Assembly: GCF_900119495.1 (NCBI RefSeq) | Contig: NZ_LT632435.1 | Coordinates: 884,736-948,735, forward strand | Direction: 5' to 3' | Source of the DNA: Arcanobacterium urinimassiliense | Lineage (GTDB): Bacteria > Actinomycetota > Actinomycetes > Actinomycetales > Actinomycetaceae | DNA length: 64,000 nt | Part shown: positions 1 to 64,000 of the stretch, piece by piece | Layout: every line of letters begins with the position of its first letter | Position numbering within the stretch: the stretch's first letter is position 1 | Translations under genes and position numbers: made by a program | Notes under the pieces: generated by a model | Told to the model about the DNA's origin: nothing | The model's database searches: none | The model's input: the letters and a program-made list of their open reading frames with translations, nothing else

Positions 1-455
<455 letters not shown>

Positions 456-563
456 ACCAACAAATCTATAAAAGTTTTATTTAATGTTTCGCATCCACTA
501 TACAATTCCCGGCCACCAACCAAAAAAAGAGGATTCTTTTCAGAAAGAGTGGCTATCCAACCG

Positions 564-686
564 TTTTGGCGGTGGCAATAGTGCCAGGGAAACGCCCGGT
601 CCCATTCCGAACCCGGAAGCTAAGCCTGGTAACGCTGATGGTACTGCACTCGAGAGAGCGTGGGAGAGTAAGAAACCGCCGCCATT
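564..686 (+). rRNA. rrf: 5S ribosomal RNA
   Basis: The sequence matches actinobacterial 5S rRNA: a TTTGGCGGTGGC start, the CCCGGTCCCATTCCGAACCC loop B/C segment at 596-615 and GATGGTACTGCACTCGAGAG at 637-656. The ends are set by helix I, in which TGGCGGTGG (567-575) pairs with the CCGCCGCCA end (676-684), and are accurate to about two bases. It follows 23S by about 110 bases, as in a normal 16S-23S-5S operon. Confidence 0.96.
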
Positions 687-701
687 CAAACCAATAAACA
701 G

Positions 702-731
702 AACGGGGCTCCAAACAAATGGAGCCCCGTT
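702..731 (+). terminator. rRNA operon terminator hairpin
   Basis: A perfect 11-bp inverted repeat, AACGGGGCTCC (702-712) and GGAGCCCCGTT (721-731), with an 8-base loop, sits 16 bases after 5S rRNA. The T-tract directly after it is poor, but the hairpin is strong and a second terminator follows at 776. Confidence 0.85.
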
Positions 732-775
732 CCCACACCCCAAAAAGAAATTTTACGGATTATGATTTCTAGATA

Positions 776-803
776 GCACCCGGTTAGGGTGCTTATTTTT
801 ATT
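776..803 (+). terminator. second intrinsic terminator of the rRNA operon
   Basis: GCACCC (776-781) pairs with GGGTGC (787-792) across a 5-base loop and is followed at once by TTATTTTTATT, a classical intrinsic terminator. It acts in tandem with the hairpin at 702-731. The 183 bases from here to the next gene are A/T-rich. They contain a weak TACCTA/TAGGTA hairpin (828-844) and no promoter that I can call with confidence. Confidence 0.85.
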
Positions 804-986
804 AGTTGAATTTGGGCCTTAGTATATTACCTATTTACTAGGTATTTTGTGTTTATAGAGTAAGTTTATTTCGCCAGTAAAGTTGGGCAGTGTTAAAAAG
901 TATTTAATTTTTAGTTTTTATTTTACAGCTTTCGCAAAGTTCTATTTTTTGTTAATTCTTTTTGTTAGGCTGGAGCCGATAATGAT

Positions 987-3050
987 ATGACAAGAGAAAG
1001 ATTCTACAAAGCTATGCAGAAATCACGTATCTTCGCTACCCGAGTAGGAGCATTTTTCCTTTTCCTTGCTCTGGTATTTTCTGTTTCAATTTTTGGTATC
1101 GCTACGAAAGCCAGCGGAGAAGACAACTCCACAAAAAACCTTTCCGCTATCGTAGATAAAGATAAAACTTATGTTGATAAGCGTAGCTCCATAGCGAGCA
1201 ATGGATATGCGGGAACTATGTATTTTGCTTTGTTGCATGATCCAGAAAAAAACGGCCTGAGCATTAAAGATGGCGATAGCGTAAATATCGGTTTAATTGC
1301 AAAAGATCCGAATTTAAATTTTTTGCGTTTCAGTAATAAATTTGATGATATAAAAACGATTAAAGACAGTGCCAGCGGGCAGCTGCTTGCCGATGTACGT
1401 AATTCGAACAACATCATCTACTTTACTTTTAAAGATATAGATTTACCTTTTAAAGCGAAAGGCGAGGTAAGTCTTTACGTTTCTAGTTATAACGCGAAAA
1501 AATATTTTGAAGAGCATCCCGAAAAAGAGCAAGTGGAATTCAGCTATGAAATACAGATAAATGGGGTGCCAACTGGAAAAATTTATAATTTCGTCCTAAA
1601 GAAAGAAAAGCCTACTTTACCTAGTAGTTTTGATCCAGAAAAATCAGCTGGAGGTTATTCGGAGGATAAAGATAAGGATGCGCCAGGGCGTGGAACTATT
1701 TACTACGAAATTCACGCCTCTAGTAAATTGCGGCAAAATAACGAAATAGTTATTTATGATATGCCGGATGTAAATTTAGCCCTTGACTGGAATAAGGGCG
1801 TAACAGTGTATTTTGCTGCGCAGCCTGGAAGTAAAGCTGGTAACTCAGTGTATATCTTTAATCAAGGGAAAGCTAAGGAAAAATGCCGTTCCTATGCGGG
1901 AGATGCAGATTGCGCCCTCTATAATTTTAAAGAGGAAAACACTGATCCTGATAAAACGACCGAGATGTTTTTCTATGATGTGTACTACGTGACGGAAAAG
2001 CCAGTTTCGAAAGTGGCCTCTCGTTTACCTGGTTTTGAAGAAAAAAGTCTTATTTTCCCGCGGAAAAATGTGGTTGATAATTCTCAAGAAGTTAAAAGCC
2101 AGGGCATGGTAGTAGCTCCGAAGGATATCTTATTGGAAAAGCCTGCGGGCAGTGAACTAACCGAGGTAGAAAAGCAAAAAATTGCTGCAGCAGGAGGCTT
2201 ACATAAGACGGTAGGGAAAGGCTTTAAACTGCGGATTAAGAATCACCGCAATGCAGCTTTCCCCGCTGGCGGCGGCAATATTGTATTAGCTTTCAATATG
2301 CGTGTGATGAATGATTCCTTAGAACTTTCTGATAAAGGGAATCCGCTCTACCACAATACTTTTTCGTATTACGGGCAAGAAATTCCCAACTGTTTACCAA
2401 CTGATGAAAACTGCACTCCTATAAAGGTAGAGCGTACAGATCCGAAGATGGTAAAAGGGAAAACTGTGAAAGCAGAACTTTCTGTGCCACAAATTACGGC
2501 GGAAACTGATAAGTATCAGTCGTTGAATTTTACAAAGAAAAATGCACAAGGTGAACCTTTAGCAGGAGCAAAATTTAGTATTTATAAAGCTACTAAAGAA
2601 GGGGAGCGAGGAGAACTAGCTGAAACGAAAGATGGAGTGAAGCTGGAAAATCTGGTGACAAACGCAGATGGAAAGCTCTGTTTAGCAGGTAAAAGCACTC
2701 CATTAGATATAAAGATTCTACGTGGGAATTATGTGCTAGTTGAAATAGAGGCTCCGAAGGGATATCAACTTCCGAAAGAGAGCGATACTTTAATTTCAGT
2801 GCAAGTGGCGAAGAAAGAATTCTCCATAACAAACGAAATTGAGCCTGCTCCTACGCCGCAACCTGATCCGGAACCGGCACCGCAGCCTGAGCCTGCTCCT
2901 ACACCGCAGCCTGCTCCGAAACCAGTACCGGAAGTGAAAGAGATGCCGCAGACCGGTAGTAAAGTACTTTTGGTGGGTGGAATTGCTGGGTTGTGCCTCC
3001 TGCTAGGAGTGGTGGCAGCGCAGAAAACGAAAGGAAATCGCCGTAAATAG
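987..3050 (+). CDS. SpaA-type LPXTG surface protein (pilin-like)
   Basis: Predicted 687-residue cell-wall-anchored surface protein. It has an N-terminal signal peptide with a hydrophobic core at about residues 19-40. A long region without recognised repeats is followed by a Cna-B/SpaA-type domain (about 511-610, with LAGAKFSIYK and the ending GNYVLVEIEAPKGYQ). Then come a Pro/Glu/Gln spacer (about 616-650), the sorting signal MPQTG (653-657), a membrane segment and a basic tail. Met replaces Leu in the sortase motif. The ATG at 987 follows GGAG with a spacing of about 11. The layout resembles a pilus shaft or tip protein, but no sortase or second pilin is adjacent, so adhesin is equally possible. 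Codon use is more A-rich than in the neighbours. Anchoring is well supported; the ligand is unknown. Confidence 0.9.
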   Translation: MTRERFYKAMQKSRIFATRVGAFFLFLALVFSVSIFGIATKASGEDNSTKNLSAIVDKDKTYVDKRSSIASNGYAGTMYFALLHDPEKNGLSIKDGDSVNIGLIAKDPNLNFLRFSNKFDDIKTIKDSASGQLLADVRNSNNIIYFTFKDIDLPFKAKGEVSLYVSSYNAKKYFEEHPEKEQVEFSYEIQINGVPTGKIYNFVLKKEKPTLPSSFDPEKSAGGYSEDKDKDAPGRGTIYYEIHASSKLRQNNEIVIYDMPDVNLALDWNKGVTVYFAAQPGSKAGNSVYIFNQGKAKEKCRSYAGDADCALYNFKEENTDPDKTTEMFFYDVYYVTEKPVSKVASRLPGFEEKSLIFPRKNVVDNSQEVKSQGMVVAPKDILLEKPAGSELTEVEKQKIAAAGGLHKTVGKGFKLRIKNHRNAAFPAGGGNIVLAFNMRVMNDSLELSDKGNPLYHNTFSYYGQEIPNCLPTDENCTPIKVERTDPKMVKGKTVKAELSVPQITAETDKYQSLNFTKKNAQGEPLAGAKFSIYKATKEGERGELAETKDGVKLENLVTNADGKLCLAGKSTPLDIKILRGNYVLVEIEAPKGYQLPKESDTLISVQVAKKEFSITNEIEPAPTPQPDPEPAPQPEPAPTPQPAPKPVPEVKEMPQTGSKVLLVGGIAGLCLLLGVVAAQKTKGNRRK

Positions 3051-3073
3051 CGAGCCTTTGTAAATAAAATCGA

Positions 3074-3117
3074 TAATCCCCAGGCATTTTCTTTGATGCC
3101 TGGGGGTTATTTTTATA
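3074..3117 (+). terminator. intrinsic terminator after the LPXTG gene
   Basis: CCCCAGGCA (3078-3086) and TGCCTGGGG (3097-3105) form a 9-bp stem with a 10-base loop, followed by GTTATTTTTAT. It lies 24 bases after the stop codon of the surface protein. Confidence 0.9.
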
Positions 3118-3269
3118 TGGTCGGTAACCTACACAAATAGGTGAAATATATAAACTTTACTTATATCACATTCTGTAGGAAATTTGCTAGGAAAGTATTT
3201 CAGCAAGTAGACTAAAGACTTCTTTATAAAATTTTCCGTATCTAGGTAAAGTTGCACTTACAGCGGCTA

Positions 3270-3297
3270 TTTACAAAGGGTGCGGAGTATTTATAAA
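3270..3297 (+). promoter_or_regulatory. possible promoter of brnQ
   Basis: TTTACA (3270-3275) and TATAAA (3292-3297) are separated by 16 bases and resemble -35 and -10 hexamers. They lie about 70 bases before the brnQ start. This is a sequence match only. The rest of the 250-base intergenic stretch shows no riboswitch that I recognise. Confidence 0.4.
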
Positions 3298-3367
3298 GAA
3301 TAATGTAAATGATACCGTCGCGAAGCGTAAAAGGCGTTTTCTAGATTGTATTGCAAAGGAGGGTTAC

Positions 3368-4717
3368 ATGCGTATGCCAAAAACCGTTGTGGTTGGTTTT
3401 GCTTTATTTGCTATGTTTTTTGGAGCGGGAAATCTAATTTTCCCCGTAATGATTGGAGCCGATGCGGGACTAAATGTTCTGCCTACTACTATTGGTTTCC
3501 TAATTACCGGCGTAGCCCTTCCCGTGCTAGGCATGCTGGTGGTGTCTACTGCTTCTGATAAAGAATTAGAAGGAGGCGGGATACCTTCCCGAATCGGAAA
3601 AACGCCTGGTCTTATATTTACTTTAGCTATTTTTCTCTCTACCGGTATGCTTTATGCTGTGCCGCGTGTGGCTACTGTGACGCACGAAATGGCAGTAATG
3701 CCTTTCATAAAAGATGCTCCAGGTAGCGATTCTTTGAAGCTTTTCCTTTTCACAGCAGTATTTTTTGCAATCGTTACTTACTTTATTTTCACTCCGTCTC
3801 GCGTAGTAGAAAGAGTGGGTGGCTATCTTACTCCAGCTCTGTTGATATTCTTAGCGCTGCTGATAATCGTCACCTTATTTAGTTCTTCTGCTTCATTGCC
3901 GAATCCATCCGAAAAGTATGCTAGTGCTCCAGTAGTCACCGGTATAATCGATGGTTACTTTACAATGGACGCTCTTGCCTCTTTCGTATTCGGCTTCATA
4001 ATAATTTCCGAACTCAAAGAGCGTGGCTATATAGCACGCAAAGATCGAGTACGCGGAATGCTGCAAGCTGGTCTGATTGCCGGTGGCTGTTTAGCTTTGG
4101 TATACGTAGGGCTTTCTGCGGTAGGTACGCGAAAGGCGGGTGCCGGATTTGAAAATGGTGCAGAGCTATTGGCTGCAGTAGCTGGAGAGCGCTTCGGAGC
4201 TGCTGGGCAACTCATCTTCTCGCTGATTGTATTCTTAGCTTGTTTGACTACCGCCATTGGTCTGCTTAGCTCTTCGACTGAGTACTTCTCGAAGTTACTG
4301 CCAAAAGTAAATAAGAATGTGCTAATCGTAGTGCAAATATTGGTGTCTATGGCCTTGGCGAATTTGGGATTGAATATGATTCTGAAGGTAGTAGCTCCGC
4401 TCAATCAGCTCATCTATCCGATAGCAATAGTGATAATAGTGCTTTCGCTGCTCGGGCTGGCCTTGCCTTTCCGCTTGAATGTAGCTTATAAAGCAGGAGC
4501 AGCGGTAGCGGCAGTATTTGCTCTTCTGGAGGCGCTCTACTTGGCTTGGCCAGATGCATTTACATCACTGCGCATTTTCTTGGATCATTTCCCAGCTGGG
4601 CAGATTCAGATGGGCTGGTTAGTGCCAAGCGTAGTAGCTTTGCTAATCGGCATTGCAGTTGATTATGTACGGCGCTCTGCGGAAGCTCCGCAGGCAAAAG
4701 CGGAAGTGACTGCATAA
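3368..4717 (+). CDS. brnQ: branched-chain amino acid carrier, BrnQ/LIVCS family
   Basis: Predicted 449-residue inner-membrane carrier that takes up Leu, Ile or Val with a sodium ion. The N-terminus, with FFGAGNLIFPVMIG at about residues 17-30, is typical of the LIVCS family. About twelve hydrophobic segments follow, and the length is normal for the family. The ATG at 3368 has a near-perfect Shine-Dalgarno site, AAGGAGG (3356-3362). The gene stands alone, with its own terminator at 4753. Substrate choice within the branched-chain group cannot be read from sequence. Confidence 0.93.
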   Translation: MRMPKTVVVGFALFAMFFGAGNLIFPVMIGADAGLNVLPTTIGFLITGVALPVLGMLVVSTASDKELEGGGIPSRIGKTPGLIFTLAIFLSTGMLYAVPRVATVTHEMAVMPFIKDAPGSDSLKLFLFTAVFFAIVTYFIFTPSRVVERVGGYLTPALLIFLALLIIVTLFSSSASLPNPSEKYASAPVVTGIIDGYFTMDALASFVFGFIIISELKERGYIARKDRVRGMLQAGLIAGGCLALVYVGLSAVGTRKAGAGFENGAELLAAVAGERFGAAGQLIFSLIVFLACLTTAIGLLSSSTEYFSKLLPKVNKNVLIVVQILVSMALANLGLNMILKVVAPLNQLIYPIAIVIIVLSLLGLALPFRLNVAYKAGAAVAAVFALLEALYLAWPDAFTSLRIFLDHFPAGQIQMGWLVPSVVALLIGIAVDYVRRSAEAPQAKAEVTA

Positions 4718-4752
4718 TTTACATAACTTAATTACTGCATAGCTTAGATGAG

Positions 4753-4792
4753 CGGGGGCAGCTTTCTGAAGAAAGCTGCCCCCGTTTGATTT
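4753..4792 (+). terminator. intrinsic terminator of brnQ
   Basis: A perfect 14-bp stem, CGGGGGCAGCTTTC (4753-4766) with GAAAGCTGCCCCCG (4771-4784), a TGAA tetraloop and a following TTTGATTT run. Confidence 0.92.
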
Positions 4793-4893
4793 CACAATGC
4801 ATTATGTGGAGATATGAGTAGCATTGCGGGTAGGCTGAGCAGAGTAGAGAGGCGGTAATGCCTCAGTTTTTGAAAATTTAATCGCGAGGAATA

Positions 4894-6447
4894 ATGTCTG
4901 ATAATCATCGTCATTCTGATCATGCTGAAAAGAAGTCAGCTGGCCAATATAACAAGAAATCAGCTTGGCGCTCTGCAGCCGGCAATTCTCGAAAAGGTGG
5001 CCCGCAGCGGTCCGCCCCAAATGGCCGTGGACATTTTTGGAGTAGCGACGAAGACGGGCGCAGCGAGCAAAAACGCGGTAACCGGTACGGAAATAAAGAT
5101 AATCGGCGTTTTGAGCGAGATTCGCGAGATAGTAATCGAGATAGTAGCGGCGCCGGCAGATTTGCAAATAAACGCCGGGGAAACTGGCGGGATAATGATA
5201 GCTCGCGCGGGAGTTGGGGCGATAGTAAAGAGTCCCGAGGGAGCTGGCAGCGCAATAGAGGCAGAAATGGCGATAATTTCTCCGAGCGTTCTGAATATAA
5301 TAAAAATTCCCGGGGGAACTGGCGGGATAATGATAACTCGCGTAGGAATTGGCGCGATAGCAAAGACTCGCGCGGCTATCAAAATAAATACCAAAAAGAG
5401 GGAAGTTTTTCGCGGCGCGATGGCAGCTATCAGAATAGTCGTTTCGCGAATACGGAGGATAATTATCGGGCAGAGCGGCGTAATGAAAGAGATAATCCGC
5501 GTCGGCGTCTTTTAGCTGAAATCCCTGAATCTATTACTCCGGAGACTCTCGATAAAAGAACGCGCAAACATTTGCGCAGCCTTACACCCGATAACGCCGA
5601 CATAGTTGCTCGGCACTTGGCATATGCAGGAGAGATGCTAGATTTAGATCCAGAAGTGGCCTATCAGCACACCAAAATAGCTTTTCAGCGGGCAGCCCGC
5701 ATTGATGTAGTACGAGAAGCCTTGGGGTTGGCGGCCTATGCTACTGGGCGTTATGGAGAAGCATTAAAAGAGTTGCGTACTTATCGTAGAATGAGTGACG
5801 ACTATGAACACGTGGCGATGGAAGCAGATGCGGAGCGCGGTTTAGGAAGAGCCGAAAAAGCCTTGCGTTTTATTAGTAATATTCCTTTGCAAAAACTCGA
5901 TATGGTAGCAAAAATTGAGCTGGCCATTGTAACCTCCGGAGCTCGCGGTGATTTGGGTGATGCTGCGGGTGGTTTATCCGTATTGGAAAAAATTATTGTA
6001 GAGAATTTGCCTGCTGAGTTAGCTGCTCGGGTGCAGAGTGTAAAAGCGGATCGTTTAGAAGAGTTGGGTCGCTTAGAAGAAGCGCAAGAGCTGCGTAAGG
6101 AGTATTTGCCGATACTGCAGGGGGAAAATGCTGATACCGACTATTTATTTGATTTAGATGAAATTTTGGATGACGAAGCATTTGTAGATGCAGAGTTAGC
6201 AGATGAAGAATTAGTGCCCCCGGAGTTGCAGGCGGATTTGGCTGCGGAAGCGGAAATAGATACTGAAGTTGAAGCGGAGGCGGAAGCTGAAACAGATACG
6301 AATGTAGAAGCTGAAGTTGATACCGAACCCGAAGTAGTTGTGGAAACAGATACTGAAGTGACTATCGAAGTTGCAGATTCTGTAGATTCTGTAGATTCTG
6401 CCGACGCTGCAGATTCTGCTGATACAGATAAGGAGTTAGAGGAGTAG
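4894..6447 (+). CDS. TPR-like protein with basic R/N/S/G-rich head and acidic tail
   Basis: A 517-residue protein in three parts. Residues 1 to about 205 are low-complexity and rich in Arg, Asn, Ser, Gly and Asp, with an imperfect repeat (GNWRDND...SR near residues 95 and 138). Residues about 210-410 are helical and look like tetratricopeptide repeats (AYATGRYGEALKELRTYRRM is TPR-like). The last 100 residues are almost all Glu, Asp, Ala, Val and Thr. The ATG at 4894 is preceded by GCGAGGA. It is the first gene of the conserved cluster and matches the position of Rv1691, a TPR protein. The function is unknown. The charged tails suggest an RNA-binding or condensate-forming scaffold, which is an inference only. 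Its stop codon overlaps the next start (TAGTG). Confidence 0.85.
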   Translation: MSDNHRHSDHAEKKSAGQYNKKSAWRSAAGNSRKGGPQRSAPNGRGHFWSSDEDGRSEQKRGNRYGNKDNRRFERDSRDSNRDSSGAGRFANKRRGNWRDNDSSRGSWGDSKESRGSWQRNRGRNGDNFSERSEYNKNSRGNWRDNDNSRRNWRDSKDSRGYQNKYQKEGSFSRRDGSYQNSRFANTEDNYRAERRNERDNPRRRLLAEIPESITPETLDKRTRKHLRSLTPDNADIVARHLAYAGEMLDLDPEVAYQHTKIAFQRAARIDVVREALGLAAYATGRYGEALKELRTYRRMSDDYEHVAMEADAERGLGRAEKALRFISNIPLQKLDMVAKIELAIVTSGARGDLGDAAGGLSVLEKIIVENLPAELAARVQSVKADRLEELGRLEEAQELRKEYLPILQGENADTDYLFDLDEILDDEAFVDAELADEELVPPELQADLAAEAEIDTEVEAEAEAETDTNVEAEVDTEPEVVVETDTEVTIEVADSVDSVDSADAADSADTDKELEE

Positions 6448-7487
6448 TGGCCTATTTACTCGATTGCCCGCAGCCATTAGCGGTTTATTATGATGCCTTA
6501 CTCCTGGATTTAGATGGGGTCTGCTATAGAGGAAAATCAGCTATTGACCATGCGCCGGCGTCTTTGGAAAAAGCGGTAGCAGGTGGCACAGAACTTAGAT
6601 TTATTACTAATAACTCGGCCCGCCCGCCTGCAGTAGTAGCCGCACATTTGAATGAAATAGGTATCGCTGCTAAAGAAGAGCAAGTAATAAATTCTGCTCT
6701 TACCACCGCGGAGCAGATACGTGCCCACTATGCACCGGGTAGCAAATTATATGTAATCGGTGGGCTGGGCGTTCGGGAAGCTTTGCAAGATGCCGGATAT
6801 GAACTAGTGGATTCGGCTGCCGATGATCCGGTAGCGGTAGTGCAAGGTCTGAGTGAAACTGCTTCCTGGGTAGAGCTGTCGGAGGCCGTATTAGCTATTA
6901 AAGCTGGTGCGAAGCATTTTGCTACTAATTTAGATGCTACTTTACCGCGTGAACGGGGAGAGATGATTGGTAATGGATCCCTCGTAGCGGCAGTTACCAA
7001 TGCTACTGGTAGTGAGCCGATAGTCTCTGGAAAACCGAATTCTTTTATGTATGAGTATGCAGTTAGGAAAATATCTGCGCGGCGCCCGCTTGCTGTGGGA
7101 GATAGATTAGATACCGATATTATTGGCGCGAATAGAGCAGGCTATGCTTCTTTACATGTATTGACGGGAGTATCTAGCGTCCGAGATATTATGCAGGCCA
7201 CTCCGCTGGAACGCCCTAGTTTCCTCGGTATTGATCTACAAGATTTACATATGCCGATGCCAAAGGTAGAGAAGAAAGCGACAACCTGGGAGTGTGCTGG
7301 CCACAGTGCAGAAGTAAAAGCGGGGAATTTAGAAATAGATGGAGTAATTTACCACGCTGAAAATTCGCCAGTAATAAATTTGGAGCAGTATCGTGCCGCT
7401 ACCTGCGCAGTTTGGGATTATATAGATAACATAAGCGCAGATAAGCAAATTGCTTTGCCAGATTTCCACGTACAACGTTCGGCATAA
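6447..7487 (+). CDS. HAD-superfamily IIA phosphatase (NagD/Rv1692-like)
   Basis: A 346-residue member of the HAD-IIA group. Motif I is LLLDLDGVCYRG (about residues 18-29), motif II is FITNNSARPP, and motif IV includes AVGDRLDTDIIGANRAG. The cap domain between them is the NagD type. About 75 C-terminal residues extend beyond the catalytic core. The M. tuberculosis gene in this position, Rv1692, has been described as a glycerol-3-phosphate phosphatase; that substrate is plausible here but not shown. The GTG start at 6447 overlaps the previous stop (TAGTG) after a GGAG-rich stretch, which suggests translational coupling. Confidence 0.9.
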   Translation: MAYLLDCPQPLAVYYDALLLDLDGVCYRGKSAIDHAPASLEKAVAGGTELRFITNNSARPPAVVAAHLNEIGIAAKEEQVINSALTTAEQIRAHYAPGSKLYVIGGLGVREALQDAGYELVDSAADDPVAVVQGLSETASWVELSEAVLAIKAGAKHFATNLDATLPRERGEMIGNGSLVAAVTNATGSEPIVSGKPNSFMYEYAVRKISARRPLAVGDRLDTDIIGANRAGYASLHVLTGVSSVRDIMQATPLERPSFLGIDLQDLHMPMPKVEKKATTWECAGHSAEVKAGNLEIDGVIYHAENSPVINLEQYRAATCAVWDYIDNISADKQIALPDFHVQRSA

Positions 7488-7629
7488 GTAGATACATAAT
7501 CGCTATAAAAGACGGGAAGGAAAATTCGGCTACACCTAAAATCTATGTGTAATAGAAACTAAAGTATCTATATAGAGAAAATATGTATAGATAAAAGATG
7601 GAGTAGGGAAGTAAAGGTAGGAAAAGAAA

Positions 7630-7785
7630 TTGATACCGGAAAAAGAGGCAGCTAAGCCTGCTCCACCTCTGGATGCTGCAGAGGCTTTAGAAAAAATTTC
7701 TGAGTTAAGTGCCGATGAACAGGTAGAGATGTTGGAAGCGGTGCATCTGGAACTTACAAAACGCTTGAATCGGGCGCGTATCTAG
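7630..7785 (+). CDS. small conserved protein, Rv1693-like (51 aa)
   Basis: A 51-codon open frame with a TTG start. It reads IPEKEAAKPAPPL, then an amphipathic helical segment (about residues 16-50) that ends LTKRLNRARI, with its stop 1 base before the tlyA start codon. Size, position between the HAD phosphatase and tlyA, and the short helical C-terminus match Rv1693 in the mycobacterial cluster. The start is uncertain: AGG-rich sequence lies 9-14 bases upstream of the TTG, and no ATG or GTG is available in frame nearby. The function is unknown. The 140 bases before it separate it from the HAD gene and may hold an internal promoter. Confidence 0.7.
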   Translation: MIPEKEAAKPAPPLDAAEALEKISELSADEQVEMLEAVHLELTKRLNRARI

Positions 7786-7786
7786 T

Positions 7787-8641
7787 ATGGGGCGGTTGAT
7801 ACGAGTTGATGCAGAATTAGTACGCCGCGGTTTAGCTCGCTCGCGCGCTGCTGCTGCCGAACTCATTCAAGAGCAAAAAGTGTTTTTAGCGGGACTCCCC
7901 GTCACTAAACCTTCTCGGCAAATGGATCCTGCACAACCCTTAGTCGTAAAAAATGCGGATGCTACCCCTTATGCTTCCCGCGGCGCCTATAAGCTTATTG
8001 GTGCTTTAGATGCCTTAGGGGTAGCAGGTCCGCAGATTTCCGGAATTCGTGCTTTAGATGCTGGCGCTTCTACCGGTGGTTTTACTGATGTGCTTTTACG
8101 CCGGGGCGCTGCTTCAGTAGTAGCCGTAGATGTAGGTTATGGGCAGATAGCTTGGCGTTTACGGGAAGATACCCGGGTAGAAGTGATTGAACGTATGAAT
8201 ATACGCAATCTCGATCCGCAGCTCGTAGCTCCAGCTCCTCAGCTAGTAGTAGGAGATTTATCTTTTATTTCTCTCACCTTAGTGATTCCCCCTTTAATAG
8301 CTGCTGCGAGTGAGACTGCCGATTTTTTACTTATGGTCAAACCACAGTTTGAAGTAGGGAGAGAAAATATCGGCGCCGGTGGCGTGGTTCGAGATACTAA
8401 ATTACATTACCAAGCTGTGGAAAAAGTAGCAGAACATGCCACTGCTCAGGGTTTAGAAGTGCTGGCAGCAGTGCCTTCCCCGCTTCCGGGCCCCAAAGGT
8501 AATGTGGAGTACTTCCTGCATATGAAAAAAACTGGAAAAACTGCGAGTAAGCAAGCAATTCATGGCATGATTGAAGGAGCAATTCTGGCTGGCCCGGCTA
8601 ACTCAGCTGGGATAAAAGCGGGGGAAGGAGAATCGAAGTGA
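7787..8641 (+). CDS. tlyA: TlyA rRNA 2'-O-methyltransferase (16S C1409 / 23S C1920)
   Basis: A 284-residue TlyA-family protein. An S4 RNA-binding domain occupies residues 1-60 and is followed by an FtsJ/RrmJ-type methyltransferase fold. The SAM-binding motif is DAGASTGG (91-98). Lys69, the Asp of VVGDLSF, the Lys of MVKPQFE and the Glu of NVEYFL make up the expected K-D-K-E set. In mycobacteria this enzyme methylates both ribosomal subunits, and its loss gives capreomycin resistance. The ATG follows the upstream stop by one base, and the gene's own stop overlaps nadK (GTGA), so the genes are probably translationally coupled. Confidence 0.95.
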   Translation: MGRLIRVDAELVRRGLARSRAAAAELIQEQKVFLAGLPVTKPSRQMDPAQPLVVKNADATPYASRGAYKLIGALDALGVAGPQISGIRALDAGASTGGFTDVLLRRGAASVVAVDVGYGQIAWRLREDTRVEVIERMNIRNLDPQLVAPAPQLVVGDLSFISLTLVIPPLIAAASETADFLLMVKPQFEVGRENIGAGGVVRDTKLHYQAVEKVAEHATAQGLEVLAAVPSPLPGPKGNVEYFLHMKKTGKTASKQAIHGMIEGAILAGPANSAGIKAGEGESK

Positions 8642-9603
8642 CTCGCTCTATCGCTCTGCTTACGCACGCATATCGCTTGGATATAAAAGAATCGGTGGCT
8701 GCATTCCGGAAAGGGATGCAGGATATCGGATTCGATGTGAAAATGGTGGATGATGGCGATGATATAAGCGGAGCAGAACTGTTGGTAGTATTCGGAGGCG
8801 ATGGTACGATACTGCGAGCTGCAGAAATAGCGCGGGGGCGCGAGCTACCTATTTTAGGGATAAATTATGGGCATGTAGGATTTTTAGCAGAAGCCGACCC
8901 CAGCTCTATTCGGGAAGTAGCCGCTGCCTTAAAAGAGCGAAATTGGAGCGTTGAAAAGCGCATGACCATAGACATTACGGTTGCGCTTCCAGATGGTTCG
9001 CTAATATCAGGCTGGGCATTAAATGAAGTATCGGTAGAAAAAGAAGCTTCTTGCCGAATGATTGAGACTGACTTAGCGGTAGATGGGCGAGGCCTTTCTT
9101 CTTTTAAAGCCGACGGAGTACTTTTTTCTACCCCGACTGGCTCCACTGCGTATAATTTTTCTGCTGGAGGCCCCATTGTTTGGCCAGATGTAGAAGCGAT
9201 TCTTATGGTGCCGATTGCGGCGCACGCTCTTTTTACGCGCCCCATGGTGGTGGGAATAAATTCCGAGTTGAAAATGCATATTCGTTCTGAATTGGCAGAC
9301 GTCTGGTGTGATGGACGGCGTTTGATTCCAGTGCCAGCGGATTCGATAGTAACTGCCCGATATGGGAAAGAGCCGGTGCTACTAGCGAGAGTAAATGATG
9401 CTCCTTTTTCGGAGCGTTTAGTGGCAAAATTTAATTTGCCAGTAGCTGGATGGCGCAGTTGGCAACCGCCGGTCATTCCCACTCCGGCCCAAACTTCTCC
9501 TAAAATTTCTTCCCAAACTGCGAAACAGATTTCTAAAGCGGTACCTAACTCTCCGGAAACTGCTGCAGCTGCGATTTCTGAGATAGGAAAAAGAAAACCG
9601 TGA
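8638..9603 (+). CDS. nadK: NAD kinase
   Basis: A 321-residue cytosolic kinase that makes NADP from NAD with ATP or polyphosphate. GGDGT is at residues 53-57, the conserved NE pair at 129-130 and TPTGSTAY at 165-172. The catalytic core ends near residue 275, and a Pro/Ser/Thr/Lys-rich tail of about 45 residues follows that is not part of the enzyme fold. The GTG start at 8638 overlaps the tlyA stop, and the stop overlaps recN in the same way. The order tlyA-nadK-recN is conserved in actinobacteria and many other bacteria. Confidence 0.96.
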   Translation: MTRSIALLTHAYRLDIKESVAAFRKGMQDIGFDVKMVDDGDDISGAELLVVFGGDGTILRAAEIARGRELPILGINYGHVGFLAEADPSSIREVAAALKERNWSVEKRMTIDITVALPDGSLISGWALNEVSVEKEASCRMIETDLAVDGRGLSSFKADGVLFSTPTGSTAYNFSAGGPIVWPDVEAILMVPIAAHALFTRPMVVGINSELKMHIRSELADVWCDGRRLIPVPADSIVTARYGKEPVLLARVNDAPFSERLVAKFNLPVAGWRSWQPPVIPTPAQTSPKISSQTAKQISKAVPNSPETAAAAISEIGKRKP

Positions 9604-11291
9604 TTGAAGAAATTACTATCCGTAATTTAGGAGTTATTGCGCAAGCACATTTAGATTTGCGGGCAGGGATGACGGCTATTACCGGAGAAACGGGAGCCGG
9701 AAAGACCATGGCTTTAACTTCTCTACATCTTTTATTGGGTGGGAAAGCGGATATTTCCAAAATTCGCACGGGAGCTGAAGAAGCTTTTGTAGAAGGAATA
9801 TTTAGCGTAGCTCCAGATTCTCCAGCTATCGAAATAGTAGAAAAAGCAGGCGGGGAAGTAGAAAAAACTGCAGAGCAAGCCGTGATAATTACGGCTCGAA
9901 AATTACTGCGTACCGGGCGATCGCGAGCCTATGCAGGAGGAGTCTCCGTACCTGCTACTTTACTTGCCGAGTTAGCAGCAGAATTATTTACCGTGCATGG
10001 GCAATCTGACCAGATGCGTTTAGTAAAATCGAGTGCACATTTATTCGCCCTCGATACTTATGCGGGCTTAAAAACCAAGCCGGTGTGGCAGCAATATATG
10101 CAGGTCTGGGAGGAGTATCTACGGCTGCAGCAAGAATTAAAAACGGCGCAAACGGCTAGTAAAGATATCGGGAGCGAAAAAATAGCTTTGACTGCGCTAT
10201 TAGAAAGAATAGAAAAAGTCGCACCCCAAGTCGGTGAAGATGAAGCACTCAAACAAGAAGCAATGCGTCTGCAAAATACCGAAGTGCTGCGCTCTTCGCT
10301 CAATAATGCCCGCCTACTTTTAGATGGAAATACTGGGCAAATAGGAGCCTTAGAACTATTAGATAAGGCCGCTAGCGAACTCGAATATACTGGCGATACT
10401 GAGATTGGGAAAATGGCCGCCGCGCTACGGAACACTTCAGAATCAGCTGCCGAAATTCTGAACCAAACTGGCGAAATTCTAGAATCTTTACAAGCCGATC
10501 CGCAGCATTTAGATGAAATTTATGCACGCCGAGCTGAATTACGGGATCTACAGCAAGAATTGAGCATGAATATTCCGGAAATCCTAGCGAAAAAAAGTAA
10601 AGCGGAGCAAAGATTAGCTAGCTTAGCAGATCCGCAAGCCTACCTAGATGAACTCACCACCCGCACTAATTCCCAGCAGGAACTGGTAGAAAAATATGGG
10701 CAGGAAATTTCGGAAATTCGCCAGCGGCAAGCGCAGCTATTGAGTAAGGCGGTCACTGCGGAGCTGCAGGAGCTCGCTATGAAAGATGCGCGATTGGAAA
10801 TTACTGTGCAGCCGGTGCTTCCCAATAGTACAGGCTGCGACAGCGTGGAATTTTTATTGATGCCACATAAGGGAGCTACCCCGGGGCCGCTCAGTCAGAT
10901 AGCTTCGGGAGGAGAATTATCCCGCATAATGCTGGCATTAGAAGTAGTACTAGCTGGTGCGCAAGAAATAATAGATCATACTTTTATTTTTGATGAGATA
11001 GATGCCGGTATAGGAGGCAAAGCCGCTCTCGCGGTAGGGAAACGTTTAGCGCAGTTAGCAGAAAAATCACAAGTATTGGTGGTTACTCATCTTCCGCAGG
11101 TAGCGTCTTGGGCCGGGTGTCAGATTGTAGTAGAAAAAATAAATCCGCGCGCCGGTATTACTGAGGTAAGGGAAGTAAAGGGAGAAGCTCGGGAAAAAGA
11201 ATTGGCGCGGATGCTTTCTGGGCATAGTGATTCTACAGCGGCACGTATTCACGCCGCAGAATTATTAAAAGACGCAGGTACAGAGGTGTAG
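9600..11291 (+). CDS. recN: DNA repair protein RecN
   Basis: A 563-residue SMC-like ATPase for double-strand break repair. The Walker A motif GETGAGKT is at residues 29-36, followed by VHGQSDQMRL. A long central coiled-coil region (about 150-370) separates it from the ABC signature SGGELSRIMLAL (about 436-447) and Walker B FIFDEIDAGIGG (about 461-472). The length is normal. The GTG start overlaps the nadK stop codon (GTGA), so it is probably translated from the nadK message. No LexA box is needed or visible immediately upstream, because the start lies inside nadK. Confidence 0.96.
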   Translation: MIEEITIRNLGVIAQAHLDLRAGMTAITGETGAGKTMALTSLHLLLGGKADISKIRTGAEEAFVEGIFSVAPDSPAIEIVEKAGGEVEKTAEQAVIITARKLLRTGRSRAYAGGVSVPATLLAELAAELFTVHGQSDQMRLVKSSAHLFALDTYAGLKTKPVWQQYMQVWEEYLRLQQELKTAQTASKDIGSEKIALTALLERIEKVAPQVGEDEALKQEAMRLQNTEVLRSSLNNARLLLDGNTGQIGALELLDKAASELEYTGDTEIGKMAAALRNTSESAAEILNQTGEILESLQADPQHLDEIYARRAELRDLQQELSMNIPEILAKKSKAEQRLASLADPQAYLDELTTRTNSQQELVEKYGQEISEIRQRQAQLLSKAVTAELQELAMKDARLEITVQPVLPNSTGCDSVEFLLMPHKGATPGPLSQIASGGELSRIMLALEVVLAGAQEIIDHTFIFDEIDAGIGGKAALAVGKRLAQLAEKSQVLVVTHLPQVASWAGCQIVVEKINPRAGITEVREVKGEAREKELARMLSGHSDSTAARIHAAELLKDAGTEV

Positions 11292-11295
11292 AACT

Positions 11296-12489
11296 GTGAT
11301 ACTCGAGAAATTGCTGGAAAAATTGCGAAAAAAAGATTCCGAAATTGTGTTGCAAGATGCGGAGGGGATAGCTCGGGTAGATAAGCGCACCAAAAATCTT
11401 ACAAAGCGCTTAAAAGCAGGGGAAATTGCCGTAATTGACCATACTGATATAGATCGAGTGTCGGCAGAGGCATTAGTGGAATGCCGACCAGCTGCAGTCT
11501 TAAATGCTGCTCCTTCCACTTCTGGGCGCTATCCGAATCTCGGCCCCAGTATTCTCCTGGAAGCGGGTATTCCTTTAATTGATAACCTGGGCGAGGAAAT
11601 TATGGGTATCCCCGAAGGTACAATAATTTCTTTTGCGCCGGGCGGAAAAATTTATAGAGATGGGGAATTGATAGCCACTGGCGTGGAACAGAATGAAGAA
11701 TTGAATGCTGCGGATTTGGCGCGGGCCCGGGCCGGAATGAAAGATCAGTTTAAAGCTTTCGCTGCTAACACCATGGAATATATGGAAAAAGAGCAGGATC
11801 TTATTCTAGGCGGCGTAGGTGTACCAGAAATTGCTACTTCACTGGTAGATAAGCACGTGCTTATTGTAGTGCGCGGATATCGCTACAAGGAAGATTTAAT
11901 AGCGCTCGCCCACTATATCCGAGAGTATCGACCGGTAATTATGGGAGTAGATGGCGGTGCAGATGCGGTACTTGAAGCTGGTTATACTCCCGATATTATT
12001 ATTGGGGATATGGATTCGGTGTCTGATTCGGCGCTGCGCTGCGGGGCGGAAATTATTGTACATGCGTACCGAAATGGGAAAGCTCCCGGTCAGCAGCGTG
12101 TGCAAGAATTAGGGTTGGATTATGTAGTATTTCCGGCCGCCGGTACCTCAGAAGATATTGCGATGCTGCTAGCTGATGCAAAAGGGGCAGAATTAATCGT
12201 AGCAGTAGGCACCCATTCCACTTTGATTGAATACCTAGATAAAGGCCGCGCCGGAATGGCCTCTACTTTTTTGACTAGGCTTCAGGTTGGGGCGAAATTA
12301 ATAGATGCAAAAGGCGTATCTCAGCTCTATCACTATCGCATATCGAATCTGCAGATATTTATTTTAGTGCTGGCAGGTTTTCTCGCGATTGGGGCAGCCG
12401 TAATTGTTACTCCCATGGGGCAGATTCTCTTAGACTTAATACGTGTATGGATATCAGATATTTTCCATTGGTTACAAGGAATATTTTAG
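11296..12489 (+). CDS. steA: SteA-type septation/peptidoglycan protein
   Basis: A 397-residue protein of the SteA family (Rv1697), which in Corynebacterium acts with SteB at the septum and affects peptidoglycan hydrolysis. The C-terminal half carries a thiamin-pyrophosphokinase-like fold (GVDGGADAVLEAGYTPDIII, then GDMDSVSD). A single transmembrane segment at about residues 352-373 is followed by a short amphipathic end, so the bulk faces the cytoplasm. The GTG start lies 4 bases after the recN stop. It precedes the SteB/MctB homologue by 9 bases, which supports the pairing. Thiamin pyrophosphokinase itself is unlikely, given the long N-terminal domain and the membrane anchor. Confidence 0.9.
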   Translation: MILEKLLEKLRKKDSEIVLQDAEGIARVDKRTKNLTKRLKAGEIAVIDHTDIDRVSAEALVECRPAAVLNAAPSTSGRYPNLGPSILLEAGIPLIDNLGEEIMGIPEGTIISFAPGGKIYRDGELIATGVEQNEELNAADLARARAGMKDQFKAFAANTMEYMEKEQDLILGGVGVPEIATSLVDKHVLIVVRGYRYKEDLIALAHYIREYRPVIMGVDGGADAVLEAGYTPDIIIGDMDSVSDSALRCGAEIIVHAYRNGKAPGQQRVQELGLDYVVFPAAGTSEDIAMLLADAKGAELIVAVGTHSTLIEYLDKGRAGMASTFLTRLQVGAKLIDAKGVSQLYHYRISNLQIFILVLAGFLAIGAAVIVTPMGQILLDLIRVWISDIFHWLQGIF

Positions 12490-12498
12490 GCGGTAAAG

Positions 12499-13485
12499 AT
12501 GATTGATTTTCGCTACCATATTGTTTCTCTAGTTGCCGTATTTCTTGCTCTAGCCACGGGTATAATTCTCGGGGCTGGCCCGCTGCAAGGATCAATAGGC
12601 AACGCTCTCTCCGGAGAAGTCAGTAGTTTGCGAAAAGATAATACTGCCTTGAAGGCGGAAATAGGCGAGTTGAAAAAAATAAATGAGCAAGAGGAATCCG
12701 CCATTGCCGATATGGCTCCGGAGCTAAGTAAAGGCACACTTACTGGCCGTAATACTACCGTAATTGTATTTCCGGATACTCCCAAAGAATATCTAGAAGA
12801 TACTAAAGAATCTTTAGAGGGAGCGGGAGCGAGTATAAATGGCATTATCGAAATCTATCCAACTTGGACGGATAAAAATAAAGAGACAATGCGCACGCAG
12901 TTAGCTGCTTCGTTAACACCTTTAATAGCGGCGGATATGAAATCCTCTGAAGTAAATTCATTACTTGCAGCAGCTTTGAATCAATTAGCTCGCGGAGGCA
13001 AAGCAACTGGTAATAATGCGGAAATTGGGAAAATTCTCGCCGATAGTAAAGATCCGCTTTTGAAAATTTCGACTGGCTGCGATAAACCAGCTGAAAGTAT
13101 TATTTTCCTTTCGCCGGATATACCGGATACTCCTGCCCCTGATAATGAGCCGACAAATCCAGATAAGGTAGCACAGCTTGATTATGATGCAAAAACTTAT
13201 GCAGCTTTGGTGGCAGCGATAGGGGAAAAAGGGCCAACTGTGCTGGCCGGTAACGCTAATTCACAGCATGATTTAGTAATCGTAGTGCGCACGAATAATA
13301 ATAAAGTTTCTACCGTAGATTCTTTACATCGAGCGATTGGAAAAGCTAATATTCCGCTCGCATTAGCGGCTGAATTTACTGATAAAACGGTGCGTTATGG
13401 TCTAGGGGATACCGCTTCATATGTGATTGGCCCGCGCATAGTAGTACCGGCGGGAGTATTACCGAGTGCAGGAGCTAGTCAGTGA
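12499..13485 (+). CDS. SteB/MctB family protein
   Basis: A 328-residue protein that starts MIDFRYHIVSLVAVFLALATG. This is the hallmark of the family annotated as copper transporter MctB (Rv1698) in mycobacteria and as SteB in corynebacteria. One N-terminal membrane segment (about 7-27) is followed by a coiled-coil stretch (about 37-64) and an extracytoplasmic domain. A copper channel role was proposed for the mycobacterial protein; a partner role for SteA in division fits this neighbourhood better. The gene lies 9 bases after steA, and its stop overlaps the next start (GTGA). Confidence 0.88.
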   Translation: MIDFRYHIVSLVAVFLALATGIILGAGPLQGSIGNALSGEVSSLRKDNTALKAEIGELKKINEQEESAIADMAPELSKGTLTGRNTTVIVFPDTPKEYLEDTKESLEGAGASINGIIEIYPTWTDKNKETMRTQLAASLTPLIAADMKSSEVNSLLAAALNQLARGGKATGNNAEIGKILADSKDPLLKISTGCDKPAESIIFLSPDIPDTPAPDNEPTNPDKVAQLDYDAKTYAALVAAIGEKGPTVLAGNANSQHDLVIVVRTNNNKVSTVDSLHRAIGKANIPLALAAEFTDKTVRYGLGDTASYVIGPRIVVPAGVLPSAGASQ

Positions 13486-14321
13486 ATAAAAATGCCGTAA
13501 AAGCTGCTGCTGGTGCCATACTCGGCTATGGGGGTGCGCGCAGTATTTATCCGTTATTAAGCAGCTCTACTTGGGAAAAAACTTCTTTTCAAGGTACTCC
13601 GGTATCTTTGCGTGCCGGTTTCGCGGCGGCGAGTGCGCTCGGCAGTGGTTTAGTGGTTATACTTCCAGTTCCACCTGTGCGAGCAGCCTTGATGATGACG
13701 GCGGCGGGAAGTTTTGCCGGCTGGTTAGATGATCAATATGAAGATAAATTTTCCACGCAAGGGAAAGGTCTTGCTGGGCATTTGCGGGCGCTTCGAGAAG
13801 GGAAAATAACTTCGGGTGTAGTAAAAATAGCTGTTATCGGAGCGGGAGCCACAGTAGGAAGTATACGGCTGCTTTCGGAGCAGAAAATAGGGAAAAAATC
13901 TCTAGGAGAATTTCTGGCTAATGCGCTGCTGCTAGCGGGCAGTGCGAATTTGATAAATTTATTTGATTTGCGCCCCGGGCGTGCTCTAAAAGTGGTCACT
14001 TTGTTGGCTTTGCCGGGACTGCGTCTACCAGGAAGTGCGTCTGGGATTGCCGGAGCATTGCTCACCGCTTCTGCTTTAAGTTTGCCGGCTGATTTGCGCG
14101 GAGAAACTATGCTGGGTGATTTAGGCGCGAATGCGCTGGGGGGAGCTCTTGGGGTGCTGTTGGCGCTGCCAGTATCTTTTCCGCAAAAATTATTTCGAGC
14201 TGGATGCGTCACCTCTCTAATCATGCTTTCGGAAAAAATTTCTTTTTCGCGTTGTATAGAGAAGAATGCTTTGCTTTCTGCCCTTGATAATTGGGGGCGC
14301 CCCGAGCGAAAGAATAAATAA
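13482..14321 (+). CDS. MraY/WecA-like membrane protein of unknown substrate
   Basis: A 279-residue multi-spanning protein that retains a shortened set of polyprenyl-phosphate phosphotransferase landmarks: a GWLDDQYEDK segment (about 82-91), GKGLAGHLRALREGKITSG, NLINLFDLRPGRALK and ETMLGDLGANALGG. The double Asp and the late GDLG motif correspond to MraY/WecA catalytic sites. The protein is shorter than MraY (about 320-360) and lacks a clear HxxH-type nucleotide loop. True MraY is normally in the dcw cluster, so this is a paralogue. Its position between SteB and a MurJ-type flippase points to lipid-linked envelope precursors, which is an inference. It might also have lost activity. Confidence 0.75.
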   Translation: MNKNAVKAAAGAILGYGGARSIYPLLSSSTWEKTSFQGTPVSLRAGFAAASALGSGLVVILPVPPVRAALMMTAAGSFAGWLDDQYEDKFSTQGKGLAGHLRALREGKITSGVVKIAVIGAGATVGSIRLLSEQKIGKKSLGEFLANALLLAGSANLINLFDLRPGRALKVVTLLALPGLRLPGSASGIAGALLTASALSLPADLRGETMLGDLGANALGGALGVLLALPVSFPQKLFRAGCVTSLIMLSEKISFSRCIEKNALLSALDNWGRPERKNK

Positions 14322-15890
14322 GTGATGCAGCGATTTTTTGGTAAAGCAGCTGGGGCAGCCGGAATAATTGCGTTACTTACTTTGCTTTCCCGGCTCGCGG
14401 GATTGATAAGAAAATTAGCGCAATCGTGGGCTGTTTCCGATAGCGCGGTAGCTGCCGCTTACGATACTGCTAATACGCTGCCAAATATACTTTTCGAAGT
14501 AGCGGCTGGTGGAATGCTTGCCGGAGCAGTTATACCGCTGATTTCTAGATATATAGCGCAAGGAGATTATAATTCCCTACGCCAGAGCGCTTCAGCTCTC
14601 TTTACCTGGATACTATTGGCCGGAACTACGGTAGCACTGGCGGTAATTATCGGGGCTCCGCAGTTGGCGCAGCTCCTTTTCGGGGCTGATACGAGCCCGC
14701 ATGTTTTAGTTCTGGCGGCGGCTCTCTTACGAATGTTTGCCCTACAGATTCCACTTTATGGATTATCGGTGGTATGCACCGGAGTGTTGCACGCGCACAA
14801 AAAATTTACTTTGCCAGCTTTAGCTCCGCTACTTTCCTCGCTGGTAGTAATAGCGGTATTTAGTTTTTATGCTTATCGAATTGGTCCGGAGGTGCCACCG
14901 GAGCAAGTACCGCACAATGCACTCTTATTACTCGGCTGGGGTACTACCGCGGGGGTAGCTGCTTTTTCACTTCCACAGCTAATTCCGGTGCAGAAAATAG
15001 TGAAATTGCGTTTCACCTTGCACTTTCCTCCTGGCGCCGCGCGAATGGCTTTCCGCCTGGGATTAGCCGGCTTAGGGGCGCTACTTGCGCAGCAATTAGC
15101 GATTTTAACTATTATGTACACCGCTAATACGGCCGGAGGGGTGGGGGCATACAGTGCCTTTAGCTATGCGTATGTGATCTTTATGGTGCCTTATGCAGTA
15201 TTGGCAGTACCAGTAGCCACGGTAGCTTTTCCCCGTATTTCATTGGCGGTACAAAAAAATTCGCAGCGAGAATTGCTAAATTTAGTAGCGCGCTCTACTC
15301 GCCTAGTACTCGCGATGGGAATGATATCGGCAGCTTTAATTATTGCTTTAGCACGGCCGGCGAAAATTGTGCTGGAAGTGGGGCGGGATATTGCAGGATT
15401 AGAGCAAGCTTTGGTGGCCCTAGCTATCGGAGTGATTGGATTTTCTTTGCTTTATCACGGAGCCCGCATACTTTATGCGCTGGAGGAAGGAAAAAAGGTA
15501 ATTCTTATTAACTCTTTAGCTTGGGGCGGGGTGTGTTTATTAGTAGTCTTGGGAAAAATTTTCGGCATAGCGGGGCGGATTCCTACTCTCCAAGCTATCG
15601 GAGTAGCTATGAGTGTGGGATTAAGCGGGGGAGCTTTTCTAGTTATTTTTACGCTCCGCCGGCTGCTGGGAGAAAAAGCAATAACGGGGTTGAGGAGAAT
15701 CTTTGCCAGTGAATTGCTGCTTCTAGTGCCGGCTACGATTTTGGGGTGGCAATTCACGCACTACCTATTAGAAATGGGGAATAATTCGGAGATTTCTGCT
15801 TTTCTCGCTGCGGGAATAGTTGGAATCCTACTGTTAGCTGCCGGCGCTGTTCCCTACTTTTTTCTTGAGCGCTGCAAGAAAGAAAAATAA
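14322..15890 (+). CDS. murJ: MurJ-type lipid II flippase (MviN family)
   Basis: A 522-residue MOP-superfamily flippase with about 14 hydrophobic segments and a typical opening (ALLTLLSRLAGLIRKLAQSW, then TANTLPNILFEVAAGGMLAG). It is expected to move lipid-linked peptidoglycan precursor across the membrane. Many actinobacteria carry more than one MviN paralogue, and the canonical one near the replication origin has a pseudokinase extension that this copy lacks. The start may be GTG 14322 or ATG 14325, directly after the previous stop. Grouping with SteA, SteB and a MraY-like protein makes this an envelope module. Confidence 0.88.
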   Translation: MMQRFFGKAAGAAGIIALLTLLSRLAGLIRKLAQSWAVSDSAVAAAYDTANTLPNILFEVAAGGMLAGAVIPLISRYIAQGDYNSLRQSASALFTWILLAGTTVALAVIIGAPQLAQLLFGADTSPHVLVLAAALLRMFALQIPLYGLSVVCTGVLHAHKKFTLPALAPLLSSLVVIAVFSFYAYRIGPEVPPEQVPHNALLLLGWGTTAGVAAFSLPQLIPVQKIVKLRFTLHFPPGAARMAFRLGLAGLGALLAQQLAILTIMYTANTAGGVGAYSAFSYAYVIFMVPYAVLAVPVATVAFPRISLAVQKNSQRELLNLVARSTRLVLAMGMISAALIIALARPAKIVLEVGRDIAGLEQALVALAIGVIGFSLLYHGARILYALEEGKKVILINSLAWGGVCLLVVLGKIFGIAGRIPTLQAIGVAMSVGLSGGAFLVIFTLRRLLGEKAITGLRRIFASELLLLVPATILGWQFTHYLLEMGNNSEISAFLAAGIVGILLLAAGAVPYFFLERCKKEK

Positions 15891-15933
15891 ATATCGAAAA
15901 TCGGAAGATAAATAATAAATCGGGAGATAGATA

Positions 15934-16650
15934 ATGTGGAAAGAAAACGAATCGGCACTGGCTGCGGATTTATGCGATATAGATGCTCCAGCGCATGTGC
16001 AAATAGTAGCTAGTAAAGAGTGCTTTCGCAGTCCTATCTTCACTATCTATGATGACGATATTGAATTTGCTTCTGGCGATAAGGTAAAGCGGCAATATAT
16101 GCAACATGCAAATGCAGTAGCAGTAGTGGCTCTTCGCGCTCAAGATGTGCAGGAGAAGGACGCAGGAGAACCGAGACGCGCTCGAGAAGACGCTCGAGAA
16201 AGCACAACAAAATCGGAATATGTGAGTGAAAAGAATTGGGAAGTGCTACTTATTCGCCAATATCGCCACGCTCCCCGGCGGCTTTTTTGGGAAATTCCTG
16301 CTGGTTTATGTGATGTAGCTGGTGAGCATCCGGAGCAAAGTGCCCAGCGGGAATTACTGGAAGAAGCAGACGTCAAAGCTACCTATTGGGAAAAACTGGT
16401 TTCTTTTTATGCCTCTCCTGGTTGCTCCACTGAACGTCTAGATATCTATCTGGCGAGTGGCATAGTAGAGGCGGCGGCTGAAAATACTTTTGTGCGCGAA
16501 GCAGAAGAACGAGAAATTTATTGCCGGTGGTTTCCACTTCCGCAAGTGCAAGAGCAAATTCGCCGCGGCGCTTTAACGAGTCCCACCTTAGTGACGGGAA
16601 TTTTAGCTTTGGGAGATTTCTTAGCCACGGGGAAATCTCCGCAACTGTGA
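15934..16650 (+). CDS. Nudix hydrolase, ADP-ribose pyrophosphatase
   Basis: A 238-residue Nudix enzyme with the ADP-ribose pyrophosphatase layout. The core segment WEIPAGLCDVAGEHPEQSAQ is followed by RELLEEADV, and YASPGCSTERLDIYLA comes after it. The one-residue-longer Nudix loop (GLCDVAGE) is also found in the M. tuberculosis ADP-ribose hydrolase Rv1700, which occupies the same cluster position. Residues about 71-100 form a charged insertion (EKDAGEPRRAREDARE...) not usual in the family. The ATG at 15934 follows a GGGAG site. It probably hydrolyses ADP-ribose to AMP and ribose-5-phosphate. Confidence 0.9.
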   Translation: MWKENESALAADLCDIDAPAHVQIVASKECFRSPIFTIYDDDIEFASGDKVKRQYMQHANAVAVVALRAQDVQEKDAGEPRRAREDARESTTKSEYVSEKNWEVLLIRQYRHAPRRLFWEIPAGLCDVAGEHPEQSAQRELLEEADVKATYWEKLVSFYASPGCSTERLDIYLASGIVEAAAENTFVREAEEREIYCRWFPLPQVQEQIRRGALTSPTLVTGILALGDFLATGKSPQL

Positions 16651-16754
16651 GTATGTATATTTTCAATACTTCCGACTTGCGTAATTGCAATAAAGAAAGG
16701 AAAATGTTACTTAAAGGGTAAAGGGAAAATTTAGCACTTTGCAAAGGGGGAGCA

Positions 16755-17447
16755 GTGGAAAAAGAAATCCCAAGCACGTGCGAGCAAATTCTGCATTTAA
16801 TTATTGAACGCGGTCCTATTACTCCTGGAGAATTGGCAAAATTACTGGTGTTGACGCCGGCAGCAGTGCGGCGGCATATTTCGGTTTTAGTGCGCGATGG
16901 GCATATCGAGGTATACGAAGGGCACAATCATCGGCGAAAAGATCGGGGGCGGCCTTCCCGCCGCTACGTGGCTACTACGCGCGGACAGGCGCAGCTAGAA
17001 GAAGGCTATGCCGATATGGCTACGGAAGCTTTGCGATTTATTAATAAACGCCTCGGTGAAAAAGGGGTAAATGAATTCATTGAGCAGCAGGTGGCGAGTA
17101 TAGAAGAACGCTACGGCGAAGTATTAGCAGCGGCGGGAAGTAACCCAGTAGAGCGGGCTAAAGTGCTCGCTCGCGCCTTAGATAAAGACGGATTCATGAC
17201 CACTCTACGCCGGGGTGGACCTTTTGGAATGGCGCTTCAGCTCTGCCAAGGGCATTGCCCGGTGCAAGATGTGGCAGAAGAGTTTCCGGCACTCTGTGAA
17301 GCAGAAACACAGGTATTTTCCCGTTTATTGGGAGTGCCAATTCAGCGTTTAGCTACTTTAGCGGGTGGTGAGCACGTATGTACCACCAGCATTCCAATTG
17401 GTGATCCACAGATGCTCCGCGCGCGGCTAGGGGCGAAGAAAATATGA
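16755..17447 (+). CDS. sufR: SufR iron-sulphur-sensing repressor
   Basis: A 230-residue regulator of the SUF operon. A winged helix-turn-helix lies at about residues 18-75 (ITPGELAKLLVLTPAAVRRHI). The C-terminal half carries the cysteines typical of SufR in the pattern C-x3-C-x12-C-x27-C (CQGHCPVQD, FPALCEAE, HVCTTSIP), expected to bind an Fe-S cluster that controls DNA binding. The GTG start follows AAAGGGGG. It lies upstream of sufB in the same direction and is expected to repress the operon when Fe-S clusters are sufficient. A TTGC-N6-GCAA inverted repeat at 16677-16690, before sufR, could be an operator, but this is unproven. Confidence 0.93.
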   Translation: MEKEIPSTCEQILHLIIERGPITPGELAKLLVLTPAAVRRHISVLVRDGHIEVYEGHNHRRKDRGRPSRRYVATTRGQAQLEEGYADMATEALRFINKRLGEKGVNEFIEQQVASIEERYGEVLAAAGSNPVERAKVLARALDKDGFMTTLRRGGPFGMALQLCQGHCPVQDVAEEFPALCEAETQVFSRLLGVPIQRLATLAGGEHVCTTSIPIGDPQMLRARLGAKKI

Positions 17448-17465
17448 GAGAGAATCGCTGAGTAT

Positions 17466-17536
17466 TAGATAGGCGATAGTGAATAGATAGCAGTAGATAA
17501 GCGATAACAAGTAGACGATAGTAGATAGCGGTAAAG
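17466..17536 (+). repeat. degenerate GATAG-rich repeat between sufR and sufB
   Basis: Between sufR and sufB a purine-rich run repeats AGATAG/CGATAG-like units about eight times over 70 bases, with irregular spacing. It could be simple-sequence drift, a spacer in the 5' leader of sufB, or part of a regulatory site. The remaining bases up to sufB contain GAGG at about 17590 as a weak ribosome site. Confidence 0.5.
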
Positions 17537-17600
17537 CTAGGAACAGTAATGCGGGTATTCCGCGGGAAAATGATGATGAGAGAGCTGAGGTAATCAGTAA

Positions 17601-19043
17601 ATGGCGCAAACGACACCAGGGAAGAGAGAAACTCTTACCCAGGAAGAAACGATTGCTGCTTTTGATAAAAAGTATGAATTCGGGTGGCACGATAGTGATA
17701 TTGCGGGAGCTAGCGCGCAGCGTGGCTTGAGCGAAGCAGTGGTGCGCGATATATCTCGGCAAAAGCAAGAGCCGGAGTGGATGCTGAAGAAACGGCTGCG
17801 AGCTTTGCAGCTGTTTATGCGCCGCCCGCTTCCTACCTGGGGAGCAGATCTTTCCGGCATAGATTTCGATTCTATTAAGTATTACGTGAAATCTACTGAA
17901 AATATCGCAAATAATTGGGAAGATTTACCCTCGGATATCAAGAAAACCTATGATCGGCTCGGAATTCCGGAAGCAGAAAAAGAACGGCTTGTAGCCGGAG
18001 TAGCCGCGCAGTATGAATCAGAAGTGGTATATCACCAGATTCAAGAAGATTTAGCCCGGCAAGGCGTAGTATTTCTCGATACTGATTCTGGCTTACGTGA
18101 ATATCCAGAAATTTTTGCAGAATACTTCGGGAAAGCCGTGCCGCTTGGAGATAATAAATTTGCTTCCTTAAATTCTGCTGTTTGGTCGGGTGGATCGTTC
18201 ATCTATGTACCGAAAGGAGTGCACGTAGAGATACCACTCCAAGCGTATTTCCGAATGAATACTGAAAATCTCGGGCAATTTGAACGCACCCTGATTATTG
18301 CTGATGAAGGTTCCTACGTGCATTATGTAGAAGGCTGTACAGCTCCTATTTATAAATCAGATTCATTGCATGCGGCAATAGTAGAAATTTTTGTGAAAAA
18401 AGATGCGCGCGTGCGCTATACAACCATTCAAAATTGGTCGAGTAACGTGCTTAATTTAGTTACTCAGCGCGCCATAGTGGAGGAAGGCGCCACTATGGAA
18501 TGGGTAGATGGAAATATTGGTTCGAAACTCAATATGAAATATCCAGCTTGTTATTTGGTAGGACCGCATGCGAAAGGGGAAGCGCTTTCTATGGCTTTCG
18601 CCGGAGCTGGGCAGCATCAAGACACCGGAGCAAAAATGGTGCATATGGCTCCGCATACCTCCTCTTCTATCGTCTCTAAATCGGTATCACGCGGTGGAGG
18701 CCGTTCTTCCTATCGCGGCTTGGTACAGGTAAATGAAGATGCACATCACGCAAAATCAAATGTACTTTGCGATGCTTTGCTCGTAGATTCCATTTCGCGT
18801 TCTGATACCTACCCATATGTGGATGTGCGGGTAGATGATGTAGAAATGGGGCATGAGGCCACCGTATCGAAAGTTTCTGAAGATCAACTTTTCTACTTGA
18901 TGAGTAGGGGTATGACGGAGACAGAAGCTATGGCTATGATTGTACGCGGCTTTATTGAGCCAATTGCTCGCGAATTACCTATGGAGTATGCCTTAGAGTT
19001 AAACCGCTTGGTAGAGCTGCAAATGGAAGGATCGGTTGGCTGA
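17601..19043 (+). CDS. sufB: Fe-S cluster assembly protein SufB
   Basis: A 480-residue scaffold subunit of the SufBC2D complex, which builds Fe-S clusters in the cytosol. The sequence is full length and highly conserved ([60 protein letters not shown]). No intein interrupts it, unlike mycobacterial SufB. The ATG at 17601 opens the structural part of the operon, and the stop lies within a few bases of sufD. Confidence 0.97.
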
Positions 19044-19044
19044 A

Positions 19045-20208
19045 ATGACGCAAAAAAATAAGTTTTCTTCTTCTCGTGCGGACCGGCCACTCTCATTCAA
19101 GTCTGCTGATTTCCCGCTTCCGCAAGGAAATGAAGAAGAATGGCGTTTCGCTCCTTTAGAGCGAATTTCCGAGTTCTTTGATTCAGATATTGCGGGTGCT
19201 CCTCCACAGATAACACTACATGCGCAGCAAGCGGAGCAAATTGTGGAAGAAGATCTACCCCGCAACGATGCTCGCTTGGGGAAGCTAATGCCTCCGGAAG
19301 ATAAATTAGGGGCTTTAGCTTGGGAATCTTTTTCTACTGCGCGGGCGATTACCGTAAAAGAAAACGCCGTTCTGGATAATGAAGTAGTAGTCGATATAAA
19401 AGGGCAAGCGAACGGGGATAATTCTGCTCTACCGGCCGCCCTGCAGCTGCTGATTACGGCCGAAAAATTTTCCCAAAGCACCATCGTGCTTAACCACAGT
19501 GGAAGCGCCAAGCTGACTTCCGGAGTGGAAGTGATGGTGGAAGAAGGAGCACAGCTAGTTTTAGTTTCTATCCAGGATTGGGATAGTGATGCAAAGCAGG
19601 CACTTTCTTATCGGGTGCGCGTGGGAAGAAATGCTACTTTCCGGCACATAGTAGTTACGCTAGGTGGAGATATCGTACGCATTACCACTTCTGTGGAGTA
19701 TGCAGATACGGGCGGAGATGTAGATTTGCTAGGTGCTTATTTTGTAGATGCTCGCCAGCATTTTGAACATCATCTATTTATTGATCACAACCAGCCAGAT
19801 TGCCGTTCTCATGCCACTTATAAAGGAGCGCTGCAAGGGGAGTCGGCACATTCAGTTTGGATAGGTGACGTGCTGATTCGCCCGCAAGCTACCGGCACTG
19901 ATACCTATGAATTGAATCGTAATTTAATTTTGACGCGAGGTGCTGCGGCCGATTCGGTACCGAATTTGGAAATAGAAACTGGCGAAATTGTCGGAGCGGG
20001 GCACGCCTCCGCGACGGGCCGTTTTGATGATGAGCAGCTTTTCTACCTCAAATCACGCGGTATTCCGGAAGCAGAAGCGCGCCGGCTCGTGGTGCGCGGC
20101 TTTTTTGCGGAGCTGATTAATAAAATAGGGGTGCCTTCGGTAGAAGCGAAACTCTTAGCAGCTATTGAAGAAGAACTGGCTCTAACCATGGGAGTGAGCA
20201 ATGGTTGA
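19045..20208 (+). CDS. sufD: Fe-S cluster assembly protein SufD
   Basis: A SufB-related scaffold subunit of about 387 residues and partner of SufB and SufC. The right-handed beta-helix core and the ending DDEQLFYLKSRGIPEAEARR are typical. The start is ambiguous. ATG 19045 lies 1 base after the sufB stop and is chosen here. TTG 19036, in the same frame, overlaps sufB by 8 bases and sits 4 bases from an AAGGA site. The stop overlaps the Rieske gene by 8 bases, so the operon is tightly coupled. Confidence 0.94.
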   Translation: MTQKNKFSSSRADRPLSFKSADFPLPQGNEEEWRFAPLERISEFFDSDIAGAPPQITLHAQQAEQIVEEDLPRNDARLGKLMPPEDKLGALAWESFSTARAITVKENAVLDNEVVVDIKGQANGDNSALPAALQLLITAEKFSQSTIVLNHSGSAKLTSGVEVMVEEGAQLVLVSIQDWDSDAKQALSYRVRVGRNATFRHIVVTLGGDIVRITTSVEYADTGGDVDLLGAYFVDARQHFEHHLFIDHNQPDCRSHATYKGALQGESAHSVWIGDVLIRPQATGTDTYELNRNLILTRGAAADSVPNLEIETGEIVGAGHASATGRFDDEQLFYLKSRGIPEAEARRLVVRGFFAELINKIGVPSVEAKLLAAIEEELALTMGVSNG

Positions 20209-20527
20209 AAAACTTTGTAGTGTAGCCGATTTGGCGCCCGGAGAAGTGAAAGGATTTCAAGTAGCAAACCGAAGCGGAAAATTGGTGGATATTGCGTTGG
20301 TGCACAGCGAGAGCGGCAAATGGTATGCCTTGGCTGATAAATGTTCGCACGGCCGGATAAAACTATCTACCGGTTTCGTAGAAGGAGAATGTTTAGAATG
20401 TGAATGGCATGGATCGCGTTTTTCTTTAGAGAGCGGCCAACCTCTGAATCCGCCGGCTTCTCGCCCGGTGGCTACTTATTCCTTAGAAATTATTGATCAA
20501 GCAATCTACGTCAACTTAGATAATTAA
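20201..20527 (+). CDS. Rieske-type non-haem ferredoxin in the SUF operon
   Basis: A 108-residue Rieske [2Fe-2S] protein with Cys48-x-His50 and Cys67-x2-His70 (KCSHGRIK; ECLECEWHGSRF). The form is that of a dioxygenase ferredoxin, but it is embedded between sufD and sufC, an arrangement found in many actinobacterial SUF operons. It may supply electrons during cluster assembly; this is inferred from position only. The ATG at 20201 overlaps the sufD stop. Confidence 0.93.
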   Translation: MVEKLCSVADLAPGEVKGFQVANRSGKLVDIALVHSESGKWYALADKCSHGRIKLSTGFVEGECLECEWHGSRFSLESGQPLNPPASRPVATYSLEIIDQAIYVNLDN

Positions 20528-20544
20528 AGAGAAAAGAAACTACA

Positions 20545-21294
20545 GTGGCTAATTTAGAAATTAAAAACTTGCATGTATCCGTCACTACCTCGGAAGGGGA
20601 TAAACCCATCCTCAAAGGAGTGAATCTAAAGATTAATGATGGAGAGATTCACGCCATTATGGGGCCGAATGGATCGGGAAAATCTACTCTGGCTTATTCG
20701 ATTGCTGGGCATCCTAAATATCAAATTACTTCCGGGCAGGTATTGCTCGACGGAGAAGACATCGTGCCTCTGAGTGCAGATGAGCGGGCACGAAAAGGTC
20801 TCTTTTTAGCTATGCAGTATCCGGTAGAAGTGCCGGGAGTATCGGTGGCTAATTTTCTGCGCACCGCCCGTACCGCGATTGATGGGAAAGCTCCTAATCT
20901 GCGTGCTTGGGTAAAAGAAATGCGCCAAGCGATGCAGAGATTAAAGATTGATGCCGATTTTGCAGAGCGCGACGTAAACTACGGATTTTCTGGCGGGGAA
21001 AAGAAGCGTTTAGAAGTGCTGCAGCTCGAGCTATTGCAGCCTAAGTTCGCGGTATTAGATGAGACTGATTCGGGCCTCGACGTGGATGCGCTGCGTTTAG
21101 TGGCAGAAGGCGTGAATCGCGTACATGCCCAAAATGGTAACGGCGTGCTTTTGGTAACGCACTATACGCGAATTCTGCGCTATATTAAACCAGATTTCGT
21201 GCACGTATTTGTAGATGGGCAAGTGGCAAAATCCGGAGGACCAGAACTAGCTGACCAGTTAGAAGAACACGGGTATGCGGAGTATGAAAACTGA
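20545..21294 (+). CDS. sufC: SufC ATPase
   Basis: A 249-residue ABC-type ATPase of the SufBCD complex. Walker A is GPNGSGKSTLAYSIAGH, the signature YGFSGGEKKRLEVLQLEL and Walker B FAVLDETDSGLD. It is soluble and full length. The GTG start at 20545 lies 17 bases after the Rieske gene, and the 3' end overlaps the sufS start. Confidence 0.97.
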   Translation: MANLEIKNLHVSVTTSEGDKPILKGVNLKINDGEIHAIMGPNGSGKSTLAYSIAGHPKYQITSGQVLLDGEDIVPLSADERARKGLFLAMQYPVEVPGVSVANFLRTARTAIDGKAPNLRAWVKEMRQAMQRLKIDADFAERDVNYGFSGGEKKRLEVLQLELLQPKFAVLDETDSGLDVDALRLVAEGVNRVHAQNGNGVLLVTHYTRILRYIKPDFVHVFVDGQVAKSGGPELADQLEEHGYAEYEN

Positions 21295-22588
21295 GAAGAT
21301 GCTGGCGGAAAATTTTCCGCAGATGCCGGTAGAGCGGGCAGATTTTCCGATTTTACAGCGGCAAATGCGGGGAGGAAAACCGCTTATTTATTTAGATTCT
21401 GCTGCCACGGCGCAAAAGCCGCAGCTGGTATTGGATACGGTAAATGCGCAAGAAACTCTGCACAATGGAGCAGTGAAAAGAGGAGCGCATGAGCTGGCGG
21501 AAGAATCTACTACTGCCTATGAAGATGCGCGGCAAAAAGTAGCGGATTTTGTGGGAGCGGACGCAGCAGAGATAATTTGGACAAAAAATTCTACTGAGTC
21601 GCTCAACTTGCTTGCTTATTCGTTCGGTAATGCCAGTTGTGGGCGGCAGCTGCCCAATGCAAAGCATAATTTTGCTCTCGGCGCGGGGGATAACATAGTA
21701 ATTACGCGGGCTGAGCACCATGCCAATTTAGTACCCTGGCAAGAGTTATGCCAGCGCACGGGTGCGGAATTGCGCTGGTTAGATTTAGACGCAGCTGGGC
21801 GTATCGATTTAGCGACGGCTTCCGTAATTGATTGTAATACGAAAGTATTGGCTTTTACGCATGTATCTAATGTGACGGGAGCTATTTCTCCCGTGGCAGA
21901 GTTAACTGCTCTGGGGCATAAAAATGGGGCAGTAGTGGTCTTAGATGCCTGCCAATCGGTGCCGCATATGCCTATCAACTTTCAAAGTCTCGATATTGAT
22001 TTTGCAGCTTTTTCCGGCCATAAAATGGGTGCTCCTACTGGTATTGGCGCCCTCTATGGAAAAGCAGAACTATTAGCTGATTTGCCGCCCTTCCTCTGCG
22101 GAGGATCCATGATAAAGCAGGTGAGCATGGAAATCAGCACTTATGCAGATCCGCCGGAGAGATTCGAAGCAGGTACCCAACCAGTGGCCCAAGTAGTTGG
22201 ATTTGGGGCGGCGGTAGATTATTTGCAAAAAGCGGGTATGGAAAATATCGCCGCCTACGAGGAAGCACTTACTGCTTACGCCTTGCCACGGATGCAAGAA
22301 ATCCCCGGAGTGCGAATTCTGGGGCCAGCATCGGCAGAAAACCGCATAGGAGCTATCTCTTTTGCAGTGGCTGGAGTGCACCCACACGACGTAGGGCAAG
22401 TATTAGATTCCTATGGGATTGCAGTGCGGGTGGGGCATCACTGTGCACAACCTCTACATCGGCATTTTGGGGTGTGGGCTTCTAGCCGGATTTCTTTTGC
22501 CCCTTATAATACGGTAGAAGAGATAGATATATTTTTAACAGCGCTTGCCGAAGTGCGTAAATTTTTCGGAATTGAGGATATTAAATGA
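21275..22588 (+). CDS. sufS: SufS cysteine desulfurase
   Basis: A 437-residue class V PLP enzyme that takes sulphur from cysteine for SufU. The PLP lysine is Lys250 in AFSGHKMGAPTG, and the persulphide cysteine is Cys390 in RVGHHCAQPLH. The start is placed at ATG 21275 inside sufC. ATG 21284 and ATG 21299 are also in frame, and the last would nearly remove the overlap. The stop overlaps sufU (ATGA). Confidence 0.95.
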   Translation: MRSMKTEKMLAENFPQMPVERADFPILQRQMRGGKPLIYLDSAATAQKPQLVLDTVNAQETLHNGAVKRGAHELAEESTTAYEDARQKVADFVGADAAEIIWTKNSTESLNLLAYSFGNASCGRQLPNAKHNFALGAGDNIVITRAEHHANLVPWQELCQRTGAELRWLDLDAAGRIDLATASVIDCNTKVLAFTHVSNVTGAISPVAELTALGHKNGAVVVLDACQSVPHMPINFQSLDIDFAAFSGHKMGAPTGIGALYGKAELLADLPPFLCGGSMIKQVSMEISTYADPPERFEAGTQPVAQVVGFGAAVDYLQKAGMENIAAYEEALTAYALPRMQEIPGVRILGPASAENRIGAISFAVAGVHPHDVGQVLDSYGIAVRVGHHCAQPLHRHFGVWASSRISFAPYNTVEEIDIFLTALAEVRKFFGIEDIK

Positions 22589-23055
22589 GCGGTTTAGATC
22601 AGCTCTATCAGCAGATTATTCTCGATGCGGCGCGGGAGCGCTACGGAGAAGGAAGTCTGGAAAATCCAGATGGGGAATCTTTCCAAGTGAATCCTACCTG
22701 CGGCGACCAAGTAAAAATGCAGGTACAACTTTCGGAAGATGGTTCCCGTATTTCTCATATTGCGTGGGAAGGGCATGGTTGCTCGATATCGCAGGCTTCT
22801 ATCTCGATTATGACGGAAATGCTCGAAGGTTTAGAAATAGCGGAAGTAGAAAAAATCTATAACGTTTTCCGGGAGATGATGGATAATCGGGGGCATGATA
22901 TTTCTGCTGCAGACAGTGAACTTTTAGATGCTGCAGCGGCGTTTCAGGGAGTTTCTAAGTTTCCGGCTCGTATAAAATGCGCTTTGCTGGGGTGGATGGC
23001 ACTTCTCGATGCGACTACCCAAGCAACCGCGCAGGAAGGAAAAAACCATGAGTGA
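22585..23055 (+). CDS. sufU: SufU zinc-dependent sulphur transferase
   Basis: A 156-residue IscU-like protein of the SufU class, which binds zinc and receives sulphur from SufS. Cys39 (NPTCGD, with Asp41), Cys66 (GHGCSIS) and Cys132 (RIKCALLGW) are the expected ligands and acceptor. The spacer between the second and third cysteines is the long SufU type. The ATG overlaps the sufS stop. Confidence 0.95.
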   Translation: MSGLDQLYQQIILDAARERYGEGSLENPDGESFQVNPTCGDQVKMQVQLSEDGSRISHIAWEGHGCSISQASISIMTEMLEGLEIAEVEKIYNVFREMMDNRGHDISAADSELLDAAAAFQGVSKFPARIKCALLGWMALLDATTQATAQEGKNHE

Positions 23056-23386
23056 GCAGCTGAATAATACGGCAGAAAATCCTGCCACTATTGCCGATAT
23101 TGAAGAAGCCTTGCGCGATGTAATAGATCCGGAGTTAGGGATTAATATCGTAGATTTAGGCTTACTCTATGGAGTAACTTTCGATGGAAAAGTAGCCATT
23201 GCCGATATGACTCTTACTTCTGCTGCTTGCCCACTCACAGATGTAATTGAAGAGCAATCGAAGCTAGCAGTAGCGGGTCTAGTAGAAGAATTGCGCATTA
23301 ATTGGGTGTGGTTACCGCCGTGGGGGCCAGATCGAATTACCGAATCGGGGCGGGAGCAGCTGCGGGCGCTAGGTTTTAATGTCTAA
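23048..23386 (+). CDS. sufT: SufT / DUF59 (MIP18-like) protein
   Basis: A 112-residue DUF59 protein, the usual last gene of SUF operons (Rv1466 position), thought to help Fe-S maturation. Its core is DVIDPELGINIVDLGLLYGV followed by MTLTSAACPLTD, which contains the conserved cysteine. The ATG at 23048 overlaps the sufU end and has GGAAGGA just upstream; an in-frame start at 23009 deeper in sufU is less likely. Confidence 0.92.
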   Translation: MSEQLNNTAENPATIADIEEALRDVIDPELGINIVDLGLLYGVTFDGKVAIADMTLTSAACPLTDVIEEQSKLAVAGLVEELRINWVWLPPWGPDRITESGREQLRALGFNV

Positions 23387-23422
23387 TTTTTCCCTCACTA
23401 CTTCTCTCGCTAAGATATCTCT

Positions 23423-25033
23423 GTGATTAGTGCGCAAGAATTATCGCTACGTATAGGGGCGCGTCCGCTCTTGAAGGCAGCCAATCTGCATGTAGATAAA
23501 GGGCAAAAGATTGGATTAGTGGGGCGCAACGGAGCTGGTAAAACTACTTTATTGCGATTACTCGGCGGCGAGAATCCACCAGAGAGTTTAGAATATGGCG
23601 GGAAAATTTTTCGCCGCGGCACTATCGGATATCTTCCCCAAGATACGCGTGCGGGAGAGAGTGCCGCCACCGCCGGAGAACGGGTGCTTTCCGCGCGGGG
23701 AATTGCAGAGAAAATTCGCCGTATCCGCAAAGCAGAGCGCGATATGTCTACTTTAGAGGGTAATCGCCAGCAAAAAGCTATGGAGCGCTATGTGCGCCTA
23801 GATGCAGAGTTCACAGCGGCCGGGGGATGGGCAGCTCATGCCGAAGCAGCACAAATTATGGCGGCATTGGGGCTAGAGCAAGATATATTAAATTCTCCTT
23901 TGGGTACGCTTTCCGGTGGGCAACGCCGCCGAGTTGAATTAGCGCGGGTGCTTTTTTCGAAAGCAGATACGCTTCTCCTAGATGAGCCCACCAACCATTT
24001 AGATCATGATTCTATTCTCTGGCTGCAAGATTGGTTAGCGAGTTACAACGGCGGGTGCATAATTATTTCCCATTCCGTCGATCTGCTGCGAGGTACTGCC
24101 AATCAAATTTGGTTTTTTGATAGTCGGCGAGCTGCTATAGATGTCTATGCTATGGGCTGGGATGCCTATCTTCGGCAACGGCAAGTCGATGAAAAACGCC
24201 GGCAGCGGGAGCGGAAAAATGCGCAGAAAAAAGCTGCTGCGCTGCTGGCACAAGCCGATAAAATGCGCTATAAAGCTACGAAAGCGGTGGCGGCGCAAAA
24301 TATGGAAGCGCGGGCGCGGGGATTGCTGGCGGAGGTAGCAGAAGAAACTCCCGAAGAAAGAGTGGCGGCTCTGCGTTTCCCAACCCCGGCTCCGTGTGGA
24401 AGAGTGCCGCTCGAAGGAAAAAATTTGGCGAAAAAATATGGAGAAAAAGAAATTTTTTCCGGATTAGATTTAGCTATTGATCGCGGTGGGCGAGTAGTGG
24501 TGTTGGGGCTAAATGGAGCGGGGAAAACTACTCTCTTAAAATTACTATCCGGAAAGATTGCTCCTAGTGACGGAGAAGTCATCTATGGCAAGGGGGCCCG
24601 CATCGGATATTACGCGCAAGAGCACGAAAGTATTGATGACGATTTGACCGTGCTAGAAAATATGCTGCAAGTGGCTCCGCCGCTTTCTGATACCCAATTG
24701 CGGAGCGTATTGGGCTCTTTTCTTTTTTCGGGTGCAGAAGTGGAGAAAAAAGCCGGGGTGCTTTCTGGGGGAGAAAAGACGCGCCTCGCGCTAGCTATGT
24801 TGGTAGTATCCGGAGCGAATGTGCTGCTTCTTGATGAACCAACTAATAATTTAGATCCAGCTTCACGGGCGGAAATTTTGAAAGCCCTACAGCTTTACGA
24901 GGGCGCTATAATTTTGGTTACCCATGATGAGGGAGCAGTCGCGGCTCTTGATCCGCAACGAGTATTGTTGCTTCCCGATGGAGAAGAAGACCTCTGGTCG
25001 GCAGATTACTTAGAACTTATATCTTTAGCTTGA
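23423..25033 (+). CDS. ABC-F family ATPase
   Basis: A 536-residue soluble protein with two ABC domains and no membrane segments. Walker A motifs are GRNGAGKTTLLRLLGG and GLNGAGKTTLLKLLSG. The signatures are LSGGQRRRVELARVL and LSGGEKTRLALAML, and both Walker B motifs end LLLDEPTNxLD. A charged linker (about residues 250-300) joins the domains. ABC-F proteins act on the ribosome as translation factors or antibiotic-protection factors; which one applies cannot be read here. It lies 36 bases after sufT with a GTG start. Its last 28 bases overlap the end of the convergent gene. Confidence 0.93.
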   Translation: MISAQELSLRIGARPLLKAANLHVDKGQKIGLVGRNGAGKTTLLRLLGGENPPESLEYGGKIFRRGTIGYLPQDTRAGESAATAGERVLSARGIAEKIRRIRKAERDMSTLEGNRQQKAMERYVRLDAEFTAAGGWAAHAEAAQIMAALGLEQDILNSPLGTLSGGQRRRVELARVLFSKADTLLLDEPTNHLDHDSILWLQDWLASYNGGCIIISHSVDLLRGTANQIWFFDSRRAAIDVYAMGWDAYLRQRQVDEKRRQRERKNAQKKAAALLAQADKMRYKATKAVAAQNMEARARGLLAEVAEETPEERVAALRFPTPAPCGRVPLEGKNLAKKYGEKEIFSGLDLAIDRGGRVVVLGLNGAGKTTLLKLLSGKIAPSDGEVIYGKGARIGYYAQEHESIDDDLTVLENMLQVAPPLSDTQLRSVLGSFLFSGAEVEKKAGVLSGGEKTRLALAMLVVSGANVLLLDEPTNNLDPASRAEILKALQLYEGAIILVTHDEGAVAALDPQRVLLLPDGEEDLWSADYLELISLA

Positions 25034-25275
25034 GCGCTTTGGCGGGTTTGAGCGGCTTGGCGAGCTTGGCGTTTTTGCGCTAAATATTTTTTGCGCTGCT
25101 CTGCCCAGAGTTTGCGCAATTCAGGGTCGCTCATCACCAAAGCTACCGTCTGGCAATCTTCTGGTCCGCTTACATAGGCTTGGCAGAGTGTGCACGGTTC
25201 CCCGAAACGCAGCGGGCATTCCGGTTGGTTAAAATGCCCACGGGTGGGGCGGCCGCTTCGGGAAGGGAGAGTCAC
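25006..25275 (-). CDS. small conserved actinobacterial protein with CPLRFGEPCTLC motif
   Basis: A protein of about 89 residues with a conserved centre, NQPECPLRFGEPCTLCQAYV, then SGPEDCQTVALVMSDPEL, and a basic, Gln/Ala-rich end. The four cysteines (C-x7-C-x2-C-x10-C) could bind a metal. I recognise it only as a family of unknown function that recurs in actinobacteria. The start is taken as the GTG that overlaps the serB stop (GTGA style, common in this genome). ATG 25287 and GTG 25293 would lengthen it by 4 or 6 residues. The 3' end overlaps the ABC-F gene by 28 bases. Confidence 0.8.
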   Translation of the reverse strand: MTLPSRSGRPTRGHFNQPECPLRFGEPCTLCQAYVSGPEDCQTVALVMSDPELRKLWAEQRKKYLAQKRQARQAAQTRQSAQAKDISSK

Positions 25276-26186
25276 GGTATATCCCATCCGCACAGGGCGG
25301 CGAGTGCATCGAGCCGGCGAAAAGGAAGTGCGGTATCTGCATGCTCATTTACCAGAGGTTTAGCGCAGAATGCTACCCCGTAGCCAGCTGCATCCAGCAT
25401 CTGTAAATCATTTGCTCCATCGCCCACTGCGAGAGTTAGCTGCAGATCTATATTTTCTGCTTTTGCCCACTTTTTTAATGCGACGGCTTTTGCCCGGGCG
25501 TCAATAATATCTCCACAAGTATTTCCTGTGAGTTTGCCGGCAGATTTTTCGAGATTATTGGCTAAGAAGTAATCAATCTGGCAGCGCTGAGCCAGACTTT
25601 CCACTATCTCCAGGAAGCCCCCGGAAACTAAAGCGAATTTTGCACCCTGAGCTCGCCCCGCAGCTAAGAGTTTTTCTACGCCGGGAGTGAAGCTGAGGAG
25701 AGGAAGAATATCGCTACAGACTTGGGCAGGTAAATCTTTTAACGCCGTTACCCGCTGGTGCAGCGATTTAGCGAAATCTAGTTCTCCCCGCATAGCGGCA
25801 GTGGTGATAGCGCGAATTTCTGCTTCTTTGCCGGCAAAACGAGCCAGTACTTCTATTACTTCTTCGTTGATGAAAGTAGAATCCACATCGCTGACGATGA
25901 GGCGCGGTCCGTGCTGCGCTAATTTACCAGTGAAAAAAGCGGCGGCGTTGCGGGAGCTGGAAGGTAATAAGTTCGAAATCTGGTGGTGGAGTTGTTGCGG
26001 GCGAGAGGTGGTGAAAGTAAAACTTTGGGCATAAAAATCGGGAGTATCGAGGTTACGCCCAGTTAAATTTCGAATATCCGGAGCTAAATCCCGCAGTTTT
26101 GCTTCCCAATTAATAGAAAAAGGGTCCAAAGATACGAGGGAGAAACGCACCGGCGTCTCTCCCTCGTAGTAATCCCATGTACTCAT
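25272..26186 (-). CDS. serB: phosphoserine phosphatase
   Basis: A 304-residue HAD-family enzyme for the last step of serine synthesis. Motif I is SDVDSTFINEEV (99-110), motif II ALVSGGF, and motif IV AVGDGANDLQML. The cap region (ELLARF-like, then GELDFAKSLHQRV) is typical of SerB. About 90 N-terminal residues have no recognisable ACT domain. The gene is transcribed leftward with the small Cys-rich protein behind it. Confidence 0.94.
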   Translation of the reverse strand: MSTWDYYEGETPVRFSLVSLDPFSINWEAKLRDLAPDIRNLTGRNLDTPDFYAQSFTFTTSRPQQLHHQISNLLPSSSRNAAAFFTGKLAQHGPRLIVSDVDSTFINEEVIEVLARFAGKEAEIRAITTAAMRGELDFAKSLHQRVTALKDLPAQVCSDILPLLSFTPGVEKLLAAGRAQGAKFALVSGGFLEIVESLAQRCQIDYFLANNLEKSAGKLTGNTCGDIIDARAKAVALKKWAKAENIDLQLTLAVGDGANDLQMLDAAGYGVAFCAKPLVNEHADTALPFRRLDALAALCGWDIP

Positions 26187-26225
26187 AGTAATAATTCTAC
26201 TAGAGAAAACTTTCTTTACAGATTT

Positions 26226-27470
26226 TTATTTCTCTACGCGCATGCCTTTCGGCACTACTACGATTCCTCCCTCGCTTACGTGGAATCCGCGCTCTCTATC
26301 GTGCTCTAAATCCACGCCTAACTGGGCGCCTTCGTCTATCACGACGTTCTTATCCACGATGGCGTTTGCCACTATTGCATTTCTTCCGACTTTTACATTG
26401 TCGAAAAGTACTGAATTTCGTACCGAAGACCAAGAATTTACGCGGACGAAAGGAGAAAGCACGGAGCCCATTACTTCACCTCCAGAGATAATCACTCCCG
26501 GAGAAATTATGGAATCTAGTGCGTGCCCTAAGCGCTCGTGATGGCCATATACGAATTTTGCAGGTGGGAAACCGGTGTAACCGGTGAGAAGAGGCCATTC
26601 CCGATTGTAGAGATTGAAAATCGGGCTCACCGAAATAAGATCCATATTCGCTTCAAAGAAAGCGTCGATAGTACCTACATCGCGCCAATAGTTACAATCA
26701 CGCTCGGTGGCACCCGGAATTTCGTTGAAGGTGAAGTCGTATACGCCGCAATCGCCGCGCTCTACGAAGGCCGGCACAATATTTCCGCCCATATCGTGGG
26801 CAGAACTATCGTCTTTTGCGTCTTCTTTGAGTGCTTCTACTAGGGCTTCGGTGGTGAATACATAATTTCCCATCGAAGCGAGAATTTCGTTAGGAGAATC
26901 TGGCAATCCTGTGCAGCTGGTCGGCTTCTCTAAAAATTCTCGTACTTTCTTTACGTCAGTGGGGTCAGTGTCGATTACGCCAAAAGCGCTGGAAAGTTCG
27001 AGTGGTTGGCGAATTCCCGCAATAGTGAGCCCGGCTCCACTTTCGACGTGCTGGGCAATCATCTGGGAAAAATCCATCCGGTAGATATTATCAGCGCCGG
27101 TAATTAAGACTATATCGGGTTTTTCATCTTCAATTACATTCATTGACTGGTAGACGGCATTAGCCGAGCCTAGAAACCAATCTTTACCTTTGCGCTGTTG
27201 TGCCGGTACCGGAGCAATATAGTTACCTAGCAGCGTAGACATCCGCCAAGTTTGAGCAATATGGCGGTCAAGTGAATGTGATTTATATTGAGTGAGCACT
27301 ACCGTCTTTAAATATCCAGAATTGACTATATTTGAAAGTGCGAAATCAATTAATCGGTAAATACCGCCAAAAGGCACGGCGGGTTTTGCTCGATCGGCGG
27401 TCAGCGGCATGAGACGCTTTCCTTCTCCTCCGGCGAGCACAATTGCAAGTACATGGGGTTTCTTAGTCAT
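26226..27470 (-). CDS. glgC: glucose-1-phosphate adenylyltransferase
   Basis: A 414-residue ADP-glucose pyrophosphorylase, the first committed step of glycogen synthesis. The nucleotide-binding segment [20 protein letters not shown] opens the protein, and [20 protein letters not shown] and [10 protein letters not shown] are all present. A C-terminal left-handed beta-helix region follows ([17 protein letters not shown]). It is divergent from the glycogen synthase gene at 27689, an arrangement shared with M. tuberculosis (Rv1213/Rv1212c). Confidence 0.97.
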
Positions 27471-27688
27471 ACTTCAACCATACCCTAAAGCAGAAAAGAA
27501 TAGGGTGCACGTCACAGATATTTTTCATTTTCTTTTTCGCTTTGCGTTTTTCGCTCCGTGCTTTTTCACCGCAGCTTCTATTTCTTAAAAATTAGCTTTT
27601 TCATTTTCGCTAATGCATACCTGCCCTTTTTCTAGTCGTATCACGTAAACTGAAGGAGTTGAGAGCAGGGATAACTTAGGAGAAGGCA
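27471..27688. promoter_or_regulatory. divergent glgC-glgA control region
   Basis: A 218-base T-rich intergenic stretch separates two divergent glycogen genes, so it must hold promoters for both strands. AGGAGAAGG, 4 bases before the glgA ATG, is a strong ribosome site. I cannot assign convincing -35/-10 pairs or an operator. Position is the only support. Confidence 0.5.
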
Positions 27689-28912
27689 ATGAGAGTAGAT
27701 TTATTGACTCGGGAATTTCCGCCTTTCGTTTACGGAGGTGCCGGAGTCCATGTGACGGAATTGGCTAAGGTTTTGAAAAACCATGCCGAAGTGCGAGTAC
27801 ATGCCTTCGATGGGCCGCGGCTAAAAGAAGAAGTTCCTGGCGTTAAAGTGCAGGGATATGATTATCCGCACGAGCTCGAAAAAGCTAATTCTGCTCTCCG
27901 CACTCTCGGAGTCGATTTACAAATGGCTAATGATTTGGCTGGGGCCGATATTGTGCACTCTCATACCTGGTATGCCAATATGGGCGGGCATATCGGAGCA
28001 ATGCTACACGGTATTCCGCACGTAATTTCGGCACATTCCCTCGAGCCTCTGCGCCCGTGGAAACGCGAGCAATTAGGTGGGGGATATGAAGTCTCTTCGT
28101 GGGTGGAAAAGACTGCCTATGAAAATGCAGCCGGTATTGTGGCGGTATCGCATGCGATGCGTTCCGATATTTTACGATGCTATCCAGCAATCGATCCGGA
28201 ACGAGTCCGCGTGATTCACAATGGTATCGATTTAGAAGATTGGAAAGCTCCGCAGAGCATAGCTGAGTGGGAAGAAGCGCGAAAGTATTTCACTACTTAT
28301 GGTCTAAATCCGGATAAGCCAACTATCGTTTTCGTAGGGCGCATTACTCGGCAAAAAGGAGTGCCGGGATTGCTGCGGGCTTTGGCGCAGATACCAAGCG
28401 ATATTCAAGTAATTCTCTGCGCAGGAGCTCCCGATACGCCGGAAATAGCAGAAGAAACTCGCCATTTAGTAGCTAATTTACAAAAAGAGCGTTCCGGAAT
28501 TGTTTGGATTGAAGATCATTTGCCCCATGCACGTATTGTGCAGTTGGAAGCGTGCTCTACGGTATTCGTCACTCCTTCGATTTACGAACCGCTCGGAATA
28601 GTGAATTTAGAGGCGATGGCGGTGGGCTTGCCAGTAGTAGGGACGGCGACGGGAGGTATTCCTGATTGCATTGAAGACGGAGTTACTGGCACTTTAGTAC
28701 CTATCGAACAGATGAATGACGGCACGGGTACACCGTTAAATCCGGATAAGTTTGAAAAAGATTTAGCGCAGGCGCTTACGGAGATGTGTGCCAATCCGCA
28801 ACGAGCTAAAGAGATGGGGCAAGCGGGACGGAAACGGGTAGAAGAACATTTTGCCTGGGAAGCTATCGGCGAACGGACTATGGAATTTTACCGAGATATT
28901 CTTTCTCGATAA
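27689..28912 (+). CDS. glgA: actinobacterial-type glycogen synthase / maltose-1-phosphate synthase (GlgA/GlgM)
   Basis: A 407-residue GT4-family glycosyltransferase. It opens with LTREFPPFVYGGAGVHVTEL, a signature of the short actinobacterial enzyme. A GT-B fold with KPTIVFVGRITRQKG and the EPLGIVNLEAMA (E-x7-E) donor-site motif follows. The mycobacterial counterpart, Rv1212c, uses ADP-glucose to make maltose-1-phosphate for the GlgE pathway, so GlgM activity is as likely as direct glycogen elongation. No glgE, treS or glgB lies in the window to settle it. Confidence 0.93.
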   Translation: MRVDLLTREFPPFVYGGAGVHVTELAKVLKNHAEVRVHAFDGPRLKEEVPGVKVQGYDYPHELEKANSALRTLGVDLQMANDLAGADIVHSHTWYANMGGHIGAMLHGIPHVISAHSLEPLRPWKREQLGGGYEVSSWVEKTAYENAAGIVAVSHAMRSDILRCYPAIDPERVRVIHNGIDLEDWKAPQSIAEWEEARKYFTTYGLNPDKPTIVFVGRITRQKGVPGLLRALAQIPSDIQVILCAGAPDTPEIAEETRHLVANLQKERSGIVWIEDHLPHARIVQLEACSTVFVTPSIYEPLGIVNLEAMAVGLPVVGTATGGIPDCIEDGVTGTLVPIEQMNDGTGTPLNPDKFEKDLAQALTEMCANPQRAKEMGQAGRKRVEEHFAWEAIGERTMEFYRDILSR

Positions 28913-28939
28913 ATGCTAAGAGAAGCAGAAGAATTCTCG

Positions 28940-29800
28940 ATGCGCATCATAAATACCGAAATAGCGGATACGCGGTTAGCAGATTTTACTTTGCTCACCG
29001 ATGTAGCCCTGCGGAAAAAGCTGGAAACTGAACGCGGTCTTTATTTGGCAGAAGGCTTGAAAGTAATTGCGCGGAGTTTAGCGGCGGGGCATGTGCCGCG
29101 TGCTATTCTATCTGCTCCGCGCTGGGTAGAAGGTATCGAAGAACTACTAGAAAAATCTGGTTATGCGGCGGCAGCGGTGCCAATTTTTGTAGTTTCGGAA
29201 GAGCAAACACAAGAGATTACTGGTTATCGTATTCATCGCGGAGCTTTAGCGGCGATGAACCGCCCGCAACTACCGGAAGTAGATACTTTCTTAGAGCAGT
29301 TGGCTGCGAAAAAAGGTCGGCGTATTATTTTTATACTCGAGGATTTGGTGGATCACACCAATGTGGGAGCAATTTTTCGCTCTGCAGCTGCGCTGGGGGT
29401 AGATGGAATTTTAGTGAGTCCATCGTGTGCGGATCCACTCTATCGACGTTCTGTAAAAGTATCTATGGGCAGCGTATTCCAAGTACCCTGGGCGCGGCTA
29501 TCTACTTGGCCACGCAGCATAAAGCAGCTACAGGAAGCGGGCTGGATTACTGCTTCTTTAGCTCTCGATAAAGAAGCTATTTCGTTGCGAGATTTTGCTG
29601 CTCTTCCGGCGGTGGCGGCTCCAGCGGCGCGCATAGCTCTTATTCTCGGCACCGAAGGCGATGGCTTGAGCGGGCGCACAATAGCAGCTGGAGACTATAA
29701 AGTAATGATTCCGATGTGCCATGGAATAGATTCTCTAAACGTGGCGGCAGCAGGCGCATTAGCTGCTTGGGAATTGGTAGGAAGTGCGGGGGATAAATAA
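28940..29800 (+). CDS. TrmH/SpoU-family RNA 2'-O-methyltransferase
   Basis: A SPOUT methyltransferase of about 286 residues. An N-terminal substrate-binding domain (LYLAEGLKVIARSL) is followed by HTNVGAIFRSAAALG (motif 1), LILGTEGDGLS (motif 2) and IPMCHGIDSLNVAAAGAL (motif 3), which together form the knotted SAM site. The target is probably rRNA (TsnR/RlmB-like) and is not decided here. ATG 28940 is preferred because MRIINTEIADTRLADF is a typical beginning and AGAAGA lies about 8 bases upstream; ATG 28913, directly after the glgA stop, lacks a ribosome site. Confidence 0.9.
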   Translation: MRIINTEIADTRLADFTLLTDVALRKKLETERGLYLAEGLKVIARSLAAGHVPRAILSAPRWVEGIEELLEKSGYAAAAVPIFVVSEEQTQEITGYRIHRGALAAMNRPQLPEVDTFLEQLAAKKGRRIIFILEDLVDHTNVGAIFRSAAALGVDGILVSPSCADPLYRRSVKVSMGSVFQVPWARLSTWPRSIKQLQEAGWITASLALDKEAISLRDFAALPAVAAPAARIALILGTEGDGLSGRTIAAGDYKVMIPMCHGIDSLNVAAAGALAAWELVGSAGDK

Positions 29801-29853
29801 CCCGCGGGTGTAGGAAGCTCCGGTAGTGTAGACAGCTTAGGTGGTTCGAGTAC

Positions 29854-30165
29854 TTAGACAGAAGGTGGCGTTGGCGTCTCTTTTTCAGTAGCTTGCGCAT
29901 AAAGATGGAGCGGTTCAGCGAGTAAATCTAGCAGTGAGCACTCCAGCACTTGGGCAACTTTCAAAAGAGTAAAAAGCTGCGGATTAAGAGGCCGATTACT
30001 TCTTCTATCTGAACGAGCCGATTCCATAAGTTGATAGTGATTGCGGTCAATGCCAGCTTCTAAAGCTATTTGTTCTTGCGTTTTTCCGATTAGTTTACGC
30101 TGCCGGCGCAGGGCCTGTGCCAAGGCGGAGGCGAGGATTTTTTCTGCTGGACTATAGGTGCTCAC
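29854..30165 (-). CDS. XRE-family helix-turn-helix regulator
   Basis: A 103-residue single-domain DNA-binding protein. The helix-turn-helix spans about residues 14-75 (LRRQRKLIGKTQEQIALEAG, then LLKVAQVLECSLLDLL). The short insert RSDRRSNRPLN between helices 3 and 4 is slightly longer than usual. No toxin, phage gene or metabolic partner is adjacent, so the target is unknown. Confidence 0.88.
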   Translation of the reverse strand: MSTYSPAEKILASALAQALRRQRKLIGKTQEQIALEAGIDRNHYQLMESARSDRRSNRPLNPQLFTLLKVAQVLECSLLDLLAEPLHLYAQATEKETPTPPSV

Positions 30166-30218
30166 GTTACAATTATGGGGTATACACGGCTATTTGTGGG
30201 CGGGGTATACACGGTATT

Positions 30219-30695
30219 TTAAGATATTTCTGCGGATTGAAAAAAATCTAGTTGCCGCCAGGCTTCGTATAGGGCGATAGCAGCAGAGTTAGCTAAGTTT
30301 AAGGAACGCCGCGCCGGCAGCATCGGAATGCGGAGTAACTTCGTTATACGTGCATCATCTAATACTGCAGCAGGTAAACCGGTTGGTTCCGTGCCGAAGA
30401 GCAGTACATCTTCATCTTGATATTTTTCAGTGGCATAGGAATTGCGAGTATGAGAAGTAAAAGCAAAAATTCGGCGCTGATCTCCGAAATAGGATTTTGC
30501 TGCTTCCCAATTAGGGTGAATTTTTACTTTCGCTAAGTCGTGATAATCCAAGCCAGCTCGGCGGAGATGAGCATCAGAAAAATCGAAAGCAAGCGGCTCG
30601 ATTAGGTGTAGGCATGCTCCGGTACAAGCCGCTAGACGGATCGCATTTCCGGTATTTCCCGGTATTTTTGGTTCATGGAATACTATATGCAGCAC
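30219..30695 (-). CDS. trmL: tRNA (cytidine/uridine-34-2'-O)-methyltransferase TrmL
   Basis: A 158-residue minimal SPOUT methyltransferase that modifies the wobble base of tRNA-Leu isoacceptors. HEPKIPGNTGNAIRLAACTG at the N-terminus, LLFGTEPTGLP and IPMLPARRSLNLANSAAI are diagnostic. The length equals the family norm. A tRNA-Leu(GAG) gene lies 0.8 kb away and another in the window reads CAA. The classical substrates are the CAA and UAA isoacceptors. Confidence 0.93.
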   Translation of the reverse strand: MLHIVFHEPKIPGNTGNAIRLAACTGACLHLIEPLAFDFSDAHLRRAGLDYHDLAKVKIHPNWEAAKSYFGDQRRIFAFTSHTRNSYATEKYQDEDVLLFGTEPTGLPAAVLDDARITKLLRIPMLPARRSLNLANSAAIALYEAWRQLDFFQSAEIS

Positions 30696-30751
30696 TTATT
30701 CAGGGTAACGCAAAAGCTACGTATATGCTTGTAGAATAAGAAGGGGAAACT

Positions 30752-31288
30752 GTGAAATTGAGAGGCGGAAATAAAATGTGGAATATGCGGGCACTTATAA
30801 GAATAGCTAGTATAGCTGGGCCAGCTCTTTTTAAAATACTGCGTAAATACGGGCCAGAGATACGAAAGTTGCTTGCCGAAAACCCAGATTTGCGCCAAAA
30901 ACTCGAGAAAAGAATTCGCCGTACAGCGCAGAATAAGAAAACGCGCACAGGAGAAAATTTGGCCCAAAGGATAGCTATGTTGCGCGAGCAGACCACTTAT
31001 CTCTACGCCTCCGCTAATACGCCGGAAATAGCGGCACAAGTGCGTTTTTGGCGCAGTGAGATTGGAGCTTTAGAGAATTCTCTTCCATTGCTTGCCGCAA
31101 TGAGTGAAAAAAGACGCAAGGCTGAAGTAGCGCGGTTGCATGAGCGTTTAGATGATTTATCAGTGGCATTGCTGGATCTTACAATCAGTGATGATATTGA
31201 AGATGCTTGGAGCGGAGATATGCCAAAGCAAAATAGAGATGTGGAGGGCGATAAAAATGACGGAGGGGCAAGCAGCACAGGATACTAA
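30752..31288 (+). CDS. helical protein of unknown function
   Basis: A 178-residue protein that I do not recognise. A basic, weakly hydrophobic N-terminus (ALIRIASIAGPALFKILRKY) is followed by predominantly helical, Arg/Lys/Glu-rich sequence (about 40-150) with heptad-like stretches. The tail is acidic and Gly/Ser-rich. The GTG start follows AAGGGG with a 6-base spacer. Of its neighbours, trmL is divergent upstream and tRNA-Leu is on the other strand downstream, so the context gives no role. It may sit at the membrane through the N-terminal helix. Confidence 0.7.
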   Translation: MKLRGGNKMWNMRALIRIASIAGPALFKILRKYGPEIRKLLAENPDLRQKLEKRIRRTAQNKKTRTGENLAQRIAMLREQTTYLYASANTPEIAAQVRFWRSEIGALENSLPLLAAMSEKRRKAEVARLHERLDDLSVALLDLTISDDIEDAWSGDMPKQNRDVEGDKNDGGASSTGY

Positions 31289-31384
31289 ATAAAAATAGGC
31301 GAGAGGGGTAAGCTTTGCGATTTATCGCAAACTCGTACAGATAACCTGAAAGAAGTTTTCTGCTGGATAAAATTTAATAAAAAC

Positions 31385-31475
31385 TTTTTGGGACATATTT
31401 TTGATAGGAGATGTCCCAAAAATTTTTTCTGATTTCTGTTTCGTTGTCCCAAAAATGTCCCAAAAACGCGTTTTT
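31385..31475. repeat. four copies of an 11-bp motif plus an A5CGCGT5 palindrome
   Basis: TGTCCCAAAAA occurs directly at 31412-31422, 31445-31455 and 31456-31466, and inverted at 31385-31395. The inverted and first direct copies form a 12-bp perfect hairpin stem (31385-31396 with 31411-31422) followed by T6. The palindrome AAAAACGCGTTTTT covers 31462-31475. The cluster lies about 50-140 bases downstream of the 3' end of tRNA-Leu(GAG) and after an unrelated plus-strand gene. It could be a terminator, an operator array or remnants of an attachment region. Confidence 0.7.
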
Positions 31476-31527
31476 CGGCATTTTGAAAATACCATTTTTC
31501 ATTGGTATATCAAGGAAAAGTGGTTAG

Positions 31528-31613
31528 TGCGCGGAGGGGGACTTGAACCCCCACCCTCTAATACGAGGACTAGCACCTCAAGCTAGCGCGTCTGCCTATT
31601 CCGCCACCCGCGC
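31528..31613 (-). tRNA. tRNA-Leu (anticodon GAG)
   Basis: The reverse complement folds as a class II tRNA. The acceptor GCGCGGG pairs with TCCGCGC, and D-arm, long variable arm and T-arm (GGGGGTTCAAGTCCCCC) are all present. The anticodon stem CTAGC/GCTAG closes the loop TTGAGGT, giving anticodon GAG. The discriminator is A, and CCA is not encoded. Confidence 0.96.
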
Positions 31614-31637
31614 AGGTGTATTTAAGCGACGGATAAT

Positions 31638-31666
31638 AATTTATCATTACTTGCGGATACGCGCAA
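31638..31666 (-). promoter_or_regulatory. predicted promoter of tRNA-Leu(GAG)
   Basis: On the minus strand TTGCGC (31666-31661) and TAAATT (31643-31638) are separated by 17 bases and lie about 25 bases before the tRNA 5' end. Spacing and position fit a housekeeping promoter. Confidence 0.6.
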
Positions 31667-31771
31667 TTTTGCAGTCACGCGCAGCTGTGATTTAAGGCAA
31701 ATCTGGCTGTGTTTTCCCTCTGTGCGCCGCGAGAGCTATGATGGAAGAGAAATAAGTATGGAAGAGTACCT

Positions 31772-32251
31772 GTGCAGGATGAAGTGACTATGCGAAAATC
31801 AGATAAAGACCCGCGGCAACCGGAAGAATTAGTGCGGGAATTTCACGAAGTGTACGGCTTGCCAATTGTGCACGATAAGCCAAATGTAGATCGGGAACGA
31901 GTACATATGCGGATGCGGCTTATTGCAGAAGAATTTTCTGAATTAGTAGGGGCAGTGTATGGGAAAGCTGCTCGGCAGACTATAGAAACTGCTTTCCGCA
32001 AAGCAGTAGAAGAAGATGACGGTACTCGTGATACTGTCGAAACTGCCGATGCGCTGGGCGATTTGACGTATGTGATATACGGTATGGCCCTAGAAACCGG
32101 TATCCCGATGGTGGAAGTATTGGAGGAGATTCAGAATTCTAATCTTTCGAAACTGGGCGCAGATGGAAAGCCAATTTATCGAGAAGATGGGAAAGTACTA
32201 AAAGGTCCCGGATTTTTTTCTCCTGATATTGCGCGGGTACTGGGCTTGTAG
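31772..32251 (+). CDS. MazG-like / PRA-PH family nucleotide pyrophosphohydrolase
   Basis: A 159-residue all-alpha NTP pyrophosphohydrolase-type protein. RLIAEEFSELVGAVYG (the E-x2-E metal site) and ETADALGDLTYVIYGMA (the second acidic site) match the MazG/PRA-PH superfamily, and the ending KGPGFFSPDIARVLGL is common in phage-type and bacterial members. It may remove non-canonical nucleotides. GTG 31772 is used; ATG 31790, with AGGA 10 bases upstream, is an alternative. It stands alone between a tRNA and a terminator. Confidence 0.88.
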   Translation: MQDEVTMRKSDKDPRQPEELVREFHEVYGLPIVHDKPNVDRERVHMRMRLIAEEFSELVGAVYGKAARQTIETAFRKAVEEDDGTRDTVETADALGDLTYVIYGMALETGIPMVEVLEEIQNSNLSKLGADGKPIYREDGKVLKGPGFFSPDIARVLGL

Positions 32252-32315
32252 GTATTGCCAAGGCGCCTGAAGCAATTTTGGAAATTTATCTAATATAAAT
32301 TCTAAATAAATAGCG

Positions 32316-32346
32316 AGCGGGGAAGTGCTAGTAGCACTTCCCCGCT
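32316..32346. terminator. bidirectional terminator hairpin
   Basis: AGCGGGGAAGTGC (32316-32328) and GCACTTCCCCGCT (32334-32346) form a 13-bp stem with a 5-base loop between convergent genes. The T-rich side (CGCTATTTATTTAG) follows on the minus strand, so it mainly serves the LPXTG gene at 32402. Confidence 0.85.
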
Positions 32347-32401
32347 TACGTTATCTGTAGGGCAGTGAGTGGTAATTAAGACTCAAAACCCATAATTCTA
32401 G

Positions 32402-34006
32402 CTAGGCATTCTTATATGCTCTAGATTTGCGCAATGCGATTGCGCCTGCTCCGCTGAGCGTAAGGACAGCTCCGAGCAGGGCACTGCCAGCAAATCCAGT
32501 CTGGGGGAGCTGCGGTTTCTTCGCAGCAGCTGCCTTCACCGTTACCTTCGCTACCGCAGAGACACTCGCGCCATTTTTATCCGTAAGAGTAAATTTAATC
32601 TCATAGGTGCCGGGCTTAGCGTTGGAAAAATCTCCTGCGTCCACCTTTACCTGGTTTAGTAAATTCGGCCCATCCTGCGCATCTGCTGCTTTGGTGACTA
32701 GAGAAAGGAAGTCGAGGTTTTCCCCTGCCGTAATGGTGGCGTCCTTAACTTCTAATACCGGAGGAGTATTCGGTACATAGATGGGATACACAGCTAAATC
32801 TTGCATAACTGCGGTATCGGCGTTGAAAGCAACTCCGCTGCCATCTGCTTTGGTATTCCATTCTTTAAATACGTAGCCTTCTTTAGCCGGATTCGGGGCG
32901 GTAGGTAAAGTTTTCTCTAGACAGGTCGTGCCGTCACTGAGGCAGTTCTGGGCCAGAGAATGCTTGTAATATACCTGTATCGAAGTAAGTAAATCTGGAT
33001 CTGCTCCATCTACGCTCTCTTTATAGAACTTCACTTCCGGAATTTTTTGATCCAAAATTACGGTAAATACGCGACCCTTAGCGAATTTAGTCATCGTATT
33101 TACGCTGTCATTTCCTACTTCCCACCTCAAATACTCGAAATTGCCTCTGTGAATTGTAATAGAGCTGAGCGGCATCACTTCACTTTTATTTGTCTCTTCG
33201 TCAGTATAGATATAGTGAAAACCGTTCGGCATATAGCCTTCGGATGCAAGCTTATCTAAATCCTGCGCGGGTGGAAGGGTCACTTTACTATCTTTGTCGA
33301 TTGCCGTAATTAAATAATCCTGACCTTCTTTATACTTAGGATTAATGCCGGTTACTTTTCGGCCATCTACCATAATAAGGTCTTTAGCCACATCCGCATT
33401 CTTCGCATAAGCAATATTTAATACCTGCATATGGAAACGCACTTCGGCAATTGGATTAGTGTCTTCTTTTACATTCGTAGCAGAGGCGTGATCGGTACTT
33501 ACCGTCATTACCTCACTTTTTTCCGCATCTTGTTTCCTTAGGTCAGATTTTAGAGCGGTAAACCACGTATGATAGCCAGAAGGAATAGTAGATTTATCTA
33601 CTTGTATCGTATAGGCAGCGCCCTGGGGGTAGGGGCCAAGATATTTAGCGCCTGACCAGCGGTTTGATGCTCCTAGTGTCCCCTTGGTGGTTTCTATGAG
33701 CTTGCCATCTTCGTCATATACGTGAAAAGCAACATTATTCCAAATTTCTTTTACTTTTTCTTGAGTTGGATGGAAGCTGCCGTATACGCTCATGGTGGCA
33801 TTTGCCCCAATAGTTTCGCGTGCGTGGTGGAATATGTCGTTGGTATCCCTATTGACGTATATTTCTGGAAGAACTTCTATACGCACTTGTTTAGATGAAT
33901 CGTTTTCCTGCGCATTAGCTACTTGCATGGTGGTAAGTATTCCGAATCCAAGCAACATGAGCGTAGCTATTGCCCAAGTTATAGTTTTCTTTACACCTTT
34001 TTGCAT
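32402..34006 (-). CDS. LPXTG-anchored surface protein with InlB-like repeat
   Basis: A 534-residue cell-wall protein. A signal peptide (core about residues 8-27, cleavage probably after VANA) is followed by a large N-terminal region without recognised family. One Listeria/Bacteroides-type beta-grasp repeat comes next (about 385-420, EGYVFKEWNTKADGSGVAF). An Ig-like domain follows (about 425-490, TPPVLEVKDATITAGENLDF). The sorting signal is LPQTG (500-504), with a hydrophobic segment and a basic end. ATG 34006 has AAGGGG upstream. Its role is probably adhesion or host interaction. No sortase gene is in the window. Confidence 0.92.
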   Translation of the reverse strand: MQKGVKKTITWAIATLMLLGFGILTTMQVANAQENDSSKQVRIEVLPEIYVNRDTNDIFHHARETIGANATMSVYGSFHPTQEKVKEIWNNVAFHVYDEDGKLIETTKGTLGASNRWSGAKYLGPYPQGAAYTIQVDKSTIPSGYHTWFTALKSDLRKQDAEKSEVMTVSTDHASATNVKEDTNPIAEVRFHMQVLNIAYAKNADVAKDLIMVDGRKVTGINPKYKEGQDYLITAIDKDSKVTLPPAQDLDKLASEGYMPNGFHYIYTDEETNKSEVMPLSSITIHRGNFEYLRWEVGNDSVNTMTKFAKGRVFTVILDQKIPEVKFYKESVDGADPDLLTSIQVYYKHSLAQNCLSDGTTCLEKTLPTAPNPAKEGYVFKEWNTKADGSGVAFNADTAVMQDLAVYPIYVPNTPPVLEVKDATITAGENLDFLSLVTKAADAQDGPNLLNQVKVDAGDFSNAKPGTYEIKFTLTDKNGASVSAVAKVTVKAAAAKKPQLPQTGFAGSALLGAVLTLSGAGAIALRKSRAYKNA

Positions 34007-34023
34007 TTCATATTCCCCTTAAA

Positions 34024-34042
34024 GGCTTTTATAGGAAAAGCC
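34024..34042 (-). promoter_or_regulatory. hairpin in the leader of the LPXTG gene
   Basis: GGCTTTT/AAAAGCC, a 7-bp stem with a 5-base loop, lies 18 bases before the start codon on the minus strand. It is followed by TTT and then by the AAGGGG ribosome site. It could slow transcription or translation of the surface protein. Support is structural only. Confidence 0.45.
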
Positions 34043-34155
34043 CTGTATGTTTGTGCAGTTATATGCTAACAAGTAAAGGGATGAGTAGAAAGTATAATTT
34101 TCAACTGTGAGGTAGAAGTTGAGATGAATGAGGTGAAAGGCGTGCGCGCAATAAA

Positions 34156-35592
34156 TCAGTGCGCTTTACCGGCGTCGGCTCGCGTCCAGATAGATTCGGC
34201 AATCTCGCCCAGGAGATAAGTATTGCCTTCCGATACGAAAGCCGATTCACCGCCGCCTACTTCGTAATCCTTTAATAGCCCGAATGCCCACTTACTAAGC
34301 AGCAAAATAGCTATTAAATTGATAATAGACATGAAGAACATCGAAGTGTCGGCGAGCGTCCACACAAAGCTCAACTTCGTCACCGCTCCGATATAAGCAG
34401 CTGCTACAACTGTGAGACGCAGTAGCAAAGTAGCTTTCTGCGAGCGGGGGAAGAGGTAGTTCATATTTACTTCTGCATATACATAGTTTCCAATCAGAGT
34501 GGAGAAGCAGAAGAAGAAAATAAGTACCGTCATTACCGGTTCTACCCAGCTGCCGAGTGTGCTGGACATAGATTTAATGGTGAGGGCAGCTCCCTCAAGC
34601 TTAGATTCCTGCCCCGGAGTGTAGAGCCCCGAAACCAAGATTATAAAAGCCGTAGCTGAGCAAACCAGTATGGTATCTACAAATACGCCCATCGATTGGA
34701 GCAGACCTTGCCGAGCTGGGTGAATAGTGGTGGCGGTAGAGGCCGCGTTCGGAGCGGAACCCATACCGGCTTCATTTGAATAAAGACCGCGCTTCGTGCC
34801 ATTGAGTAGGGCTGCTAAGAAACCACCTGCGGTACCAGCGGCAGCGGAGTCAAGCCCAAAGGCAGAGGCAAAGATGGAAGAAAATACCGGAATTATTTGA
34901 TCGAAATGTATAAAGATTATTACTAGTGCTAAGAAACAGTAAACGAGCGCCATAAGCGGTGCCATTAGCTCAGTTACCTTAGCTACAGATTTAATTCCCC
35001 CGAGAATTACTACGGCGGTGATGATTGCCATGGCGATACCGGTGTAAATGGGGTTTACGCCGTAGGTGGATTTCAGGGTGTCGGCAAAAGTATTGGATTG
35101 TACGAACTCAAAAGCAATACCGTAGGTGAAAAGCAGGGAGATGGCGAAAGCAGCACCCCATTTCCACGATTTTAGGCCTTTCCAAATATAGTAAGCGGGA
35201 CCGCCCCGGAAAGTGCCGTCGTACCAGGGTACTTTGAAAAGCTGCGCTAAGGCGGCTTCTACGAAGGCGGTGGCCATGCCAATGAGAGCTACTAGCCACA
35301 TCCAGAATACGGCGCCGGGCCCACCCAAGACGATTGCGATTGCTACTCCCGCTATATTGCCAGTACCTACGCGGGCTGCTAAGCCCATGGCGAAGGCTTG
35401 GAAAGAAGAGATCTGGCCTTTTTCAGCATCACGAGAACCCGCTATTACTTTTAACATTTTTCCGAACAGCCGCACTTGGAGGGCACGGGAACGGAAAGTG
35501 AAATATAGGCCGGTGCCTACTAGTACGGGAATTAATATCCATTGATAGATGTAGTCGTTAAAAATGCCTAAAAAATTTGTAATAGCGTCCAT
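34156..35592 (-). CDS. alanine/glycine:cation symporter (AGCS family)
   Basis: A 478-residue sodium-coupled amino acid carrier with about eleven membrane segments. The family blocks GTGNIAGVAIAIVLGGPGAVFWMW and NEAGMGSAPNAAST are clear. ATG 35592 gives the usual beginning MDAITNFLGIFNDYIYQW; TTG 35619 would add nine residues and is less likely. The gene is not in an operon: the LPXTG gene follows 150 bases downstream, on the same strand with its own leader. D/L-alanine or glycine is the usual substrate. Confidence 0.93.
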   Translation of the reverse strand: MDAITNFLGIFNDYIYQWILIPVLVGTGLYFTFRSRALQVRLFGKMLKVIAGSRDAEKGQISSFQAFAMGLAARVGTGNIAGVAIAIVLGGPGAVFWMWLVALIGMATAFVEAALAQLFKVPWYDGTFRGGPAYYIWKGLKSWKWGAAFAISLLFTYGIAFEFVQSNTFADTLKSTYGVNPIYTGIAMAIITAVVILGGIKSVAKVTELMAPLMALVYCFLALVIIFIHFDQIIPVFSSIFASAFGLDSAAAGTAGGFLAALLNGTKRGLYSNEAGMGSAPNAASTATTIHPARQGLLQSMGVFVDTILVCSATAFIILVSGLYTPGQESKLEGAALTIKSMSSTLGSWVEPVMTVLIFFFCFSTLIGNYVYAEVNMNYLFPRSQKATLLLRLTVVAAAYIGAVTKLSFVWTLADTSMFFMSIINLIAILLLSKWAFGLLKDYEVGGGESAFVSEGNTYLLGEIAESIWTRADAGKAH

Positions 35593-35707
35593 AAGCTGTA
35601 ACTCTTGAGTAGGTGACAAGTTTCTCTAACACTTTAATAGGGAAAATTGGCTTTGAGCAATATATTTTGCAAAAACTAAAAAATTTTTAGATAGGGAAAA
35701 TGGGTAT

Positions 35708-36148
35708 ATGGCCGGGGTAGAAAGTGAAAATGACGTATCGGAGAAGATAATACGAGTGAGTGGCGGAATTTTTTACCAAGCTGGAAAGATACTCGCTGCT
35801 CAGCGTGCCTCGGGGCGTGATTTAGCTGAATATTGGGAATTTCCTGGGGGAAAGATCGAAGCTGGAGAAAGTGGAAGAGAAGCTCTATACCGGGAACTTA
35901 AAGAAGAATTACAGGTGGAAGCGGAGATAGGGGAATTTTTTGCACGTTCCACATATCGTTATTCTTTCGGAACTGTAATTTTAGACACATATTTTTGTGC
36001 TTGGCGCAGTGGTGACTGGAAATTACACGTGCATAAGGAGCTACGGTGGCTGGCGATTTCCGAGTTATTGACGTTGCAATGGGCGCCTGCCGATGTGCCT
36101 ATTATTGAAAAATTGTTGCAGGAAGATTTTTCTGCCGGTATTTATTAA
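35708..36148 (+). CDS. MutT-type Nudix hydrolase
   Basis: A 146-residue (d)NTP pyrophosphohydrolase. WEFPGGKIEAGESGREALYR and RELKEELQV make the Nudix box, with Gln in place of the usual Gly near its end. The segment AAQRASGRDLAEYWEFPGG is typical of MutT or CTP pyrophosphohydrolases that clean oxidised nucleotides. It is divergent from the AGCS gene. ATG 35708 is used, although GTG 35756 is in frame and would remove a non-conserved head of 16 residues. Confidence 0.9.
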   Translation: MAGVESENDVSEKIIRVSGGIFYQAGKILAAQRASGRDLAEYWEFPGGKIEAGESGREALYRELKEELQVEAEIGEFFARSTYRYSFGTVILDTYFCAWRSGDWKLHVHKELRWLAISELLTLQWAPADVPIIEKLLQEDFSAGIY

Positions 36149-36260
36149 ATAATTTTGCCTTTTGCTAGGCTGTGATGGTTGATATGCGTGGATAATGTTC
36201 TGCTGCGGAATCTGGGTTTGGTGTGAATAGATTTATTTATAGATAGAGATTAAAAGAGTT

Positions 36261-37289
36261 ATGCAAAAAATTATGAGCCTGCTGCCGGGATTGGCAATGG
36301 TGGCTATCGTCGCCGTGATAGCTTATTTTACTAATTACTTTCTACCAGTGCTTTCTACGCTTTTAGTAGCTATTTTACTCGGTATTCTGCTGCGCAATGT
36401 GGGTTTAATACCGGCGCGGGCAGAAGCAGGAATTGCTTTTGCTTCTCGCACTGTGCTGCGAGCTGGAGTGGTGCTACTTGGTTTTGAGCTTTCGATTCCC
36501 GTAATCGCTTCGCTGGGTTGGGGAGTGATTGCCACGATTCTGCTTACAGTTAGCTGCACTTTTCTTATCACACTACTTTTGGGGCGGCTTATGCGTCTCT
36601 CTTTGACCGATACTATTCTCACTGCTACTGGTACTTCCATTTGCGGGGCGGCAGCAGTGGCAGCAATGACTGCGGTGACTAGCCAGTATGACGAGGACGA
36701 TGCTGATGCGGCTGCAACAGCGGTAGCAGGCGTGACTATCTACGGCACGCTCGCGATGTTTCTCTTGCCGATTCTGGTGCCGATTTTCGGATTGAATGAT
36801 CTAAGTGCCGGTACTTGGATAGGGGCGGGAGTCCATGAAGTGGGGCAGGTAGTGGCCGCGGGAGGATTAATCAATACTGCAGTTTTAGATACTGCTGTGG
36901 TCACGAAACTAGGGCGAGTGCTTATGCTCGCTCCTTTAGTAGTAATAGTGGGTATAGCCTTGGCACGGCAGGAACGAAAAGAAGGCAGCAGCTTGGTGCG
37001 TACACAAAACGAAAAGTCTGCCAATCCGCCTATCGTGCCACTTTTTGTAGCTGGATTCGTGGCAATGGTGGCCTTGCGCTCAGTTTTAGGGTTGCCCGCT
37101 GATCATATTCTTCCGGAGCTAATTACCCAAATCGCTACTTTGCTCTTGACTGCGGCCATGGGTGCGATGGGGGCGGGGGTACACTTGCGCAAAGTGCTTA
37201 CCACCGGCCGGAAACCTATGTTACTAGCGGCGGCAGCGGGAATAACTGCTGCTAGCGTCTCTTTGGTAGGCACCATGCTTTTTCTCTGA
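36261..37289 (+). CDS. YeiH/UPF0324 putative sulfate exporter family protein
   Basis: A 342-residue polytopic membrane protein with about ten segments. TGTSICGAAAVAAMTAV and GAGVHEVGQVVAAGGLI are the conserved blocks of this family, and LLRNVGLIPARAEAGIAFAS opens the core. Transport of sulfate or a sulfonate has been suggested for members, but no substrate is established. It follows the MutT gene by 112 bases that hold no clear terminator, so weak read-through is possible. Confidence 0.9.
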   Translation: MQKIMSLLPGLAMVAIVAVIAYFTNYFLPVLSTLLVAILLGILLRNVGLIPARAEAGIAFASRTVLRAGVVLLGFELSIPVIASLGWGVIATILLTVSCTFLITLLLGRLMRLSLTDTILTATGTSICGAAAVAAMTAVTSQYDEDDADAAATAVAGVTIYGTLAMFLLPILVPIFGLNDLSAGTWIGAGVHEVGQVVAAGGLINTAVLDTAVVTKLGRVLMLAPLVVIVGIALARQERKEGSSLVRTQNEKSANPPIVPLFVAGFVAMVALRSVLGLPADHILPELITQIATLLLTAAMGAMGAGVHLRKVLTTGRKPMLLAAAAGITAASVSLVGTMLFL

Positions 37290-37349
37290 AGGTTTCCACA
37301 AAGATAAATCTGAATCTCTCGTAAACTAGGTATTTTTTAAGCTGATAAT

Positions 37350-38318
37350 ATGCTTTTCTCTTTTGTGCGCTGGCTCGGTTTTCGCTCTCAAAATAAAGCT
37401 TTTGCACCGTTTTGCTTGGGAATATGGGTTCTATCAGTAATTTTTTTGCTAAGCAGCCTCTACGTATTTAGCCTCGAGGAAGCGGCAGCCGCAGACGATA
37501 CGCCTACTGCGCAAGCAGAACGAGTGGCTGCTGCCCAGAATTTTTTACGCACGCAACTAAGTGCGGATAATCCTGATCCGCATGGAGGAGTGGGATATCG
37601 CGGCAATCGGCGTGCTATTTTTGGGGAGCCGTGGCTAGATGTTGATGGTAACGGCTGCGATACTCGCAACGATATACTTGCTCGCGACCTAGAAAATGTG
37701 GATTTTTCTCCGCGGGCGGGGCAGCAGAATTGGGCGGCTGGAAAAGGTGTGGGAGTAGCTTCTTGCCCAGATGCCACGGTATACAGTGGCAAACTACGTG
37801 ATCCCTACACTGGAAAAGAAATAGAATTTCGCCGCGGTGCGCAGAGCTCTGCACAAGTGCAAATCGATCATATTATTCCGCTTGCCTATGCTTATATGCA
37901 CGGTGGCTGGGAACTAGCGCAAAAAGGAGAGAAAAATTTACTGCAAGAATTTGCTAATGATCCGGTGAATTTACGGGCAGTATCTGGCGCAGCCAATAAA
38001 GAAAAATCGGCAGCGGGGCCGGCGCAGTGGCTCCCCGAAAATCGTGATTTTCATTGTGAATATGCGCTAGAGATGGTGGCGGTATTAGAAAAATATAATT
38101 CGCGCGGCTTCACGTTAGCGCCCGCAGACCGGAAGGCTTTGCTAGATATTCTCGATAATTCTTGTAGTGGTGCCAGGGGAAAAATCGGGGCAATTCGCCA
38201 GCAAATGGTAGAAAACATGCCCATAGTTATTTTTCTAGGAGGCGGTGCGGTGGTAATAATTTTCTTTTTTAAGGAGCCCCGGCGTAGTAAAAAATCCGTA
38301 ATTTATAAAAAACGTTAA
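37350..38318 (+). CDS. exported or membrane-anchored HNH nuclease (DUF1524-type)
   Basis: A 322-residue protein. A basic head and a hydrophobic stretch (about residues 19-42) form a signal or anchor. The middle contains VDGNGCDTRNDILARDL and the catalytic-looking VQIDHIIPLAYAYMHGGW, then NDPVNLRAVSGAANKEKSA. This layout belongs to HNH nucleases with the GmrSD-C/DUF1524 domain. Near the C-terminus a second hydrophobic segment (about 291-308) ends in a Lys/Arg-rich tail. Such exported nucleases are common in actinobacteria and may digest external DNA. No modification-dependent restriction partner (the GmrS-type domain) is present, so it is not a restriction system on this evidence. Confidence 0.88.
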   Translation: MLFSFVRWLGFRSQNKAFAPFCLGIWVLSVIFLLSSLYVFSLEEAAAADDTPTAQAERVAAAQNFLRTQLSADNPDPHGGVGYRGNRRAIFGEPWLDVDGNGCDTRNDILARDLENVDFSPRAGQQNWAAGKGVGVASCPDATVYSGKLRDPYTGKEIEFRRGAQSSAQVQIDHIIPLAYAYMHGGWELAQKGEKNLLQEFANDPVNLRAVSGAANKEKSAAGPAQWLPENRDFHCEYALEMVAVLEKYNSRGFTLAPADRKALLDILDNSCSGARGKIGAIRQQMVENMPIVIFLGGGAVVIIFFFKEPRRSKKSVIYKKR

Positions 38319-38370
38319 TATCTTTAGTTATTCTTTGAAAACTGCACGCAAACTGGGCTACTCTGGAGTT

Positions 38371-38763
38371 ATGGCTGTAGATTTGCAAACTGCGTATACT
38401 CGCTTGGTAAATGCACTAGAAGAATTTCATAGTTCGGTATTGGAATTTTCCGATGCGGAAGCACCGGCGGTATTGCGCGCCACCGATCATTTAGTGGATG
38501 CCTACACCGTTTATGACGATGCGATTTTCACCCAATATGGGGTAGAGATGCCTTTCGATACCTACGCCGACGATGATGACGACGATGACGATTACGAAGG
38601 CAATGAAGCTTTTGATTTTTATGCTCATGATGACGATGATGATGACGACGATGAGTATGATTTCTCCGACGCGGATGATGAAGATGATGACGACGATTAC
38701 GGCGAAGATGATGACTACGATGACTATGATTACGCCGACGACGATGATGAGGATGACGATTAA
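38371..38763 (+). CDS. acidic protein with poly-Asp tail
   Basis: A 130-residue protein. Residues 1-65 are a helical head (LQTAYTRLVNALEEFHSSVL). The remaining half is almost only Asp, Glu and Tyr, encoded by long GAY/GAR runs. ATG 38371 is preferred because MAVDLQTAYTRLVNALEEFH is a natural beginning, although GGAG lies unusually close; an in-frame TTG at 38335 is the alternative. Similar acidic actinobacterial proteins are sometimes named primosomal protein without evidence. It sits 52 bases after the nuclease gene. The role is unknown; DNA mimicry or metal binding are guesses. Confidence 0.75.
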   Translation: MAVDLQTAYTRLVNALEEFHSSVLEFSDAEAPAVLRATDHLVDAYTVYDDAIFTQYGVEMPFDTYADDDDDDDDYEGNEAFDFYAHDDDDDDDDEYDFSDADDEDDDDDYGEDDDYDDYDYADDDDEDDD

Positions 38764-38885
38764 AGAAAATGACTGATTGGCGTGGTTAGCGCAGTAATTC
38801 AGTCAAATAATTTAATACGCCTTTAATTTTTTAATTTGCCTTTAATTTGCGCTTTTGGTTTCGCGCGCGCTGGCTATACAACTAT

Positions 38886-39842
38886 CTAAAGAGATGGATA
38901 GGCAATATGTGGGCGCGATACGTCGTTTAGTACATTAAATACCTGCGGAGGAAGCTCTTCTATTTCGGCGCTGAAGAGTTGATCAGCTTGGTTGGCAGTA
39001 CGTGGCCCGCAAATCGCACAAGCCACGCCATTTTGCAGTGCCCAAGCTAAAGCCACATCGGTGGGAGTGCGCCCGAGCCCGTCGGCGGCTTTGGCTACCG
39101 CTTCGGTGATACGGCGGGGAGTTTCTTCCAAATAGGGAGCTACCATAGCGTAGAGGTGTTTAGTGGCCGCCCGCGAAGTGGGCGGAATAGTATTGCGATA
39201 TTTACCAGTTAAGACTCCGGCCGCAAGCGGGGAAAAAGCAATCATTCCTAATCCGAGCGCTTGCGCCATAGGGAAATTATCTAGCTCAGTTTTTCGCTCT
39301 AAGAGTGAATAGGGAAAAGCCAGAGCAGTGGGGAGAGGTAAGTGTAAATCTTCCATAATCTGCCGGAATTGCGCACTCTTCCAGGCGCTTTGCCGGCTAA
39401 ATCCCAGATAGCGTACTTTTCCTTGTTCTACAAAATTAGCAAGGGTGCTGAGCATTTCCGCAGCTGGTATTTGTGGATCTGGTTCAGGAACGAGCAATAA
39501 ATCCAGGTAGTCAGTTTTTAGAGTGCGCAGGGTTCCATGCAGGGAACGGTAGAGATGACTGCGCCCTCCCCGCAATTCGGTACCTTTTTTGTTATTGGAA
39601 ATCTGCCCGCACAATACTAAATCGGTACGGGAAAAAGCCTTGTTTAGCAGAGCTCCCACTACTGCTTCGGCATCTCCTTCTCCGTAATCTGGGGAGATAT
39701 CTAGTAGATTACCTCCCGCGTTGAGTAAGGCGGCGAGAATGTGGGCGGCATCAGCTGGCTCTGTATCGCGCCCCCAGTTGAGAGTGCCGATTCCGAGATT
39801 TCCTACCTGTAATCCAGAATTTCCAATCTTGGTGTGCTTCAC
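38886..39842 (-). CDS. aldo/keto reductase family protein with altered active site
   Basis: A 318-residue TIM-barrel protein of the AKR family (KIGNSGLQVGNLGIGTLNWG; LLDISPDYGEGDAE; LGFSRQSAWKSAQF). Asp48 and Tyr53 of the catalytic tetrad are present. The usual Lys (ATK motif) is replaced by LCGQ (about 77-80), and the usual His (QVH motif) by LVP (117-119). It therefore may not reduce carbonyls, and could bind NADPH or act as a regulator. It is divergent from uppP, a neighbour shared with other actinobacteria. Confidence 0.88.
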   Translation of the reverse strand: MKHTKIGNSGLQVGNLGIGTLNWGRDTEPADAAHILAALLNAGGNLLDISPDYGEGDAEAVVGALLNKAFSRTDLVLCGQISNNKKGTELRGGRSHLYRSLHGTLRTLKTDYLDLLLVPEPDPQIPAAEMLSTLANFVEQGKVRYLGFSRQSAWKSAQFRQIMEDLHLPLPTALAFPYSLLERKTELDNFPMAQALGLGMIAFSPLAAGVLTGKYRNTIPPTSRAATKHLYAMVAPYLEETPRRITEAVAKAADGLGRTPTDVALAWALQNGVACAICGPRTANQADQLFSAEIEELPPQVFNVLNDVSRPHIAYPSL

Positions 39843-39893
39843 ACCTCCGAGCTTAGCTCAACTCTGGGGAAAAAATATAGCTAAGCTGAGGGA

Positions 39894-40736
39894 GTGGGAA
39901 TATTCGAAGCCATAATTTTAGGTATTGTGCAAGGATTGACGGAGTTTCTGCCCATATCCTCTTCGGCACATTTACGCATCGTTGGAGAGCTATTTCCAAA
40001 CTTAGGCGATCCGGGAGTGACCTTTACCGCCGTCACTCAAATAGGCACGGAAACAGCTGTGCTCATCTATTTTTGGAAAGATATTCGGCGCATCATCAGC
40101 AATTGGTTTCGGGCTTTACCGCTGGTGCCGGCCGCAAAACGACTTCCGCAAAGTGATCAGTATGTGCGGCTGGGTTGGATAGTAATAGTGGGTTCTATCC
40201 CGATTGCGGTATTGGGATTAGCGCTGGAAGATGCCATAGATTCGGTATTTCGTAACCTCTATGTGACGGCCTTTATGCTGGCACTTTTTGCTATTTTGCT
40301 CGGTTGGGCAGATCGCTGGGGGAAAAAACAACAGCAATTAAGTGATATGCCGATAAAGCATGGCTTAATTCTTGGCTTCGCGCAGTCTTTGGCGCTTATC
40401 CCCGGTGTTTCACGTTCGGGAGGTACTATCACTGCCGGTTTACTCCTCGGCTATACCCGCAGCACTGCCGCGCGTATTTCTTTTTTCCTGGCTATCCCCG
40501 CTATCTTAGCTTCCGGATTTTATCGACTTTTTAGTGACGACGGCACTGGCCCGCAAGTAGGAGCTCTTCCCACCCTCGTAGCCACGCTAACTGCTTTTGC
40601 GGTGGGATTTGCAGTTATAGTCTGGTTCTTGCGGCTAGTGGAAACAAAATCGTATATGCCTTTCGTAATATATCGTTTAGTTCTCGCAGCTACCGTAGTA
40701 ATTATGTTGGGCAGCGGCATATTGGAGATGTATTAA
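39894..40736 (+). CDS. uppP: undecaprenyl-diphosphatase UppP/BacA
   Basis: A 280-residue membrane phosphatase that recycles undecaprenyl pyrophosphate and confers bacitracin tolerance. GIVQGLTEFLPISSSAHL (about residues 11-28) and PGVSRSGGTITAGLLLG are the active-site regions. The GTG start lies in a short A/T-rich gap from the divergent AKR gene. The stop is followed directly by mshC. A 9-bp inverted repeat (39850-39858 with 39879-39887) lies in the shared upstream region. Confidence 0.96.
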   Translation: MGIFEAIILGIVQGLTEFLPISSSAHLRIVGELFPNLGDPGVTFTAVTQIGTETAVLIYFWKDIRRIISNWFRALPLVPAAKRLPQSDQYVRLGWIVIVGSIPIAVLGLALEDAIDSVFRNLYVTAFMLALFAILLGWADRWGKKQQQLSDMPIKHGLILGFAQSLALIPGVSRSGGTITAGLLLGYTRSTAARISFFLAIPAILASGFYRLFSDDGTGPQVGALPTLVATLTAFAVGFAVIVWFLRLVETKSYMPFVIYRLVLAATVVIMLGSGILEMY

Positions 40737-42098
40737 ATGCGTACTTGGGCTGAGCCAAAACTAGAGAAATTACCCGGCACGCCGCCGCCGCTTTATTTAC
40801 GTGATACTAATACCGGGGAGCTGCGCCGGCATTCTTTTTCGGATCTGCATCTTTGGGTATGTGGAATCACCCCCTACGATGCTACACATCTCGGGCACGC
40901 CAATACCTACGTATTTTTCGATATTCTTGCTCGTACTTGGAGGGATTCCGGGCGAGTACTGCGCTATGCGCAAAATCTTACCGATATTGACGATCCGCTT
41001 TTTGAGCGTGCCGCGGCCACCGGCGTCTATTGGAAAGACCTTGCCGCCGCGCAGACGCAACTTTTCCGCGAAGATATGGAAAAATTACGCGTGATTCCCC
41101 CGCAGGATTGGGTTTCGGTCTCGGAAGCGCTTCCGGATTTAATGGAGCAGGTAGAGAAGTTTCGCCACCAAGAAAATGCTTATGAATTGTCGAATGCCAA
41201 CGGCAGTACCGATATCTATATTTCTTTAACAGGAGATACCCATTTCGCGGCCGCGCCCATTTTTTCAAATATGGATCTAGCAGCTGTATTTGATGCGCAC
41301 GGTGGAGATTCTGCTCGCCCCGGGAAACGAGATATTCTCGATCCCTTGCTCTGGCGGGGAGTGCGCGGGGCAGATTATTCCCCTATTGATTTACGCGATG
41401 GCGGTTGGCGGCCGGGGTGGCATATTGAATGCGCCGTAATAGCCCACAAGTTACTGGGCAGAGTGGATGTGCAAGGAGGGGGAGCTGATCTAATTTTCCC
41501 ACACCACGAGATGAGTGAGGCCCATTTACGTGCGCTAAGTGATGATGCGGCGCCGGTCGGTATCCATATGCACAGCGGGCTAGTGGCCTATCAAGGGCAA
41601 AAAATGTCTAAATCGCTAGGTAATTTAGTGCTGGTTTCCAAATTAATGGCTGCGGGAGAAGATCCGCGGGCAGTTCGTTTAGCTATTATTCAGCATCATT
41701 ATCGCGAAGATTGGGAATATGACGATGCAGTATTGCAAACAGCTACTATGCGTTTGCAAAATTGGCAGCGGGCGGCGCACGCTCCTATAGAAACTCGCCC
41801 AGAATCTGCGCCGGCAGCTGCTGCAATTACGGAAACTGCGGCAAGCGAAAATTCGCTAAAGCCTGCTGCGGTGTGCACCGAGCAATCTTTGGCAGGTACG
41901 GAAGCAGCGGTAGGCACAGAAAAATCGGTGCGGGAGTTTTTACAGGAGATGCGCACTCACTTAGCAAAGGATTTAGATACGCCGCGCGCCCTCAGGCTGG
42001 TAGATAACTATACTGCTGCTATAACTAGCTGGGAATCTAGTGCGGCGCGGCAACTTTTTATTACCACAATAGATAATCTTTTAGGGATTGCGCTATGA
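40737..42098 (+). CDS. mshC: cysteine:GlcN-Ins ligase MshC (mycothiol synthesis)
   Basis: A 453-residue relative of cysteinyl-tRNA synthetase that joins cysteine to glucosaminyl-inositol in mycothiol synthesis. CGITPYDATHLGHANTYVFF carries the HIGH-type motif; GWHIECAVIA and KMSKSLGN follow. The ITPYDATHLGHA form is diagnostic of MshC rather than CysS. Residues about 345-400 form a low-complexity Ala/Glu/Thr insertion before the final helical part. The gene begins directly after uppP. Its presence indicates that mycothiol is made. Confidence 0.94.
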   Translation: MRTWAEPKLEKLPGTPPPLYLRDTNTGELRRHSFSDLHLWVCGITPYDATHLGHANTYVFFDILARTWRDSGRVLRYAQNLTDIDDPLFERAAATGVYWKDLAAAQTQLFREDMEKLRVIPPQDWVSVSEALPDLMEQVEKFRHQENAYELSNANGSTDIYISLTGDTHFAAAPIFSNMDLAAVFDAHGGDSARPGKRDILDPLLWRGVRGADYSPIDLRDGGWRPGWHIECAVIAHKLLGRVDVQGGGADLIFPHHEMSEAHLRALSDDAAPVGIHMHSGLVAYQGQKMSKSLGNLVLVSKLMAAGEDPRAVRLAIIQHHYREDWEYDDAVLQTATMRLQNWQRAAHAPIETRPESAPAAAAITETAASENSLKPAAVCTEQSLAGTEAAVGTEKSVREFLQEMRTHLAKDLDTPRALRLVDNYTAAITSWESSAARQLFITTIDNLLGIAL

Positions 42099-42772
42099 AA
42101 ACTGCTAGTAATTTTTCCGGTGCGGTGCTCTTCGATATGGATGGCACTCTCACTGATACCGAAAAAATTTGGTGGGAAGCGGAGCAGAAAGTTTGTGCGC
42201 GGGCTGGTTATGAGCTAAAGGTAGAAGAAGCGAAAATGAGTATTGGAAAATCGCTTCCGGAAGCAGCGCGGCAAATTGTGGAATACACCGGAATCGATAT
42301 GACGCCCGCGGAATACGAAACCGAATTGACACAGCTAGTAGCACAAATAGCCGCGGAAGAAGGACTACCGTGGCGGCCGGGAGCCTTTGAATTATTGACT
42401 TGCTTGGTAGAAATGGGGATTCCTTCTGCTCTCGTCACGTCTTCTTACCACAGCTTTGCGCGGCACGCTCTGCGCCGGGCTCCGCAAGGCAGCCTAGAAG
42501 TAATAGTGAGCGGAGATATGCCCATTCGGGGGAAACCACAGCCAGATCCTTATTTAGAAGCGGCGCACTTACTCGGAGTAGATATTCACAATTGTTTAGC
42601 CTTTGAAGATTCTATACCGGGGCTCTATGCCGCTTTTCAATCGGGGGCGCGCACTTTTGCAGTGCCTTTTATGGTGGAATTGCCGCGTCTGCCAGGAGTG
42701 CGCTTCTTAAAGTCTCTTCAAGAAGTGGATGCAGATTTTCTGCGGCAAGAGTTTGCGGATTTAATACCCTAG
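42095..42772 (+). CDS. HAD-superfamily IA phosphatase
   Basis: A 225-residue HAD hydrolase of the beta-phosphoglucomutase-like group. Motif I is VLFDMDGTLTDTEKIWWE, motif II ALVTSSYHS, motif III RGKPQPDP and motif IV CLAFEDSIPG. The ATG overlaps the mshC stop (ATGA), a linkage that is common in actinobacteria. The substrate is unknown. Confidence 0.92.
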   Translation: MKTASNFSGAVLFDMDGTLTDTEKIWWEAEQKVCARAGYELKVEEAKMSIGKSLPEAARQIVEYTGIDMTPAEYETELTQLVAQIAAEEGLPWRPGAFELLTCLVEMGIPSALVTSSYHSFARHALRRAPQGSLEVIVSGDMPIRGKPQPDPYLEAAHLLGVDIHNCLAFEDSIPGLYAAFQSGARTFAVPFMVELPRLPGVRFLKSLQEVDADFLRQEFADLIP

Positions 42773-42899
42773 CGCTGATACAGTAATACGCTTTTTAATA
42801 CATTAATTATGCTAATACACTATGCGTGCTTTAATGCATTTCTAGGATGCGATACGACGTGATGTGATAGGAAGCGATGCGATGAGAGCGAAGTCCGTA

Positions 42900-43733
42900 T
42901 TAAGAATCTGCTCTTTGTACCGTAAGCAACTGCGCAGCTCCCTCTTCATTCCAAGGCGGGGTGCTTGCACCAAAAGCTGGGCAGAATTTTTGAAAACTGC
43001 ACCAGCTACATAGGGGGCTGGTACGCGGAGCGAAATAGCGTTTCTCCAAACTGTGCAAGATATTTTTCCATACTGAATCTACTTGCCGGCAAAATAAATC
43101 AATATCCGCTTCCACCGGGTCATAGCTGAGAATCTGGCTATTTTTTAAATAGAGCAGCTGTGCGCGTAGCGGTAATTTACCATCGCGAAAATACAGCGCT
43201 GCCACATAAAATAAAAGCTGAAATATGGCGTCTTCTTGAAACTGTGGTTGGGGTGATTTCCCTGTTTTATAATCCACAATTCGAATATCTCCCGCCGTAT
43301 TTTTATCTAAGCGATCAATTATGCCGCGAATTGCTAATCCGGAAGGCAGATAGGTATTTATAAACATCTCGCGCTGGGCTGGCTCTAAATACTGGGGATT
43401 TTCTAAGTCAAAATAATTTTTTAGCAAGGGGCGCGCCGATTCGAGCCAGGGTGTAATCTCCGCAGCGGTAGGAAAAATTTTGAGAGATTCCGGGTGCTTT
43501 TCTAGGTGTGCTTTCCAGTGCGGAATCAACATATCTTGGGCTTGTTCTTCATTCCGCTCTGCAGCTGGCAAGAGAAAGAGATTTTCTAAAACGGAATGTA
43601 CGAGAGTGCCGCGAAGTGCTTCTTGGGAAGGCGTTTCAGATATTTTGTCGATTGTGCGTAGGCGAAACTTAAAAGGGCAGCGCTGAAAATCTTTTATGCG
43701 GGAGGGGGAGAGCGCAGCGTGAGTTGAGTTCAT
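42900..43733 (-). CDS. RecB-like PD-(D/E)XK nuclease with probable Fe-S cluster
   Basis: A 277-residue exonuclease-fold protein resembling the Rv2119-type RecB family. SRIKDFQRCPFKFRLR opens the core, and GIIDRLD and IRIVDYKTGKSPQ carry the catalytic D-x(n)-D-x-K. Cys19 together with Cys242-x2-Cys245-x5-Cys251 forms the four-cysteine iron-sulphur pattern of Cas4/AddB nucleases. No cas genes are near, so a repair role is more likely. It is divergent from trmI, as in M. tuberculosis. The 127 bases between it and the convergent HAD gene are A/T-rich with short GATGCGAT repeats. Confidence 0.9.
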   Translation of the reverse strand: MNSTHAALSPSRIKDFQRCPFKFRLRTIDKISETPSQEALRGTLVHSVLENLFLLPAAERNEEQAQDMLIPHWKAHLEKHPESLKIFPTAAEITPWLESARPLLKNYFDLENPQYLEPAQREMFINTYLPSGLAIRGIIDRLDKNTAGDIRIVDYKTGKSPQPQFQEDAIFQLLFYVAALYFRDGKLPLRAQLLYLKNSQILSYDPVEADIDLFCRQVDSVWKNILHSLEKRYFAPRTSPLCSWCSFQKFCPAFGASTPPWNEEGAAQLLTVQRADS

Positions 43734-43781
43734 AGCTCTACCGTACTACGCCTTTTGGGGAACTTTCCTCCAGCCCGTAGA

Positions 43782-44876
43782 ATGTGGAATGTGCAGGATT
43801 ATCCACAAGATCAAAAAGCGCGGCGGCGCGGGCCCTTTCGAGCCGGTGAGCGCGTGCAGCTGACTGACAGTAAAAATCGTCACTATACCATTACGCTGAC
43901 TGCCGATGGGTATTTTCAATCTCGGCGGGGAAGTTTTTATCATCGGGATTTGATTGGGAAAGAGGAAGGTACGCTGCTCACCACGGCAACGGGGCACAAA
44001 CTGCTGGCATTCCGCCCACTTATTTCGGATTATGTACTCTCGATGCCGCGTGGTGCCACCGTGATATATCCGAAAGATGCTGGGCAAATTGTGCACTATG
44101 CGGATATTTTTCCAGGTGCGCAAGTAGTAGAAGCCGGTTTAGGCTCGGGAGCTCTAGCTATCTCGCTTTTGGCCGCCGTGGGTAAAGAAGGGCATTTAAC
44201 TTCGGTAGAACGCCGCCCCGAATATGCCGATATAGCGCGCGCCAATGTGGAATCGTGGTACGGCACCGCGAATTTGCCCTGGGAAATAAAAATAGGAGAC
44301 TTGGCAGAAGTATTGGCAGATTTTCCTCCCGCCCAGATAGATAGAGTAGTGCTCGATATGCTCGCTCCGTGGGAAAATATTGCCGCGGCGGCGCGGGTAC
44401 TAGTGCCGGGAGGCGTATTTTTAGCCTACGTAACCACTATTCCGCAGCTTTCGCGCCTCACCGAAGAACTGCGCATATCTGGGCAATTTACCGATCCTAC
44501 GTCATTTGAAATACTGCTCCGCCCCTGGCACGTAGAAGGACTTTCCATTCGCCCCGTACATTCGATGGTGGCACATACGGGATTTTTATTAACGGCGCGG
44601 CGCTTAGCTGGCGAATCCGCCGGGCAACTTTTTACTCCAGAGCAATTATCGGAAGCTGTTCTTCCATTTCGCGGAGAAGATAGTGATTGGGAAGCAGAAT
44701 TAGATCGAGATTTTAAGAACGAGAAGCGGATTCGGAAAATTCGGCGAGCGGTGGCGCGGCGAGCTGACCAAGAGAAAAGCGGTCTTTCTCACCCCGGTGA
44801 AAATATGGAGAAACTAGAAGCACAACTGCGGCGGGAGCAAAAGGAGAAAATATGCCCATCGAAGCAGCCCGAGTAA
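43782..44876 (+). CDS. trmI: tRNA (adenine-58-N1)-methyltransferase TrmI
   Basis: A SAM-dependent methyltransferase of about 364 residues that makes m1A58 in tRNA. RRRGPFRAGERVQLTDSKNR begins the conserved part; VVEAGLGSGALAISLLAAVG is the SAM motif, and VVLDMLAPWEN follows. A charged C-terminal tail of about 80 residues extends past the usual 280-residue form. ATG 43782 is preferred; TTG 43755 and GTG 43791 are in frame. The 3' end overlaps dop by 25 bases, so trmI and dop are likely co-transcribed. Confidence 0.9.
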   Translation: MWNVQDYPQDQKARRRGPFRAGERVQLTDSKNRHYTITLTADGYFQSRRGSFYHRDLIGKEEGTLLTTATGHKLLAFRPLISDYVLSMPRGATVIYPKDAGQIVHYADIFPGAQVVEAGLGSGALAISLLAAVGKEGHLTSVERRPEYADIARANVESWYGTANLPWEIKIGDLAEVLADFPPAQIDRVVLDMLAPWENIAAAARVLVPGGVFLAYVTTIPQLSRLTEELRISGQFTDPTSFEILLRPWHVEGLSIRPVHSMVAHTGFLLTARRLAGESAGQLFTPEQLSEAVLPFRGEDSDWEAELDRDFKNEKRIRKIRRAVARRADQEKSGLSHPGENMEKLEAQLRREQKEKICPSKQPE

Positions 44877-46456
44877 TTGGTTTAGAGACGGAGTTTGGAA
44901 TTCTAGATGCGGAGCATAAATCCGCAAATCCGATAGTGCTCAGCACCGAAGTAGTTAATTCGCTAGCTGAATTCGGGGCGGCAGCGGATAAAAGCGCAAG
45001 TAACTGGGATTATAGTGGTGAAGATCCACTCCAAGATGCGCGCGGTTTTCATCTAGAGCGCGCGGCTGCCCACTCCTCACAGCTCACAGATTCCGGTGCC
45101 AAGTATGGCACTTCAGTGGCGGCAGAAATGGCATTTTTGCCCCGCCCGCGCCCAGAAGAGCTGCGTCTTTCCCGAGTAGCGAATACGGTATTGGCAAACG
45201 GGGCTCGATTTTATGTAGACCATGCACATCCGGAATATTCCGCTCCGGAAGCTGCCAGCCCGCGCGCGGCCGTGCTCTGGGATCGGGCCGGAGAGGTAAT
45301 TGCACAGCGTGCTATGCAAAAATTGGCGGAGCAGGGTAAGCAATATGTGCTCTATAAAAATAATGTTGACGGAAAAGGCGCTTCCTATGGTGCGCATGAA
45401 AATTACTTGCTCTCACGCCGAGTAGATTTCGCTACTATCGTGCGTTATCTGACTCCTTTTTTAGCTACGCGGCAAATTTTCTGCGGAAGTGGCCGGCTGG
45501 GGATTGGGCAAAAATCAGAGCAGGCTAATGCTTTTCAGATAGCACAGCGTGCTGACTATATTGAAAATGATGTGGGGCTAGAAACCACTTTTAATCGTCC
45601 GCTTATAAATAGTCGTGATGAACCACATGCACCGGCTAATTATCGCCGTCTGCATTTAATAAACGGCGATGCCAATCAATTCGATATTTCTACATTTTTA
45701 AAAGTTGGCACTACTTCGCTCGTACTCGGCTTATTAGAAAGTGGAAATATCCCGCTTTCCTTAGAAGCGGCGACTTTAACTGATCCAGTAGCTGCTACTT
45801 GGCAAATATCGCATGATCTTTCGCTGCGGGCGCCTGTAGAAATGCAAGATGGGACTGCGAAAACGGCCGTGGATATTCAAGAGATGTATCTGGAAGCCGT
45901 GCGAGATGAAATAGAAAAGAATGGCAATAAAGATAGCGAAACTTTAGAAATAATCGACCTCTGGCAGCAGACTTTAGACGCTCTACGCACCGATATTTTT
46001 TCTTTAGCTACGCAGGTAGAATGGATAGCGAAATACCAGCTACTGCAGTCGTGGCAGCATAAATATGGGCAGAGTGATCTGGGAGAAAAATTACGGGCGC
46101 TGGATTTACAGTGGCATGATTTACGGCCAGAAAAATCCGTGGTGCAAAAGCTGCGCCAGGCCGGGCGGGTAAAACAGCTTTTTAGTGACGCAGAAGTGCA
46201 GTGGGCAGCTGCTAATCCTCCATCCCAGACGCGCGCCTACGTGCGGGGAAGTTTAATTAAGAATTTTCCGGCGGGTGTGGCAGCGGCTGGCTGGGGAGGA
46301 ATAGTTTTAGATATTCCGGAAAATCCGCAGCTAGTGCGAATTCCGCTTTTAGATCCACAGCCAAAAAATTTAGCGGAATATCGCAGTTGGATAGAAAATA
46401 GTTCGTCAATAGAGGAGTTTTTCCAGCTATATAGCAAGCAAGGGTACGGAGCATAA
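44852..46456 (+). CDS. dop: Dop, deamidase/depupylase
   Basis: A 534-residue glutamine-synthetase-like enzyme that removes Pup from substrates. RVIGLETEFGIL (8-18) is the nucleotide-binding start, and ARFYVDHAHPEYSAPE contains the key Asp at 123. The stretch between about residues 45 and 95 is the Dop-specific loop. An AAGGAG site precedes ATG 44852, inside the trmI end. Because Pup here already ends in Glu, only the depupylase activity should be needed. Mpa/ARC, which usually lies between trmI and dop, is missing. Confidence 0.95.
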   Translation: MPIEAARVIGLETEFGILDAEHKSANPIVLSTEVVNSLAEFGAAADKSASNWDYSGEDPLQDARGFHLERAAAHSSQLTDSGAKYGTSVAAEMAFLPRPRPEELRLSRVANTVLANGARFYVDHAHPEYSAPEAASPRAAVLWDRAGEVIAQRAMQKLAEQGKQYVLYKNNVDGKGASYGAHENYLLSRRVDFATIVRYLTPFLATRQIFCGSGRLGIGQKSEQANAFQIAQRADYIENDVGLETTFNRPLINSRDEPHAPANYRRLHLINGDANQFDISTFLKVGTTSLVLGLLESGNIPLSLEAATLTDPVAATWQISHDLSLRAPVEMQDGTAKTAVDIQEMYLEAVRDEIEKNGNKDSETLEIIDLWQQTLDALRTDIFSLATQVEWIAKYQLLQSWQHKYGQSDLGEKLRALDLQWHDLRPEKSVVQKLRQAGRVKQLFSDAEVQWAAANPPSQTRAYVRGSLIKNFPAGVAAAGWGGIVLDIPENPQLVRIPLLDPQPKNLAEYRSWIENSSSIEEFFQLYSKQGYGA

Positions 46457-46508
46457 TTGTGTGCTCTCTGGAGAAAAAGTAGAGTTAAATGATGGCAGTA
46501 GTCAGGGA

Positions 46509-46547
46509 GAGAAACAGAGAAACAGAGAAACAGAGAAACAGAGAAAA
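46509..46547 (+). repeat. tandem octamer GAGAAACA before pup
   Basis: Four perfect head-to-tail copies of GAGAAACA (46509-46540) and a fifth partial GAGAAAA lie directly before the pup start codon at 46550. The units are purine-rich and fall in the ribosome-binding zone. The better Shine-Dalgarno-like CAGGGAG (46504-46510) is pushed about 40 bases away from the ATG. Repeat number could change by slippage and alter translation. Confidence 0.92.
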
Positions 46548-46549
46548 TA

Positions 46550-46771
46550 ATGGCAAATGATGCAGTAAATAAAGTAGATAATTTCGCTAGCGGGTTAAAT
46601 GCGGGTAATGGCAGCAATGCGGCGAATGCGCAAGATGCGGCTAATAACCCAGTGGCGGCAGAGGAAAAAGTCGATGAAAATCTAGATATGCTGCTGAGCG
46701 ATATTGGAGAAATACTGGAAGAAGATGCAGCAGCTTTCGTACAAGGTTTTGTACAAAAAGGTGGGGAATAA
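46550..46771 (+). CDS. pup: Pup, prokaryotic ubiquitin-like protein
   Basis: A 73-residue protein modifier, slightly longer than the usual 64. The N-terminus is Asn/Ala-rich and disordered. The C-terminal part NLDMLLSDIGEILEEDAA and FVQGFVQKGGE is conserved. It ends Gly-Gly-Glu rather than Gly-Gly-Gln, so it is ready for ligation by PafA without deamidation. It lies between dop and pafA, and its stop directly precedes the pafA GTG. Its leader carries the octamer repeat. Confidence 0.96.
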   Translation: MANDAVNKVDNFASGLNAGNGSNAANAQDAANNPVAAEEKVDENLDMLLSDIGEILEEDAAAFVQGFVQKGGE

Positions 46772-48157
46772 GTGGTGCAGCCGGAAAAAAGAATTTTCGG
46801 TATTGAAAATGAATATGGCATAACTTGCCCGCGGATCGACGGGCGCGGTTCTGCACTGTTGCCGGAAGCAGCTGCTCAGTTACTCTTCGCTCCTTTGGTG
46901 GAAAAAATGCACACGGCCAATGTGTATCTACCGAATGGAAGTCGGCTTTACTTAGATGTAGGTACCCATCCAGAGTATGCCAGTGCCGAATGCGATGACC
47001 CCGCTGATTTACTGGCAAATGACCGCGCCGGGGATGCGATATTACGAGATTTAGCAGCGCAAGCTAATAAAGAATTACGTGCAAAGCAGGCGGGGCAGAT
47101 TCATCTTTTTAAGAATAACGTCGATAGTGCCGGGCATTCTTTTGGCTGCCATGAAAATTACCTAGTGCGCCGGCGGCGTGACTATCGGGCGCGGGTAGAA
47201 TCATTGATTCCTTTTTTCGTATCTCGGCAGCTACTAGTGGGAGCGGGTTATATTATGCCCGCTAGCGAAGATGAGGCTGCACATTTTGAAATTTCCCAGC
47301 GGGCGCGTTATATATCAGATTCGATATCCGCTGCTACTACTAATTCTCGTCCACTTATAAATACCCGCGATGAACCGCACGGAGATCCGGAGCGGTTTCG
47401 TAGACTCCACGTGATAGTAGGAGATTCGAATATCGGTGATGCCACCACTGCCTTGAAAATATGCATGACGGAAGCAGTGCTGGGAATACTGGAAACGGGA
47501 GAAAAACTACCGGAATATACTTTAGAAGATCCCTTAGCCGCCTTACGGGCAATTTCGCAGGATTGGCAAGCAGTGGTGCCTTTGGCAAACGGAAAAAGTA
47601 TTTCTGCACTAGATCTACAAATCGTTTTTTATCAGTGGGTAGAATCCCACTATGAAAAGTGGGGATGGGAGGTACAATCGCCCCTTCGTCAATATGCTTT
47701 CCAACTGTGGAAGCGAGCTTTAACTGCTTTGGAAGCAGATAATTTATCGGCAATTGCCACCGAAATAGATTGGGTAGCAAAATGGCGTTTTTTCCGCCGC
47801 TATCAGGAAAAATTTTCTTTAGACTACGGAGATATTCGTTTAGCCCGTCTGGAATTAGCTTGGCATGATATTACGGAAAAAGGTTTGCGCGATTCCTTAG
47901 AAGAGAGCGGGATTTTGCAGGTATTGCTCACTCCTGCCGAAATTAGTGCAGCTCAATTACTACCTCCGCGTACTACGCGGGCAAAATTGCGTGGAGATTT
48001 TATTCAGGCGGCGCAGGCGGCGCGTGCTACTTATTTAGCAGATTGGTCTACGCTGCAGTTGGTGGACGGCGCTGGCGTCCATAGCATAGAGTTAGATGAT
48101 CCTTTTGTAGCTACTGATAAACGGGTAGAGCTACTTTTGGCTCGGTTGGAGAAATAA
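46772..48157 (+). CDS. pafA: PafA, Pup-protein ligase
   Basis: A 461-residue glutamine-synthetase-like ligase that joins Pup's C-terminal Glu to lysines of target proteins with ATP. IFGIENEYGITC (8-19) and LPNGSRLYLDVGTHPEYASA (53-72), with the catalytic Asp at 62, are diagnostic. The GTG start is adjacent to the pup stop; the second codon is also GTG, so the start could be one codon later. The stop overlaps the next gene (TAATG). With Dop and Pup it forms a complete tagging and untagging set. Confidence 0.96.
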   Translation: MVQPEKRIFGIENEYGITCPRIDGRGSALLPEAAAQLLFAPLVEKMHTANVYLPNGSRLYLDVGTHPEYASAECDDPADLLANDRAGDAILRDLAAQANKELRAKQAGQIHLFKNNVDSAGHSFGCHENYLVRRRRDYRARVESLIPFFVSRQLLVGAGYIMPASEDEAAHFEISQRARYISDSISAATTNSRPLINTRDEPHGDPERFRRLHVIVGDSNIGDATTALKICMTEAVLGILETGEKLPEYTLEDPLAALRAISQDWQAVVPLANGKSISALDLQIVFYQWVESHYEKWGWEVQSPLRQYAFQLWKRALTALEADNLSAIATEIDWVAKWRFFRRYQEKFSLDYGDIRLARLELAWHDITEKGLRDSLEESGILQVLLTPAEISAAQLLPPRTTRAKLRGDFIQAAQAARATYLADWSTLQLVDGAGVHSIELDDPFVATDKRVELLLARLEK

Positions 48158-49017
48158 TGCCAAGACGCTTAGCCTTACTGGCTTTAGGAATAGGGCTATT
48201 AATTGGTCTGTTACCAGGATTTACGCACTGGTTTACGGGGCCAGGCCCGGCGGATTTACGTATTAGTGCCTATGGAGAAATTGGGGAACCAGTATTTTTG
48301 CAGGTTACTGGCACTCCGCGTATTGCCGATAGGGGAATTCGGGTACTTAAAGAAGGAAAAGGCGAGAAAATAAAGGCTGGCGGGCAGGTACTTTTTCAGG
48401 CGACGTCATTTATATATAAAAATGGGTATCGCTTGGTTGAGAACGAGTACAGCCGCATCTATGCCGGAGTAGCGGAAGCGGAAAGTCTAGGGAAAGTAGC
48501 GCCAGCACTAATCGAGCAAAAAATTGGCAGTCGTATAGAGGTCGTTGAAGTGCCGGAAAATGAAAATAAGGCGGAAATAGTAATAATCGATATTTTGCCG
48601 CTGCACATTGCGGGCGAGAATAAAAATTCTGGCGCAGCGGGGCTTCCTACAGTTACGGAGGATGCGGCAGGTGTACCGCATCTACAGGGGGGAGACGCCC
48701 ATACATTCCGGACGGCGGTGCTGAAAGCGGGATCGGGAGTGCAGCTGCATAAAAAATCGCGGATATATGCTAATTATGTGCGCACCGATGCGCAGGGAAA
48801 GGTGTTGGAAAATACCTGGGAAAATCCTGCTCCTGCCTATTTGGAATTAGAAAAATTATTTACGGGATTGCAGAGCGGACTTATAAATGAACGGGTAGGA
48901 TCGCGAATTTTGCTTACAATTCCCGCGGCGCAGAGCCGAGGAGATAAAGATATCTATATGGTGGTAGATATATTGGCAGAAGTGGCAAATAGAGAGGCAG
49001 CGGGAGCGGAAAAATAA
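48157..49017 (+). CDS. membrane-anchored FKBP-like protein
   Basis: A 286-residue protein with an N-terminal hydrophobic segment (about residues 5-27). Two FKBP-like segments follow, GIRVLKEGKGEKIKAGGQVL (about 60-150) and AVLKAGSGVQLHKKSRIYAN (about 185-280), each ending in a GSRI strand. FKBP-type prolyl isomerases commonly follow pafA in actinobacteria. Several aromatic active-site residues of true FKBPs are not obvious here, so isomerase activity is uncertain. It starts within the pafA stop codon (TAATG), which indicates coupling. Confidence 0.78.
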   Translation: MPRRLALLALGIGLLIGLLPGFTHWFTGPGPADLRISAYGEIGEPVFLQVTGTPRIADRGIRVLKEGKGEKIKAGGQVLFQATSFIYKNGYRLVENEYSRIYAGVAEAESLGKVAPALIEQKIGSRIEVVEVPENENKAEIVIIDILPLHIAGENKNSGAAGLPTVTEDAAGVPHLQGGDAHTFRTAVLKAGSGVQLHKKSRIYANYVRTDAQGKVLENTWENPAPAYLELEKLFTGLQSGLINERVGSRILLTIPAAQSRGDKDIYMVVDILAEVANREAAGAEK

Positions 49018-49066
49018 TTTTCGGGGCTAGCGGAAATAGCGGGAGAAATTTAAGAAGGAAAATATT

Positions 49067-49837
49067 ATGGGCGTAGCAGTAAGAGTAATACCCTGCCTAG
49101 ATGTGGCAAAAGGCCGGGTAGTAAAAGGGGTAAATTTTCGCAATTTACGCGATGCCGGCGATCCGGTGGAGTTGGCAAAGCTTTACAGTGAGCAGGGCGC
49201 CGATGAGATTACGATTTTAGATATCGCCGCTTCGCTGGAAGATCGCGCTACTACTCAGAAATTGGTAGAAGACGTCAGCGCGCAGGTATTCATCCCTTGT
49301 ACAGTGGGTGGAGGTGTGCGCTCCGTGGCTGATGTGCAGCGTTTACTGGCTGCCGGTGCCGATAAGGTCGGGATTAATACGGCTGCTATTCGCCGTCCGG
49401 AGCTATTAAAAGAAGTGGCGGAAACTTTCGGAAATCAAGTTATCACTCTTTCTGTAGATGCGCGCCGGGCTCCGGGTTTGCAGACGGCTTCAGGATATGA
49501 AGTCACCACGCATGGTGGAAAGCAAGGTACTGGTATAGATGCACTAGCCTGGGCGGAAAAGGCCGTAGCTTTAGGAGCGGGAGAAATCCTCCTCAATTCT
49601 ATGGATGGAGATGGCACTACTGCCGGATTTGATTTAGAAATGATTGAGGCGATGCGGCAGGTAGTAGGGGTGCCAATTATTGCTTCCGGTGGGGCGGGTA
49701 AGGCAGAAGATTTTGTAGCTGCTGTACAAGCTGGTGCCGATGCCGTATTAGCAGCTTCCGTATTCCACTTTGGAACCCTCTCGATTAAAGAGGTAAAGCA
49801 GGCTTTGGCAGCCGCCGGAATCGAGGTGCGGTTGTGA
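49067..49837 (+). CDS. hisF: imidazole glycerol phosphate synthase cyclase subunit HisF
   Basis: A 256-residue TIM-barrel cyclase of histidine synthesis. [18 protein letters not shown] carries the first catalytic Asp; GGGVRS and [11 protein letters not shown] complete the phosphate and second acid sites. Full length. The stop overlaps hisI (GTGA). The HisH partner and other his genes are outside the window. Confidence 0.97.
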
Positions 49838-50298
49838 GTAAGAAAAGTGCGGATGTGGAGAATAAAGGCACAGCTGTGAGCAATAAAGATATGGCTGTGG
49901 CTGCAGCTGCGGGCAATAAAGATATTGCGGCAGAAGATAAACTTGCGGCTGATATTTATCGGCGTCTGCGCTGGGATGCATCCGGTTTAATATGTGCGGT
50001 AGCGCAAGATTATCTAAACGGAGAAGTCCTTATGGTGGCATGGATGGACGAAACTGCGCTAGCGCGTACGCTCCGCACGGGAAGAGTCTGGTATTGGTCG
50101 CGTTCGCGCCAGGAGTATTGGCGAAAAGGTGATACTTCGGGGCATATTCAAGAAGTAGTGCGCGTAGAAGTAGATTGTGACGGCGATGCACTACTATTGC
50201 AGATACGGCAAAAGGGAGCAGCTTGCCATACAGGCACGCGGAGTTGCTTCCAAGCAGGTGGAGAATTACCGGTACAGGCGGCAGTAAAAGTTTCTTAG
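49834..50298 (+). CDS. hisI: phosphoribosyl-AMP cyclohydrolase HisI
   Basis: A 154-residue metal enzyme of histidine synthesis. [33 protein letters not shown] and [12 protein letters not shown] followed by [12 protein letters not shown] are the active-site and zinc-binding segments. About 40 N-terminal residues (Ala/Asp/Lys-rich, with a repeated NKDxA element) precede the conserved core. A later start may be real, but the overlap with the hisF stop (GTGA) favours the long form. Confidence 0.95.
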
Positions 50299-50325
50299 TG
50301 TATAAGTTGAGAGATAGTTACAAAG

Positions 50326-51192
50326 GTGAGTAGCGTGCAAATATTATCTATTCCATCTCCATCAGTAGGGGTTTGGTATTTGGGACCTTTACCGGTGCGG
50401 GCCTATGCTTTGGCAATTATTACCGGAATTATATTTGCTTATATTTGGAGCGATAAACGCTATCGCGCCAAAGGTGGTCCAGAAGATACCTTGGCCGATG
50501 TAGCTATTTGGGGAGTAATTTGTGGAATCCTAGGTGCGCGTCTTTATCACGTATTCACCACTCCGCAGCCTTATTTTGGTGCGCAGGGTGATATCTGGAA
50601 AGCTCTGCGGATATGGGAAGGTGGCCTGGGAATTTGGGGCGGAGTAGCGGGCGGAGCATTGGGTATCTTTATCGCCTTACATCAGCGCGGATTGCGTTTC
50701 GCTCCGGCTGCGGACGCTATTGCGCCCACTTTATTGATTGGGCAGGCTATTGGGCGTTTTGGTAATTATTTCAATCAAGAACTCTATGGAAGACCTACTA
50801 ATCTGCCATGGGGCTTGGAAATAGCTCCGGAAAAAATTAGTGGGGGATACCCGCCCGGCACTCTCTTTCACCCCACTTTTCTCTATGAAGCGCTGTGGTG
50901 TTTATTAGGAGCTTTTTTGCTGGTGCGTCTAGAAAAACGCTTCCACTTAAATAGCGGTATGCTCGCAGCTGCCTACGGTATGTATTACACGCTGGGGCGG
51001 CTCTGGATAGAGATGCTCCGCATTGATCAAGCAGAAATAGTGGGGGGATTGCGGCTAAACGTCTGGACGTCTGTAGTTATTTTCCTCGGTGCACTTTCTT
51101 TATTCCTCTTTTTGCGCACGCTTCGCCGGCAAAATCCGCAAATAAATGATATTTATCTGCCGAATGCACAGCCAACTGCGGATGCGAGATAA
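50326..51192 (+). CDS. lgt: prolipoprotein diacylglyceryl transferase Lgt
   Basis: A 288-residue membrane enzyme that adds diacylglycerol to lipoprotein cysteines. GQAIGRFGNYFNQELYG (about 142-158) is the Lgt signature, and seven membrane segments are visible. The GTG start follows hisI by 27 bases. In mycobacteria the trp genes separate hisI from lgt; they are absent here. Confidence 0.95.
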   Translation: MSSVQILSIPSPSVGVWYLGPLPVRAYALAIITGIIFAYIWSDKRYRAKGGPEDTLADVAIWGVICGILGARLYHVFTTPQPYFGAQGDIWKALRIWEGGLGIWGGVAGGALGIFIALHQRGLRFAPAADAIAPTLLIGQAIGRFGNYFNQELYGRPTNLPWGLEIAPEKISGGYPPGTLFHPTFLYEALWCLLGAFLLVRLEKRFHLNSGMLAAAYGMYYTLGRLWIEMLRIDQAEIVGGLRLNVWTSVVIFLGALSLFLFLRTLRRQNPQINDIYLPNAQPTADAR

Positions 51193-51243
51193 CTTATAGT
51201 GTTTGAAGAGAGATATTTTGCCAATATCAGCTAGGATAGATGT

Positions 51244-52665
51244 ATGCGTAGAGCAAAAATTGTATGTACATTAGGGCCAGCTACTGCTTCGAAAGAAAAA
51301 ATAGTTGAGTTAGTAAAAGCTGGTATGAACGTGGCGCGTATCAACGCCTCGCACGGAGTTCATGCTGAGCATGAACAGAATATCGACTGGGTGCGGGAAG
51401 CAGCTGAAGAGTTAGATACGCCGGTTGCGGTGTTGCTAGATTTACAAGGGCCAAAGATTCGACTCGGAACCTTTGCCGATGGGCCAGTAATGCTTAATCC
51501 CGGAGATATCTTTACCATTACCACCGCGGATGTGGCTGGTAATGCGCAGTTAGTCTCCACTACTCATAAAGGCCTGCCTGGTGATTGCGCTCCCGGCGAT
51601 AAGATTCTTATTGACGATGGCAAAGTACAGGCGCGGGTATTAGAAGTTACTGATACCGAAGTGAAGACGGAAATTCTTATCGGCGGTCCAGTTTCCGATC
51701 ATAAAGGGGTAAATTTACCGGGAGTTGCCGTTTCGGTACCGGCCCTTTCGGAAAAAGATCGAATCGATTTGGAATGGGGCTTAGAGTACGGCTGTGATTT
51801 AGTGGCACTTTCGTTTGTGCGCTCTGCCCGGGATGTGCAAGATGTGCACGAAATAATGGATAAAGTTGGGTGCACGCGGCCGGTAATCGCAAAAATCGAA
51901 AAACCGCAAGCAGTGGAAGTCCTCGAAGAACTGATCGATGTATTCGATGGCTTTATGATTGCGCGAGGTGATTTAGGCGTCGAACTGCCGCTCGAACAAG
52001 TTCCAATTGTGCAGAAGCGGGCAATTGCTTTGGCGCGCCGGCACGCGAAGCCAGTAATAGTGGCTACGCAAGTATTAGAGTCAATGATAAGTGCCCCCAC
52101 CCCGACCCGAGCGGAAACTTCTGACTGCGCGAATGCTATTTTAGACGGTGCCGATGCCGTCATGCTTTCGGGAGAGACCTCGGTAGGTAAGTACCCAGTA
52201 CGCTGCGTAGAAACGATGGCGTCGATTATTGAATTTACGGAAGATAAAGCCTTGGAGAGCATTCCGAAGCTCGGTAATTTACACCGCACGCGCAACGGCG
52301 TTCTCACTAAATCCGCTTTAGACGTAGGCGAAGCACTCGGCGTTAAATACTTGGCAGTATTTACTTCCTCCGGGCAGACAGCGCGGCGTATGTCTCGCCT
52401 GCGTTCCCGGATTCCACTGTTGGTATTTACTCCACACCGGGAAATTCGCCGGCAGTTAGCACTTTCTTGGGGAGTGCAATCGCTGTTGGTGCCGCCGGTA
52501 AAGAATACCGACGATATGGTGGATCAGGTAGATCGAGTACTGCGGAAGCGCGATATGGCAGTGATTGGCGATAGAGTGGTAATCATCTGTGGTATGCCTC
52601 CGGGGAGCAGCGGTTCTACTAATACTATTCGTATCCATAAGATAGGGGAGACCTTTAAACTGTAA
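51244..52665 (+). CDS. pyk: pyruvate kinase
   Basis: A 473-residue glycolytic enzyme converting phosphoenolpyruvate and ADP to pyruvate and ATP. KIVCTLGPATAS opens the barrel. DLQGPKIRLG, IAKIEKPQAVE and MIARGDLGVELPLEQVPIVQ (Mg and substrate site) are all present. The C-terminal allosteric domain is complete. It has a 51-base spacer from lgt. Confidence 0.97.
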   Translation: MRRAKIVCTLGPATASKEKIVELVKAGMNVARINASHGVHAEHEQNIDWVREAAEELDTPVAVLLDLQGPKIRLGTFADGPVMLNPGDIFTITTADVAGNAQLVSTTHKGLPGDCAPGDKILIDDGKVQARVLEVTDTEVKTEILIGGPVSDHKGVNLPGVAVSVPALSEKDRIDLEWGLEYGCDLVALSFVRSARDVQDVHEIMDKVGCTRPVIAKIEKPQAVEVLEELIDVFDGFMIARGDLGVELPLEQVPIVQKRAIALARRHAKPVIVATQVLESMISAPTPTRAETSDCANAILDGADAVMLSGETSVGKYPVRCVETMASIIEFTEDKALESIPKLGNLHRTRNGVLTKSALDVGEALGVKYLAVFTSSGQTARRMSRLRSRIPLLVFTPHREIRRQLALSWGVQSLLVPPVKNTDDMVDQVDRVLRKRDMAVIGDRVVIICGMPPGSSGSTNTIRIHKIGETFKL

Positions 52666-52702
52666 AACTCCTGCCAATGTGATAGATAACCTTGGTTGGA
52701 GC

Positions 52703-52732
52703 TTGAAAAGTAGAGCTTTCTCCTTATAGGAT
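52703..52732 (+). promoter_or_regulatory. predicted promoter of tRNA-Leu(CAA)
   Basis: TTGAAA (52703-52708) and TAGGAT (52727-52732), 18 bases apart, lie 25 bases before the tRNA 5' end. They match the housekeeping consensus well enough to propose transcription independent of pyk. Confidence 0.6.
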
Positions 52733-52757
52733 TTATGCGTTTCCTTTGGAAACGTAC

Positions 52758-52840
52758 GCTCCTGTGGTGGAACTGGTAGACACACTGCACTCAAAATGCA
52801 GCGCCCACAAAGCGTGCGGGTTCGAATCCCGCCGGGAGCA
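52758..52840 (+). tRNA. tRNA-Leu (anticodon CAA)
   Basis: An 83-base class II tRNA. The acceptor GCTCCTG pairs with CGGGAGC, the anticodon stem CTGCA/TGCAG closes the loop CTCAAAA (anticodon CAA), and a variable arm and T-arm CGGGTTCGAATCCCG are present. Discriminator A; CCA is not encoded. It is a canonical TrmL substrate type. Confidence 0.97.
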
Positions 52841-52897
52841 CCGCCTAGAATATGAGCATTTAGGCTATATATACTTTGCAATGGAGAGAAGGTAGCC

Positions 52898-53512
52898 GTG
52901 TCGGAAAAGAATACGCCAGCTGCAGGTGAGTCGTCGCCAGAAAAGCCGATACGGGCTCTGGTGGCAGAAGATGAGACCTTAATTCGCCTAGATATTGTCG
53001 AAACTCTACAAGATGCCGGTTATGAAATAGTGGGAGCCGCTGCCAACGGAGCAGAAGCGGTAGAGATGGCAGCAGAGCTAAAGCCGGAATTGATTGTAAT
53101 GGACATTAAAATGCCGGTAAAAGACGGCATAACGGCGGCAGAAGAGATTTTAAATACGCAGAATTGTGCAATCGTCATGCTGACTGCTTTTTCCCAGAAA
53201 GATTTAGTAGAAAAAGCCCGAGATGCCGGCGCTATGGCTTATGTAGTGAAGCCGTTTACGCCTGCTGATCTATTACCGGCAATTGAAATAGCTATTTCCC
53301 GCAGTCAAGAAATGGCGGCTCTGGAAGCGGAAATAGCTAATATGGAAGAAAAATTCACCAGTCGGAAGATCGTATCGCGGGCTAAGGGGCTTTTGCAGGA
53401 AAAAATGGGATTTACCGAGTCCGAGGCTTTTCGTTGGATTCAAAAAACTTCTATGGATCGGCGTCTAACTATGCGCGAAGTAGCGGAAGCCGTTATCGAA
53501 CAGGTGGGGTAA
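52898..53512 (+). CDS. pdtaR: ANTAR-domain response regulator PdtaR
   Basis: A 204-residue two-part regulator. A receiver domain (about 16-135) has the phosphoacceptor Asp69 (VMDIKMPVKDG) and the Lys of VVKPFTP. An ANTAR RNA-binding domain (about 150-204, SRAKGLLQEKMGFTESEAFR) follows. It would act by anti-termination, binding paired hexaloop hairpins in leader RNAs. It is the Rv1626 counterpart and sits between pyk and polA as in mycobacteria. The kinase partner is not in the window. Confidence 0.93.
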   Translation: MSEKNTPAAGESSPEKPIRALVAEDETLIRLDIVETLQDAGYEIVGAAANGAEAVEMAAELKPELIVMDIKMPVKDGITAAEEILNTQNCAIVMLTAFSQKDLVEKARDAGAMAYVVKPFTPADLLPAIEIAISRSQEMAALEAEIANMEEKFTSRKIVSRAKGLLQEKMGFTESEAFRWIQKTSMDRRLTMREVAEAVIEQVG

Positions 53513-53560
53513 AGCAGAATTTAATCTGCACTAAATTATTTTCCCGGGTAATCTGGAGTT

Positions 53561-56263
53561 ATGAATAGCCCTACCTTATTGCTCATTGATGGCCACTCCA
53601 TGGCTTTCCGCTCTTTTTATGCACTGCCTTTTCAGCAGTTTCGTACGCAAGAGGGGATATATACCAATGCGGTATTTGGCTTTACTAAGACATTGCTGCG
53701 TTTACTGCGCGATTATCAACCCGACCATGTGGCGGTAGCTTTCGATTTGCCGGGTGGTACTTTCCGTACGCGCGTCTATGGTGAATATAAAGGCGGGCGA
53801 GCGGCTACCCCAGAAGAATTCAAAGGGCAGATATCTTTAATTCAGCAATTGCTGGAAGCAATCGGGATTACCTGGATTACAGTGCCGGATTATGAGGCAG
53901 ACGATATCCTTGCCACGCTCTCCCAGCGGGGAGCCAAGGCGGGAATGAAAGTTTGGGTAGCTTCTGGTGATAGGGATGCTTATCAGCTAGTCAATGAGCA
54001 AGTGACGGTACTTTATCCGCAGCAAGGAAAATTAGTGCCTTTTAATGCCGAAAAAGTACGGGAAAAGACGGGAGTCACTCCGGATATTTATCCCGATATG
54101 GCTGCCCTGGTGGGGGAAAAGGCGGATAATCTACCGGGAGTGCCGCTAGTAGGGCCAGTGCGCGCCCAAAAATGGCTAGAAGAATACGGCTCTTTAGAGG
54201 CTATTTTAGAGAATGCCGATAAAATTACCGGAAAAGCGGGAGATAATTTACGCGAATCACTGGCGCAGGTGCGGCGAAACCGCGAGCTAAATGCGCTAGT
54301 GCGCGATTTAGAGATTGAAAAAAGTTTTGCCGAAATGGAGGTGTGCGGGGTAGATTTACCAGCTTTTTCGCAGCTCTGCGCGACCTTAGATTTTAATCAT
54401 TTACGATCGGAGATTTTGCATACGCTTCCCGTTAAAGAAGGCGCAGAACCCGTGGTGGAGGCCAATTCTCAATTGCGGGAATTAAAAGAGGAAAAGCTAT
54501 CACCGGGCGCCTTGGAGAATTTTTTGGCAGCACATTCTGCTCCCTTTGCAGTTGCGGTAAAGGGAAATACCAAAGCAGGGCAAGGCACAGTAGAAAGTTT
54601 TTCCATCGCCGCTGCCGACGGGTCTGCAATTACCAGTGATTTTGCCGCTCTGCCAGCTAGCGATAAGCAGGCTTTAGCTGCTTGGCTGGCTAATGTGGAA
54701 ATATCCAAAGTGGGGCATAACGTCAAAGGTATGAATCATGCTTGGATTGGGGAGGGAATGCGCCTATATGGCACCGTTGCCGATACAGAAATTCAAGCTG
54801 CGCTACTTCATCCCGATCAGCGGAAATACGAAGTAGATAAACTGTGCCTACGTTATTTAGCTTTGGATATCAGCTCAGCGAATGACGGTACTTTAGGAAT
54901 TAACGCCGATGGCACTCTCGGAGGCGATAATTTTGCGCGGCGCACCCTTGCCTTGCTGGATTTAGCAGATTTCTTAAATGCCGAATTGGCAAAGACCGGC
55001 ACGGCGCGCCAAGTTTTAGAGCTGGAATTAGCGGTATTAGAAGTGCTCACCGAGATGGAAGAGCGCGGAATCTGCGTAGATAGAAAAATTTTGCAAAATC
55101 TGGCGGCTGATTTCGCGGCGAGCGCGGAAAATGCGACACAGTTAGCCTATCGGGCGATAGACGATGAAAACGTAAATCTTTCTAGCCCGAAACAACTCCA
55201 AGCAGTGCTTTTTGATAAATTGCAGCTGCCTCCGACTAAAAAAACCAAATCTGGAAGCTACACTACGAACGCGGAGGCTCTTGCCGATTTATTAGAAAAA
55301 ATAAGTAATCGGGAAGATGCACAGGCGGTGGCGGGGCAGCAATTTTTGTCTGCGCTCTTAGCGCGGAGAGATGCTGTGAAACTTTCTCAATCCATTACTG
55401 GTTTGCAAGAAAGCGTGCAAAAAGATTCGCATATCCGCACCACTTTCCAACAGACCACGGCGGCTACCGGGCGGCTTTCTTCTACGGATCCGAATTTGCA
55501 GAATATTCATGCGCGTACGGCTGAAGGGCAGCGGATACGTAGTGCTTTTGTGCCGTCGCCGGATTACGATTTACTTCTCACTGCCGATTATTCGCAAATT
55601 GAAATGCGCCTCATGGCGCATCTTTCCGGAGATAGCTCCCTTATTCAAGCCTTTAATGATGGAGCAGATTTACATCGATATGTGGCTAGCCGCGTTTATA
55701 AGGTTCCTGAAGCAGAAGTCACTGCTAGCCAGCGTTCTCATATTAAAGCTATGAGCTACGGCCTAGTTTATGGACTTTCTGCCTATGGTCTGGCGGCCCA
55801 GCTGCATATTTCACCGGGAGCTGCGCAGAATCTTATGGATGAATACTTTAGCCGTTTTGGGAAAGTGCGTGATTATTTGCAATCTTTAGTAGAAAAAGCG
55901 CGGGCGGATGGCTATACCGAGACAATTACCGGGCGGCGGCGTTATTTGCCCGAGCTGAGTTCGCAAAATACGCAAGTGCGGAAAGCGGCGGAAAGAATGG
56001 CGCTCAATGCGCCGATTCAAGGTTCTGCTGCCGATATTATTAAGAAGGCCATGTGGAAGGTGGAATTACGGCTGCAGCGGGAAAATTTGCAGGCGCGTAT
56101 GCTGCTGCAGGTACACGATGAATTGATATTTGAATTGCCAGCTGCTGAGTTAGCGCAAGTAGAAGCATTGGTGCGTGAAGAAATGGAAAATACTATCCCA
56201 CTGAGTGTGCCGCTTTCGGTGGGTATTGGATCCGGGGCGAATTGGCAACTGGCTGCCCACTGA
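53561..56263 (+). CDS. polA: DNA polymerase I
   Basis: A 900-residue repair and replication polymerase. The 5' nuclease domain (1-290, LLIDGHSMAFRSFYAL; DYEADDILATL) is complete. The middle 3'-5' exonuclease-like domain (about 310-500) lacks the DxE metal motif (it reads FAVAVKGNTKAG), so proofreading is predicted lost, as in many actinobacterial PolA. The polymerase domain has TADYSQIEMRLMAHLSGD and LLQVHDELIFELP. ATG 53561 follows TCTGGAG. It lies 48 bases after pdtaR. Confidence 0.96.
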   Translation: MNSPTLLLIDGHSMAFRSFYALPFQQFRTQEGIYTNAVFGFTKTLLRLLRDYQPDHVAVAFDLPGGTFRTRVYGEYKGGRAATPEEFKGQISLIQQLLEAIGITWITVPDYEADDILATLSQRGAKAGMKVWVASGDRDAYQLVNEQVTVLYPQQGKLVPFNAEKVREKTGVTPDIYPDMAALVGEKADNLPGVPLVGPVRAQKWLEEYGSLEAILENADKITGKAGDNLRESLAQVRRNRELNALVRDLEIEKSFAEMEVCGVDLPAFSQLCATLDFNHLRSEILHTLPVKEGAEPVVEANSQLRELKEEKLSPGALENFLAAHSAPFAVAVKGNTKAGQGTVESFSIAAADGSAITSDFAALPASDKQALAAWLANVEISKVGHNVKGMNHAWIGEGMRLYGTVADTEIQAALLHPDQRKYEVDKLCLRYLALDISSANDGTLGINADGTLGGDNFARRTLALLDLADFLNAELAKTGTARQVLELELAVLEVLTEMEERGICVDRKILQNLAADFAASAENATQLAYRAIDDENVNLSSPKQLQAVLFDKLQLPPTKKTKSGSYTTNAEALADLLEKISNREDAQAVAGQQFLSALLARRDAVKLSQSITGLQESVQKDSHIRTTFQQTTAATGRLSSTDPNLQNIHARTAEGQRIRSAFVPSPDYDLLLTADYSQIEMRLMAHLSGDSSLIQAFNDGADLHRYVASRVYKVPEAEVTASQRSHIKAMSYGLVYGLSAYGLAAQLHISPGAAQNLMDEYFSRFGKVRDYLQSLVEKARADGYTETITGRRRYLPELSSQNTQVRKAAERMALNAPIQGSAADIIKKAMWKVELRLQRENLQARMLLQVHDELIFELPAAELAQVEALVREEMENTIPLSVPLSVGIGSGANWQLAAH

Positions 56264-56443
56264 AACTCAGATAACATACGCAGAAGCTGAGTATTTCTTT
56301 GCCAATAATTCGCTCTTGCGGTATTGGAGAGCCACCTATGCCCGGTATGCGTCGGTTAGTTTGTCTGGTAGGTATCAACTAGTCCGCTGCCAGAGCTAAG
56401 AAAATTTGTGGGCAATTAGTCAAAGAAAAATTTTGTTTTAGGC

Positions 56444-56473
56444 TTGCTTTCAACGGGAAAAGCCCCGTAGAGT
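56444..56473 (+). promoter_or_regulatory. possible rpsA promoter
   Basis: TTGCTT (56444-56449) and TAGAGT (56468-56473), 18 bases apart, lie about 80 bases before rpsA, and an ACGGG/CCCGT hairpin (56453-56468) sits between them. The 292-base gap after polA otherwise contains no gene that I can support. Confidence 0.45.
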
Positions 56474-56555
56474 GGTGTACTGGTATGCCGGACTTTCCAG
56501 CCTGCCAATTGTCCATGTAAGAACTAGTTTTATCCGTAACGGAGTCACCAACTCT

Positions 56556-58034
56556 ATGAGTGAAAATATTACATCCTCCCAAATTCCGGAGGTTGCCATA
56601 AATGATTTCAACAGCGAAGAAGAATTCATTGCCGCTGTTGATAAGACCATCAAATACTTCAATGACGGAGATATCGTCGAAGGAACCGTAGTTAAAGTAG
56701 ACCGAGATGAGGTACTTCTCGATATCGGCTACAAGACGGAGGGAGTTATCCCTTCGAAAGAGCTCTCCATCAAGCATGATGTCAATCCGGATGACGTCGT
56801 CCAAGTTGGTGACGAAATCGAAGCGCTCGTAACGCAAAAAGAAGATAAAGAAGGGCGGCTGCTTCTTTCGAAGAAGCGGGCGCAGTATGAGCGGGCTTGG
56901 AATGAAATCGAGAAAGTTAAAGAGGCAGACGGCGTAGTCACTGGTACCGTGATCGAGGTAGTCAAAGGCGGCCTCATTCTCGATATCGGTCTGCGGGGCT
57001 TCTTGCCGGCTTCTCTCGTGGAGATGCGGCGGGTACGCGATTTGCAGCCTTATATTGGGCGGGAAGTAGAAGCGAAGATTATCGAACTCGATAAGAATCG
57101 CAATAACGTGGTACTTTCGCGTCGGGCTTGGCTAGAGCAGACGCAGTCGGAAGTGCGTACGCAGTTCCTCGATACTCTCCAGAAGGGGCAAATTCGCGAA
57201 GGCGTTATTTCCTCTATCGTCAATTTCGGAGCTTTCGTGGATTTGGGTGGCGTAGACGGTCTGGTACACGTATCCGAACTCTCTTGGAAGCACATTGATC
57301 ATCCTTCCGAAGTAATCGAAGTAGGAGATAAAGTAACCGTAGAAGTACTGGATGTAGATTTCGATCGGGAGCGGGTATCCCTATCTTTGAAGGCTACGCA
57401 AGAAGATCCGTGGCAGACCTTTGCTCGTACCCACAGCATTGGCCAAATCGTACTGGGCAAGATTACCAAGCTGGTACCGTTTGGCGCTTTTGTGCGGGTG
57501 GAAGACGGCATCGAAGGTTTGATTCACATTTCAGAGTTGGCGCAACGTCACATTGATCTACCAGAAGAAGTCGTAAAGATTAACGACGAAGTATTCGTAA
57601 AGGTAATCGATATTGATTTAGAGCGCCGGCGTATTTCTCTCTCGCTGAAGCAGGCTAATGAGGGAATAGATCCGAATTCAGAAGATTTCGATCCTTCGCT
57701 CTACGGTATGACCGCTGAATATGATGCAGAAGGCAATTACAAGTATCCAGAAGGATTTAATCCGGAAACCAACGAGTGGATGGAAGGCTACGAAGCGAAT
57801 CAGGCGGCCTGGGAGCAAGAATATGCTGCCGCCGAAAGCCGCTGGAAGGCTCATAAAGAGCAAGTAGCGGAAGCGCTGAAGGCAGACGCAGCGGCAGCAG
57901 CAGAAACTGCCGCCGCAGAAGTTCCTGCCAGCTATTCTTCGGATACGGCTCCTGCCGAAGCGGAAGAAGTGGCCGGTACGTTGGCTAGCGATGAAGCACT
58001 AGCAGCGCTGCGGGAGAAACTTACCAGCAACTAA
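56556..58034 (+). CDS. rpsA: 30S ribosomal protein S1
   Basis: A 492-residue RNA-binding ribosomal protein with four S1 domains, for example GDIVEGTVVKVDRDEVLLDI (first), GVISSIVNFGAFVDLGGVDG (third) and GKITKLVPFGAFVRVEDGIE (fourth). An acidic, Ala/Glu-rich tail of about 95 residues ends the protein. ATG 56556 with GGAG 11 bases upstream gives the normal MSEN start; an upstream in-frame start at 56472 would add 28 non-conserved residues. It ends at the hairpin at 58068. Confidence 0.96.
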   Translation: MSENITSSQIPEVAINDFNSEEEFIAAVDKTIKYFNDGDIVEGTVVKVDRDEVLLDIGYKTEGVIPSKELSIKHDVNPDDVVQVGDEIEALVTQKEDKEGRLLLSKKRAQYERAWNEIEKVKEADGVVTGTVIEVVKGGLILDIGLRGFLPASLVEMRRVRDLQPYIGREVEAKIIELDKNRNNVVLSRRAWLEQTQSEVRTQFLDTLQKGQIREGVISSIVNFGAFVDLGGVDGLVHVSELSWKHIDHPSEVIEVGDKVTVEVLDVDFDRERVSLSLKATQEDPWQTFARTHSIGQIVLGKITKLVPFGAFVRVEDGIEGLIHISELAQRHIDLPEEVVKINDEVFVKVIDIDLERRRISLSLKQANEGIDPNSEDFDPSLYGMTAEYDAEGNYKYPEGFNPETNEWMEGYEANQAAWEQEYAAAESRWKAHKEQVAEALKADAAAAAETAAAEVPASYSSDTAPAEAEEVAGTLASDEALAALREKLTSN

Positions 58035-58067
58035 TAAAGCTGCTAAGTAAGTAGCAATAGTTATTCA

Positions 58068-58098
58068 GGTGGGGCGGAGAAATTTTCTCCGCCCCACC
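58068..58098 (+). terminator. rpsA terminator-like hairpin
   Basis: GGTGGGGCGGAGAA (58068-58081) and TTCTCCGCCCCACC (58085-58098) form a 14-bp stem with a 3-base loop. No T-tract follows. Instead TATAAT (58101-58106) follows at once and could be the -10 element of coaE. Confidence 0.75.
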
Positions 58099-58175
58099 GC
58101 TATAATTAGGCTGCAAAGTAGAGCAAAAGTGTAAATGCACGCACATAGATAAAATCTGAGGATATAGGGGCAGAA

Positions 58176-59063
58176 ATGCTGCAAATTGGATTAGGTGGAG
58201 GTATCGGTAGTGGTAAATCTGCTTGTGCGGCAGCCTTAAAAGCACTCGGAGCGCAGGTAATTGACTATGACCAGCTAGCGCGGCAGGCGGTAGTTCCGAG
58301 GAGTGCCGCTTGGCAGAAGATAGTGGCCCGCTGGGGGAAAGATATAATAGGGGTAGATGATTCATTAAATCGAGCTGCTCTCGCAGAGCGGGTATTTAAT
58401 TCGGCGGTGGAATTAGCAGCATTAAATTCTTTTATACACCCAGAGGTCTATCGGCTGGCATCTGCACAACTGCACCAACTGCCAGAAAATTCAATTGTAA
58501 TTCACGATATTCCACTTTTATATGAGAGCGATTTAGCTCTCCGCACCCATGCCAATATAATTTTACAGGCAGAAGAAAATATCCGGATACAGCGGTTAGT
58601 AGAAAATCGGCATTTTACAGTGGAAGCGGCGCAGAAAAGAATTGCTAGCCAAGTGAGCGCAGAGAAACTGGCAGAGATTGCTGATGTCTTGATAGATAAC
58701 AATGCTGCGGCCACTGAATTGGCAGAGATTGCGGGGCAATTATGGAGAGAATGGTTGCTTCCTTTTGCGAAGAATTGGGAAAATCAAGAGCGTTTTTTCG
58801 CGCCGAGAGGAAAAATTTCGCCGCGCGTCAGATTCTTCGCGAATTTGCCTCTTATTGTGCGAAGATTGCAGAAACTGGGCTTAGCTGCACAAATTCTGGC
58901 AGATAGTAGTGAAGAAAAAGTGATACAGATAGAAAAAGGAAATATGGCCGATAGGGATTTTTGTAGAGCTTTGCGGGAGAGCGGATTACTACTGGAGCGG
59001 GGCGAAATAAAAGCCGCTAATCCGCGGTGTACAGTTGTATTTCAAATAGCGGAGAAAAAGTAA
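58176..59063 (+). CDS. coaE: dephospho-CoA kinase with C-terminal extension
   Basis: A 295-residue protein. Residues 1-195 are a CoaE kinase, the last step of coenzyme A synthesis: [20 protein letters not shown] Walker [11 protein letters not shown], and [11 protein letters not shown]. The last 100 residues are an additional domain ([20 protein letters not shown]) that does not look like the GrpB-type domain of the longer mycobacterial enzyme, although the position is the same. It has ATG 58176, with uvrB beginning 1 base after its stop. Confidence 0.93.
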
Positions 59064-59064
59064 A

Positions 59065-61113
59065 ATGCGCCCTGTTACACCGCTAGTGCGCCAAGATGCA
59101 CCTTTTCAAGTAATTTCTGATTATAAACCGGCTGGTGATCAGCCAGCGGCAATTGCTGAATTAGCGACCCGACTCCGCGGTGGGGAAAAAGATATCGTGC
59201 TTTTAGGTGCCACCGGCACGGGTAAATCTGCTACTGCGGCTTGGCTCATTGAAGAAGTGCAGCGCCCTACCTTGATTTTAGAGCCCAATAAAACTTTGGC
59301 GGCGCAGATGGCCGCGGAATTCCGGGAGTTACTTCCGAATAATGCGGTAGAGTATTTCGTCTCTTACTATGACTACTACCAGCCGGAAGCCTATGTGCCG
59401 CAGAGCGATCTTTATATTGAAAAAGATGCTTCTTCTAATGACGAAGTGGAGCGGCTCCGCCATTCGGCTACTAACTCCCTTTTGACCCGCCGCGATACCG
59501 TAGTAGTGGCTTCTGTTTCGTGTATCTATGGTCTAGGTACTCCGCAGGAATATGTAAATAGAATGGTGCGTTTGGAGCGGGGTGGGGAAATTCCGCGCGA
59601 TGAACTATTGAAAAAATTTATCACTATGCAGTATTCGCGTAATGATTATGAATTTACGCGGGGTACTTTTCGGGTAAAAGGCGATACGGTAGAAATAATT
59701 CCCGTATATGAAGAGCTAGCTATTCGTATTGAATTTTTTGGAGACGAAATAGAATCGCTCAGTTATTTGCACCCTCTGACGGGAAAAGTGCTTTCTGATA
59801 CGGATCATGTACATATATTTCCAGCTTCACATTACGTGGCGGGGCCAGAGCGCATGGAAAAAGCTCTAGCAGGTATCGCAGCAGAATTAGATGAGCGGCT
59901 AGCGGTGCTGCGGGAGCAGGGGAAACTTCTTGAAGCGCAGCGGCTGGAAATGCGCACTACTTATGATTTAGAAATGATGCGGAATCTGGGAATTTGTTCC
60001 GGTATCGAAAATTATTCTCGGCATATCGACGGGCGAGAGGCAGGTACCCCGCCTAATACTCTCTTAGACTATTTCCCAGAAGATTTCCTCTTGATTATAG
60101 ACGAATCACATGTGACGGTGCCGCAGATAGGAGCGATGTATGAGGGGGATATGTCGCGGAAGCGCACGCTGGTAGAGCACGGTTTTCGTCTGCCTTCGGC
60201 ACTGGATAATCGACCGTTAAAGTGGGAAGAATTTTTAGAGCGAATCGGGCAGACTGTCTATCTTTCAGCCACACCGGGTCGCTATGAACTAGAACAAGCC
60301 GACGGATATGTAGAACAAATAATTCGCCCCACTGGGTTAGTAGATCCAAAAATCTCGGTAAAGAGCACCAAAGGCCAGATAGATGATTTATTAGAGGAAA
60401 TTCGGGTGCGCGTGGAGCGATCCGAACGAGTACTCGTCACTACTCTGACGAAAAAAATGGCAGAGGATCTTACGGAATACTTAGCCGAGCGCGGGGTGAA
60501 AGTAGAGTATCTGCACTCCGATGTGGATACTTTGCGCCGCGTGGAATTATTGCGGGAGCTGCGTTTAGGTAAATTTGATGTATTGGTGGGAATCAATTTG
60601 CTGCGCGAGGGGTTAGATTTACCAGAAGTATCGCTAGTGGCTATTTTAGATGCCGATAAACAAGGCTTTTTGCGTTCCACTACATCTCTTATTCAGACGA
60701 TTGGGCGAGCAGCGCGTAATGTGGCCGGTGAAGTGCATATGTATGCTGATACCGTCACGCCGAATATGCGCCAAGCAATTGCTGAAACGAATAGGCGGCG
60801 GCAGAAGCAGATAGCTTATAACCAAGCTCATGGTATTGATCCGCAGCCCTTGCGGAAAAAAATATCTGATGTCACGGATATGCTGGCGCGCGAAGATATT
60901 GATACCCAAGAACTGCTAGCAGGTGGATACCGGCAAGAGCACAAGCTGGCTACTACGGCGCAACGGCGAGACGGGCAGGAGATTGCGGATCTGCTTACGG
61001 ATTTGACTGCGCAAATGCATGAGGCGGCGCGCCAGCTGCAATTTGAATTAGCGGCGCGAATTCGGGACGAAATCCGCGATGTGAAGCGGGAACTGCGGGC
61101 TATTGATGATTAA
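59065..61113 (+). CDS. uvrB: UvrB, nucleotide excision repair
   Basis: A 682-residue DNA-damage recognition helicase, partner of UvrA and UvrC. Walker A is [14 protein letters not shown] (about 49-62). [20 protein letters not shown] is the beta-hairpin, [13 protein letters not shown] carries the DEAD-type Walker B, and [20 protein letters not shown] lies in the helicase part. The C-terminal UVR motif is [17 protein letters not shown]. It starts 1 base after the coaE stop. Confidence 0.97.
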
Positions 61114-61261
61114 AATTCCCGGCCTACGGGGGTGCTAAGTCTACCCCAGCAGGGTAGCAAGCTGTGCGGTAAAAATCCGTAGTGGTAATTTAGCGGCGAA
61201 GCGTGGGAATAATCATTATTTCTAGTCAGGAAAATTCGCTCGGAAAAGTTAGAATAAGGGG

Positions 61262-61383
61262 CGGAGGGGAGTATTCCCATAGAATATCGATTCGTCAGTA
61301 CGGTGCCCCGGCATCCGGATCGAGGCCAATCTTGGCGGGAAGAGACCTCCGGTACCTCTAAATAGCAATGTACCGGAAAGGGG
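61262..61383 (+). ncRNA. yybP-ykoY manganese riboswitch with translational expression platform
   Basis: The stretch CGGAGGGGAGTA (61262-61273), followed by arms and closed by AGAGACCTCCG (61341-61351), has the core conserved elements of the yybP-ykoY class (GGGGAGUA and GAGACC). P1 is CGGAGG (61262-61267) with CCTCCG (61346-61351). A second hairpin, CCGGTAC (61349-61355) with GTACCGG (61370-61376), shares three bases with P1 and abuts the GGAAAGGGG ribosome site (61375-61383) of terC. Folding of P1 would open that hairpin. TerC-type exporters are the classical target of this Mn2+-sensing RNA. The call rests on motif memory, not a covariance search. Confidence 0.82.
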
Positions 61384-61387
61384 CAAA

Positions 61388-62446
61388 ATGCTACCGTCAA
61401 TTCTCACGAACTCCGTAACCACCTTACTTCCTGCCTCTGTAAACGGAGCTTCGGGGAGTGGAATGACAGTATATTTGTGGGAATGGTTTGCACTCGGTGC
61501 CGCTATTCTGGCATTGATTCTCTTTGATCTATTTGGCCATGTGCGCCGGCCTCACGAACCAACTATAAAAGAAGCAGCTATCTGGAGCGCTCTCTATGTG
61601 GGAATTGCGATTATCTTCGGTTTAATAGTTTATTGGCGGCATGGTAATCAATTTGGTACCGAATATTTTGCCGGCTATATTACGGAAAAATCGCTTTCTC
61701 TCGATAATATTTTCGTCTTCATCATAATAATTGCGGCTTTCCGCGTGCCGCGCATATTCCAGCAAAAAGTGCTCATGTACGGCATTGTGATTGCGCTACT
61801 GCTGCGCCTGATATTCATACTAGTCGGGGCGGCGCTGATTGAGCGTTTCGTATGGGTATTCTTTATATTTGGAATTTGGATGTTCTATACGGCTGCTAAG
61901 CAGGTATATGACGGCGTATTGGAAGGGCGAGCGCGCGGAAAAGAAATCAATCCGCACGAAGAATACGAGCCGAATTTCATCACCCGGCTCATATCAAAGT
62001 ATTTGCCGGTGACGGATGGCTATGTAGGCGATAGGATGATAGCTCGGCATCAGGGAAAGACAGCTATTACCCCGCTTTTACTCTGCGTAGTTTCTATCGG
62101 TTCGGTAGATTTAATGTTTGCGCTGGATTCTATTCCCGCTATCTATGGTCTTACGCAGGAACCTTTTATAGTTTTCGCCACCAACGCTTTTTCTTTACTC
62201 GGTTTGCGCCAGCTTTTCTTCCTAGTAGATGGATTACTTGAGCATCTTATTTATTTACACTATGGCTTAGCCGTAATCCTGGGCTTTATTGCCGTAAAGC
62301 TGGTGCTACACGCCAGCCACGGTTATGGAATTTTCACTTTTGTGCCGGAGCCTTCCATCTTGGTTTCCGTAGGCTTCATCCTCGGCGTCATTCTCGTTAC
62401 CATAGTTTCTTCGGTGATTGGCGCGCGGCGGTTAAATAAAAAATAA
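61388..62446 (+). CDS. TerC-family membrane protein, probable metal (Mn) exporter
   Basis: A 352-residue integral membrane protein with eight to nine segments. EKSLSLDNIFVFIII and SIGSVDLMFALDSIPAIYGL carry the acidic residues conserved in TerC/Alx proteins. Recent work on the family supports manganese export, and the Mn riboswitch immediately upstream fits. ATG 61388 follows GGAAAGGGG by 4 bases; ATG 61463 is also in frame but far from the site. It follows uvrB after a 274-base gap that is mostly riboswitch and leader. Confidence 0.92.
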   Translation: MLPSILTNSVTTLLPASVNGASGSGMTVYLWEWFALGAAILALILFDLFGHVRRPHEPTIKEAAIWSALYVGIAIIFGLIVYWRHGNQFGTEYFAGYITEKSLSLDNIFVFIIIIAAFRVPRIFQQKVLMYGIVIALLLRLIFILVGAALIERFVWVFFIFGIWMFYTAAKQVYDGVLEGRARGKEINPHEEYEPNFITRLISKYLPVTDGYVGDRMIARHQGKTAITPLLLCVVSIGSVDLMFALDSIPAIYGLTQEPFIVFATNAFSLLGLRQLFFLVDGLLEHLIYLHYGLAVILGFIAVKLVLHASHGYGIFTFVPEPSILVSVGFILGVILVTIVSSVIGARRLNKK

Positions 62447-62458
62447 GGACAGCCGGCT

Positions 62459-62567
62459 AGGCGCGCAAAATACCGTGCGTACAAAATATCGTGAGCGCAA
62501 AATGCTACAAGTGCAAAAATTCTACAAGCACAAAATGCCACGAGCGTAGCACAAAACCCTGCGAGCG
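62459..62567. repeat. degenerate 16-17-bp tandem repeat
   Basis: After terC about six imperfect units of the form GNGCAAAATNCTACA (for example GCGTACAAAATATCGT, GAGCGCAAAATGCTACA, AGTGCAAAAATTCTACA, AGCACAAAATGCCACG) run head to tail. They lie between convergent terC and the YciI gene and have no open frame of note. The role is unknown; local duplication is the simplest origin. Confidence 0.75.
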
Positions 62568-62653
62568 CAGCGTAATAATAAAATATAAACTCTGCCTCGG
62601 CCGGAGAAAGTAAATTTTTTAGAAATCAGCAGGCGCTGGAAATTGGGAAAGAA

Positions 62654-62941
62654 TTAGGAAGCGAAAGGCCCGATATTCGGATTCCATTCTTTAACTTCTC
62701 GATCCTTAATGATTTCCTGCGCGTGCAGTGGATCGGGATCCAGCAGCGTAAGTGCCTCGGCGGGAGTAGTAGCTTTTACAATGATAAGAGCTTGCCCATC
62801 TCCCAGGGGCCCAGAGGCTAAAAGCTCGCCTTTTTCGAAGAGACTGCGCAGAAATGCGCGATGCCCCGGGCGTTCTCTCGCTAAATCTTCGCTTTTTTGT
62901 GGATCATAGGTATATACAACTGCGTAAATTTTTTTCTCCAT
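62654..62941 (-). CDS. YciI family protein
   Basis: A 95-residue dimeric alpha/beta barrel (ferredoxin-like) protein of the YciI family. YAVVYTYDP at the start, RPGHRAFLRSLFEKGELLAS in the middle and LLDPDPLHAQEIIKDREVKE are typical, including the catalytic-type His and Asp. The biochemical role is not established. It stands on its own, convergent with terC and divergent from uvrA. Confidence 0.9.
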   Translation of the reverse strand: MEKKIYAVVYTYDPQKSEDLARERPGHRAFLRSLFEKGELLASGPLGDGQALIIVKATTPAEALTLLDPDPLHAQEIIKDREVKEWNPNIGPFAS

Positions 62942-63038
62942 ACGGCAATTTTAGTACGAAAGATACTGTAAAACATGAATTCTCTCTTAATTCCCGCTCT
63001 CTTTTGTCAGGGTTTTTCTGGCCAGCTAAGCTGAAGAT

Positions 63039-64000
63039 GTGCATGAAACTATTCATATTCAGGGAGCCCGAGAGCATAATCTAAAAAATATCACGGTAGA
63101 TATACCGCGCGATAAGCTAATCGTATTTACGGGGCTCTCTGGATCGGGGAAATCTTCGCTCGCTTTTGACACTATTTTCGCCGAAGGCCAGCGCCGCTAT
63201 GTAGAATCCCTCAGTTCCTACGCCCGCCAGTTCCTCGGGCAGATGGATAAGCCAGATATTGATTTTATCGAGGGGCTTTCTCCTGCTGTTTCTATCGATC
63301 AACGTTCCACGAGCCGCAATCCGCGCTCTACGGTGGGGACGATTACCGAAATTTATGATTATTTGCGTTTGCTTTACGCGCGAGCTGGTACCCAGTTCTG
63401 CCCGCAATGTGGGGAGAAAGTGACGGCGCAAAGTGCCGAACAAATCGTAAATTCTCTTTTAGAGTATCCCGAAGGCACGCGCGTACAGATCCTCGCTCCC
63501 GTAGTAAAAGGGCGAAAAGGCCAGCATTTAGATTTAATAAAAGATTTAAGTGGCGAAGGATTTTCCCGCTTGCGGGTGGATGGCGAAATTTGGCGAATTA
63601 ACGAAGTGCCGCCGTTAGCCAAGACGAAAAAGCACAGCATTGAAATAGTGGTAGATAGATTGGCGCTCAAAGCAGGTATTCGTACTCGTCTCACTGATTC
63701 AGTAGAAACAGCGTTGCGCCGAGCAGGTGGTACTTTAATAGCTGATTTTGTAGATTTACCAGCTGCGGATAAAAAACGGAGCCGTACTTTTTCTGAACAG
63801 CGTTCTTGCCCGCAGGGGCACATTCTAGAGTTAGAGGAAATCGAGCCTCGCACTTTTTCTTTTAATGCTCCTTACGGGGCGTGCCCAGAGTGCTCTGGTA
63901 TTGGCTCTAATTTGCAGGTATCGCCGGATTTAGTGGTCCCTGATGAGGATTTAAGCATTCGGGAAGGGGCAATTGTGCCTTGGGCAGTTACTGCTTCTGC
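63039..64000 (+). CDS. uvrA: UvrA, excinuclease subunit A, 5' part
   Basis: The N-terminal 320 codons of the damage-sensing ATPase, running off the window end. [20 protein letters not shown] opens the protein. Walker A is [20 protein letters not shown]. The first zinc module begins with CPQCGEKV and later has [12 protein letters not shown]. The start is GTG 63039 ([14 protein letters not shown]); no strong ribosome site is visible, only AAGCTGAAG at 63028-63036. UvrB lies 2 kb upstream, separated by the terC module. Confidence 0.95.

What the first reader, a model, noticed from the sequence alone, without database searches (positions are those of the whole stretch)
46509..46547. Perfect 8-bp tandem repeat in the translation leader of pup
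Four exact copies of GAGAAACA and a partial fifth occupy the ribosome-binding region of pup, while the better Shine-Dalgarno-like site lies about 40 bases away. Eight-base units next to a start codon are a classical substrate for slipped-strand copy change. Varying the number could set the level of Pup and therefore of all pupylation. I know of no description of repeat-controlled pup expression.
Basis: partly seen in the sequence, partly recalled or inferred. Interest (0 to 1): 0.68.

Follow-up and report, generated by a model that had tools for sequence, protein, structure and literature searches.

The report
8-base repeat before pup gene
A perfect 8-base repeat really does fill the stretch just before the start of the pup gene in this actinobacterium and looks like a copying-slippage product, but rough modelling predicts that gaining or losing one unit changes little, so it is an untested, mildly unusual regulatory candidate.

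Summary
A perfect period-8 tract (AGAGAAAC, 4.9 copies) spans 46508-46546, ending 3 nt before the pup ATG (46550), beyond chance. It occurs once in its genome and in none of 199 other sampled family genomes. Slippage origin is likely, but the last 17 nt before the ATG are the same for any copy number from 1 up, and a rough Shine-Dalgarno (SD) plus spacing model scores 1 to 8 units identically; only loss of every unit brings AGGGAG to SD distance, though that leader folds more. Best reading: a species-specific slippage expansion separated a possible former SD from the start, leaving a weak, unstructured purine leader in which one unit matters little. Context: this genome has Dop, Pup and PafA, but no 20S proteasome and no Arc unfoldase; arc is missing between trmI and dop. 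Precedents: variable dop-promoter repeats in M. tuberculosis Erdman (PMC12817950) and start-codon-adjacent repeats elsewhere (PMC4679880). Same-unit arrays precede start codons in two phage lineages, without clear enrichment over a control unit.

The parts
46508..46546 (+). perfect period-8 tandem array (AGAGAAAC x4.9; = GAGAAACA x4 + GAGAAA) in the pup leader
   Evidence: unique in its genome
46505..46509 (+). GGGAG, SD-like site 40 nt from the ATG; would be at SD distance if the four units were absent
   Evidence: duplex model
46550..46771 (+). pup, 73 aa, ends GGE
   Evidence: PF05639, E 1.6e-12
44852..46456 (+). dop (Pup deamidase/depupylase)
   Evidence: PF03136; best solved-structure matches are Dop, 4b0r and 5lrt
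46772..48157 (+). pafA (Pup ligase), GTG start directly after the pup stop
   Evidence: PF03136; best solved-structure match is PafA, 4b0t
43755..44876 (+). trmI-like tRNA methyltransferase; overlaps dop by 25 nt; arc lies between these two genes in four sister loci but is absent here
46489..46560 (+). short upstream frame (ATG 46489 or 46492) reading through the array, its stop codon ending at pup nt 11; joins the pup frame with 1 unit more or 2 fewer
   Evidence: weak SD; no evidence of translation

Best explanation
The tract is a species-specific replication-slippage expansion of a GAGAAA(CA) seed in the purine-rich pup leader. It lengthened the distance between a possible former SD (AGGGAG) and the start codon by 32 nt. 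pup is now translated from a weak, unstructured purine-rich leader in which the last units (GAGAAACAGAGAAA) serve as a poor SD; further units are close to neutral for initiation. Gain or loss of single units is expected to be tolerated with little effect. Shown: sequence, uniqueness, non-chance, unchanged start-proximal bases. Inferred: the ancestral state, slippage as the cause, and the weak effect.
For: Perfect array far beyond surrogates, absent from 199 other sampled family genomes and from the other 44 readable pup leaders. Model with this genome's own 16S tail: the same best score (-5.09) for 1-8 units, -7.71 for 0 units with AGGGAG at spacing 6. Bases -20 to -1 are 94-97% unpaired from 2 units up. 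Own leader ranks 39th of 45 pup leaders, and 6 of the 7 other genus members with pup score better. The sampled genome holds four other arrays of at least 3 copies, all between long ORFs, and has NucS, a mismatch-repair type reported not to correct indels (PMC8228993, abstract and passages). Sister leader L016 has a two-copy GAAACGA repeat before its ATG. In a phage family, GAAAC units before an ATG differ in number (2-4) and period between relatives.
Against: The ancestral leader is inferred, not seen: no near relative with fewer units was available. Folding speaks against a simple gain on collapse: with 0 units the modelled region folds more strongly (-12.3 against -5.7 kcal/mol at 4 units) and bases -20 to -1 are only 54% unpaired, which may cancel the better SD. 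The own SD score is not extreme locally: 4 of 9 neighbouring genes scored weaker (ORF-finder starts). The model uses E. coli-type spacing constants from memory and scores two relatives with a plain AAAGG (L007, L014) as weak. It ignores standby binding, ribosomal protein S1, mRNA decay and transcription. A perfect, undecayed array could mean recent origin or selection.
Confidence: 0.45

Rival explanations
1. One reading: slipped-strand copy change is a rheostat or switch that sets Pup level by changing the translation leader.
For: Perfect tract in the ribosome-binding region. Such tracts tune genes elsewhere: uspA2 AGAT repeats in a 5' UTR (as summarised in PMC4679880) and hmw1A 7-bp promoter repeats (PMC8262952); for the dop promoter repeats of M. 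tuberculosis Erdman variation was seen and an effect proposed (PMC12817950).
Against: SD+spacing score identical for 1-8 units and start-codon accessibility nearly flat. pup is not a surface gene. No copy-number data. The tract is short (under 5 units) beside the uspA2 (6-23) and hmw1A examples.
Confidence: 0.15
2. Pure neutral slippage: the array has no effect on expression at all, and GGGAG was never the SD.
For: Two arrays of the sample lie between convergent genes, where no leader role is possible (L115:13132, L105:7537). The SD model is flat for 1-8 units, and at 0 units a better SD is offset by stronger folding.
Against: The array occupies the initiation region of a conserved gene, and the own leader scores weaker than 6 of the 7 other genus members with pup, so some effect of the insertion is plausible.
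Confidence: 0.25
3. Frame switch: a short upstream frame from ATG 46489/46492 runs through the array. With 4 units it ends just inside pup, with 3 units it ends in a TAATG overlap with the pup start, with 5 units it fuses in frame to give an N-terminally extended Pup.
For: Frames computed for 0-8 units; no stop arises within the array in any of them.
Against: The upstream starts have very weak SD scores (-2.39 and -2.7). Relatives were not tested for such a frame. Any non-triplet array behind an upstream ATG gives this pattern. The consensus scan found no promoter-like site in 46300-46800, but expected only 0.8 by chance, so it says little.
Confidence: 0.06

Closest known systems
dop promoter tandem repeat of M. 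tuberculosis Erdman (PMC12817950; passages and the dop-promoter section read)
   Same: tandem repeat of variable copy number next to a gene of the Pup pathway in an actinobacterium
   Different: 57-bp unit, promoter of dop not leader of pup, variation shown in reads; here 8-bp unit, leader of pup, variation unknown
Moraxella catarrhalis uspA2 AGAT repeats (seen only as summarised in PMC4679880, passages)
   Same: short repeat in the 5' untranslated region, between promoter and start codon
   Different: 6-23 copies, surface protein, expression effect measured; here under 5 copies, not a surface protein, nothing measured
TAACTGA repeats upstream of start codons in marine Beggiatoaceae (PMC4679880, passages)
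   Same: repeats at the ribosome-binding position, close to the ATG, with little SD character
   Different: 169 sets in one genome with one unit; here a single locus
Haemophilus hmw1A 7-bp repeats (PMC8262952, passages)
   Same: unit of similar length upstream of a gene
   Different: lies between two promoters and lowers transcript level as it grows; 13-24 units in the constructs in the passages

Membership tests
phase-variable (contingency) repeat locus | perfect short tandem tract beyond chance | tested here: met
   31-nt self-match against 11-12 in 10 surrogates
phase-variable (contingency) repeat locus | copy number differs between strains or within a culture | not testable with these tools
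   one genome per species held; no reads
phase-variable (contingency) repeat locus | copy change alters expression | tested here: inconclusive
   SD model flat for 1-8 units, change only at 0 units, where folding also rises; no expression data
phase-variable (contingency) repeat locus | tract kept at the same locus in relatives (a supporting, not strictly defining, feature) | tested here: not met
   0 of the other 44 readable pup leaders; 0 of 199 other sampled family genomes hold three units with up to 2 mismatches
Pup-proteasome system | pup, dop and pafA present with matching domains | tested here: met
Pup-proteasome system | 20S core (PF00227) | tested here: not met
   0 of 10 genus genomes, own included
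Pup-proteasome system | Arc/Mpa ATPase (TIGR03689) | tested here: not met
   own genome has only a 160.5-bit match, cut-off 504.75; a match of 156-163 bits is found in each of the 10 genus genomes. arc absent between trmI and dop

The most novel reading that the evidence does not exclude
GAAAC-type tandem units laid against a start codon are a recurrent, SD-poor leader element that arises and changes length by slippage in unrelated genomes (this pup gene and at least two phage lineages). In an Arc-less, proteasome-less pupylation system it lets the level or the N-terminus of Pup drift by whole units.
Probability: 0.08. Interest if true: 0.72.

Novelty: new member of a known kind. Interest (0 to 1): 0.36.

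Why it matters
If copy number did tune Pup, one slippage-prone leader would change a proteome-wide modification. As it stands the case shows how a leader array can grow between an SD-like site and a start codon while the start-proximal bases stay fixed, which predicts near-neutral single-unit changes. The side result, pup/dop/pafA kept without the 20S core and without Arc, is a sharper question: what is Pup for when its known unfoldase is gone? A review states that proteasome-less genomes nevertheless keep the ATPase (PMC3511204, passages).

Tried and rejected
Dispersed repeat element: rejected; two tandem units (up to 2 mismatches) occur only at this array in the genome, and three units in no other of 200 sampled family genomes. 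N-terminal coding extension with the present 4 units: rejected, no in-frame ATG/GTG/TTG between the upstream stop and the ATG. Promoter or terminator in the gap: none found by consensus scan of 46300-46800, with 0.8 and 0.3 expected in shuffles, so uninformative. General GAAAC leader code in this genome: not supported; 17 of 309 leaders against 10.6 expected, none with two GAAAC (ORFs of 150 aa or more, so pup itself is not among them). Enrichment of the array in viral contigs: not supported; 51 stretches hold the two-unit 16-mer against 60 for the unit read backwards, arrays of 20 nt or more 6 against 4, leader-like places 7 against 7. Pup pathway decay: not clear for the enzymes; own PafA is 54-56% identical to four sisters, which are 57-78% identical to each other; own Dop 54-57% against 51-78%. 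The residue I recall as the catalytic aspartate is kept in both. Relatives of the 49-aa ORF behind the L143 array: only itself found. PHROGs gave no family for the phage gene of L183.

Rows dropped: one search listed 52 pup matches; 30 came as loci, 20 were fetched, G053 and G054 were not fetched. Of the 50 read, 5 (L081, L088, L089, L090, L095) gave no pup by my C-terminal pattern and were left out of the 45-leader counts. Pup starts were chosen by script.

Full report
WHAT IS THERE. The window lies in contig C2 of a 1.68-Mb genome. Its best named match in the one genome-contig scan is a record titled Actinomycetaceae bacterium (48% identity in PafA); no tool names the species. Between dop (44852-46456) and pup (46550-46771) is a 93-nt gap. 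Its last part is a perfect period-8 tract, 46508-46546, that is GAGAAACA four times plus GAGAAA, then ATA and the ATG. pafA starts at 46772, directly after the pup stop. Pfam supports all three genes.

NOT CHANCE, AND LOCAL. In 464 kb of this genome the tract has the third-longest self-match among perfect arrays of period 1-20; 10 surrogates reach 11-12 nt against 31. Two tandem units (up to 2 mismatches) occur nowhere else in the genome, and three units in none of 199 other genomes of a 200-genome family sample. In the 150 nt before 45 pup genes (own and 44 others) the next-best self-match is 8 nt.

THE GENOME MAKES SUCH ARRAYS ELSEWHERE. The same sample holds four more arrays of at least 3 copies and 16 nt self-match: an 11-bp unit x8.8, a 14-bp unit x3.5, a 7-bp unit x4 and AGAA x5. 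All four lie between long ORFs (a 63-aa ORF crosses the 11-bp array); the 11-bp and 14-bp arrays lie between convergent ORFs, and the AGAA run ends 9 nt before the ATG of a 249-aa ORF. In a 320-kb sample of sister G009 one array met the same standard; from 5 against 1 I draw no conclusion. NucS is present in 10 of 10 genus genomes; a review describes NucS repair as unable to correct indels (PMC8228993, abstract and passages). MutS was not searched for.

WHAT COPY NUMBER COULD DO. The 16S tail in this genome reads ...GGATCACCTCCTTTCT. I scored leaders for duplex energy with that tail plus a spacing penalty (constants recalled). With 1 to 8 units the best score is -5.09, always from the start-proximal GAGAAACAGAGA. 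With 0 units it is -7.71, from AGGGAG at spacing 6. Bases -20 to -1 are 94-97% unpaired from 2 units up, 77% with 1 and 54% with 0; the folding energy goes from -12.3 (0 units) to -5.7 (3 and 4) and -3.4 (5 to 8); start-codon accessibility is 0.55-0.65 throughout. So a step from 4 to 3 or 5 is predicted to do little. Complete loss improves the SD but folds the leader, so its net effect is unclear. The own leader ranks 39th of 45 pup leaders; without the units it would rank 30th. Among nine neighbouring genes four score weaker than pup and five stronger (range -11.51 to 2.0, ORF-finder starts), so a weak SD is not exceptional in this region. The model is rough and misses standby, decay and transcription effects.

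FRAME READING. From ATG 46489 or 46492 a short frame crosses the array. With 4 units its stop ends at pup nt 11; with 3 (or 0, 6) its stop overlaps the pup start as TAATG; with 5 (or 2, 8) it fuses in frame to Pup. Its own SD scores are weak, so I give this little weight.

RELATIVES. By eye, the leaders of the seven other genus members with pup are purine-rich with AAGG- or GGAG-like sites; L016 has GGGAAACGAGAAACG before its ATG. Strain-level comparison was impossible: one genome per species is held.

SAME UNIT ELSEWHERE. A scan of viral contigs for three units found one stretch, L143, where (GAGAAACA)4GAG lies 14 nt before the ATG of a 49-aa ORF. Two units gave 51 stretches, among them a phage family in which 3.5 units end 1 nt before an ATG. 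The 17 loci found with that gene have leaders of 26-35 nt with 2-4 GAAAC; successive GAAA lie 7 or 8 nt apart, or 14-15 nt in five loci. Unit number and period thus change between relatives while the gene stays. But the control unit read backwards gave 60 stretches, 4 arrays of at least 20 nt against 6, and 7 leader-like places against 7. Among arrays of at least 20 nt alone, 3 of 6 are leader-like by the script (L143, with its short ORF, would be a fourth) against 1 of 4 in the control; the three are close relatives (91-100% identical in the compared flanks). So there is no clear sign of enrichment.

PATHWAY CONTEXT. No 20S subunit in 10 of 10 genus genomes. Arc over the family cut-off is in 8 of 10, not in this genome nor in G004. 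In four of four sister loci examined a 537-613-aa ORF lies between trmI and dop, at the place of the Arc match; here trmI overlaps dop by 25 nt. Of 59 genomes (own and 58 relatives) six lack Arc over the cut-off: own, G004, G034, G038 and G055, and G019, whose 468.6-bit match covers most of the model. One search found no pup in G004, G034, G038 and G055, but that search, made with the divergent own Pup, also found none in five genomes that have Arc, so absence in G038 and G055 is not firm; G004 and G034 lack it in the PF05639 search too. In the 200-genome family sample 13 fall below the Arc cut-off: G019 and G096 with strong matches (E about 1e-140) and eleven with weak ones only. Of the eleven, own, G066, G070, G120, G139 and G219 have pup, G135 has a marginal match (E 6.6e-4), and G004, G034, G106 and G164 have none. 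Of those six only own and G120 are at least 95% complete, and one search scored only 7 candidates per genome. So Pup without Arc is rare here, not unique. PafA and Dop keep the aspartate that I recall as catalytic. Of 21 columns conserved in at least 80% of 44 other Pups, own Pup differs at four: two aspartates (40 and 43 of 44; here S and G), an N (38 of 44; here D) and the last Q (40 of 44; here E).

LITERATURE. Listings from searches for repeats with pup or pupylation (10 of 192 listed), repeats with SD and phase variation and SD-spacer repeats showed no repeat-controlled pup. The nearest is a 57-bp dop-promoter repeat of variable copy number in M. tuberculosis Erdman (PMC12817950, passages and the dop-promoter section). 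Repeats at start codons are described for Beggiatoaceae, and that paper summarises uspA1 and uspA2 of Moraxella (PMC4679880, passages). On Arc: a review says that proteasome-less genomes nevertheless keep the ATPase (PMC3511204, passages); two searches (8 of 16 listed, and 73, 6 of 32 listed) showed no title on Pup without Arc.

VERDICT.

Noticed in passing
window 43755-48157: dop, pup and pafA without Arc or 20S core: arc is missing from between trmI and dop, where four sister loci have it; a rare pupylation set without its unfoldase.
   Followed up: partly
window 46598-46650: The N-terminal part of pup has an imperfect 9-nt period (23 of 44 matches at offset 9), coding an Ala/Asn/Gly-rich stretch; slippage may have shaped this too.
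   Followed up: partly
G000:C2:1315915-1317112: A third 16S rRNA match broken into pieces (model 9-873, 875-902 and 945-1216), beside two full copies; a truncated rRNA gene or an assembly oddity.
   Followed up: no
L110:5509-5528: AGAA x5 ending 9 nt before the ATG of a 249-aa ORF in the same genome, with GAGG between: another purine repeat in a leader.
   Followed up: partly
L254-L270, leaders upstream of the match: A phage family in which one gene, in 17 of 17 loci found, starts behind 2-4 GAAAC units, mostly at 7-8 nt period, with no obvious SD by eye; units change number and period between relatives.
   Followed up: partly
L115:13132-13228: An 11-bp unit repeated 8.8 times perfectly between two convergent ORFs, the longest perfect array of the sample.
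   Followed up: no
window 38569-38759: Imperfect GAC/GAT repeats (several periods), probably an acidic coding stretch.
   Followed up: no
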